The notes below the pieces were generated by a model. That model did not search any database, was not told the DNA's origin, and saw only the letters and a list, made by a program, of their open reading frames with translations. Position numbers and translations under genes: made by a program. Shown here one piece after another: positions 1-31,070 of a DNA stretch of 31,070 nt (position 1 is its first letter; each line of letters starts with the position of its first letter). The stretch is from a virus. The DNA is taken from positions 1 to 31,070 of IMG/VR virus record IMGVR_UViG_3300013772_000037; one strand, 5' to 3'.

Positions 1-2
1 GT

Positions 3-74
3 ATAAAGCGCTCCCCAATAGAGGATCGCCACGGTAATTTTAATGTATTCGCATTTGAAAATTGGCTAATTTGA
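3..74 (+). CDS. 3' end of an upstream reading frame (partial)
   Basis: The third frame is open from the first bases of the window to a TGA at 72-74 and reads 23 codons with a protein-like composition (ending HGNFNVFAFENWLI). It is probably the C-terminus of a gene that starts outside the window. It lies in the same frame as, and directly ahead of, the helix-turn-helix reading frame that follows. Too short to assign a family; it may also be chance. Confidence 0.3.
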   Translation: MKRSPIEDRHGNFNVFAFENWLI

Positions 75-431
75 GTTATCATTCATTTTGCAAACAACTT
101 ACGGATACGGCGCAAGAACCTGGGATGGACCCAGGCACGCGCAGCAAAGGAGATCGGCCTGCAGTATAAACAGAACGCAATCAATTCTATAATACGCAAC
201 ATTTCGGACGGTGAACTTCAAAAGCTCCTGCAGGAATTAGGCAACAAATATCAGGTCACCGTCGAACGGTACCAACATTGGGAACTTGGCAAAGCGCACC
301 CTGAACCGGAGATCGAACTGGCCATCGTCGAGGTCTTCCTGGTAATAGACCTCCCCAACTTTTTATACCACGCCCACCAAATAAGTCGACTAGACACAAA
401 TATCATTTGTGTTGAAGATGTTGCTGCATAA
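75..431 (+). pseudogene. XRE-type helix-turn-helix reading frame lacking a standard start codon
   Basis: An open frame of 118 codons runs from just after a TGA (72-74) to TAA at 429-431. It contains no ATG, GTG or TTG near its beginning. Its first residues (NNLRIRRKNLGWTQARAAKE, near nt 93-152) closely match the start of the intact helix-turn-helix gene at 531 (shared GWTQA.AA..IG core). The position equivalent to that gene's ATG is ATC, followed by ATT. The later part (ERYQHWELGKAHPEPEIELA) fits the recognition helix and following helices of the Cro/CI-like fold. About 27 extra residues separate the two halves, which suggests a duplication or a join of two genes. It could be translated from a rare ATT/ATC start, or it could be a decayed repressor. 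A DNA-binding regulatory role is inferred from the fold only. Confidence 0.5.
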
Positions 432-498
432 GAGTACATTACACCCGCACACCAACAGTTTTTTAACTTATAAAAGCAATTCCACCCCTCTTACTAAA

Positions 499-506
499 TA
501 TTTTTG
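499..506 (+). promoter_or_regulatory. candidate Bacteroidota -7 box upstream of the helix-turn-helix gene
   Basis: TATTTTTG matches the Bacteroidota primary-sigma -7 consensus TAnnTTTG and sits 25 bases before the ATG at 531. No convincing -33 TTTG was seen about 19 bases upstream, so this is a weak call based on one half-site. Confidence 0.35.
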
Positions 507-530
507 TAAGGAACAAACCCCAATACCCAC

Positions 531-749
531 ATGCATACGTTTGCAGGAAACCTAAAAAAAGCTCGTGAAGCCAAAGGATGGACACAGGCAAAAGCAGCTA
601 CAAAAATCGGTATCAAACACCACAATCTGTCAGCCTATGAGGAGGGTCGGAGCACTCCATGCCCAATCACGTTTGCAAAGATCGCCCGCGGTTTCGGGAT
701 CACCGATATCGGATTTGCAGACAATAAGGATTTTAAACTAAGCGCATGA
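531..749 (+). CDS. XRE-family helix-turn-helix DNA-binding protein
   Basis: A 72-residue single-domain protein. Residues 5-60 have the Cro/CI-type pattern: a first helix NLKKAREAKGWTQ, a GWTQAKAATKIGI helix-turn-helix entry, then the YEEGRSTPCPITFAKIA segment that follows the recognition helix in this family. The length is that of a minimal Cro- or CI-like regulator with no dimerisation or protease domain. It stands alone upstream of the terminase genes with about 100 bases of untranslated DNA ahead of it containing a TAnnTTTG-like box. Its likely job is control of phage transcription, by inference from fold and position. Its stop overlaps the ATG of the next small frame (ATGA), so the two are probably coupled. 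The preceding reading frame encodes a related but altered domain. Confidence 0.8.
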   Translation: MHTFAGNLKKAREAKGWTQAKAATKIGIKHHNLSAYEEGRSTPCPITFAKIARGFGITDIGFADNKDFKLSA

Positions 750-865
750 AACTCAGCTATCCAACCGCTGGCACCCCTGATTTAAAGCAACGGCAAGCCC
801 GTCGCCGATGGATTCGCAGAATTGGGATAACAATAAAAAAAGTACAACCCAATGGGCGCACCTAA
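746..865 (+). CDS. small basic peptide, unknown function
   Basis: A 39-codon frame starts at an ATG overlapping the stop of the helix-turn-helix gene (ATGA) and ends 14 bases inside the small terminase gene. The product is very basic, with an arginine cluster (QARRRWIRRIGITIKK) in its second half. It could bind nucleic acid, or it could exist mainly to couple translation across the gap. No family recognised. Its support is the coupled start, the absence of any other gene in the space, and the charge pattern. Confidence 0.4.
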   Translation: MKLSYPTAGTPDLKQRQARRRWIRRIGITIKKVQPNGRT

Positions 866-1361
866 AGGAAATAAATATGCTGTCGGCAATAATGGCGGCA
901 GGCCACCGGTGTTCAAAACAGCCAAGAGGTTATTGCAAACTATTGACGAATATTTCATTTACATACTGGGAGAATTCCATTTAGAAAATAGGATCGTAAC
1001 GAATATTGAAACTAACAAGGACGAATTTATCTCTGAAAAAGTTTGGGATCGAAAACCAGAACCGACCACAATAACCGGGTTGACATTGTATTTAGGATTT
1101 TCAAGTCGTGCCTCATTAGATGATTATGAGAAAAAAAACGAAGAGTTTTCGTACATAATAAAAAAGGGCAGATCGCGCGTTGAGCATGAGTATGAAAAAA
1201 ACCTGCATAGCAACAATAACACAGGCTCAATATTCGCCCTGAAAAACATGGGTTGGAAGGACAAAACAGAAGTAGAATCCAACATAACCCAACGAACTGT
1301 AATAATTGATACCACAGGCACCTCAGATAATCAAATTCACCCCGAAGCAGGCGGAAGCTAA
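852..1361 (+). CDS. terS: terminase small subunit
   Basis: A 169-residue protein placed directly before the large terminase subunit. It begins with GAPKGNKYAVGNNGGRPP, the opening typical of small terminase subunits that recognise phage DNA (usually followed by a helix-turn-helix). The centre (TTITGLTLYLGFSSRASLDD) fits a small helical DNA-binding domain, and GSIFALKNMGWKDKTEVE near residue 130-145 is the characteristic tail of this family, where the oligomerisation region ends. The C-terminus overlaps the start of the large subunit by 56 bases. Role: DNA recognition at packaging initiation, as a ring-forming partner of the ATPase. Family and role follow from similarity of motifs and synteny. 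Confidence 0.85.
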   Translation: MGAPKGNKYAVGNNGGRPPVFKTAKRLLQTIDEYFIYILGEFHLENRIVTNIETNKDEFISEKVWDRKPEPTTITGLTLYLGFSSRASLDDYEKKNEEFSYIIKKGRSRVEHEYEKNLHSNNNTGSIFALKNMGWKDKTEVESNITQRTVIIDTTGTSDNQIHPEAGGS

Positions 1362-2712
1362 GCGCGTATCTGAAAACAATACCATCACTCTTTATGGCGG
1401 TGCGATCCGCGGGGGCAAAACATGGTGGCTTATACTTATGTTTTGGGTATTAGCGAAACAATTTCCCCGCAGCCGTTGGGTTATTGTCCGGGCAACAGTG
1501 CCTACTCTCACACTTACAACACTTGTTACACTTCAATCTTTGCTTGATGCAGGGCTAAGTCAGGATGTTACCTCATGGAACGCCCAAACCAAAACAGTTA
1601 CACTTTATAATGGTTCACAAATCATTTTCATGGCAGAGAGCTTTGATACCGATAAGGAATTAAACCGGTTCAGAGGACTTGAAATAAACGGTGGCGGCAT
1701 GGATGAAATAAACGAGTGCCAGGAACTTACCTTCTTAAAAATAATTGAACGTGCGGGGAGCTGGCAGCATAGCCCCGGCTGCCCTATACGAATATTGGCC
1801 ACCTGCAACCCCACAAACAACTGGGTAAAAGAAAGGTTTTATGATAAGTGGGTAAGCGACACGATGCCTAACGGTTGGGCGTACGTGCCAGCAAAGATCG
1901 CAGATAATCCACACCTATCACCTGAGTATGTGGAAGGCCTGAAGATGCTTCCAAAGTTTCAATATATGGTTTTTGTTGATGGAGAGTGGGACGTACAGCT
2001 TAAAACAGGTGGCGAATTCTATAAATGCTTCGAGCTGGATGATCATGTTAAACCAACAAAGTACGATCCATTACTGCCGCTGCACATTTCATGGGATGAT
2101 AATGTTTCACCCTATTTACCCCTTGGAATATTTCAGATACATAAGAACATTGGCGGCTATGAGCTGCAAATGATTGATGAGATATCGGGCATCACACCAA
2201 ACAACACAATCAAATCGGTATGCGCTGAATTCATACGCCGCTATCCTGCGCACGCATATGGGTTGTTTGTGTATGGCGATGCCACAGCACAAAAAGAAGA
2301 TACTAAACTGGAAAAAGGATACAACTTTTTTCGATTGATCACTGAATATCTAAAACAGTACAAGCCACAATTACGGGTAATGACCTACAATCCATCAGTG
2401 GTAATGCGCGGCAATTGGATCAACACTGTGTTTGAAAAAAATATTGGCGGTCTTACATTCACCATTGGGGATAACTGCAAAAAAGCCATAAATGATTTTG
2501 TATTGCTGAAAGAAGCAGCAGACGGAACGAAATCAAAAGACATGGAAACAAACGCAGCAACAAAAGTGCGCTACCAGAAGGTGGGCCACTTTACAGACCT
2601 TTTCGATTACCTGGTCTGCAGTGCTTTTCCCGGGCAGTTTTCAGCATACCAGAAAGGAACCGGCGGCATGACCATAACGGTAGGCCACAACCGGGCAAAA
2701 AATAGTTACTAA
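1306..2712 (+). CDS. terL: terminase large subunit (packaging ATPase/nuclease)
   Basis: A 468-residue DNA-packaging motor. The ATPase half has a Walker A loop at residues 31-39 (GGAIRGGKT) and a Walker B with catalytic Glu near 133-134 (GGGMDEINE). The RNaseH-like nuclease half begins around residue 250 with an acidic strand (HISWDDNVSPYLPL), followed by FVYGDATAQKEDT and a late acidic motif (HFTDLFDYLVC). The start is TTG at 1306, chosen because it gives a normal N-terminus just before the ATPase and overlaps the small subunit frame; no better ATG exists upstream in frame. It acts at the portal vertex, cutting and translocating phage DNA into proheads. Length is normal for the family. Confidence 0.95.
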   Translation: MIPQAPQIIKFTPKQAEAKRVSENNTITLYGGAIRGGKTWWLILMFWVLAKQFPRSRWVIVRATVPTLTLTTLVTLQSLLDAGLSQDVTSWNAQTKTVTLYNGSQIIFMAESFDTDKELNRFRGLEINGGGMDEINECQELTFLKIIERAGSWQHSPGCPIRILATCNPTNNWVKERFYDKWVSDTMPNGWAYVPAKIADNPHLSPEYVEGLKMLPKFQYMVFVDGEWDVQLKTGGEFYKCFELDDHVKPTKYDPLLPLHISWDDNVSPYLPLGIFQIHKNIGGYELQMIDEISGITPNNTIKSVCAEFIRRYPAHAYGLFVYGDATAQKEDTKLEKGYNFFRLITEYLKQYKPQLRVMTYNPSVVMRGNWINTVFEKNIGGLTFTIGDNCKKAINDFVLLKEAADGTKSKDMETNAATKVRYQKVGHFTDLFDYLVCSAFPGQFSAYQKGTGGMTITVGHNRAKNSY

Positions 2713-2716
2713 AATA

Positions 2717-2746
2717 TTTTGTTTTCAATAAATGAATTGTACTTTG
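2717..2746 (+). promoter_or_regulatory. candidate Bacteroidota-type promoter
   Basis: TTTTG (2717-2721) and TACTTTG (2740-2746) are separated by 18 bases, resembling a -33/-7 pair with a -7 box one base shorter than TAnnTTTG. If real, transcription would begin near 2753 and the following gene would start at the second ATG (2766). Weak evidence. Confidence 0.3.
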
Positions 2747-2747
2747 A

Positions 2748-3068
2748 ATGCCTAAAATTAATTTTATGCAACGCAACAACGGACAAGTAACGACTTCGTT
2801 ACAAAAAATTCAAATCAATGTCGGTGAGATCATCGATCAACTGACCTGGCTCGGCACCCAAACGAAAAATCCGGAAACCGTGATCTTTGCCAACAAAGCA
2901 ATGACCCGGATCGAAGAGGTAAAATTATTCGCGAAGGCGGCATGTAACGAGTTACTGCTGGAACCCCCGGTAGAAACAGATGGCCTTCTAAGTTATACAA
3001 AAGCCGAAGGCATACATGGGAAACATGGATATAAATTCCTGCCTTCGCATCAATTAGCAACGGTTTAA
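2748..3068 (+). CDS. hypothetical protein of the packaging/neck region
   Basis: A 106-residue protein with no recognised family. Residues 15-75 are predicted mostly helical (IQINVGEIIDQLTWLGTQ, then TRIEEVKLFAKAACNELL), followed by a short polar tail. No signal peptide or membrane segment. Two starts are possible: ATG 2748 or ATG 2766. The second would be used if the promoter-like pair just upstream is active. It lies between terminase and connector genes on the same strand, so a role in DNA packaging or regulation is possible but unproven. A hairpin follows the gene at 3105-3136. Confidence 0.6.
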   Translation: MPKINFMQRNNGQVTTSLQKIQINVGEIIDQLTWLGTQTKNPETVIFANKAMTRIEEVKLFAKAACNELLLEPPVETDGLLSYTKAEGIHGKHGYKFLPSHQLATV

Positions 3069-3104
3069 TTTTTGGGTTTTTGTAACGGGTTTTCATGTCA
3101 AGCA

Positions 3105-3136
3105 AAGGGCACTCTGAGTGATGAACGGGTGCCCTT
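3105..3136 (+). terminator. hairpin, possible weak terminator
   Basis: AAGGGCAC (3105-3112) pairs perfectly with GTGCCCTT (3129-3136) across a 16-base loop, and an A/T-rich stretch (aataatttt) follows. There is no continuous T run, so it may be a partial terminator or a processing or regulatory hairpin between the genes at 2748 and 3160. Confidence 0.4.
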
Positions 3137-3159
3137 AATAATTTTCAAAAATTCTATAA

Positions 3160-3582
3160 ATGCCATACTACACAAAGAAAGACATGCACGGCCTCAAGGC
3201 TGGAGCGCTCCTGCAGTATAATGAAACAACAAGGAGCTATTATTGCGATGCCGACAATTACACACCCGCTTTTCATTTTCCAGCGGAAATAGTAAGCACC
3301 CCCGGAAACGGTTTTTTTGAATACCGCACCCACGAAGCATGGAGAGCCATGCAATACCCCCTCCCAAAAAGCGAAGCAGAGTTATTCGTTATCGCAAATA
3401 AAAGATTTCCATGGCAAGGCGATATGCACTTCAAAAGGCACGATGCCCAATTACACGCCTTCGTCGAAGGGTGGAAAGCCGCCTGTATCGCCAACACCAA
3501 CTCGGAAATCGCCACAACAAAAGAGCTCACCGAGGCGGAACTAAAATGGCTAAAAACTTTTATATACAAAAATAAAATCTAA
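3160..3582 (+). CDS. hypothetical protein
   Basis: A 140-residue soluble protein without a recognised domain. The N-terminal half is rich in aromatic residues (YYTKKDMHGLKAGALLQYNE, later PAFHFPAEIVS) and looks like a small beta-rich fold. The C-terminal third is helical and charged (TTKELTEAELKWLKTFIYKN). No signal peptide. It sits between the terminase and the connector gene. Codon use and composition resemble the neighbours. A role in packaging or head assembly is only suggested by position. Confidence 0.6.
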   Translation: MPYYTKKDMHGLKAGALLQYNETTRSYYCDADNYTPAFHFPAEIVSTPGNGFFEYRTHEAWRAMQYPLPKSEAELFVIANKRFPWQGDMHFKRHDAQLHAFVEGWKAACIANTNSEIATTKELTEAELKWLKTFIYKNKI

Positions 3583-3648
3583 AGGGTTTAGAAAAATATG
3601 ACCGCAACCAAATCGAAGTCCTAAATTGGGAGAAATCCAATCCCCCCT

Positions 3649-4527
3649 ATGCCGTTTCTGATTGCAAAGGACTTCAGTAAGCAGATACAATCTGATAACT
3701 TAAACCAGGTAATAGGCGGAGATCAAAGCATATCAGCCACAGCACAAGCCACAGCACTGGAGGAAATCACCTCATATCTCATTCAAAAATACGACCTAAC
3801 AAATGCGCTTCAACCATCGAATCCATGGGCGAATACCCAGGCATATAAAGCAGGCAATCAGGTCTATCTTGATGCATCTTTGTACCAACCTGCCACCCTT
3901 TACGTTGTAGGGAATTTTGCGGTTCAGGCCGCAAATTTTTATATCTGCACGACCAATACAACAGGGGTTTTTGCCCCCGGGAGCTGGACGTTAATTGCAC
4001 CTCAATACTCATTTTATTTTGCCCGTTATCCATATACTATGTTTAACTATACAACCCAATACGCGGTCGGTGATCTGGTTTTTTGGAAAGATAGCGCCTA
4101 CACATGCCTGATCGCCACACAACCGCTCAGCCAATCTTCAGCACTTCAGTACGGCAGCTACCAAAACCTGCCGTTGCTGAACGTGGCTCCAGACAATGTG
4201 AACACCGGCGCCTCATATTGGGGAACCGGCGTAGCGTATTCTGTCCCCATTTCAACAGCGATCACTGACACAACCAAGTGGACTGCGGGCGATAACCGCT
4301 CTCAGCAACTGGTTACCTATGCGGTGGACATAACGCTTTATCATTTGCACAGCCGCATTGCGCCAAGAAACATACCAGAGCTAAGAATAGTTAGGCGCAA
4401 CGAAGCCACAAGCTGGCTCAAAGCAGTAAGCCGCGGTGATATCACAGCCAACATCCCAGAATTACAACCAACACAGGGCGCCCGGATCCGGTACGGCGGA
4501 AATATAAAAAATACAAACTCTTTTTGA
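3649..4527 (+). CDS. gp36-type (DUF1320) head-tail connector with inserted chitin-binding-like modules
   Basis: The first 52 residues (FLIAKDF, then ATALEEITSYLIQKYDL) and the last part from about 218 (YAVDITLYHLHSRIAPRNIP, then EATSWLKAVSRGDI) together form the compact helical connector family of Mu gp36/DUF1320, usually about 140 residues. Here the protein is 292 residues because roughly residues 55-210 are inserted. The insert is beta-rich and shows repeated Y..G..V......Y......W patterns (QAYKAGNQVYLDASLYQP; LYVVGNFAVQAANFYIC ... GSWTLI; QYAVGDLVFWKDSAYTC). These resemble carbohydrate-binding module 5/12-like folds. The connector role joins the portal to the tail; the insert would project from the neck. 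Family of the connector halves is a confident call; identity of the insert is inference. Confidence 0.75.
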   Translation: MPFLIAKDFSKQIQSDNLNQVIGGDQSISATAQATALEEITSYLIQKYDLTNALQPSNPWANTQAYKAGNQVYLDASLYQPATLYVVGNFAVQAANFYICTTNTTGVFAPGSWTLIAPQYSFYFARYPYTMFNYTTQYAVGDLVFWKDSAYTCLIATQPLSQSSALQYGSYQNLPLLNVAPDNVNTGASYWGTGVAYSVPISTAITDTTKWTAGDNRSQQLVTYAVDITLYHLHSRIAPRNIPELRIVRRNEATSWLKAVSRGDITANIPELQPTQGARIRYGGNIKNTNSF

Positions 4528-4585
4528 TGCCTTACCCCGTAAAACCACCAACTGGCACGACAGTCCTTTAAAACCCTCGTTTCAC

Positions 4586-4795
4586 ATGGAACAAGATCCA
4601 ATGATAGCTGCGATAGAGATGCTTTTAAAAGCCAAGGGCTCCTGGCTTGTTTATGTTGGTGAGGGCAATGGGACAATTTACATGCAAGGCCTTTCACCAA
4701 AAGAAGCTGAGGGGGTCATCGGATGGCTGGGAGATCAGTGCGACACGAAATACCAACAGGAAGCCGACCTGGATTATATTAATAACCAACAATGA
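4586..4795 (+). CDS. small hypothetical protein
   Basis: A 69-residue acidic protein with an N-terminal helix (MIAAIEMLLKAKGSWLVYVG) and two further short elements (GLSPKEAEGVIGWLGDQC). Family not recognised. Its stop overlaps the portal ATG (ATGA), indicating translational coupling to the portal. In the 58-base gap before it, a 14-codon frame (4527-4571) begins on the connector stop; that frame is too short to call. Confidence 0.6.
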   Translation: MEQDPMIAAIEMLLKAKGSWLVYVGEGNGTIYMQGLSPKEAEGVIGWLGDQCDTKYQQEADLDYINNQQ

Positions 4796-6189
4796 GCAAA
4801 CGCAACCGCATATCGCAGGCAAAGAACTTCCTGAATTTCAACACGCAAAACCTCGGCCAGCAGCAGAACCTAGGCACCAATAAAGCTGACCCCTCCCGCA
4901 ACCTTGCCGAGTATATCTCACCCATACAGCTGACCAGGCTCAGGCAAGACGTCGCCAGCTGGAGAGATTCATTTAATGAAGCAGAGCGGGCATACTACCC
5001 TTTCCGGGTAAAGCAGCAGCGCATGTACATCGATACAATTTTGAACGGCCATGTTTTTGCATTGATGGAACGCCGCAAGGATTTATCCCTGCTGCGGAGC
5101 TTTAAAGTTTGTGACGAGGCCGGCGAACAATCCGACGTACTCACACAAATGATGCAGAAGCAGGTATGGTTCCAGGATTTTATCAGCTACGCAATGGACG
5201 CCTTATTTTTTGGCTACAGCCTGATATCCCTTGGTGACATTGTAAACGAATCAATGCAGGAATCAACACTGGTACCGCGCTGGTTTGTTTCGCCAGATCG
5301 CCACCAGGTAGGCAGCTACATATACTCTCCGAGCGGCAAAGATTTCCGGGAGGCACCGCAAAGCGACTGGCATATTTACGTGAAAACAAAATCCGACAAC
5401 GGAACCAGCCCCTGCGGTTACGGACTATTCCACCAGATAGCCTTATATGAAATTTACTTAAGAAACACAATCGGATACAACGCCGACTTTGTGGAACTAT
5501 ACGCCATGCCCTACCGCGTTGGCAAGACAACCAAAACAACCGATGAGGAAAGATCCCAACTGGAAACGGCGATAAAAAACATGGGCAGCGCTGGATACGC
5601 CATCATTGACCCAATGGATGAAATCGAATTCCTCGAATCAAGGCTGGGCGGAACCGGATACAAGTCTTACGAATCACTCGAGCAGCGCTGCCAGAAGACA
5701 GTATCAAAATTGATCTTAGGTCATGCCGATGCCGTCGATAGCACACCCGGAAAACTTGGCGCCGGCCAGGGAGCCAAAGATGGATCCAACACCGACGGAT
5801 CACCCGTGGGTATGGCGCTCTCCGATAAGCAAGCCCGCGATGCAAAATTTATAGAGCCGATAGTAAACCGCCAGCTCTTCCCACGCCTAAAAACGATTCA
5901 GGAGCTGACCGGATTTAAAGATGTCATCATCCCGGAAGGCTACCACTTTGAATACGTTAATGACAACGAAGACGAGGAGCTCAGAAGCAGGGAAGACACT
6001 ACCAACCTGGTCACGGCGCAGATCGCGCAGACCATGAAAAGCGCAGGCCTGCAGATGGATGCCAAGTATTTCTCAGACCGGACCGGAATCGTAAGTGAGC
6101 TATTGCCACCGCCGCCCGCACCGGTGATTAGTGGGAAGCCAGGACTCAGCGACAAGGCGAAAAATATGCTTAAATATCTTTATAAATAA
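4792..6189 (+). CDS. portal protein, DUF935 (Mu gp29) family
   Basis: A 465-residue portal of the Mu gp29/DUF935 type. Visible family features are the N-terminal block LRQDVASWRDSFNEAERAYY, the core HVFALMERRKDLSLLRSFKV, the DALFFGYSLISLGDI region and the later LETAIKNMGSAGYAIIDPMD with LIDKQ-like QARDAKFIEPIVNRQLFPRL near the C-terminal third. A proline-rich tail (LLPPPPAPVISG) precedes the end. It forms the dodecameric ring at the head vertex through which DNA enters and leaves. It is coupled to the gpF-like gene by a TAATG junction. Length is in the usual range. Confidence 0.9.
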   Translation: MSKRNRISQAKNFLNFNTQNLGQQQNLGTNKADPSRNLAEYISPIQLTRLRQDVASWRDSFNEAERAYYPFRVKQQRMYIDTILNGHVFALMERRKDLSLLRSFKVCDEAGEQSDVLTQMMQKQVWFQDFISYAMDALFFGYSLISLGDIVNESMQESTLVPRWFVSPDRHQVGSYIYSPSGKDFREAPQSDWHIYVKTKSDNGTSPCGYGLFHQIALYEIYLRNTIGYNADFVELYAMPYRVGKTTKTTDEERSQLETAIKNMGSAGYAIIDPMDEIEFLESRLGGTGYKSYESLEQRCQKTVSKLILGHADAVDSTPGKLGAGQGAKDGSNTDGSPVGMALSDKQARDAKFIEPIVNRQLFPRLKTIQELTGFKDVIIPEGYHFEYVNDNEDEELRSREDTTNLVTAQIAQTMKSAGLQMDAKYFSDRTGIVSELLPPPPAPVISGKPGLSDKAKNMLKYLYK

Positions 6190-6977
6190 TGTTTAAGTAC
6201 GCTGCCGAATATATTGAAAAACTCATCAAAGGAATTTTCGACGGAGACATAACCGAACATGACCTGCCGACGAGTTTGTACCATGAAATTGCAGAGTATC
6301 TGAAAGCCGGTCTGTACAAAGGGTACGGGATGACACTTAAGGAATCATTCGGCACCTCAGACCACGAGCTGCTGAGCGAGCTGAGAGAAAATATTTACGC
6401 TTTCAGCGCGGCAAAAACATACCAACAGGTGCGCGACATGACAGACAAACTAACCAACAGCGACGGGGAAGTTATCCCGTTTAATGAATTTAAAGAAGAA
6501 GCTGGACAGATCTTTGACACCTACAACAATGACTATTTAAAAACAGAATACAACACCGCCATCGGCCAGGGACAAATGGCCATCAAATGGAATGAAATAC
6601 AAGCTAACAAAGACATATTGCCTTTTTTGGAGTATTCTACTATCGGCGACGCTTGCGACATTTGCGCTCCTCTGGATGGTTTCACAGCTCCGGTGGATGA
6701 TCCAGCATGGGACACCATAATGCCCCTGAACCATTTTAACTGCGAATGTATCGTAGAGCAACTGGATCAGGAAGAAGGCGAATCAAAGGAAACACCCGAA
6801 ACAGACCGCGACGAGACCCTCGAGAAAGTAACTGGTCGGATGAACGATGTTTTCAAAATGAACCCGGGCAAAGACGCTGTGATTTTTTCGCCTGATCACC
6901 CATACTTTACTGTACCAAAAGCTGACCGGGACTTTGCCCGTGCAAACTTCAATCTCCCAATACCTAAGAAAGACTAA
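6189..6977 (+). CDS. phage head morphogenesis protein, Mu gpF-like
   Basis: A 262-residue minor head protein of the Mu gpF/SPP1 gp7 family. The signature is the cysteine/histidine cluster near residues 156-187: DACDICAPLDG followed by MPLNHFNCECIV, giving C156, C159, H182, C185 and C187. This is the usual C..C....G...P..H.NC.C arrangement, probably metal-binding. The preceding helical region (YNTAIGQGQMAIKWNEIQ) is also typical. It normally follows the portal gene and is carried in the head with the DNA. The C-terminal 65 residues are acidic and less conserved. TAATG overlaps link it to both neighbours. Confidence 0.85.
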   Translation: MFKYAAEYIEKLIKGIFDGDITEHDLPTSLYHEIAEYLKAGLYKGYGMTLKESFGTSDHELLSELRENIYAFSAAKTYQQVRDMTDKLTNSDGEVIPFNEFKEEAGQIFDTYNNDYLKTEYNTAIGQGQMAIKWNEIQANKDILPFLEYSTIGDACDICAPLDGFTAPVDDPAWDTIMPLNHFNCECIVEQLDQEEGESKETPETDRDETLEKVTGRMNDVFKMNPGKDAVIFSPDHPYFTVPKADRDFARANFNLPIPKKD

Positions 6978-7615
6978 TGATCAAAAAACTGACCTACCGT
7001 ACCTCATCTTATCAATTCAGGGAATTGTTTGCCGAATTAATTGATTACGCATCTCTTGAGTTTACCCATTTTTTGGGCGGCTTTGAAAAGGTAGGGGATA
7101 AACCCGGGAGTGATAACAATTCAAAATGGCATGAAAAGTTTTACGCCGGCATGCGCGGCTCTTACTTTATCGATTGTTATAACCATTTTTTATTGAACAT
7201 TATAAGGCCCCAGTTTTCAGAGGCGCTCGTGTACCAAAAATACCCAACACTAAGAATTCAGACACCTAACGGGAAAGGCGTAGCCGCTTACCACATAGAC
7301 TCAGAATACAATCACCCTGTTGAGGAAATAAATATCTGGTTACCATTCACGCATGCAAAAGATTCGGCCAGCATTTACATTGAAAGCGAACCAGGGAAAA
7401 GAGATTATAAGCCACAGGATGTAAAATACGGCGAATACATCATGTTCGAAGGTGGGAGACTTTCACACGGCAACGAAGTAAACAAAACAGGAAAGACACG
7501 GGTTAGCATTGACATGAGAGTAATTCCAAACTCAAAGTTTAAGCCAAGTGAACTGAAAGGGCTGGCCTATGGGAGGGCCCGTAAAATTGGAGACTACTAT
7601 GAAATTATAAAATAA
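6977..7615 (+). CDS. 2-oxoglutarate/Fe(II)-dependent oxygenase-like protein
   Basis: A 212-residue protein with a double-stranded beta-helix oxygenase signature. It has an HxD pair at H106/D108 (AAYHIDSEYNHP), a distal H164 (GRLSHGNEVNKTG) and an Arg at 175 (KTRVSIDMRVIP) in the place that binds 2-oxoglutarate. The surrounding pattern (EEINIWLPFTHA, SIYIESEPGKRDYKP, VKYGEYIMFEGG) resembles StrG-like or sugar-cluster dioxygenases. Such enzymes hydroxylate or oxidise small molecules, sugars or protein side chains; the substrate here is unknown. It begins at the gpF stop (TAATGA) and is thus embedded in the head operon. It is not a known virion component of Mu-like phages, so it is likely an accessory cargo gene. 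Confidence 0.7.
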   Translation: MIKKLTYRTSSYQFRELFAELIDYASLEFTHFLGGFEKVGDKPGSDNNSKWHEKFYAGMRGSYFIDCYNHFLLNIIRPQFSEALVYQKYPTLRIQTPNGKGVAAYHIDSEYNHPVEEINIWLPFTHAKDSASIYIESEPGKRDYKPQDVKYGEYIMFEGGRLSHGNEVNKTGKTRVSIDMRVIPNSKFKPSELKGLAYGRARKIGDYYEIIK

Positions 7616-7631
7616 TCCAACGTCATCTACT

Positions 7632-7952
7632 ATGAATCAAATCACACAACGCCCGGAACCCTTCGATTGGAGCCAGTACCAGAGAACTTATAACAACGCC
7701 ATCGATATCGTCGGCCAGGCGGTAGGTCATGCCCGCAGAACACACAAACCATTGAAGGCAATTATTTTGAAGCCGGCAAGCCACGACCTCCTCCGCGCTG
7801 GAGTAAAGCTCCTCATGGCAAAGCTGGGACAGAAGATGGATGAAATGGCGCCGATGTTTTTCGATGGCGTGGAAATAAAACGAGGCAACTCAATGCAATT
7901 CGACAGCATCAAATGTGAATATTACCAGAGCACGATCAATGAAATGCCCTAA
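7632..7952 (+). CDS. hypothetical protein of the neck region
   Basis: A 106-residue helical and beta-mixed protein: DWSQYQRTYNNAIDIVGQAV is followed by KAIILKPASHDLLRAGVKLL and a short beta-like end (FFDGVEIKRGNSMQFDSIKC). No family recognised, no signal peptide. Its stop overlaps the start of the virion morphogenesis gene (TAATG). By position it may be a neck or head accessory factor. Confidence 0.6.
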   Translation: MNQITQRPEPFDWSQYQRTYNNAIDIVGQAVGHARRTHKPLKAIILKPASHDLLRAGVKLLMAKLGQKMDEMAPMFFDGVEIKRGNSMQFDSIKCEYYQSTINEMP

Positions 7953-8392
7953 TGGATAACAAATTTGGCACCGGCCTGATGATGCAGAACCTGGAAAAGC
8001 TTAAACGTGAGCTCCCGGTTTTACTCGCCAATCAGGCGCAACGGCATTTCACGGCCAACTTTAAAGCGCAGGGATTCGAAGGCGATCACTGGAAGGAAGT
8101 GAAGCGCCGCATTGAAGGAACACCGGAATACAAGTATCCGAAGACAAAGGGACTCAGCCGGCGGACCAGCCCGATACTGGTGAGGACAGGAAAACTCAGA
8201 CGGGCCGTGAGCGAATCGATACGGAGCAAAACATTTACATCGATAAAACTGGTGGCAGCATTACCGTACGCGAACTATCAGAATGAAGGAACCGACACAA
8301 TACCAAAGCGACAATTTATGGGCGATAGCCCGCAGCTGAGAAAACTGCAAACAGAATTGATCACCGACTATATGAAAAAATTACAGCCTTGA
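7952..8392 (+). CDS. virion morphogenesis / tail completion protein (Mu gpG, HK97 gp10-like)
   Basis: A 146-residue protein with the hallmarks of the phage virion morphogenesis family. It has a helical N-terminus ending NFKAQGFEGDHWKEVKRR, then SPILVRTGKLRRAVSESI (TG.LRR), a strand KLVAALPYANYQNEGT (the YA..HN.G element) and IPKRQFMGDSPQLRK (the R.F.G.S element). These proteins complete the tail end or the head-tail joint. The gene overlaps the following 44-codon frame by TTGA. Length and order (after portal and gpF) agree with Mu-like phages. Confidence 0.85.
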   Translation: MDNKFGTGLMMQNLEKLKRELPVLLANQAQRHFTANFKAQGFEGDHWKEVKRRIEGTPEYKYPKTKGLSRRTSPILVRTGKLRRAVSESIRSKTFTSIKLVAALPYANYQNEGTDTIPKRQFMGDSPQLRKLQTELITDYMKKLQP

Positions 8393-8523
8393 AAAACAAG
8401 AACAAAAAAACCGACAAAGCAAAAAGAAGGCTTCGACACCTAAAAAACGAATTTAAGCAGAGGCAGGCGTCGGCAGAATTTAAACAGAAGGCACTGGCCT
8501 TTGAAAAACAGTACGAACTATGA
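8389..8523 (+). CDS. small lysine-rich helical protein
   Basis: A 44-codon frame starts with TTG overlapping the previous stop (TTGA) and ends over the ATG of the next small gene (ATGA). It is strongly basic at first (KNKNKKTDKAKRRLRHLKNE) and continues as a predicted amphipathic helix (FKQKALAFEKQYEL). It fills the whole gap between two genes without slack, which supports translation. Function unknown; nucleic acid binding is possible from charge alone. Confidence 0.5.
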   Translation: MKNKNKKTDKAKRRLRHLKNEFKQRQASAEFKQKALAFEKQYEL

Positions 8524-8687
8524 TACCAGGAATGTTAAACGGAGAGGTTGTTTTTTATTGGCAAACAGATAAAAACGTACCGATGAAAGGCGACATGATA
8601 AATTACGAGGGAGTGAATTACGAAGTTCTGTACCGGTATTACACCGGCATGAACTTGCAATTAATTTTAAGAACATGGCCGGAATAA
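8520..8687 (+). CDS. small beta-rich neck protein candidate
   Basis: A 55-residue frame with ATG overlapping the preceding stop and its own end overlapping the next gene by 13 bases. The sequence is a run of short strands with turns (NGEVVFYWQTDKNVPMKGDM, then NYEGVNYEVLYRYYTG, then LQLILRTW). Size, beta character and position between the gp10-like gene and the tail terminator candidate fit a head-tail joining (stopper) protein. This is inference from location; no family signature is certain. Confidence 0.55.
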   Translation: MIPGMLNGEVVFYWQTDKNVPMKGDMINYEGVNYEVLYRYYTGMNLQLILRTWPE

Positions 8688-9289
8688 AGCAACCCATACA
8701 GGACGTACTCGCCAAGTTGGCAACGCTGACGGTAACTAACGCCGACGGGCAAACGTTATTTCTTTACACGAGGATATGGAATGAGCAGCCCAAATTTGAA
8801 GAGGATGGACACGGCACGGTTTACCCAAAGCCGGCAGCCTTTGTCGAAGTGGTCAACAAAGCAGAATACAAAGAAATCGGCGTCGGGTTCCGGGCTTGCG
8901 ATATCGCATGGCGGGTACACCTGATACATGAATATTATAATCAGGATGGAACCTTCGAGCAAGATCTTACAATTTTTGATTTAAGGGACCAGGTGATCAT
9001 GCTCCTGGCGCTTTACCAACCGACCGCATGCGGACCGATGGTTTGCGTCGCGGAGGATCAGCAATACGATCACAAAAACATTTATCACTGGACCCTCGAT
9101 TTCATTTGCCACTTCATCGACAGCAAGGGAAGCTGGTACGACCCTGCAGCTGGCAAGTACATCTACAGCACACCGCCCACGGGACTGGACATCGAGGTTT
9201 CTGATATCAGCAACAGGTCGGTAATGATCACTGAAGGATTCCAGGCAATCCTGGGAGAAACCGGACAAAACGTAATTGTACCAGAATGA
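8675..9289 (+). CDS. tail terminator-like / tail completion protein
   Basis: A 204-residue protein. It opens with a helix (IKQPIQDVLAKLATL), then strands with a KPAAFVEVVNK element, a long strand DIAWRVHLIHEYYN and helix FDLRDQVIMLLALYQP, followed by a pair of strands (YDHKNIYHWTLDFICHFIDS). This order matches the tail terminator fold that caps the tube and sheath at the head-proximal end. The last 50 residues are an extension. Position after the gp10-like and small neck genes supports the assignment. The exact family is uncertain. Confidence 0.55.
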   Translation: MAGIKQPIQDVLAKLATLTVTNADGQTLFLYTRIWNEQPKFEEDGHGTVYPKPAAFVEVVNKAEYKEIGVGFRACDIAWRVHLIHEYYNQDGTFEQDLTIFDLRDQVIMLLALYQPTACGPMVCVAEDQQYDHKNIYHWTLDFICHFIDSKGSWYDPAAGKYIYSTPPTGLDIEVSDISNRSVMITEGFQAILGETGQNVIVPE

Positions 9290-9438
9290 CAAGACTCATC
9301 ATCATATTAGCGATTGCCATAGTGATTGCCATCCTCTGCATTGAGAAACCAAAAAGCACACGAGCCTCCCGGAGGATCCACCAGATGAGAATCAACACAA
9401 TCAAACGCATGGAAGCGCGCAACTTAAAAAAGAAATAA
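9286..9438 (+). CDS. small single-pass membrane protein
   Basis: A 50-residue frame whose ATG overlaps the previous stop (ATGA). Residues 3-18 are a continuous hydrophobic segment (RLIIILAIAIVIAILCIEK); the rest is a strongly basic tail (RASRRIHQMR, KRMEARNLKKK), which would lie in the cytoplasm. No family recognised. Tight coupling and the clear membrane segment favour a real gene. A role in lysis, exclusion or membrane-linked assembly is possible. Confidence 0.55.
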   Translation: MTRLIIILAIAIVIAILCIEKPKSTRASRRIHQMRINTIKRMEARNLKKK

Positions 9439-9443
9439 CCATA

Positions 9444-10301
9444 ATGGCCAGAAGTATATCAACGATTCAACAGCAGATCCTTGACAACATAACAGCGGAC
9501 CCAACAATCGGCCCGGCACTAACGAGCACCAGTAAACGGGCAATATTTTTAATATTAGCCTTCATTGTTGCCACAGCTATAAACCTCCTGGAGCAACTGA
9601 TCGACATTTTTACTTTGAACGTTGAAGCAATAGCTGCAGCTGCAGCACCGGCAACAGCCGCCTGGATCCAGGCACAAATTTTTAAATTCCAATATTCGGC
9701 GACGGTGCCGCAGACGATCCAAATAATCAACCTTGCCCCTTCATACCCGATCATTGACACCACGCTACAAATCGTTACCCGCTGCAGCGTTACCACATCG
9801 GTAGCAAACCAGGTGCAGATAAAAGTGGCAAAGGGGACGCCCACGCCCATAGCACTTGTTACAGCAGAGCTGAACGCCCTGAAAGCATACATCAATCCGC
9901 CCTACGGCGTTGGAATTGCCGGCGTAACATACAATATTACCAGCGGCAACCCGGACCAGCTATACCTCGCGGGCACTATTTTCTATAACGGAGGATACAG
10001 CGCCGTAATTTCCGCCAACGTTATCGCAGCAATCACAACCTTCTTAACAACGGTACCTTTTAACGGGCAGATGAAACTTTCAGATCTGGAGCTGGCCATT
10101 CGGGCCGTCGCCGGCGTTAACGATGTTTTACTTGTGAATGTAGCCGCTCGATCTGACGCCCAGGCATTCGGAACAGGTACCAGCCTGATACTTTCGCAAA
10201 CAGTACTCGCGCGTTTATGGAATACCGTTAGCGGGTACATAATCCCGGAAACAACAGCAGGACAAACACTCGCCACAAGCCTAACATTTACAGCAGAATG
10301 A
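9444..10301 (+). CDS. baseplate assembly protein J-like (Mu gp47 type)
   Basis: A 285-residue baseplate wedge candidate. The N-terminus has the hydrophobic helix SKRAIFLILAFIVATAINLL seen in J-like proteins of Bacteroidota phages, then WIQAQIFKFQYSATVP. The C-terminal half has the typical J pattern: IFYNGGYSAVISANVIAAI, VPFNGQMKLSDLELAIRAV, AGVNDVLLVNVAARSD. It joins the hub to the fibres at the tail tip. In most Mu-like phages this gene follows gp46; here it is about 14 kb upstream of the gp25/gp46-like gene, within the head-neck region. Confidence 0.75.
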   Translation: MARSISTIQQQILDNITADPTIGPALTSTSKRAIFLILAFIVATAINLLEQLIDIFTLNVEAIAAAAAPATAAWIQAQIFKFQYSATVPQTIQIINLAPSYPIIDTTLQIVTRCSVTTSVANQVQIKVAKGTPTPIALVTAELNALKAYINPPYGVGIAGVTYNITSGNPDQLYLAGTIFYNGGYSAVISANVIAAITTFLTTVPFNGQMKLSDLELAIRAVAGVNDVLLVNVAARSDAQAFGTGTSLILSQTVLARLWNTVSGYIIPETTAGQTLATSLTFTAE

Positions 10302-10561
10302 TACCAAAACTTATTTTAATAATCTGGGCGATGGCGAACATTACACTGTTTTTGGTTGCAGGCTGCAGCCAAAGAGATATCCCGCAGGCTGAGATCGGCA
10401 CCTTCGAAGTGATATCAGCCGACACGATACCACAGTACACCAATAGCCGGTACGTTACCACATGGTATGACATTGCGCACAAGGTGACCTATACGGTATA
10501 TACTAACTACCCCTCCGGGTTTAGGAAGGGACAAACCATACCAGGACTCATAAGAAAATAA
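10298..10561 (+). CDS. small lipoprotein
   Basis: An 87-residue protein with a lipoprotein signal: a hydrophobic segment (LILIIWAMANITLFLVAG) ends in a lipobox V-A-G-C with Cys23 as the modified residue. The mature part of 65 residues is polar and beta-prone (VTTWYDIAHKVTYTVYTNYP). It would be anchored in a membrane facing the periplasm or outside. It overlaps the J-like gene and abuts the next baseplate gene, yet a lipoprotein is not a virion part. Superinfection exclusion or receptor blocking are known jobs of phage lipoproteins (for example T5 Llp); that is inference here. Confidence 0.7.
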   Translation: MIPKLILIIWAMANITLFLVAGCSQRDIPQAEIGTFEVISADTIPQYTNSRYVTTWYDIAHKVTYTVYTNYPSGFRKGQTIPGLIRK

Positions 10562-11235
10562 TGGCCAACATAAACGATATCAGCTTTTCAAAATTCGCGC
10601 AAAGGATGCTGCCACCGGACAAACGCAACCCGGTCATCACTGCGTTTTTGAATGCGCTGCTGGCACCGCTGCAGTGGATCTCCCGACTTTGGCTGGTAGA
10701 ATACACCGCCGGCACGACCGCGGCTGCCTGGTCTAACGCCATCACCTACGCGAAATATGACCAGGTGATTTATCAAAAAGTTGTTTTTGAAAGCCAGATA
10801 AACGCCAACACGTCCAACCCGCTAACGCCCATCAAATGGACAGTGGTACAAAATAATTTTATAGGCCTTGGAGAGCGGATCCTTTACAACGGGGGATGCC
10901 TGACATTGACCTATGCGCTAAACAAATGGTTCGGTACCGTATTCCGCCAGGCCACAGCGCTCAGTGATATCTACATCTCAACCAACACCCTTGTGGCGCC
11001 AGTTTTTCGGGTAGGAACTACCGAGGGACAAAGCAGCTCCGTGAGCACGATAGGCTCATCGGAATTCGTGGGTACCTCGGACGCGATCACCGTAGCGGTC
11101 AACATTTCAATCTTTGTCCCGGTCGCTGTTTACAACACCCTTGATGTAGCAATGATCAACAACAACAAAATTTTTAGAAATTTCGCTGACAGGTACATCC
11201 CTGCAGGACTTATTTATACGGTATCAACTTATTAA
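10561..11235 (+). CDS. baseplate/tail protein with chitin-binding-like module
   Basis: A 224-residue structural protein directly after the J-like gene. The first 50 residues are helical (KRNPVITAFLNALLAPLQWI). Residues 57-97 form a module AWSNAITYAKYDQVIYQKVV followed by FESQINANTSNPLTPIKW with the same spacing as the inserted modules of the connector gene at 3649 (W..a..Y..yD.V.......F.s......P...W). The C-terminal half is beta-rich (SSEFVGTSDAITVAVNISIF). It is likely a baseplate wedge or fibre-anchor protein in the place of Mu gp48; that is inferred from order. Confidence 0.6.
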   Translation: MANINDISFSKFAQRMLPPDKRNPVITAFLNALLAPLQWISRLWLVEYTAGTTAAAWSNAITYAKYDQVIYQKVVFESQINANTSNPLTPIKWTVVQNNFIGLGERILYNGGCLTLTYALNKWFGTVFRQATALSDIYISTNTLVAPVFRVGTTEGQSSSVSTIGSSEFVGTSDAITVAVNISIFVPVAVYNTLDVAMINNNKIFRNFADRYIPAGLIYTVSTY

Positions 11236-11237
11236 AA

Positions 11238-11540
11238 TTGAAAAAATATTTTGCCTTTTTATTACTATTGGCTGGTTGCACCGTGACTATCCCCATGCAC
11301 CTCCCGATACCAACACCCGAACCAACCCAAGTGAAACCGCAGGCGGACACCGCATGGAGAACGCTCGAGTTTATAAAACTGAATTCCTGCTGCTATGACA
11401 CCAGCCGCAGCATCAGTGATGAAATGCCAGGGATACTACAATACGATTCTACAAATTGGGAGTACAGACAAACAAATTCTAACGGCAAGATAATGCGCGA
11501 ATGGCGGAGAATTAACGATACAATAAATCACAACCTATGA
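11238..11540 (+). CDS. small lipoprotein
   Basis: A 100-residue protein starting at TTG 11238, three bases after the previous stop. The first 13 residues (KKYFAFLLLLAG) and Cys14 form a lipoprotein signal with lipobox L-A-G-C. A proline-rich linker follows (IPMHLPIPTPEPTQVKP) and then a small charged domain with a CC pair (LNSCCYDTSRSISDEMPG). This is the second predicted lipoprotein in the baseplate block. The proline linker could span from the membrane. Function unknown; exclusion or envelope modification is possible. Confidence 0.7.
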   Translation: MKKYFAFLLLLAGCTVTIPMHLPIPTPEPTQVKPQADTAWRTLEFIKLNSCCYDTSRSISDEMPGILQYDSTNWEYRQTNSNGKIMREWRRINDTINHNL

Positions 11541-12310
11541 AAAAACTTGATCTATCCAGCGTAAGCGCTACAAACCAATTCCCGGTAAAAGAAGGCACAC
11601 TGGACTTTATAAACCTGGCATACCAGGAATGCATAACGGCACTCGGCAATAATTTGCTCGGAGACAAAGCTAACTCGGCCAACGGATATCGCCTGTACGG
11701 GTGTAAGAACACCGGAACCGGATTAAACTTTATAATTTCCGCCGGCGCGATCTTTTATGGCGGTGAAGTTTTCCTGGTACCAGCCGCAACCTTTACTGCA
11801 GCAGGCGGACAGACAGCGGTGGCAAATATCGTTATCACCCAATACACAACCAACGCTGACCCCGTAATTTTTACAGACGCCGTATCCCGGAACGTTCACA
11901 ATATACGGTCGGTAGTTTTCGCATCGGCGGTAAGCGCAAGCGGCCTTTTTGATTTCAACAACATACGCGAAACGACGATCGGATTAAAGAATGATATCCA
12001 GGCCACACTCCCCTCATCATACACCGCAACCTTTGAACAGGACCGCGCCACATTCTTTACTTCGGCAACGGTAAACAGTACGATCACCTTCGATTTCACG
12101 GACGCGGTACCAGGGACCGTGGTACGATTGAAGTGGACTTTTGGAGCTGGACTAACGCTCACCATAAACGTCCCTGCAGGATCCACGATCATCCGCGATT
12201 CAGGCAACCTGGCCGCGGTGGCATCAGCCAACAACCTCCTTTATTTCATTTACCTGGGTAAAAACGAGGTCGGAAATGATGAGGTTTCATATACTTTAAA
12301 ACAATATTAA
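11537..12310 (+). CDS. tail fibre / baseplate-attached structural protein
   Basis: A 257-residue protein. The N-terminus (DLSSVSATNQFPVKEGTLDF, then INLAYQECITALGNNL) is of the kind found in baseplate-anchored proteins of Bacteroidota phages. The middle is a beta-rich segment (NFIISAGAIFYGGEVFLVPA) like collar domains of fibres. The C-terminal 90 residues (TVNSTITFDFTDAVPGTVVR ... NEVGNDEVSYTLKQY) look like a small jelly-roll tip domain. It probably trimerises and forms a tail fibre base or short fibre. It overlaps the previous gene by ATGA. Family call is by pattern only. Confidence 0.6.
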   Translation: MKKLDLSSVSATNQFPVKEGTLDFINLAYQECITALGNNLLGDKANSANGYRLYGCKNTGTGLNFIISAGAIFYGGEVFLVPAATFTAAGGQTAVANIVITQYTTNADPVIFTDAVSRNVHNIRSVVFASAVSASGLFDFNNIRETTIGLKNDIQATLPSSYTATFEQDRATFFTSATVNSTITFDFTDAVPGTVVRLKWTFGAGLTLTINVPAGSTIIRDSGNLAAVASANNLLYFIYLGKNEVGNDEVSYTLKQY

Positions 12311-12311
12311 A

Positions 12312-12704
12312 ATGATTTTACGGTACGCATCAGCACTGGACCCGGGAGGAGCAAGTGGAACGCCTTGCCTTTTCGGAACAACAACCGGGATAACGGGCGG
12401 CCCTTCTTTTGGGCAGGAAACCGAAAACATCAGCGGCGCCGCAGGAGCAATCGTTAATCTGCAGGTTACTCTTTACACCGTGAGCAACACAATGGGGCAG
12501 GTATTGGTGAATAGCTCTCAGGTTTTTCTGAATAACACATTTTCCGTAACCCTCGACGGCGGCGGAGCCGGCAGCTTTGTGGCCAGAGTGCAGGGAGATG
12601 CAACACAAACAGGAACGATAGTGCGGGCGATTTTTACAATCACCAGCGTTAGTATTGGACAAATCGGGTCTCCATCGGTGAAACAAATAAGCAAGGTTTT
12701 TTAA
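12312..12704 (+). CDS. small beta-rich structural protein
   Basis: A 130-residue glycine- and threonine-rich protein with alternating strands (IVNLQVTLYTVSNTMGQVLV, FSVTLDGGGAGSFVARVQ). No signal peptide. It lies one base after the fibre-like gene and resembles small head-binding or fibre tip domains. No exact family can be named. It is likely part of the virion tail tip. Confidence 0.55.
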   Translation: MILRYASALDPGGASGTPCLFGTTTGITGGPSFGQETENISGAAGAIVNLQVTLYTVSNTMGQVLVNSSQVFLNNTFSVTLDGGGAGSFVARVQGDATQTGTIVRAIFTITSVSIGQIGSPSVKQISKVF

Positions 12705-12705
12705 A

Positions 12706-12924
12706 ATGTGTAAGAAAAAGCGAATAACCCAGGTTTCAACACTGGCAAGGCAGGTGCAGACGTACCCGTCCCCGAAATACTTCGGGCTCTTTATCGCATA
12801 TGCAAACCTAAACGAGATGAAAAAATCGGAGGCTGCAGCGCATATGATTCGCTGTTTTTTTGATCAAATGCCCGAGGGAGAGAAGATCCGCATCGTTAAC
12901 TGCAGGCGGGAAATTAACTTATAA
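12706..12924 (+). CDS. small basic hypothetical protein
   Basis: A 72-residue basic protein with helix-rich composition (YFGLFIAYANLNEMKKSEAA, AHMIRCFFDQMPEGEK), similar in style to ribbon-helix-helix or small regulatory proteins, but no motif is clear. It begins one base after the previous stop. Its stop codon lies inside a 16-bp perfect palindrome (12914-12929). Confidence 0.5.
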   Translation: MCKKKRITQVSTLARQVQTYPSPKYFGLFIAYANLNEMKKSEAAAHMIRCFFDQMPEGEKIRIVNCRREINL

Positions 12925-12929
12925 GTTAA
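12914..12929. promoter_or_regulatory. 16-bp perfect palindrome (operator candidate)
   Basis: TTAACTTATAAGTTAA is identical to its own reverse complement and covers the stop codon of the gene at 12706. Its left 11 bases (TTAACTTATAA) also occur at 463-473, ahead of the helix-turn-helix gene, and its first 8 recur at 13646-13653. Symmetry suggests a dimeric DNA-binding protein site; A/T richness makes chance possible. Confidence 0.4.
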
Positions 12930-12977
12930 GTTTTAAAAGACCAAGGGATTGACAAAAGATGAATATATTGCGTAAGG

Positions 12978-13016
12978 GTTGCGATTTTTTTGTGGTCTTT
13001 GCAAAAAAATCGCAAC
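12978..13016. promoter_or_regulatory. perfect 15-bp inverted repeat with 9-base loop
   Basis: GTTGCGATTTTTTTG (12978-12992) is matched exactly by CAAAAAAATCGCAAC (13002-13016). The loop is tggtctttg. The arms put the seven T/A bases toward the loop and the GC-richer part at the base. A standard terminator would have the T run outside the stem, so this is more likely an RNA hairpin, a protein-binding site, or a bidirectional stop signal. It lies in the untranslated space between the fibre block and the accessory island. Confidence 0.6.
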
Positions 13017-13046
13017 TTAGCAGGCACTTCTTAACAATAAAAATAT

Positions 13047-13259
13047 ATGAATAAAATGCCTATAATTTACCGTTATGTTACTCAGGTTTGCAGGGCTTTT
13101 GTAAATTTGTTTACAACAAAAGCCGAACGTGAGCAAAGAAAAGCAAAAATGGAAGGAAAATTGCTTAAAGGCGGCAGCGAAATTGACGGGCGTTTTGTCA
13201 ATTTCTCTCTTGACCGTTTTCAATCTGACGGGGCTACTGGTATTATTTCTTTACCATAG
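13047..13259 (+). CDS. small basic hypothetical protein
   Basis: A 70-residue frame with ATG at 13047 after the inverted repeat. The product has a mixed hydrophobic start (IIYRYVTQVCRAFVNLFTTK), a charged region (AEREQRKAKMEGKLLKGGSE) and a short tail. It may be membrane-associated. It converges with and overlaps by 17 bases the minus-strand DUF1737-like gene, so only one of the two ends may be used as annotated. Unknown family. Confidence 0.4.
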   Translation: MNKMPIIYRYVTQVCRAFVNLFTTKAEREQRKAKMEGKLLKGGSEIDGRFVNFSLDRFQSDGATGIISLP

Positions 13260-13431
13260 CTTGCGAGCACGCGATTACGTATATTGAGTTCCCTTTTGAA
13301 TCTTTATTTGGGTGCGTAAAAATGCAGATGCCCCCGATAGGTATATACCCCTGACTCATTAATTTGTTTACCTTTTCTTCAAGCCTTTGGTAGCCCAATT
13401 CGTAAACTACTTTATATTTAATTTCTTCCAT
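13243..13431 (-). CDS. DUF1737-like protein, opposite strand
   Basis: A 62-residue minus-strand protein. It matches the layout of the DUF1737 family: an N-terminal strand KYKVVYELGYQRLEEKVNKL, then the MSQGYIPIGGICIF turn and strand, and a C-terminal YVIACSQAMVKK ending in the typical QAM-type motif. The function of the family is unknown. It is the only clearly convincing gene on the minus strand of the window and stands in a non-structural gap, so it is an accessory gene with its own expression. Promoter not identified. Confidence 0.65.
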   Translation of the reverse strand: MEEIKYKVVYELGYQRLEEKVNKLMSQGYIPIGGICIFTHPNKDSKGNSIYVIACSQAMVKK

Positions 13432-13658
13432 AGCAAATATTTTAATCCGTCTTTCGGTAAACAGAGCATGGACTCAAAACCGAAGCGTTGGCCTGCAATT
13501 TTCATTACATTTTTACTCTTGGCTGTGTTTTAGCGCCTGTTTAATATAACGCGTATTATAGGCTTTTATTCATGCCTTTGCCTGCTATAGGATTTTGAAG
13601 TGGAGCTGCTTTTTATTGGCGGTCCCGAGTAGCCTCAAATAATTGTTAACTTAAAATC
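13432..13658. other. non-coding stretch between the DUF1737-like gene and the late terminator
   Basis: No convincing gene was seen here. A 21-codon plus-strand frame at 13468-13533 (MDSKPKRWPAIFITFLLLAV plus one residue) would make a tiny membrane peptide but lacks further support. TTCGGT/ACCGAA at about 13452-13483 can form a small hairpin. The stretch may hold the promoter of the minus-strand gene and the leader of the capsid operon; no clear promoter was found. Confidence 0.4.
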
Positions 13659-13682
13659 GCCCCGCCTCGTTCGGGGCTTTTT
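13659..13682 (+). terminator. rho-independent terminator
   Basis: GCCCCG (13659-13664) pairs with CGGGGC (13672-13677) around a 7-base loop and is followed by TTTTT (13678-13682). This is the most typical terminator in the window. It would stop plus-strand transcripts from the baseplate block and island about 30 bases before the protease gene, so the capsid genes need a promoter after or inside the hairpin, or antitermination. Confidence 0.8.
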
Positions 13683-13711
13683 ACTTTTATGCCCTAACCG
13701 CGATTCCACCC

Positions 13712-14887
13712 TTGAAATTCCGCTATGTCCACAATGTAGAAAGCTCCGAACCGATCATGTTATTAAATAAACATATCGGTTTCATAACGGACGAAGGAGG
13801 GATGGGAATTGATGGTTCTGTTTTTCAGGAAGAATTGCTCGCCCTTGACCAAATGGGCAAAAAGCGAATACAGATATGGATCAACAGCGTAGGCGGAGTA
13901 GTTATGGATGGTTATAACATCTGCAACGCAATTTTAAAAAGCAAAACACGCGTTGATACATATTGCCTGGGAATGGCCGCCTCAATAAGCGGCGTTATTT
14001 TCCAAACAGGCCGAAAGAGAGTGATGGCAGATTACGGCATTCTGATGTACCATAACCCGTCCGCAGGAGATGTCAATCGAAGCCCGCAACTCGACTCGAT
14101 GAAAAGCTCCCTGAACAAAATCATCTCAGAGCGAAGCGGCATGGACGCCCTCGCTGTAAACAAGATGACGGACCGCGAAAGTTTTATCCAGGCAGACGAG
14201 GCGATGACCCTCGGCCTCTGCGACGAGATAGAAACCACGATCCAGATGAACACAAAAAACTTTCCGAAAGAAGCCCGCGCATATGCAGCGGAGGCCTCGA
14301 AGGTTCTAAATAAAATATTCCAACCCACAAAATCCCATATGAAAAAAGTTACCAATAAGCTCAGCCTTACTGAAGATGCAAACGAAGACAGTATCATCGA
14401 AGCAATGGCAACAGCAACAAACAAAGCCGTCGACACAGCGGTAACCAACATCACCACAGTGCTTAATAAAAAGAGCGCTGATGAATTGGCAAAGATGAAA
14501 GCCGACATGGATGACGTGGAAGCAAAACTTGCAACAGCAAAAACAGAATACGAAACCTGCAAAGCAGAACTGGATACAGCAAATGCCAGCATCGCAACAG
14601 CAACCGCCAGCGCGGCCAAAATCTTAGATGCAGCGAACGAAGCAGCAGCAAAAGAGCTGGTTGTTGGATACGTGAAACTTGGCAAGATCAAAAACGAAGC
14701 AGCCGTGATCGTTAGCTGGACAGCGAAAGCCAAAGCAGACATGGTAGGCGTAAAAGCAATGCTTGAATCAATCCCCACCAACAAAGCAGCTGTGAAATTC
14801 GAAGTTGCCAACACAACCGTTAAAGTTGAAGGTAACGCGGTAGCCGTTGCAATGGCGAAGATTGAAAACAAAATGAGCAAAAAATAA
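13712..14887 (+). CDS. ClpP-type prohead protease fused to scaffold
   Basis: A 391-residue protein. Residues 1-195 form a ClpP/S14-like serine protease: the GGVVMDGYNICNAI element, the nucleophile in CLGMAASISG (Ser91) and the catalytic His in LMYHNP (His114). Residues from about 205 are a helical, Ala/Lys/Glu-rich scaffold (KMKADMDDVEAKLATAK and ATATASAAKILDAANEAA). The start is TTG 13712, chosen because the protease fold begins there. An in-frame ATG at 14339 (residue 210) sits just where the scaffold begins and could yield scaffold alone. The protease cleaves scaffold during prohead maturation. It precedes the capsid gene as expected. Confidence 0.9.
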   Translation: MKFRYVHNVESSEPIMLLNKHIGFITDEGGMGIDGSVFQEELLALDQMGKKRIQIWINSVGGVVMDGYNICNAILKSKTRVDTYCLGMAASISGVIFQTGRKRVMADYGILMYHNPSAGDVNRSPQLDSMKSSLNKIISERSGMDALAVNKMTDRESFIQADEAMTLGLCDEIETTIQMNTKNFPKEARAYAAEASKVLNKIFQPTKSHMKKVTNKLSLTEDANEDSIIEAMATATNKAVDTAVTNITTVLNKKSADELAKMKADMDDVEAKLATAKTEYETCKAELDTANASIATATASAAKILDAANEAAAKELVVGYVKLGKIKNEAAVIVSWTAKAKADMVGVKAMLESIPTNKAAVKFEVANTTVKVEGNAVAVAMAKIENKMSKK

Positions 14888-14941
14888 TTTTACGACGGCC
14901 TCATGCCCGACCCTAACCTATAAAAACCCAACCCCAACCCT

Positions 14942-15982
14942 ATGCCAGAGGCCTTAATTATCTCCGACACAACCTACGCAGGCGAAGTAGCCGCAGCCTT
15001 TATAACCCGTCCCGTAATTGATATGGACACCGTACAGAAAGGGTGCATCCACGTTCAGGATGGCATCAAAAAGAAATACACGATACCACGTATCGAGGTT
15101 TCTAACTTCATCCAAAAACGCGCCGCCACCCCACTCAGCCAGGGAAACATAACAGTCGATGGCCAGGTATTGCTACCATTAGACCTGATGCTGTACATAG
15201 AATTTAACCCAAGGGATTACGAACAGCACTGGTATGCTGTGCAATTAGATCCAAAACTTTTGGATCGCGACTTACCTCCGACAGCTGAGGAATTTACTAT
15301 GCTTCAAACAATGAGGCGACTCAATGAATTTTTTGAGAATGCGACCTGGAGAAGCCGTTTAGTTTTTGATCCTTCCAACCCTTCAACCGTAACACCTGCT
15401 TCAAAAGGACAGGCAACAACGGACAGCGTCTATCTTTATTTCGATGGCCTTCTAACAAAACTCCTGAATGCAGCCGCAAACTCGAGCAATGGTAAAGTTA
15501 CCGTTCAGGTTGGTAGCCCATTGATACTGGTAGCAGGACCCGGTGATGGCTCACATGAAAACATCAGCGCAGCATTTGCCCGCGTTTATGCCTTGGTTCC
15601 ACAGGCCTTACTTTTCAAATATGGTAACAAGGGGTTGAAATTCCATGTTTCTTATTTGACACAACAAATCTACGAGCAGGATTTATTGCTGGGAACTTAC
15701 AAAAACCAGGATACCACAGAAAAAGGTATCAACAGGTACAAAGGATACGATGTAGTACCTCTGGCAGGCATGACCGACAACACGATTGTTGCATGTATTT
15801 CTGCACCTGGCATGGAATCAAATCTGTGGATAGGTTGCAACTCAGATCAGGATGAAACAGGCTTACAACTTGCAAGGAAGCAGGCAAACTCAGAGTTGTT
15901 TTTCATCAAAGGACTTTTCAAAATGGACACACAAATCGGGTTCCCTGATTTCTGCGTGCTCTACACAAACATAACCGCTTAA
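14942..15982 (+). CDS. major capsid protein
   Basis: A 346-residue HK97-fold capsid candidate, placed right after the protease-scaffold gene. It has an early helix-strand section (GEVAAAFITRPVIDMDTVQK), a mid-region FDGLLTKLLNAAANSSNGKV and a C-terminal block with NRYKGYDVVPLAGMTDNTIV then GLQLARKQANSELFFIKGLF typical of the axial domain and its final strands. It assembles the icosahedral shell. Length fits coat proteins cleaved little or not at all. Position is the main support; no crosslinking motif is claimed. Confidence 0.8.
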   Translation: MPEALIISDTTYAGEVAAAFITRPVIDMDTVQKGCIHVQDGIKKKYTIPRIEVSNFIQKRAATPLSQGNITVDGQVLLPLDLMLYIEFNPRDYEQHWYAVQLDPKLLDRDLPPTAEEFTMLQTMRRLNEFFENATWRSRLVFDPSNPSTVTPASKGQATTDSVYLYFDGLLTKLLNAAANSSNGKVTVQVGSPLILVAGPGDGSHENISAAFARVYALVPQALLFKYGNKGLKFHVSYLTQQIYEQDLLLGTYKNQDTTEKGINRYKGYDVVPLAGMTDNTIVACISAPGMESNLWIGCNSDQDETGLQLARKQANSELFFIKGLFKMDTQIGFPDFCVLYTNITA

Positions 15983-15991
15983 ATTAACCAA

Positions 15992-16006
15992 GGGTTTAAT
16001 AAACCC
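15992..16006 (+). terminator. small hairpin after the capsid gene
   Basis: GGGTTT (15992-15997) and AAACCC (16001-16006) pair around a 3-base loop in the 40-base gap after the capsid gene. No T run follows. It may stabilise the capsid mRNA or lower read-through into the next gene. Weak. Confidence 0.3.
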
Positions 16007-16022
16007 CCACCAATAAAATACT

Positions 16023-16388
16023 ATGCCAACAGCAAGAATCACCCCCGGAACAAATCAGGACGTAACCAGCGCCGTTCTAAACAACGACTATCAGGCACCC
16101 GTATACGCCGCAACGATTTCGCCCGTAATATTTGCCGCACGGACGGTTATAGGCCCGATAGCCTTAACAGGAGCTTTGACAATTAACCCATCTATCGCGC
16201 AAAGTTTTATTGGCGATGAGTTAGCCCTGATATTCACAAACGGAACCGCTGGAGCTCTTGTGGTGACACTCGGAGCGAACGTATCCTCTATCGGCACACT
16301 TTCAGTAGCAGCCGGTAAAAAAGGAACCATATACGCTGTTTTCGATGGCGCAACATGGGTAGAATCAGGCCGCGCAGCAACCGTATAA
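16023..16388 (+). CDS. capsid decoration-like protein
   Basis: A 121-residue beta-rich protein. The middle (GALTINPSIAQSFIGDELAL, IFTNGTAGALVVTLGANV) and end (GKKGTIYAVFDGATWVES) resemble small trimeric decoration domains or fibre-tip folds common in Bacteroidota phages. It lies directly after the major capsid gene, the usual place for a decoration (head-stabilising) protein. Inference from fold style and position. Confidence 0.55.
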   Translation: MPTARITPGTNQDVTSAVLNNDYQAPVYAATISPVIFAARTVIGPIALTGALTINPSIAQSFIGDELALIFTNGTAGALVVTLGANVSSIGTLSVAAGKKGTIYAVFDGATWVESGRAATV

Positions 16389-16421
16389 CTCACCGGGGGC
16401 AACCCCTTAATATTTTGACAC

Positions 16422-16742
16422 ATGGGAAAAAAACACGTAGTAACACCAGAGGAACTCACTGAAAATCCAGAGCTGGCATCCAGCGGGGTCCTGGCAGGCG
16501 ACGAAATCGAAATCACCGATGACACTAACCCGAATGCAGGGGATGCGCCAATAGAACCAGCGCCGGCAGTTAAAGGACCGGTTACGATGACCAACGAAGA
16601 AAGGGCCGCGGTAATTTTTGAAGCGATGCCGCACATTCACACTATATGGTTTGATGAGCAAGGCGCTTGGAGATTTTACGAAACACCCGGAAGCACGCCG
16701 ATAGAAAAACCAGCAACATCAATCAACACAAACGACCTCTAA
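16422..16742 (+). CDS. hypothetical acidic protein between capsid and sheath genes
   Basis: A 106-residue acidic protein. The first half is disordered and rich in E, D, P and A (DEIEITDDTNPNAGDAPIEP). The second half has one short folded element (AAVIFEAMPHIHTIWFDEQG, AWRFYETPGS). Family not recognised. It may be a head-tail or capsid accessory protein by location. Confidence 0.55.
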   Translation: MGKKHVVTPEELTENPELASSGVLAGDEIEITDDTNPNAGDAPIEPAPAVKGPVTMTNEERAAVIFEAMPHIHTIWFDEQGAWRFYETPGSTPIEKPATSINTNDL

Positions 16743-16754
16743 AAAAAATAAAGG

Positions 16755-18281
16755 ATGGCATTAAATAACGTAAATTTTGTCTTAGGACAAGGCGGCCTCG
16801 GTCGACCATTGCCAGGATCGGATTACATCTCCGGTTTACTTCTTTATTCCGCTGCGCTCCCTTCGGGATTTTCGGCCAGCAATAGAATTCTAAAATTTTT
16901 CAGTGTTCAGGACGCCGTAAATGCCGGGATAAAATCCGACTTTTCAGACGAAACGAAAGCTACCGGTTCATGGACATCCACGGTCATCGGTACTAACGGA
17001 GATACAGTAACCTTAAACGTAACTGAACTTAACGCGGTAGTTGTTCCACTTGGCACTTACAAAAAGACAGCCACCGAAACCACAACAACGTTAGTAGCAG
17101 CTGCAGTAGCAGCAGCCATCAATGCAGGCACGAATACCCACGGATACACAGCACTCGCCGCCGCTGCCGTTGTTACGATCACAGCACGCAAAGGCCTCGG
17201 TATATTTTTAAACACAGGATCACCGATCACAGCGGTCTACTCTGCAGGAGCAACACTGCTCGGCACAATAGTACAATTCACCGGAGGCATAGCATCACTG
17301 CAGGCAGTATGGAATTACCACATCACTGAGTACTTCCGCCTGCGTCCGCAAGGCCAATTATTTGTGGGTATCTTTCCAATTGCTACCTATACATTCACTG
17401 AGATCACCACGATGCAAAACTTTGCACTCGGAACGATCCGCCAGATTGGAGTTTTCAAAGATCCGGCCTCAGTATTTGCCAGCGGCGACATCACTCTCAT
17501 ACACGGCGTATGCGCCTCACTGGTAGCAGCACACAAAGAAATAATTGCACTTTACGCGGCCGATATCTCAGCAACTCCGGACGTTTCAACAATGACCGAC
17601 CTGTCAACATTAACAGCGAATTATTGCTCTGCAGTAATAAGCCAGGACGGAGCAGGCCTGGGAAGCAAGTTGTTTGCAGCATACGGCAAATCGATCACAA
17701 CCCTGGGAGCACTCCTCGGAGCCATAGCCACAGCGAAGGTTTCACAATCCATTGCCTGGGTAGCGAACTTTAATATCAGCAACGGAACAGAGTGTGACAC
17801 AATTGCATTTGCAAACGGCGTTCTATTTTCCAACGTTTCTGTTACCGATTCGCTGCTGACCACAATGCAGAACATGCGGTATATTTTCCTTAGAAAATTC
17901 ACCAGCCCTGCAGGATCCTACTTTAACGAAAACTCGACGTCGATAGCAACGACCAGCGATTATGCATACATAGCTGATAACAGGACCATCCAGAAAGCAA
18001 CCCGCGGGATTTACGGCAACGTAGTACTTGCGCTGAACTCACCGATCACCCTCAACAGCGACGGTACACTGGCAAACGAATCTATCGCCTACCTGCAGGG
18101 ACTGGCAGAAAACCCCCTGATCCAAATGAAACGGGACGGCGAGCTGAGCGGAGCAACCGTAACTATCAGCGCCACACAAAACATCCTTTCTACAGGGATC
18201 CTAACGATCAACGTGAGCCTTTTACAAATCGCAACTGGACGTAATATAGTTGTGAACATAGGATACAGAATAGCTCTTTAA
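16755..18281 (+). CDS. tail sheath protein (DUF2586-like)
   Basis: A 508-residue contractile sheath candidate. It has a beta-rich N-terminus (NFVLGQGGLGRPLPGSDYIS), an inserted Ala/Thr-rich domain (about residues 85-180), the central sheath fold (EYFRLRPQGQLFVGIFPIAT) and the C-terminal part with TRGIYGNVVLALNSPITLNS, LANESIAYLQGLAENPLIQM and a final strand INVSLLQIATGRNIVVNIGY. This matches DUF2586-type sheaths. The protein contracts to drive the tube. The presence of sheath, tube, gp25-like wedge and J-like proteins defines a myovirus-type particle. Length is normal. Confidence 0.85.
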   Translation: MALNNVNFVLGQGGLGRPLPGSDYISGLLLYSAALPSGFSASNRILKFFSVQDAVNAGIKSDFSDETKATGSWTSTVIGTNGDTVTLNVTELNAVVVPLGTYKKTATETTTTLVAAAVAAAINAGTNTHGYTALAAAAVVTITARKGLGIFLNTGSPITAVYSAGATLLGTIVQFTGGIASLQAVWNYHITEYFRLRPQGQLFVGIFPIATYTFTEITTMQNFALGTIRQIGVFKDPASVFASGDITLIHGVCASLVAAHKEIIALYAADISATPDVSTMTDLSTLTANYCSAVISQDGAGLGSKLFAAYGKSITTLGALLGAIATAKVSQSIAWVANFNISNGTECDTIAFANGVLFSNVSVTDSLLTTMQNMRYIFLRKFTSPAGSYFNENSTSIATTSDYAYIADNRTIQKATRGIYGNVVLALNSPITLNSDGTLANESIAYLQGLAENPLIQMKRDGELSGATVTISATQNILSTGILTINVSLLQIATGRNIVVNIGYRIAL

Positions 18282-18306
18282 TGCAGCATTTTTTGTATCT
18301 TATAGC

Positions 18307-18999
18307 ATGAACAGTGGAGTATATAAAATAAGTTCTTTGATTGACAATAGGGTGTATGTAGGGAGCGCAAAAGACTTCAATAAAAGAAGCCGCTCACATT
18401 TTCTAAGGTTAAAGAAAAACGAACATCACAGTATTAAGTTGCAAAATTTTTACAACAAATACGGACGGGATGCATTGCTTTTCGAGATCATAGAAAATTG
18501 CGAAATCGAAAAACTGATTGAAAGAGAGCAACACTACATTGACACTTTAAACCCGTTTTTTAATATCCTAAGAATCGCATACAGCTCACTTGGTAGGATA
18601 TCTCCTATGAAGGGGAAAAGGCACTCTGAAGAAACAAAAAAGTTAATCGGTGAGGCCAATGCAAAAAGGATGTGGAGCGAAGAAAGTAAAACAAAAAGCT
18701 CTGAATCGAAAAAGGGCAAAAAAATGCCACCAGACTTTGCTGCTAAAATAGCCCTTGTAAATAAGGGAAGAAAAAGAAGTTCGGAGACAAAACGTAAAAT
18801 GAGCCTCGCAGGTAAAGGCCGGATAATACCAGAAAAGACAAGGCTGGCAATCGCAGAAGCAAACAGAAATAGAGTATTTACAGATGAAGCGAGGAAAAGA
18901 ATGTCAATAGCATTAACTGGGAGATTCTGCTCAGAGGAGTCAAGAAAAAAAAGAAGCGATACAATGAAACAAACCTTACTTAAAAAGAAACTTAAATAA
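18307..18999 (+). CDS. GIY-YIG homing endonuclease with NUMOD3 repeats
   Basis: A 230-residue free-standing nuclease. Residues 1-80 contain the GIY-YIG core: GVYKI at 4-8, YVGSAKDFNKRSRSHF with R27 and H31, NKYGRDALLFEI, and the acidic metal site in LIEREQHYID (Glu74). Residues 100-225 are five or more NUMOD3-like DNA-binding repeats with the S/T-E-E-T/S-(R)KK pattern (GKRHSEETKKLIGEANAK, RKRSSETKRKMSLAGKG, RFCSEESRKKRSD). It cuts DNA to copy itself into alleles lacking it. It is rich in A and G and lies between sheath and tube genes, which are normally neighbours, showing an insertion. Confidence 0.9.
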   Translation: MNSGVYKISSLIDNRVYVGSAKDFNKRSRSHFLRLKKNEHHSIKLQNFYNKYGRDALLFEIIENCEIEKLIEREQHYIDTLNPFFNILRIAYSSLGRISPMKGKRHSEETKKLIGEANAKRMWSEESKTKSSESKKGKKMPPDFAAKIALVNKGRKRSSETKRKMSLAGKGRIIPEKTRLAIAEANRNRVFTDEARKRMSIALTGRFCSEESRKKRSDTMKQTLLKKKLK

Positions 19000-19000
19000 T

Positions 19001-19426
19001 ATGCCAACAACTTTGGTCAATGGCATCAACTATAGTTGGTCCAATATTAAATTCAATTTCTTTGGCGTACCACTGATCGGCATCACTGATATCGATTACG
19101 GGCGCAAAATGAAAAAGGATAACAACTACGGATGGGGACAGGATCCAATCAGCCGCGGATACGGCAACATTGAAAACGAAGGATCGATATCGATCTATTG
19201 GGACGAATGGCGCAAGATCATTGCTGCGGCACCCACCAACGACCCGCTTTTTATTTTACCCTTCGACATACAGGTTTTATTCGGTAGCAGCTCCCTGAAC
19301 TTTAAGCAGGACACACTGAGGGCTTGCGAATTTGACGATGACCCATTCACAGCAAAGCAGGGAGAATCAAAATTTATTTTAAGACTTAAATTAACAATCG
19401 GACGCATAGAGCACACACAACCATAA
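19001..19426 (+). CDS. tail tube protein
   Basis: A 141-residue tube candidate. It lies after the sheath and before the tail assembly chaperone, as in contractile-tailed phages. The sequence has strands NYSWSNIKFNFFGVPLIGIT and a loop with NYGWGQDPISRGYGNIENEG, followed by SISIYWDEWRKIIAAAP and a last strand block (SKFILRLKLTIGRIEHT). This is the layout of XkdM-like tube subunits. It forms the inner tube through which DNA is passed. Confidence 0.8.
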   Translation: MPTTLVNGINYSWSNIKFNFFGVPLIGITDIDYGRKMKKDNNYGWGQDPISRGYGNIENEGSISIYWDEWRKIIAAAPTNDPLFILPFDIQVLFGSSSLNFKQDTLRACEFDDDPFTAKQGESKFILRLKLTIGRIEHTQP

Positions 19427-19456
19427 CGGTAACTGACACACGACAAAAAAAACACA

Positions 19457-19792
19457 ATGACACAAGAAGAAGCAGTAAAAAAAGCCGAGGACTTATCGGT
19501 TTCCATGAGCAAAAAAGTTCATGCAATTTTTTTTAAAGAAAATAAAGACGGCGAGGAAATCGTGGGATTTATAAAAGAACCCTCACGTTCTTTAAAACTG
19601 GCGGTTCTTGACAAGGCGGTACAAGGCATGACCAGCGCAGCGGCGCAAATGCTCGACAGTGTACTTATCAAAGAAGAGTCAGATCCCCGCATTTATTCCG
19701 AACGATCTGAAGATGATGAGATTTATTTAGGAGCCGTAATGGCTGCATTGGATCTTATAAAAGTTGGACAGAATACGCTTAAAAAAAAATAG
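19457..19792 (+). CDS. tail assembly chaperone, short form (G-like)
   Basis: A 111-residue protein between tube and tape measure, the fixed place of the tail assembly chaperone. The product has an acidic helix start (TQEEAVKKAEDLSVSMSKKV), a strand pair (HAIFFKENKDGEEIVGFIKE), then helical segments (LDKAVQGMTSAAAQMLDSVL; LGAVMAALDLIKVGQNTL). It ends LKKK-stop directly on a run of nine A bases, where a fraction of ribosomes is expected to slip -1 into the following frame. The chaperone coats the tape measure during tail assembly and is absent from the mature virion. Confidence 0.8.
   Translation: MTQEEAVKKAEDLSVSMSKKVHAIFFKENKDGEEIVGFIKEPSRSLKLAVLDKAVQGMTSAAAQMLDSVLIKEESDPRIYSERSEDDEIYLGAVMAALDLIKVGQNTLKKK
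19781..19789 (+). other. -1 ribosomal frameshift site
   Basis: Nine consecutive A bases are read as AAA AAA AAA, followed at once by the zero-frame stop TAG (19790-19792). The heptamer A AAA AAA (19783-19789) is a classic slippery sequence. Slipping back one base places the ribosome in a frame open for 56 codons to TAG at 19957-19959, just before the tape measure ATG. Confidence 0.8.
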
Positions 19793-19959
19793 AGCAATAC
19801 AGGATCGATGATGATAGTAGTGACGAGTCACGTATGGCAGCGATAATTCGTTGCCTTTTTAGTTTAGACCCCGACCTAATGACGGATGATGAATTTGCAA
19901 TAGCGTGGGGGCAAGCAAAATATTTCACAGCGCTTGCTTATCAAATAAAATGGAATTAG
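19789..19959 (+). CDS. tail assembly chaperone, frameshift extension (GT-like)
   Basis: Read in the -1 frame from the A9 run, this adds 56 residues to the 111-residue chaperone, giving a 167-residue fusion. The extension is protein-like: IEQYRIDDDSSDESR, then MAAIIRCLFSLDPDLMTDDE and FAIAWGQAKYFTALAYQIKW. The last part resembles the second domain of lambda GT-like proteins, which binds the tape measure. It has no start codon near its beginning, as expected for a frameshift product, and it fills the whole gap to the next gene. A separate internal ATG at 19834 is less likely to be used. Confidence 0.75.
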   Translation: MEQYRIDDDSSDESRMAAIIRCLFSLDPDLMTDDEFAIAWGQAKYFTALAYQIKWN

Positions 19960-19960
19960 T

Positions 19961-21514
19961 ATGCCAGAGGTAGTTTATTCCTTATCGTTAAAAGATATGC
20001 TCTCCGGGGGGCTGGAAAAGGCGCACAGCTCAGCCAACCGCCTCGAGGAAAAAATGGGCACCCTCCAAACCCGAATCACAAATGTTGCGGAGGCTTTCGG
20101 GATTTCATTTGCTATGTACCAGGGATTCCAGGCCATACACGAAGGGATAGAAGCCTTTGAGGCTTTGCACAAATCCGAAGCCCAGCTGCAGAACACTATG
20201 GAGAACATGGGTACCTACAGCAAAGAATCCTTTGATAGGATGATCACCGGCGCTCACGACTTCGCCCAGGGAATACAATTCTCCCAACAGGAGGTAATAA
20301 CCCTGCAGAGCCAGCTCGGCCTGGTAGGCAACATAGGCGAAGACGTGATGAAACGGATGGTCGCAGTTTCGGCAGACATGGCAACAAAATTCGGTATGGG
20401 ACTGAGCGAATCCGGAGATCTGCTATCCAAGGCCATCAACAACCCGGAAATGGCACGCCGACTCGCAATGCGGCTAAAAATTGACCCAGGAATTATCAGG
20501 CACGTTCAGGAGCTGTACAAACAAGGGCACGTAGCCGAGGCGCAAATGGAACTGCTCGCGGTAGCCGAGGGCAAAGTAGGCGGAGCGGCGAAGGCAGCCT
20601 TTGATGCCGACCCATTGGCACAATTCAATAAAATGATGTACAACCTCCGCGTTGAGGTTGGTGAGTTGGCAACCAAAGTGCTCCGGGCAGCGCTGCCGGC
20701 ACTCCACTGGATGGCAGCGAAGGCAAGAGAACTCGTCCACTGGATAAAAGAAAACAAAGAAGCTATATTACCATACATAACGACCCTCGGAACATACGTT
20801 GCAATAATCTCAGCCGTCACGGTAGTAACAAAAATATGGACTACGGCAATGAGCATTTTAAACTTTGTTTTAGCAGCCAACCCGATAGTGATTTTAATTG
20901 CAGCGGTTACAGGCTTGATTGTTTACCTGTATGATATAAATCACTCAACAGAGACATGGCAGGAATCCTTAAAAAAGCTATGGGAGATTGCCGCCAATGG
21001 CCTCAATTTACTGGTTACCGGATTTGAATCAGCCTTTGAAGACATAGTATACAACGCTAACCATTTTTGGATGGAAATGGAAGACGTCTGGAATAAAGGC
21101 GTCCATACATTAACCGGGATGACGGATCCACTGACAGAGCAACTAAAAAACCTGGAGGGCCACCACGACAAAGTGCAGAACGACTACATGAAGGCGATGC
21201 AAGCCTCCAGGGATATCATAAAAACAGACTGGTCACCGGCGCACGTTTTGATCCAGCCAGCCGACACCGTTGCACCCGGGGACATTTCAAAAAAAGGTAA
21301 GAAAACATTTGCAGGCGAAGGATCCATAAAGCCGGAAACCAAAGGCGCCAAGGGGAACAAAGTTGTTACCATCAACATCAAGATCGACAGCCTCGTAAAA
21401 GAACTGCAGGTAAAAACTACCAACCTAAAGGATAGCGCCGGCAAGATACAGGAAGCGGTCACACAGGCTTTGATGGGAGCTGTCAATAATAGTCAACTAA
21501 TTGCAGAACATTAA
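19961..21514 (+). CDS. tail tape measure protein
   Basis: A 517-residue, largely helical protein after the chaperone. Its N-terminal 230 residues are amphipathic and coiled-coil-like (KAHSSANRLEEKMGTLQTRI), and KMVGL-type tape measure pattern MATKFGMGLSESGDLLSKAI is present. Residues about 268-326 form a strongly hydrophobic block (TYVAIISAVTVVTKIWTTAM, FVLAANPIVILIAAVTGLIV), expected to insert into the host inner membrane on ejection. The C-terminus is basic and helical. It sets tail length; at 517 residues a rather short tail is predicted. The stop and the next ATG overlap (TAATG). Confidence 0.85.
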   Translation: MPEVVYSLSLKDMLSGGLEKAHSSANRLEEKMGTLQTRITNVAEAFGISFAMYQGFQAIHEGIEAFEALHKSEAQLQNTMENMGTYSKESFDRMITGAHDFAQGIQFSQQEVITLQSQLGLVGNIGEDVMKRMVAVSADMATKFGMGLSESGDLLSKAINNPEMARRLAMRLKIDPGIIRHVQELYKQGHVAEAQMELLAVAEGKVGGAAKAAFDADPLAQFNKMMYNLRVEVGELATKVLRAALPALHWMAAKARELVHWIKENKEAILPYITTLGTYVAIISAVTVVTKIWTTAMSILNFVLAANPIVILIAAVTGLIVYLYDINHSTETWQESLKKLWEIAANGLNLLVTGFESAFEDIVYNANHFWMEMEDVWNKGVHTLTGMTDPLTEQLKNLEGHHDKVQNDYMKAMQASRDIIKTDWSPAHVLIQPADTVAPGDISKKGKKTFAGEGSIKPETKGAKGNKVVTINIKIDSLVKELQVKTTNLKDSAGKIQEAVTQALMGAVNNSQLIAEH

Positions 21515-22131
21515 TGGAAAATCTTAGAATACCGACCGTAGGGCTCGTAGGAGCGACAGATGATGCCATCCGCCAAGGCGTTATAATATCGCACGACCTG
21601 CGCCTCCCTATACCACAACGGAATGATTTTATGGGAAAAGTAACAGTGGCAACCCCGGACGTTTCGCCGCTGACACTTTCACCACTCGGGACACCGGTAA
21701 TGCAGGATATCACATTCGGATCGGTGACTTATACCGATTTCACAACCGGCAAGCAAATAACAACCAAAGCCACAAATTTTATAAATATTTTGCTGAACGT
21801 CACCCAGGCGAAGAAAATAATATGCACCGAGATCCAGGGCCGCGATGGGACCGTGAAAGAATACATAGGCCTCGACGATTTTGAGATCACAATCAACGGC
21901 TTTATTGTGGGCACTAACGGACACAACCCGACCGACGAAGTCATTGCTCTGAAAAATATGCTGATCGCCCGGGTTACGATACCCGTGGTTTGCACCTACC
22001 TTAATAACCTGGGGATTTTTAACGTGGTTATAAAAGAATTCACCCTCGACCAGGACGCCGGCGGATATTGCCGCCAAAGTTTTACCATTAGTGCGCTCAG
22101 CGACGCCGACGTGGTGCTGCAAATTTTATAA
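21514..22131 (+). CDS. tail/baseplate protein, DUF6046-like
   Basis: A 205-residue protein between the tape measure and hub. It has a beta-rich middle (FGSVTYTDFTTGKQITTKAT), a GRDGTVKEYIGLDDFEITIN segment typical of a family seen in Bacteroidota prophages next to hub genes, and a final part IPVVCTYLNNLGIFNVVIKE and QSFTISALSDADVVLQI. The location suggests a tail tip or hub adaptor similar in role to the DNA-circulation or Mu gp43-type proteins. The DUF6046 name is recalled by pattern, not verified. Confidence 0.6.
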   Translation: MENLRIPTVGLVGATDDAIRQGVIISHDLRLPIPQRNDFMGKVTVATPDVSPLTLSPLGTPVMQDITFGSVTYTDFTTGKQITTKATNFINILLNVTQAKKIICTEIQGRDGTVKEYIGLDDFEITINGFIVGTNGHNPTDEVIALKNMLIARVTIPVVCTYLNNLGIFNVVIKEFTLDQDAGGYCRQSFTISALSDADVVLQIL

Positions 22132-22134
22132 GGC

Positions 22135-23370
22135 ATGCTAACTCCGATATCAAAAATAACTTTCACACAGCAAATCACGGCCAACTTCCCGAACAGGAAA
22201 GCCGTCATGGTTTACAACTTCGCACACGAATACAAGGTCGCTTCCTCATGGCGCGACCTTACCGATGACGGAGAGATCACTCTGCCGAAAAAAGTTACTG
22301 TTGTTGACCAGAACGGAAATCCAGTATGGGTAGGCGGCGACAATACAAACATTGGCGGATTTTCATCAACGCCGCCACTTTTCCTGCGCGGCGACAAGGT
22401 GAAAATAGAATGGGGGTACGCCTACTATGATAAAGCCGGCAATGAAATAGCCCCGCTGCAGCAAATCTTTACCGGGTACATTTCCGAGGTTACCAGCAAA
22501 AAACCATTTGTGATCAAGATACAGGACAATATGTACATCCTAAAACAGAACCCCGCTACCGGCGGAAACAATAACTTCTTTGCTGGAAGCAAGTACACCG
22601 TCGAATCGATGCTGGCAGAAATGATCAGCAACGCTGGCCTGCCATTCACAGTGAACAGGACTACCAGCACCTCGATCGGTGACTTTCGTGTACAGAACCT
22701 TACCATTTGCGAGGTGCTCAGCGAGCTGCAGAAACTTTGCCACTTTGAAGCCTATTTTAAAGGCAACGAACTGCGCATAGGTTCCCTGGTTTATTTCGAC
22801 AGCGACGCCGGCCCTGCACCATATTATAAATTCAAATTTCAACAGAATATTATAAGCGACGATCTGGACTACAAGCGCAAAGATGACGTGGTACTTTCGG
22901 CCATAGCAAAGAACACCATCGAAGAAACAACGGGCAAGACCACACGGGATGGCCATGCAAAAACAAAGAAGGTAAAGCTCGAGGTTTTGGTAACCTTCCG
23001 CAACGGCAACTCCACACCGACCTATTTCGTCGCATCCAAGGACAACCCTATCCCTGCAAATGAAGGCGGTGAGCGCCGTACATTTTTTTTCATGGGCGCA
23101 AAGACAACCGGTGAACTCGAGCAGCTGGCGACAGACCAGCTGAAGAAATATTACTATACCGGGTTCCGGGGCAAGTTTAAAACTTTCGGGATCCCTTTTA
23201 TGCAGTTTGGAAACAACCTCGACCTGATGGATGACGTGCTCCCGGAGCGCAATGGACGGTACAAAATAAAATCGGTGACTTACACCGGAGGAGTGCAGGG
23301 ACTGAGGCAGGAAATTGAACTGGACTTTTTGATCACGGCACTGGACAGCGCAGGCAAACCAATACAATGA
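22135..23370 (+). CDS. baseplate hub protein (late control gpD / Mu gp44-like)
   Basis: A 411-residue protein of the gp27-like hub fold. It has an early strand block (VMVYNFAHEYKVASSWRDLT), a LRGDKVKIEWGYAYYDKAGN segment, FTGYISEVTSKKPFVIKIQD (the GYI.... pattern that is typical of hub domains), a helical ESMLAEMISNAGLPFTV, and LSELQKLCHFEAYFKGNELR. The hub sits at the tail tip and holds the spike. The stop overlaps the spike gene start (ATGA). It follows the same order as in Mu and P2 relatives. Confidence 0.8.
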   Translation: MLTPISKITFTQQITANFPNRKAVMVYNFAHEYKVASSWRDLTDDGEITLPKKVTVVDQNGNPVWVGGDNTNIGGFSSTPPLFLRGDKVKIEWGYAYYDKAGNEIAPLQQIFTGYISEVTSKKPFVIKIQDNMYILKQNPATGGNNNFFAGSKYTVESMLAEMISNAGLPFTVNRTTSTSIGDFRVQNLTICEVLSELQKLCHFEAYFKGNELRIGSLVYFDSDAGPAPYYKFKFQQNIISDDLDYKRKDDVVLSAIAKNTIEETTGKTTRDGHAKTKKVKLEVLVTFRNGNSTPTYFVASKDNPIPANEGGERRTFFFMGAKTTGELEQLATDQLKKYYYTGFRGKFKTFGIPFMQFGNNLDLMDDVLPERNGRYKIKSVTYTGGVQGLRQEIELDFLITALDSAGKPIQ

Positions 23371-23939
23371 GCGATCGCAACATACAAGAATGCATCCAAA
23401 AGCTGGCAGGCACACACACCGACGACAAAGTGTACCTGGTAGCGGCAACCGTTGACTCGGTAGATATGCCCTCGAGGACATGCAACGTGACCACGATGAC
23501 CGGGAAGCAATCAACAGCCATCGAAGGCGTGAAACTCATGCCAGAGATCGATGATGGATTTTTGCTGATCCCAACCGTAGGCTCGACCGTTTTTTTAAGT
23601 TATTCGAATTACAATGTGCCCTTTGTTGCTCAATTTAGCGCGATCGACCAGGCGCTGATCATTTCAGGAAACAGCCAGCTATCCATCACCGACCAGAAAA
23701 TCCAACTCAATGACGGAAGCTATGGTGGCCTGATACAGATCCAAAAGCTCATCACGAAGATCAACAACCTGGAGAACCTGGTAAACGATTTGGCGGCCAA
23801 ATTTAACACGCATTCCCACATCCTGACACTAACCAGCGGGACTGGAACCGCGGCGCCGACAGCCGCACCCGAGACAAACGTACTAACACCAACACAGCAG
23901 ACGGACATAGAAAACCCGTTGATCACCCATGGCAAATAA
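23367..23939 (+). CDS. baseplate spike protein (gpV / Mu gp45-like)
   Basis: A 190-residue spike candidate. The N-terminal 85 residues form an OB-like domain (DKVYLVAATVDSVDMPSRTC, DDGFLLIPTVGSTVFLSYSN). A narrow repetitive beta part (SQLSITDQKIQLND) and a coiled helix (LITKINNLENLVNDLAAKFN) follow. The segment THSHILTLTSGTGTAAPTA has the HxH pattern near the tip that coordinates iron in P2-type spikes. It pierces the outer membrane on contraction. It overlaps the hub and the wedge gene by 4 and 11 bases. Confidence 0.8.
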   Translation: MSDRNIQECIQKLAGTHTDDKVYLVAATVDSVDMPSRTCNVTTMTGKQSTAIEGVKLMPEIDDGFLLIPTVGSTVFLSYSNYNVPFVAQFSAIDQALIISGNSQLSITDQKIQLNDGSYGGLIQIQKLITKINNLENLVNDLAAKFNTHSHILTLTSGTGTAAPTAAPETNVLTPTQQTDIENPLITHGK

Positions 23940-24240
23940 AACAAACCAAGACCTCGCTATAATAAACAACGACCTGATTATTTTAAACGGGGATTTTGCC
24001 ATTGCCGCCAGCGACGTACAGCACATTGATGACACTATAAACGCCTTTCCGGGATGGTGGAAAAATAACCCGGCGGATGGTGTCGGAATATTTCAATACC
24101 TGAATAGCGCAGGCCAGGAGCAAACGATAAAAAGAGCACTCATCCTGCAGCTAACATCCGACGGGTACCAGGTATCAAACCCCTCCGTAAGCACCGACGC
24201 TGCAGGCAATTTAAACATATCGCCCAATGCAACAATTTAA
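23929..24240 (+). CDS. baseplate wedge protein (gp25/Mu gp46-like)
   Basis: A 103-residue protein with the GPW/gp25 layout: an N-terminal strand NNDLIILNGDFAIAASDVQH, a helix DDTINAFPGWWKNNPADGVG (the L...GE..W-type turn of the family), a helix AGQEQTIKRALILQLTSDGY and a short end. It forms the first ring of the baseplate wedge. Its end overlaps the LysM-like gene by 14 bases. The adjoining J-like gene expected next is instead at 9444. Confidence 0.75.
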   Translation: MANKTNQDLAIINNDLIILNGDFAIAASDVQHIDDTINAFPGWWKNNPADGVGIFQYLNSAGQEQTIKRALILQLTSDGYQVSNPSVSTDAAGNLNISPNATI

Positions 24241-24544
24241 CGGGGTACAAGGGCAGAGCCTGATGGATGTATGCCTCAACACGTATGGGAGCCTTGACTT
24301 CTTTTTTAAGCTCCTTCGGGATAACGGAATTGCCTCCGCAAATTCCACAGTGATCACGGGGCAGGTATTTATCTGGGATGATAGCTTGGTACAGAACCAG
24401 CAAGTCAACCAGGCCTATGCCGCCAGTGGGATTATTTACGCCACCGAAATCGGAGCATCACAGCAAACATCCGGCGATGCAATTATAACGGAGGATGGGT
24501 TCTTTATAATCAGCGAAACAGGCGGGAATGTGATTGAACAATAA
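24227..24544 (+). CDS. LysM-like tail protein (tail protein X type)
   Basis: A 105-residue protein starting with GQSLMDVCLNTYGSLDFFFK, the (G.S..D.....YG....) entry of a LysM domain as in tail protein X that links hub and tube. It continues LLRDNGIASANSTVITGQVF. The end has a repetitive acidic element (DAIITEDGFFIISETGGNVI) also common in Bacteroidota fibre and tail genes. Binding to peptidoglycan or to the hub is inferred. It overlaps the wedge gene and is the last gene of this block. Confidence 0.7.
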   Translation: MQQFNGVQGQSLMDVCLNTYGSLDFFFKLLRDNGIASANSTVITGQVFIWDDSLVQNQQVNQAYAASGIIYATEIGASQQTSGDAIITEDGFFIISETGGNVIEQ

Positions 24545-24546
24545 GA

Positions 24547-24568
24547 GGGCCGCGTAAAGACGCAGCCC
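24547..24568 (+). terminator. stem-loop between tail and fibre blocks
   Basis: GGGCCGCGT (24547-24555) pairs with ACGCAGCCC (24560-24568), one mismatch, loop aaag. No T tract follows directly. It lies just after the stop of the LysM-like gene and before an A-rich leader. It may be a weak terminator or mRNA end stabiliser. Confidence 0.4.
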
Positions 24569-24643
24569 GGACTAACTGCTTTTAGAATAAATAAAGAAAA
24601 AGGAAGAAACAACAATAATAACAAAAATTCTTATAAAAACACT

Positions 24644-26377
24644 ATGAAAAAAATACTCATTTTTTTAACAACCCTGATCTGCAGCACCGCGGGATTTTCA
24701 CAGGTCAAGATCTCCGATATGCCGACATTTACCGGCAACCCCTCCGGGAGCTGGGTGCCAATCGTTGTCGCCGGCGTTAACCGGAAAATTGATGGTGTTT
24801 ATTTTGGGTATAATAAACTTGATCTCATTTTTAGGAAGATTGGCACCGACAGCTTATTCTCTACCATTAACGGCGTTAATACTTTTGTCACCATGATTGA
24901 CACCTCCACCGCAGGCAGTCAAAGTTTTAATTCAGTGACCGCAATTGGAAATACTTCTAACCAAAGTATCATAGTACACAACACAAACGGCATAGACGTT
25001 CAGGATGCAGGATTTCCTCATACTCATATGTACCCAAATGAGGTAGGCGTTGCGGACGTTCATAGTGTTTTCTTACACACAGCCAATATGGCCTATGTGA
25101 ATAATGGATTTACAAAATTTATTACGCCATTAGAAGGGACGCTAACTGTAAATAGCACGAATTCTTTTCCAAAAACTAGCGGCACGCTGGTCACATCCGT
25201 TGGAGGAAATACTGCCGATTCAAATGGTAATATATCATCCGCCGGTTCAGCCACCAAACTAACCACCGGAAGAACCATATCCATAACCGGGGACGTAACT
25301 TATACCAGCCCCGCCTTTGATGGTACTGCAAATGTTACCGCGGTCGGGACGGTTACTCAAATCAACGGCACCAACTTGTCCGGTTTAGGAACCGGCATAG
25401 TAAAAATTGCAGCCGGCATACCTGCTATTGCTGCCAATGGCACTGATTACTTATCCCAAACCGGAACCGCAACCGGCGTGACAAATAAAGCATTTACAAC
25501 GGGTAACTCAGCCGTGACACAGGCATTAACTGATAGCACAACTAACCTGGCAACAACCGCACAAATAAAACTGGACTCGATAAGAGCAGAACACATTTAC
25601 GGCGGACGGGTAGATAGTTCGCATTTATTCGTAAGAAACCTAAATTTAAAATACCCGCTAAGGGCCAACGCAACAAACGATACAGCGTACCTTAATCAAA
25701 GCTGGCTGGACAGCTCCAATCTTATTCTTACAACAACGGGATCATCCGGCGCGGCCAATATGAACCAGGCAACAAAGACTTTAAATATCCCCAATTATTC
25801 GGACAGTTCCACACGTAAAAGCAAAATCTATGGCCTTTTAGGGTCGCAGATAAAAGCAGAGCCTATAAGCGGCGACCTATCAATGCAGAGCAACGCGATT
25901 GCTTTAATCTCGGGTACAGCCCGATACATAGTGGTTTACCTACCCAGCCAGCAAACTATAACCGGTGTAAAATGGTTTCAATCTGTATTAGGTTCATATA
26001 CTGCAACTGGTTATAATGGGATCGCATTGTATTCTTTAAGTGGCGGCACTCTTACATTAATAGATTCAACTGTAAGAGACGGAACAATATGGCAGACCGC
26101 AGCCTCGGCGACCTGGGCCAGTAAGGCATTCCCGTCAACACATTTGCTTAATGCCGGAGTCTATGTTGTCGAACTACTTTATATAGAATCAGCACAAACA
26201 ACAGCCCCACAAGTAGGAGCTTACGCCAACGCCACTGCGGGGGCTACACAGATCGGAGATTTTACAAATAGCAATAAATTAAACAGCGCTGAAGTTAGCG
26301 CTACCCTCCCACATGCAACCATAGCGATGTCGGCACTTTCGGTCAGCGGTAACATGTTTTATGTCGGAGTTTACTAA
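24644..26377 (+). CDS. tail fibre-like protein with Sec signal peptide
   Basis: A 577-residue protein. Residues 1-19 are a Sec signal (KKILIFLTTLICSTAGFSQ). Then KISDMPTFTGNPSGSWVPIV is a typical fibre start, and residues about 205-265 contain fibre repeats (TTGRTISITGDVTYTSPAFD, GTVTQINGTNLSGLGTGIVK). The C-terminal 180 residues form a beta-rich tip domain with carbohydrate-binding style (YTATGYNGIALYSLSGGTLT). A signal peptide is unusual for a virion fibre assembled in the cytoplasm. The protein may be exported or surface-displayed, or the segment may be an N-terminal anchor. A-rich leader precedes the ATG. Confidence 0.7.
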   Translation: MKKILIFLTTLICSTAGFSQVKISDMPTFTGNPSGSWVPIVVAGVNRKIDGVYFGYNKLDLIFRKIGTDSLFSTINGVNTFVTMIDTSTAGSQSFNSVTAIGNTSNQSIIVHNTNGIDVQDAGFPHTHMYPNEVGVADVHSVFLHTANMAYVNNGFTKFITPLEGTLTVNSTNSFPKTSGTLVTSVGGNTADSNGNISSAGSATKLTTGRTISITGDVTYTSPAFDGTANVTAVGTVTQINGTNLSGLGTGIVKIAAGIPAIAANGTDYLSQTGTATGVTNKAFTTGNSAVTQALTDSTTNLATTAQIKLDSIRAEHIYGGRVDSSHLFVRNLNLKYPLRANATNDTAYLNQSWLDSSNLILTTTGSSGAANMNQATKTLNIPNYSDSSTRKSKIYGLLGSQIKAEPISGDLSMQSNAIALISGTARYIVVYLPSQQTITGVKWFQSVLGSYTATGYNGIALYSLSGGTLTLIDSTVRDGTIWQTAASATWASKAFPSTHLLNAGVYVVELLYIESAQTTAPQVGAYANATAGATQIGDFTNSNKLNSAEVSATLPHATIAMSALSVSGNMFYVGVY

Positions 26378-26386
26378 ACAAAAAAA

Positions 26387-28402
26387 ATGAAAAAAATATT
26401 TGTATTCACAGCGATTTTCTTATTTGTTTGCGCCCATGCCTTCTGCACGAACTGGTACTTTGCCGCATCCGGGAGCGATGCCGCTGCAGGAACCATCGGC
26501 GCCCCATGGCAAACCATTACAAAATTCAACTCAATAAACGGAAGTGAAGCCGCAAACGACTCCTTTCTTTTTAACCGCGCGGATATTTTTTATGGCGCGA
26601 TGATCATCGCCAGGTCTACCATTAACATCGGCGCGTACGGTACAGGAGTGAACCCGAACATAACAGGGTTTACAACGGTGAGCTCCTGGACCTCGATCGG
26701 AACCAACCTATGGGAAAGCTCGTCAGCAATGTCTACGCTGGCCACATGCACCCTGGTTACAATTAACGGAGTAAATATGGCCAATGGAAGATACCCAAAT
26801 ACCGGGTACCTCCCGTACCAAACTTTTACGACCTCCTCCATTACATCCAGCAGTCTAACCGGATCCCCGAATTGGAGTGGCGGAACCGCAGTAATAAGGA
26901 AAAATAATTACTTTACTGACAAAACCACGATCACATCACAGGCGACAACTGTATTAAATTTAGCGTCTAACCCTTCCGGGATAAGTGGCACCGCTAACTA
27001 TGGTTTTTTTATTCAAAACGACAGCCTTGCACTCGATACAACAGGGGAATGGTATTACAACCCTTCAACAAAAAAGCTAAGAATTTACAACACTACTTCG
27101 CCAACTAACGTACAAGCCACCACGCAGGATACGCTGGTTTACATGAGTGGCCGAAATTTTATCTCGTTCAGTAATATCAACTTCACAGGATCCAACACAG
27201 CAACCATACTTTTTAACACCTCCACAAACCTAACCGTTTTAAATTGCCAGCTTAACTATGCAGGAATCGACGCCATCCTTCAGAACGGCGCGAGCTCGGA
27301 CGCCCCGACTATACAAGGGAGCTACATAAATAACACCGGGAACAATGCTATTTTTTTGGGAGCGGGGGGCACCAACCATTATATCGGATTTGATACCATA
27401 AAGAACAACGCCACCATTCCAGGTACCGGGAGCTCGAGCGGATCTACCTATATCCCGATCACAGTAAATGCGCTGGGCACGATTGAAAATAACTGGATAG
27501 ACTCTTGCGGCCACCACGGCATTGTTTGGAATAATTCCAATGAAGACATAAGGAAAAACAAGGTGTCTAATTTCAACATGGTTAAAATAGATGGCGGCGG
27601 AATTTATAGCTATTTCGGGATAGTTAGTGGAGGGGGAAGCACAAGGACAAATCAAAAAGTTGATTCTAATATTATTTTAAACGGGATTGGATCAAACGTT
27701 GGAACCACAAATTCAGGGGCTCCGATCTGTCATGGCATATACCTGGACGGATTAACCTCAAGTGTAGAAGTTTACGGGAACACATGCGCCGCCAACGCTT
27801 TCTCCGGAATTTTCGTTAATAGCGCAGACTCATTGATAAATGTACACGACAATACCTGCTACGACAACGGAATCCAGTTTCTAGTTTACTCAACCGTTTC
27901 AACATTGCCAGATAAACTTTTAAGCGTTAAACACAATAAGTTTATTTCTAAAACCTCTACAGAGTACGCTGCCAGTTGGAATACATTCCAGGCCGTTACC
28001 GACATCTCAACATTCAGCACAGCGGCAAACACAGATACTAACTACCTGGCACGCCCTATCGACGACAATCTGACTATTCAAATTACCTCTAATAATTTTG
28101 TTTCGCAAAGTAACAACACACTTGCTCAATGGGTGGCTTATTCGGCATTTGATTCGCACTCATCTAAGTCACCAAAAACGATTAGCACAACAGCAGATCT
28201 CGACTTTGAATATAATTCTACAAGCTCACCCAAAACCGTCTCCCTTCCTTTTAATTACATGGACATAACCGGAGCGACATACAATGGATATGTTACCGTG
28301 CCAGCTTACGGATCATGGGTAGGCATTAAGAATGGAGCAATTATAGGAAGCCAGATAATAAACTTATACGGCAACTGGAAACTAAAAAACATTTTGCCGT
28401 GA
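26387..28402 (+). CDS. secreted right-handed beta-helix (pectate lyase-like) protein
   Basis: A 671-residue protein. Residues 1-18 are a Sec signal (KKIFVFTAIFLFVCAHA). It continues with WYFAASGSDAAAGTIGAPWQ, the standard entry of beta-helix polysaccharide enzymes (SGSD..GT...PW.TI). Many rung-like repeats follow in the middle (FISFSNINFTGSNTATILFN, NHYIGFDTIKNNATIPG, VYGNTCAANAFSGIFVN). The fold could be a depolymerase or fibre-associated enzyme that degrades or binds surface glycans. Catalytic residues cannot be assigned by eye. Its stop overlaps the GTG of the next gene (GTGA). With its neighbours it makes a set of three exported proteins. Confidence 0.7.
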   Translation: MKKIFVFTAIFLFVCAHAFCTNWYFAASGSDAAAGTIGAPWQTITKFNSINGSEAANDSFLFNRADIFYGAMIIARSTINIGAYGTGVNPNITGFTTVSSWTSIGTNLWESSSAMSTLATCTLVTINGVNMANGRYPNTGYLPYQTFTTSSITSSSLTGSPNWSGGTAVIRKNNYFTDKTTITSQATTVLNLASNPSGISGTANYGFFIQNDSLALDTTGEWYYNPSTKKLRIYNTTSPTNVQATTQDTLVYMSGRNFISFSNINFTGSNTATILFNTSTNLTVLNCQLNYAGIDAILQNGASSDAPTIQGSYINNTGNNAIFLGAGGTNHYIGFDTIKNNATIPGTGSSSGSTYIPITVNALGTIENNWIDSCGHHGIVWNNSNEDIRKNKVSNFNMVKIDGGGIYSYFGIVSGGGSTRTNQKVDSNIILNGIGSNVGTTNSGAPICHGIYLDGLTSSVEVYGNTCAANAFSGIFVNSADSLINVHDNTCYDNGIQFLVYSTVSTLPDKLLSVKHNKFISKTSTEYAASWNTFQAVTDISTFSTAANTDTNYLARPIDDNLTIQITSNNFVSQSNNTLAQWVAYSAFDSHSSKSPKTISTTADLDFEYNSTSSPKTVSLPFNYMDITGATYNGYVTVPAYGSWVGIKNGAIIGSQIINLYGNWKLKNILP

Positions 28403-28845
28403 GAAAACTACTCACCATATTACTACTTCTCTTATCGCTGCGGTCAAAAGAGCAGAGTTACGTATTACAATGGACAGCGTCCGGACAAGTGAAAGATAGC
28501 GTTCAACAAAGTACGGACAGCATTCATTTTTCCACCATTTCAGTTATTAATGGCGGCGTAGATAGCTGCGTGGTTCCTAACGCAACTTATTATTACCAGA
28601 TCAAAGCTAATACTTTAAAGAGTAATGTACTTCTTGTTACAGCAGTTCACGGCAAGATCAAAAATATTTCAGCCGTTCAATATGGTAGCAACTTAATAAG
28701 AGTATCGAGTAAAGAACCTGTAAAAATTTATAATTCGGTAGGGCAACTGCTTACTGAAGTAACCGGAGAAAGTTATGTGCAGGTATCGCACGGTATCTAC
28801 TTTATTGTGAGCGCAGATGATTCAAAAGAAATATTTATACAATGA
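28399..28845 (+). CDS. exported protein with FN3-like and T9SS sorting-like segments
   Basis: A 148-residue protein starting with GTG overlapping the previous stop. The N-terminus is a hydrophobic signal (RKLLTILLLLLSLRSKEQS). Residues 20-80 resemble an FN3-like domain (YVLQWTASGQVKDSVQQSTD, then TYYYQIKANTLKSNVLLV). Residues 88-148 resemble a type IX secretion (Por) C-terminal sorting domain: VKIYNSVGQLLTEVTGES, VSHGIYFIVSADDSKEIFIQ (the vyn..Gq...., G.Y.v pattern with a basic-strand end). If correct, the protein would be carried to the cell surface by the host T9SS. This is inference from the pattern. Confidence 0.6.
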   Translation: MRKLLTILLLLLSLRSKEQSYVLQWTASGQVKDSVQQSTDSIHFSTISVINGGVDSCVVPNATYYYQIKANTLKSNVLLVTAVHGKIKNISAVQYGSNLIRVSSKEPVKIYNSVGQLLTEVTGESYVQVSHGIYFIVSADDSKEIFIQ

Positions 28846-28958
28846 AAATGACATTCCTGTTTTTACTGCTAACCTGCGCTGGGTGCGCCGCTTCCAATAA
28901 AATACATTTCCAAAGAATTCATAAAAAGGAGTTTATTAAAAAGGAGGCACTTAAATAA
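28842..28958 (+). CDS. very small lipoprotein
   Basis: A 38-residue frame with ATG overlapping the previous stop (ATGA) and stop overlapping the next ATG (TAATG). Its sequence is a lipoprotein signal (KMTFLFLLLTCAG, Cys15 in C-A-G-C) plus a mature chain of about 24 residues with a basic tail (IHKKEFIKKEALK). It begins the lysis block, so an outer spanin or lysis helper is possible, but the mature part is too short to be sure. Confidence 0.6.
   Translation: MKMTFLFLLLTCAGCAASNKIHFQRIHKKEFIKKEALK
28941..28947 (+). promoter_or_regulatory. Shine-Dalgarno sequence for the following membrane protein
   Basis: AAGGAGG lies 10 bases before the ATG at 28958, inside the end of the small lipoprotein gene. 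It is a full match to the anti-SD core, which is uncommon in Bacteroidota genes and in this window, and may tune translation of the holin candidate. Confidence 0.45.
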
Positions 28959-29167
28959 TGGACAACAGTTTCACAAACCTGCTACTGGTAATGCTGATCA
29001 CCCTGATAGGGTATATCGGCAAAACGCTTTATTCTGAGTTGAAAGAGTTTTCAAAAAAGATTGAGGACATAATAATTGCGGATGTAAACACAAGGAAAGA
29101 TGTAGCGCAATTGCAAAAAGATGTTACTGATCACGAAGAGCGGATCATCGATTTAGAAAAAAAATAA
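28958..29167 (+). CDS. holin-like membrane protein with coiled coil
   Basis: A 69-residue protein with one membrane helix (FTNLLLVMLITLIGYIGKTL, residues 5-24) and a charged coiled-coil tail (KEFSKKIEDIIIADVNTRKD, VAQLQKDVTDHEERIIDLEK). This resembles small lysis accessory or holin proteins of the XhlA type. It is followed by another membrane protein, a spanin-like lipoprotein and a lysozyme, so it most likely belongs to the lysis set. Which of the two membrane proteins is the holin cannot be told by sequence. Confidence 0.65.
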   Translation: MDNSFTNLLLVMLITLIGYIGKTLYSELKEFSKKIEDIIIADVNTRKDVAQLQKDVTDHEERIIDLEKK

Positions 29168-29174
29168 AAATATT

Positions 29175-29405
29175 ATGGCACAAAAAAACATCTGGGAGCG
29201 CATAACGAGCGAAACTCCCCTGCTATTTAAACGGGTGATAAATATATCTCTCGCAGCTTCTGCAGCCTCCGTGGCGGTATTGGCCTCCCCCTGGCACATA
29301 TCGGCATACATTCACACGATCTGTGAGCACATAGCCGTGGCTGGAGTAATTGCTGCAGCGGTAAGTAAAACAACGGTTGTGGATCCAAACAAACCAACAG
29401 TATGA
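29175..29405 (+). CDS. holin-like membrane protein
   Basis: A 76-residue protein with two hydrophobic stretches (INISLAASAASVAVLASPW at 23-42 and HTICEHIAVAGVIAAAVS at about 47-64), separated by a short loop. Two short membrane helices and a small size are typical of class II holins. It precedes the spanin-like gene with ATGA overlap. Function inferred from shape and place in the lysis cassette. Confidence 0.65.
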   Translation: MAQKNIWERITSETPLLFKRVINISLAASAASVAVLASPWHISAYIHTICEHIAVAGVIAAAVSKTTVVDPNKPTV

Positions 29406-29890
29406 GAAAGTATTTTTTAATCGCTTTAATCGTGTGCGGGTGCGCAACCGCCAAAGACAACAAAGCCGTGAGCCGCGTAATAAGTAACCCTGCGCTAACG
29501 ACTAAAGTGGGCCGGGTTTGGGAACGCGCTAACCCCTGCACGGTTGATACCATAATTACTTTTAAAGATGGGGTCGCGACCGTAACTTATGATACGCTCC
29601 CCGTTAATACGATAGTTTACGATACCACGTTTAAAAAAATTCCTGTAACTGAATACAAAACGATTTTAAAGACCGTAAGCACAACCGATACTATCAAGGT
29701 AATGCAGACGGACACACGAAGATTATATCTGGCATTACAGGACAATGCAACCCTACAGGGCAAGTATGAACAGCTAACGCAGAGTTTCAGCGAAATCAAA
29801 AAGAGCTCCAATAAAAAAAGCTGGTACATAGGAGGATTGATAGCGGCGCTATTGGTGGGAATTTTCTTTAAGATTAAAAACATTATATGA
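29402..29890 (+). CDS. unimolecular spanin-like lipoprotein
   Basis: A 162-residue protein with an N-terminal lipoprotein signal (KYFLIALIVCG, Cys14 in V-C-G-C) and a C-terminal membrane helix (SWYIGGLIAALLVGIFFKIK, about residues 140-158). Between them is a periplasmic domain with predicted strands (VDTIITFKDGVATVTYDTLP) and a helical part (QDNATLQGKYEQLTQSFSEI). A lipid anchor at one end and a membrane helix at the other, in a lysis operon, is the architecture of unimolecular spanins (phage T1 gp11), which fuse or disrupt inner and outer membranes. Function is an inference from architecture. Confidence 0.65.
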   Translation: MRKYFLIALIVCGCATAKDNKAVSRVISNPALTTKVGRVWERANPCTVDTIITFKDGVATVTYDTLPVNTIVYDTTFKKIPVTEYKTILKTVSTTDTIKVMQTDTRRLYLALQDNATLQGKYEQLTQSFSEIKKSSNKKSWYIGGLIAALLVGIFFKIKNII

Positions 29891-30366
29891 CCGGAGATCA
29901 ATTAACACCCTCACCCAACTGCCTCGCCTTCATAATGAAAGAGGAAGGTTGTGTTTTACATTCGTATCAGGACAGCGCTGGCGTCTGGACAATTGGATGG
30001 GGCAGCACCATGTACAAAACCGGCAAGCGCGTAGGACCAGGTGAAACCATCACCCAGGCACAGGCCGACGATCTGCTCAGCTGGGAGATAGGCAACAAAT
30101 CTCCTTCAGTTTCGGCATTCACCAAAGGAGTTATCCTGACCCAAAATCAGTACGACATGCTGGTTGATTTTGCATACAATGCCGGCATCGGCGCCCTGCA
30201 GAATTCAACCCTTTTAAAAAAGCTCCGGTTCAATCCAAACGATTACAGCATACGCGACGAATTTGCCAAATGGAATAAGATCCACGTAAACGGAAAGGTG
30301 GAAATTTGCCCTGACCTAACCGGAAGGCGTAAGAGAGAAAGTGACATATACTTTACATTACGATGA
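29887..30366 (+). CDS. endolysin, GH24 lysozyme
   Basis: A 159-residue T4-type lysozyme. The catalytic set is visible: Glu20 in KEEGCVLHSYQDSAG, Asp29 in the same segment and Thr35 in VWTIGWGST. Later family blocks are present (LTQNQYDMLVDFAYNAGIGA, STLLKKLRF, GRRKRESDIYF). It cleaves peptidoglycan between NAM and NAG. No signal peptide is seen, so it would need a holin, two of which are encoded just upstream. It overlaps its neighbours on both sides by 4 bases. Confidence 0.95.
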   Translation: MTGDQLTPSPNCLAFIMKEEGCVLHSYQDSAGVWTIGWGSTMYKTGKRVGPGETITQAQADDLLSWEIGNKSPSVSAFTKGVILTQNQYDMLVDFAYNAGIGALQNSTLLKKLRFNPNDYSIRDEFAKWNKIHVNGKVEICPDLTGRRKRESDIYFTLR

Positions 30367-30908
30367 AAATATTACTTCTTCTATTGGTTACTTCTACATG
30401 TTTTAGCCAGAATGTTTTTCATGGCTGCCCGCTAACTGGAGACAGGTCCATATCCGCAGACACTTTAAAAAATCGTTGGATAATTCCTGCCTCGTACAAT
30501 AAGATGCAACTAAGTTATCTCCTTAATTTAAAGAACAACTCTTTTAATAGCACGGCACCCGTTGAAATTGAAGGCTATATTTTAGAAGTAAAGGATGGTG
30601 GCCTCGAATCAACCAATTGCCATAGTTCAGTTTATAAAGACACTCATATTTATGTTGTCAATAACCCTAATGAAAAAAGTAAGGCTAACGCAATGGTTGT
30701 TGAAGTAACACCACGCCTTCGTGAAAAAATGATTGATTGGACAACGAAAGGATTAAAATCATTTGTTGGCAAATACGTTGTAATTGACGGTTATCTTTTT
30801 TGTGATTCAGAACACAAACAGAATAGTAAAGCAGATTCACCAAAAGGGGGTAATATTTGGCGTTCAACTTGTTATGAAATTCATCCTGTAACCGGTATTA
30901 AATTTTAG
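30363..30908 (+). CDS. secreted accessory protein, conserved type with EIHPVT ending
   Basis: A 181-residue protein with a Sec signal (KILLLLLVTSTCFSQ). The mature part has VEIEGYILEVKDGGLESTNC, DTHIYVVNNPNEKSK, AMVVEVTPRLREKM, YVVIDGYLFCDSEH and a final WRSTCYEIHPVTGI, a pattern that suggests an OB-like beta barrel with paired cysteines for use outside the cytoplasm. It does not belong to phage assembly. The gene is richer in A and T than the tail genes. It follows the lysozyme (ATGA overlap) and precedes a terminator, the usual place for a lysogenic conversion gene. Actual function unknown. Confidence 0.7.
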   Translation: MKILLLLLVTSTCFSQNVFHGCPLTGDRSISADTLKNRWIIPASYNKMQLSYLLNLKNNSFNSTAPVEIEGYILEVKDGGLESTNCHSSVYKDTHIYVVNNPNEKSKANAMVVEVTPRLREKMIDWTTKGLKSFVGKYVVIDGYLFCDSEHKQNSKADSPKGGNIWRSTCYEIHPVTGIKF

Positions 30909-31014
30909 CTCTTTTCTCATACATAGTTTTTTTTCTTGTGCAGTCAACACACGGCCCGGCGTTTCCACGCTGGGCATTTTTTCTCCACCAATGCCCGTGA
31001 ACGCCCGCCGCCAT
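30898..31014 (-). CDS. possible small CxxC protein, opposite strand
   Basis: A 38-codon minus-strand frame (ATG at 31012-31014, stop at 30898-30900) with a VHGHWWRKNAQRGNAGPCVD stretch followed by C and a basic tail. The HG ... C..C layout resembles short Cys-rich phage proteins. It overlaps the 3' end of the secreted protein gene and the terminator hairpin, so it may be chance. Confidence 0.25.
   Translation of the reverse strand: MAAGVHGHWWRKNAQRGNAGPCVDCTRKKTMYEKRAKI
30954..30982 (+). terminator. rho-independent terminator at the end of the lysis block
   Basis: GCCCGGCG (30954-30961) pairs with CGCTGGGC (30968-30975), one G-T wobble, loop tttcca, followed after one A by TTTTTT (30977-30982). 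It stands 46 bases after the last plus-strand stop and would end the lysis and accessory transcript. Confidence 0.75.
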
Positions 31015-31070
31015 TGCAATGTTAGAGTCCCAGCCAGATCACACCAACGGTTCACTTCAAAGCTGCTACC

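Follow-up and report, generated by a model that had tools for sequence, protein, structure and literature searches.

The usual view is that tailed-phage virions are completed in the cytoplasm. In filamentous phages, the virion proteins pIII and pVIII are made as Sec precursors and are cleaved by signal peptidase. A 2021 study of flavophages attributes "signaling peptides" to the Ingeline and Nekkels lyases in one sentence, and with no interpretation (PMC8776804). Our literature searches for phage fibers bearing signal peptides in Bacteroidota found no description of the whole pattern reported below, and pieces of it sit unlinked in public records.

The window analyzed here is a stretch of 31,070 nt (IMG/VR record IMGVR_UViG_3300013772_000037, positions 1 to 31,070) and represents a 31-kb fragment of a contractile-tailed Bacteroidota phage. 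Genes for terminase, portal, ClpP-type protease, capsid, sheath, tape measure, and hub were recognized in it. The hub and gene order resemble those of Winoviridae, such as Flavobacterium phage lotta8-1 and Winogradskyella phage Peternella_1. The baseplate hub (22135..23370, plus strand; phrog_4930, E = 2e-42) is 25–38% identical to those of Winoviridae phages, and protease-MCP-sheath-TMP-hub-gp25-X synteny is common to both. Baseplate J/I-like genes (9444-12310; MARSISTIQQQ..., 224 aa, 257 aa) lie between portal and protease in the window and not beside the fibers, in contrast to Winoviridae. A homing-endonuclease-like gene (18307-18999; phrog_314, E = 6.5e-32) separates the tail sheath gene from the tail gene that follows. 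Beside the endolysin, a protein with a lipoprotein-type N-terminus and a C-terminal transmembrane segment (29402-29890; also at L018 13908, L021 15231, and L022 15449) is probably a unimolecular spanin, and a 181-aa protein with a signal peptide (MKILLLLLVTSTCFS|QNVFHG) and no strong family match is encoded after the endolysin at 30363-30908.

Signal peptides in the fiber slot

Three adjacent ORFs, 24644-26377 (577 aa), 26387-28402 (671 aa), and 28399-28845 (148 aa, starting at a GTG that overlaps the stop of the ORF before it), had been singled out in the first-pass annotation as carrying Sec signal peptides (SPs), and all three ORFs are real. SPs were called using an in-house heuristic for the n-, h-, and c-regions. 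Sec/SPase I features, namely an n-region, a hydrophobic core, small residues at −3/−1, and retention among relatives, were found at 24644 and 26387 and were weak at 28399; clear SPs therefore stand for two of the three proteins, and the third is only SP-like. In the 577-aa protein, the SP covers residues 1-19 (24644..24700, plus strand) with the cut predicted before Q20, giving the junction MKKILIFLTTLICSTAGFS|QVKIS. The predicted junction in the 671-aa protein is MKKIFVFTAIFLFVCAHA|FCTNW. The 148-aa protein starts MRKLLTILLLLLSLRSKEQ, with n- and h-regions present and a poor cleavage site.

The 577-aa protein (24644..26377, plus strand) has the makings of a tail fiber. Its gene directly follows the gp25-like gene and a small gene, X, of LysM-type baseplate character, and the protein comprises the SP, a KISxLP-type docking-type N-terminal domain (N-domain) at about residues 20-52, repeats, and a variable C-terminal tip at about residues 376-573. 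The C-terminal domain recurs at 47% and 40% identity in loci L002 and L003, respectively. L003 comes from the same metagenome as L002, on a different contig, and its fiber with this tip domain (1-1058) adjoins a sheath-like gene, which suggests that the tip domain swaps between phage types. Small fiber-adjacent proteins ending in a WGxDxxIDDYIL-like motif, some with an SP and others without, were observed in several relatives (L002 7138-7428, L003 1071-1373, L011 12675-13004, L035, and L058 6590-6952) and may be fiber accessory proteins or chaperones.

The 671-aa product (26387..28402, plus strand) was annotated as an SP-bearing virion-type protein with a right-handed beta-helix (depolymerase/tailspike-like). 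The beta-helix had been claimed at first pass; PF13229 matches with E = 2e-4, though at 21.5 bits, below the gathering score of 25.9, and we consider the fold likely. No relatives of this protein were found in single-protein searches. It is probably a second virion component, glycan-binding or glycan-cleaving.

To collect relatives, the gp25-like baseplate wedge gene (23929..24240, plus strand; phrog_120, E = 0.0022), which is kept in all of them, served as the anchor, because an alignment of the hub proved too divergent to scan contigs with. Clear anchor matches gave ~150 IMG/VR loci plus three MAG contigs, and the non-redundant set comprises 74 loci. Among the 17 close relatives collected first, X is always followed by a gene for a long SP-bearing fiber, nearly always cut before Q. 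Across the non-redundant loci, the slot protein has an SP in 37/74 (SP+) and lacks one in 37/74 (SP−). The SPs commonly end A/S|Q, with Q at +1 in 31/33 non-redundant SP+ fibers and A, S, or G at −1 in 33/33. Q at +1 is also favored in the SPs of our host sample (mostly Chitinophaga qingshengii). Some SP+ fibers have family matches to tail spike, tail fiber, BppL_N, or depolymerase. The tail proteins examined in the Bacteroidota phages immuto and Panino carry no SPs.

As a chance level, 13/505 upstream late genes of the relatives (≥150 aa) score as SPI, and many of these 13 belong to recurrent families; we therefore rejected the occurrence of SPs in the fiber slot by chance (37/74 versus 13/505). 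An internal start that skips the SP was also rejected, as translation from the next ATG (MPTFTG) would leave the protein without the conserved KIS motif. The earlier proposal that export is part of the plan is upheld to this extent: the SPs are real, conserved, and probably used.

The N-terminal domain, baseplate protein X, and virion membership

After its SP, the window fiber begins QVKISDMPTFTGNPSGSWVPIV. One N-domain occurs in both forms, as ...FS|QVKISDMP with an SP in the window and as MADLKISNLP without one. The window type opens SP-less fibers of the same slot (MADLKISNLPAATG, MSTKISELPSYTG, and MADKKITELP) and other SP+ fibers (L034, L073, L079, L082, L131, L177, and L199). A second type, INTNG...ITGAxLN, is likewise present with an SP (L194 and L031) and, in several loci, without. 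Counted by type, N-domain B is found in 8 SP+ and 12 SP− fibers and N-domain D in 2 SP+ and 6 SP− fibers. Predicted cleavage yields nearly the start of the SP-less fibers, and on the gp25 tree the SP label needs ~6 changes, at least 3 of them on supported branches. Judged by sequence, the SP is an add-on to an N-domain common to SP+ and SP− fibers, and this domain would be the one through which the fiber docks. The nearest relative of the window, L034, has an SP fiber whose N-domain is 53% identical over 53 residues (E = 9e-13), followed, as in the window, by an SP-bearing protein. This second protein is like the window beta-helix protein only at its start, with no Pfam hit and no significant full-length similarity to it.

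The product of X (24227..24544, plus strand) was predicted by AlphaFold to have a beta-alpha-alpha-beta LysM-like fold, with pLDDT ~92 for residues 10-50. Foldseek gave only weak matches (E = 0.17 at best), and the top ones include chains from phage and contractile-injection-system baseplates, such as 9gtp_M and 7aeb_M. The C-terminal tail of X (IITEDGFFIISETGGNVIEQ) is a candidate docking site for the fiber N-terminus, a role suggested by co-variation. When X tails were sorted into classes by eye, after seeing the data, and compared with the fiber N-domain types, the pairs were A/A in 22 loci, B/B in 14, and D/D in 6, with none crossed among these types. Because the classes had been drawn in this way, an unsupervised test was also run: X-tail similarity predicts fiber N-terminus similarity with gp25 similarity controlled (partial Mantel r = 0.35, p = 0.0005, n = 74). 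The co-variation holds in both SP+ and SP− fibers. These patterns point to the X tail as the holder of the fiber N-domain, in which case the SP+ fibers would be virion fibers. An N-domain common to SP+ and SP− fibers, together with X-tail co-variation, makes the 577-aa protein of the window look like a virion tail fiber with an added export signal.

Support for virion membership also comes from cultured phages. We read the genomes of Ingeline and Nekkels and traced homologues into phages of Cellulophaga baltica. In GenBank, gp101-103 of phi19:1, gp085-087 of phi18:3, and gp091-094 of phi10:1 bear the note "annotation based on experimental MS/MS proteomics analysis", and all of them open with a clear SP, e.g., MKKIFSILILLSCFYINA|QGVAPL. 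SP-bearing tail-module proteins are thus recorded in Cellulophaga virions, on the basis of a database note on unrelated phages, and by analogy the result may carry over to the window lineage. The first-pass annotation had reasoned that signal peptides imply a plan other than the virion, a view contradicted by these SP-bearing tail-module proteins noted as virion proteins and by the N-domain shared with SP-less fibers of the slot. It had named, as a result that would refute its own reading, the finding of all three proteins in purified virions with uncleaved N-termini; of this, presence in virions is recorded in the GenBank notes, for unrelated phages only.

The alternative of non-virion export holds that these proteins are surface-displayed or secreted adhesins or depolymerases that act during infection or lysogeny, for instance in capsule trimming or superinfection exclusion. 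The SPs are real, the beta-helix domain would suit such a role, and periplasmic glycosylation sequons are enriched (see below). We nevertheless consider it improbable, given the position in the fiber slot, the N-domain common to SP-less fibers, the co-variation with a baseplate protein, and the Cellulophaga notes. Moreover, in four near-complete SP+ genomes the SP+ protein is the sole long fiber-like ORF.

Export, glycosylation sequons, and type IX secretion

A T9SS-like sorting end had been claimed for the 148-aa protein (28399..28845, plus strand), with the proposal that it is a shared carrier taking the fiber and beta-helix proteins to the cell surface by hijacking the host type IX system. 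We find a weak SP and a possible FN3-like plus CTD-like end. The end resembles TIGR04183 only in the middle of the profile (VKIYNSVGQLL...HGIYFI), the N-terminal part of the domain being absent, and its score of 15.4 bits falls below the cut-off of 23. Against a profile derived from six host sorting domains (one mis-framed), it scored 4 bits, within the shuffled range, and no TIGR04183 hit turned up when the window and 16 related phage records were scanned in six frames. The protein is an orphan, with no relatives in single-protein searches, and AlphaFold of it alone was uninformative (pLDDT 44.6). Many sorting domains are present in the genomes of those MAGs, and of the one isolate, in which a contig matched the gp25 anchor, and for this reason the end could possibly be an acquired host fragment. 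That abundance and the partial profile resemblance speak for a type IX hijack. Set against them, the sub-cut-off and shuffled-level scores, the missing part of the domain, the lack of a sorting domain in the syntenic relatives tested, and the orphan status of the protein make it very improbable. In Peternella_1, the positional counterpart of 28399-28845 is a 121-aa SP-bearing protein before the holin (L006 15509-15874), whose end (LPKGYYIVALT) bears a weak likeness to a sorting domain.

The O-glycosylation sequon of Bacteroidota, D-S/T-[A/I/L/V/M/T], is used in noncytoplasmic proteins (PMC12871550), and we counted it in the slot proteins. SP+ fibers contain 320 sequons versus 111 ± 9 after shuffling (2.9-fold), or 86 versus 56 ± 5 with repeats collapsed. 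SP− slot proteins are at chance (62 versus 58 ± 7 shuffled). Within N-domain type B, with S allowed at the third position, the counts are 49 versus 24.5 for SP+ and 25 versus 23.7 for SP−. The E-S/T and N-S/T controls were flat, and third-position preferences agree with the sequon. For comparison, enrichment is 1.5-fold in host exported proteins, 1.1-fold in host soluble proteins, and 1.3-fold in phage head/tail proteins. The window fiber itself has 5 sequons versus 2.5 expected, and the spanin-like protein at 29402-29890 is also sequon-rich (4 versus 0.7). Cellulophaga SP+ proteins are depleted (15 versus 36 ± 6), and Cellulophaga SP-less tail proteins are at chance. Gain and depletion together suggest that these proteins meet the glycosylation machinery and are selected either to carry or to avoid the modification, and the overall pattern (up in SP+, chance in SP−, down in Cellulophaga SP+) fits real export; the SP/sequon association comprises only 2 supported independent contrasts, and no phylogenetically rigorous link was obtained.

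SP-like starts were also seen on the capsid side. The gene that immediately follows the major capsid gene (decoration slot; 16023..16388, plus strand) has an SP-less product in the window, and homologues of this product have an SP in 15 non-redundant loci and none in 10, the window included. Sequons number 27 versus 8.7 ± 2.7 in the SP+ forms and 9 versus 6.2 ± 2.5 in the SP− forms. These data hint at a second, independent sign of late outer decoration. Homologues include those at L011 2779-3213, L016 2679, L020 2745, L023 2982, L060 1366, L067 1490, and L082 2069, and the SP-bearing form reads QSTSPRFGTxxNxDNTGRVLTY. In L067, L068, and L070, the decoration-slot protein has an SP and the fiber does not.

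Capsids are not exported. The major capsid (or capsid-position) proteins of Winoviridae nevertheless have an SP-like hydrophobic N-terminus (L004 3125-4222, L005 3158-4240, and L006 2798-3805), possibly a propeptide or a device for membrane-linked head assembly, and an SP-like stretch can therefore mean something other than export. This observation favors the main rival among explanations that keep the fiber in the virion, whereby the hydrophobic segment is a membrane tether or propeptide that keeps the fiber at the inner membrane during assembly, and either signal peptidase or a protease of the phage removes it, with no periplasmic release. Such a tether would explain a similar segment on capsid proteins that must stay cytoplasmic, but the conserved SPase I-type site with the +1 Q preference of the host and a sequon bias like that of periplasmic exposure are both unexpected in cytoplasmic proteins. 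We regard the tether as unlikely.

The reading that we prefer, and hold to be reasonably probable, divides virion assembly between two compartments. The 577-aa fiber, as receptor-binding protein, and the 671-aa beta-helix protein would be made as Sec precursors and exported by the host, and signal peptidase I would remove the SP, leaving the mature N-terminus QVKISDMP..., equivalent to the SP-less start MADLKISNLP.... The mature fiber would fold and trimerize in the periplasm, within reach of the host O-glycosylation system. The cytoplasm would be the site of head and contractile-tail assembly. Once holin and endolysin have opened the membrane and wall, the contents of both compartments would mix and the fiber N-domain could dock onto the C-terminal tail of LysM-like X on the core virion. 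Export and virion membership of the fiber are well supported, albeit indirectly. Cleavage itself, periplasmic folding, and docking at lysis we infer, docking being the least supported step of the scheme. Counting against it are the SP-like start of Winoviridae capsid proteins, the sequon depletion in Cellulophaga SP+ proteins, the small number of independent SP/sequon contrasts, and the SP-less tail proteins of immuto and Panino.

Implications and comparison with known systems

A broader claim can be put forward tentatively, as somewhat less than an even prospect: that the tailed phages of Bacteroidota include a large class whose infectious core is built in the cytoplasm, and that fibers, glycan-active spikes, and, in relatives of the window phage, the decoration-slot protein are Sec-exported, clipped, O-glycosylated in the periplasm, and added at lysis, with a modular SP that the same docking domains have acquired and lost several times. 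If true, host Sec, signal peptidase, and glycosylation become phage assembly steps, phages could wear host glycans, intracellular particles would be fiberless until lysis, and Bacteroidota phage proteins predicted to be "secreted" would often be virion fibers. An SP on a phage gene is no evidence of a non-virion role. The cultured Cellulophaga phages make a direct test possible.

Several known systems share features with this locus. The closest in position are the tail fibers or spikes of Winoviridae (lotta8-1 gp046 and Peternella_1 gp53), which occupy the same slot after gp25-like and LysM-like baseplate genes; these two lack an SP, whereas the window fiber and those of 36 other non-redundant relatives have one. 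Like the fibers and spikes of contractile-tailed phages in general, the window fiber appears to combine N-terminal docking with C-terminal tip domains. Cellulophaga phages phi19:1, phi18:3, and phi10:1, along with Nekkels and Ingeline, have similar runs of SP-bearing fiber or lyase genes, pectate lyases among them, at the end of the tail module, but they belong to other families (Assiduviridae, Pachyviridae, and Duneviridae), the mature Cellulophaga SP+ proteins have no detected homology to the window proteins, and their sequons are depleted where those of window-type SP+ fibers are enriched. Type A cargo of type IX secretion (TIGR04183) resembles the 148-aa protein in having an SP at one end and, weakly, in its C-terminus. 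It differs in that the 148-aa score is below the cut-off with the first part of the domain missing, and the fiber and beta-helix proteins have no such domain. Filamentous phages assemble in the membrane without lysis, whereas the window phage is lytic, tailed, and cytoplasmically assembled. Tail fibers are a known kind of protein; for lytic tailed phages, a Sec-tagged variant of the virion fiber appears not to have been described.
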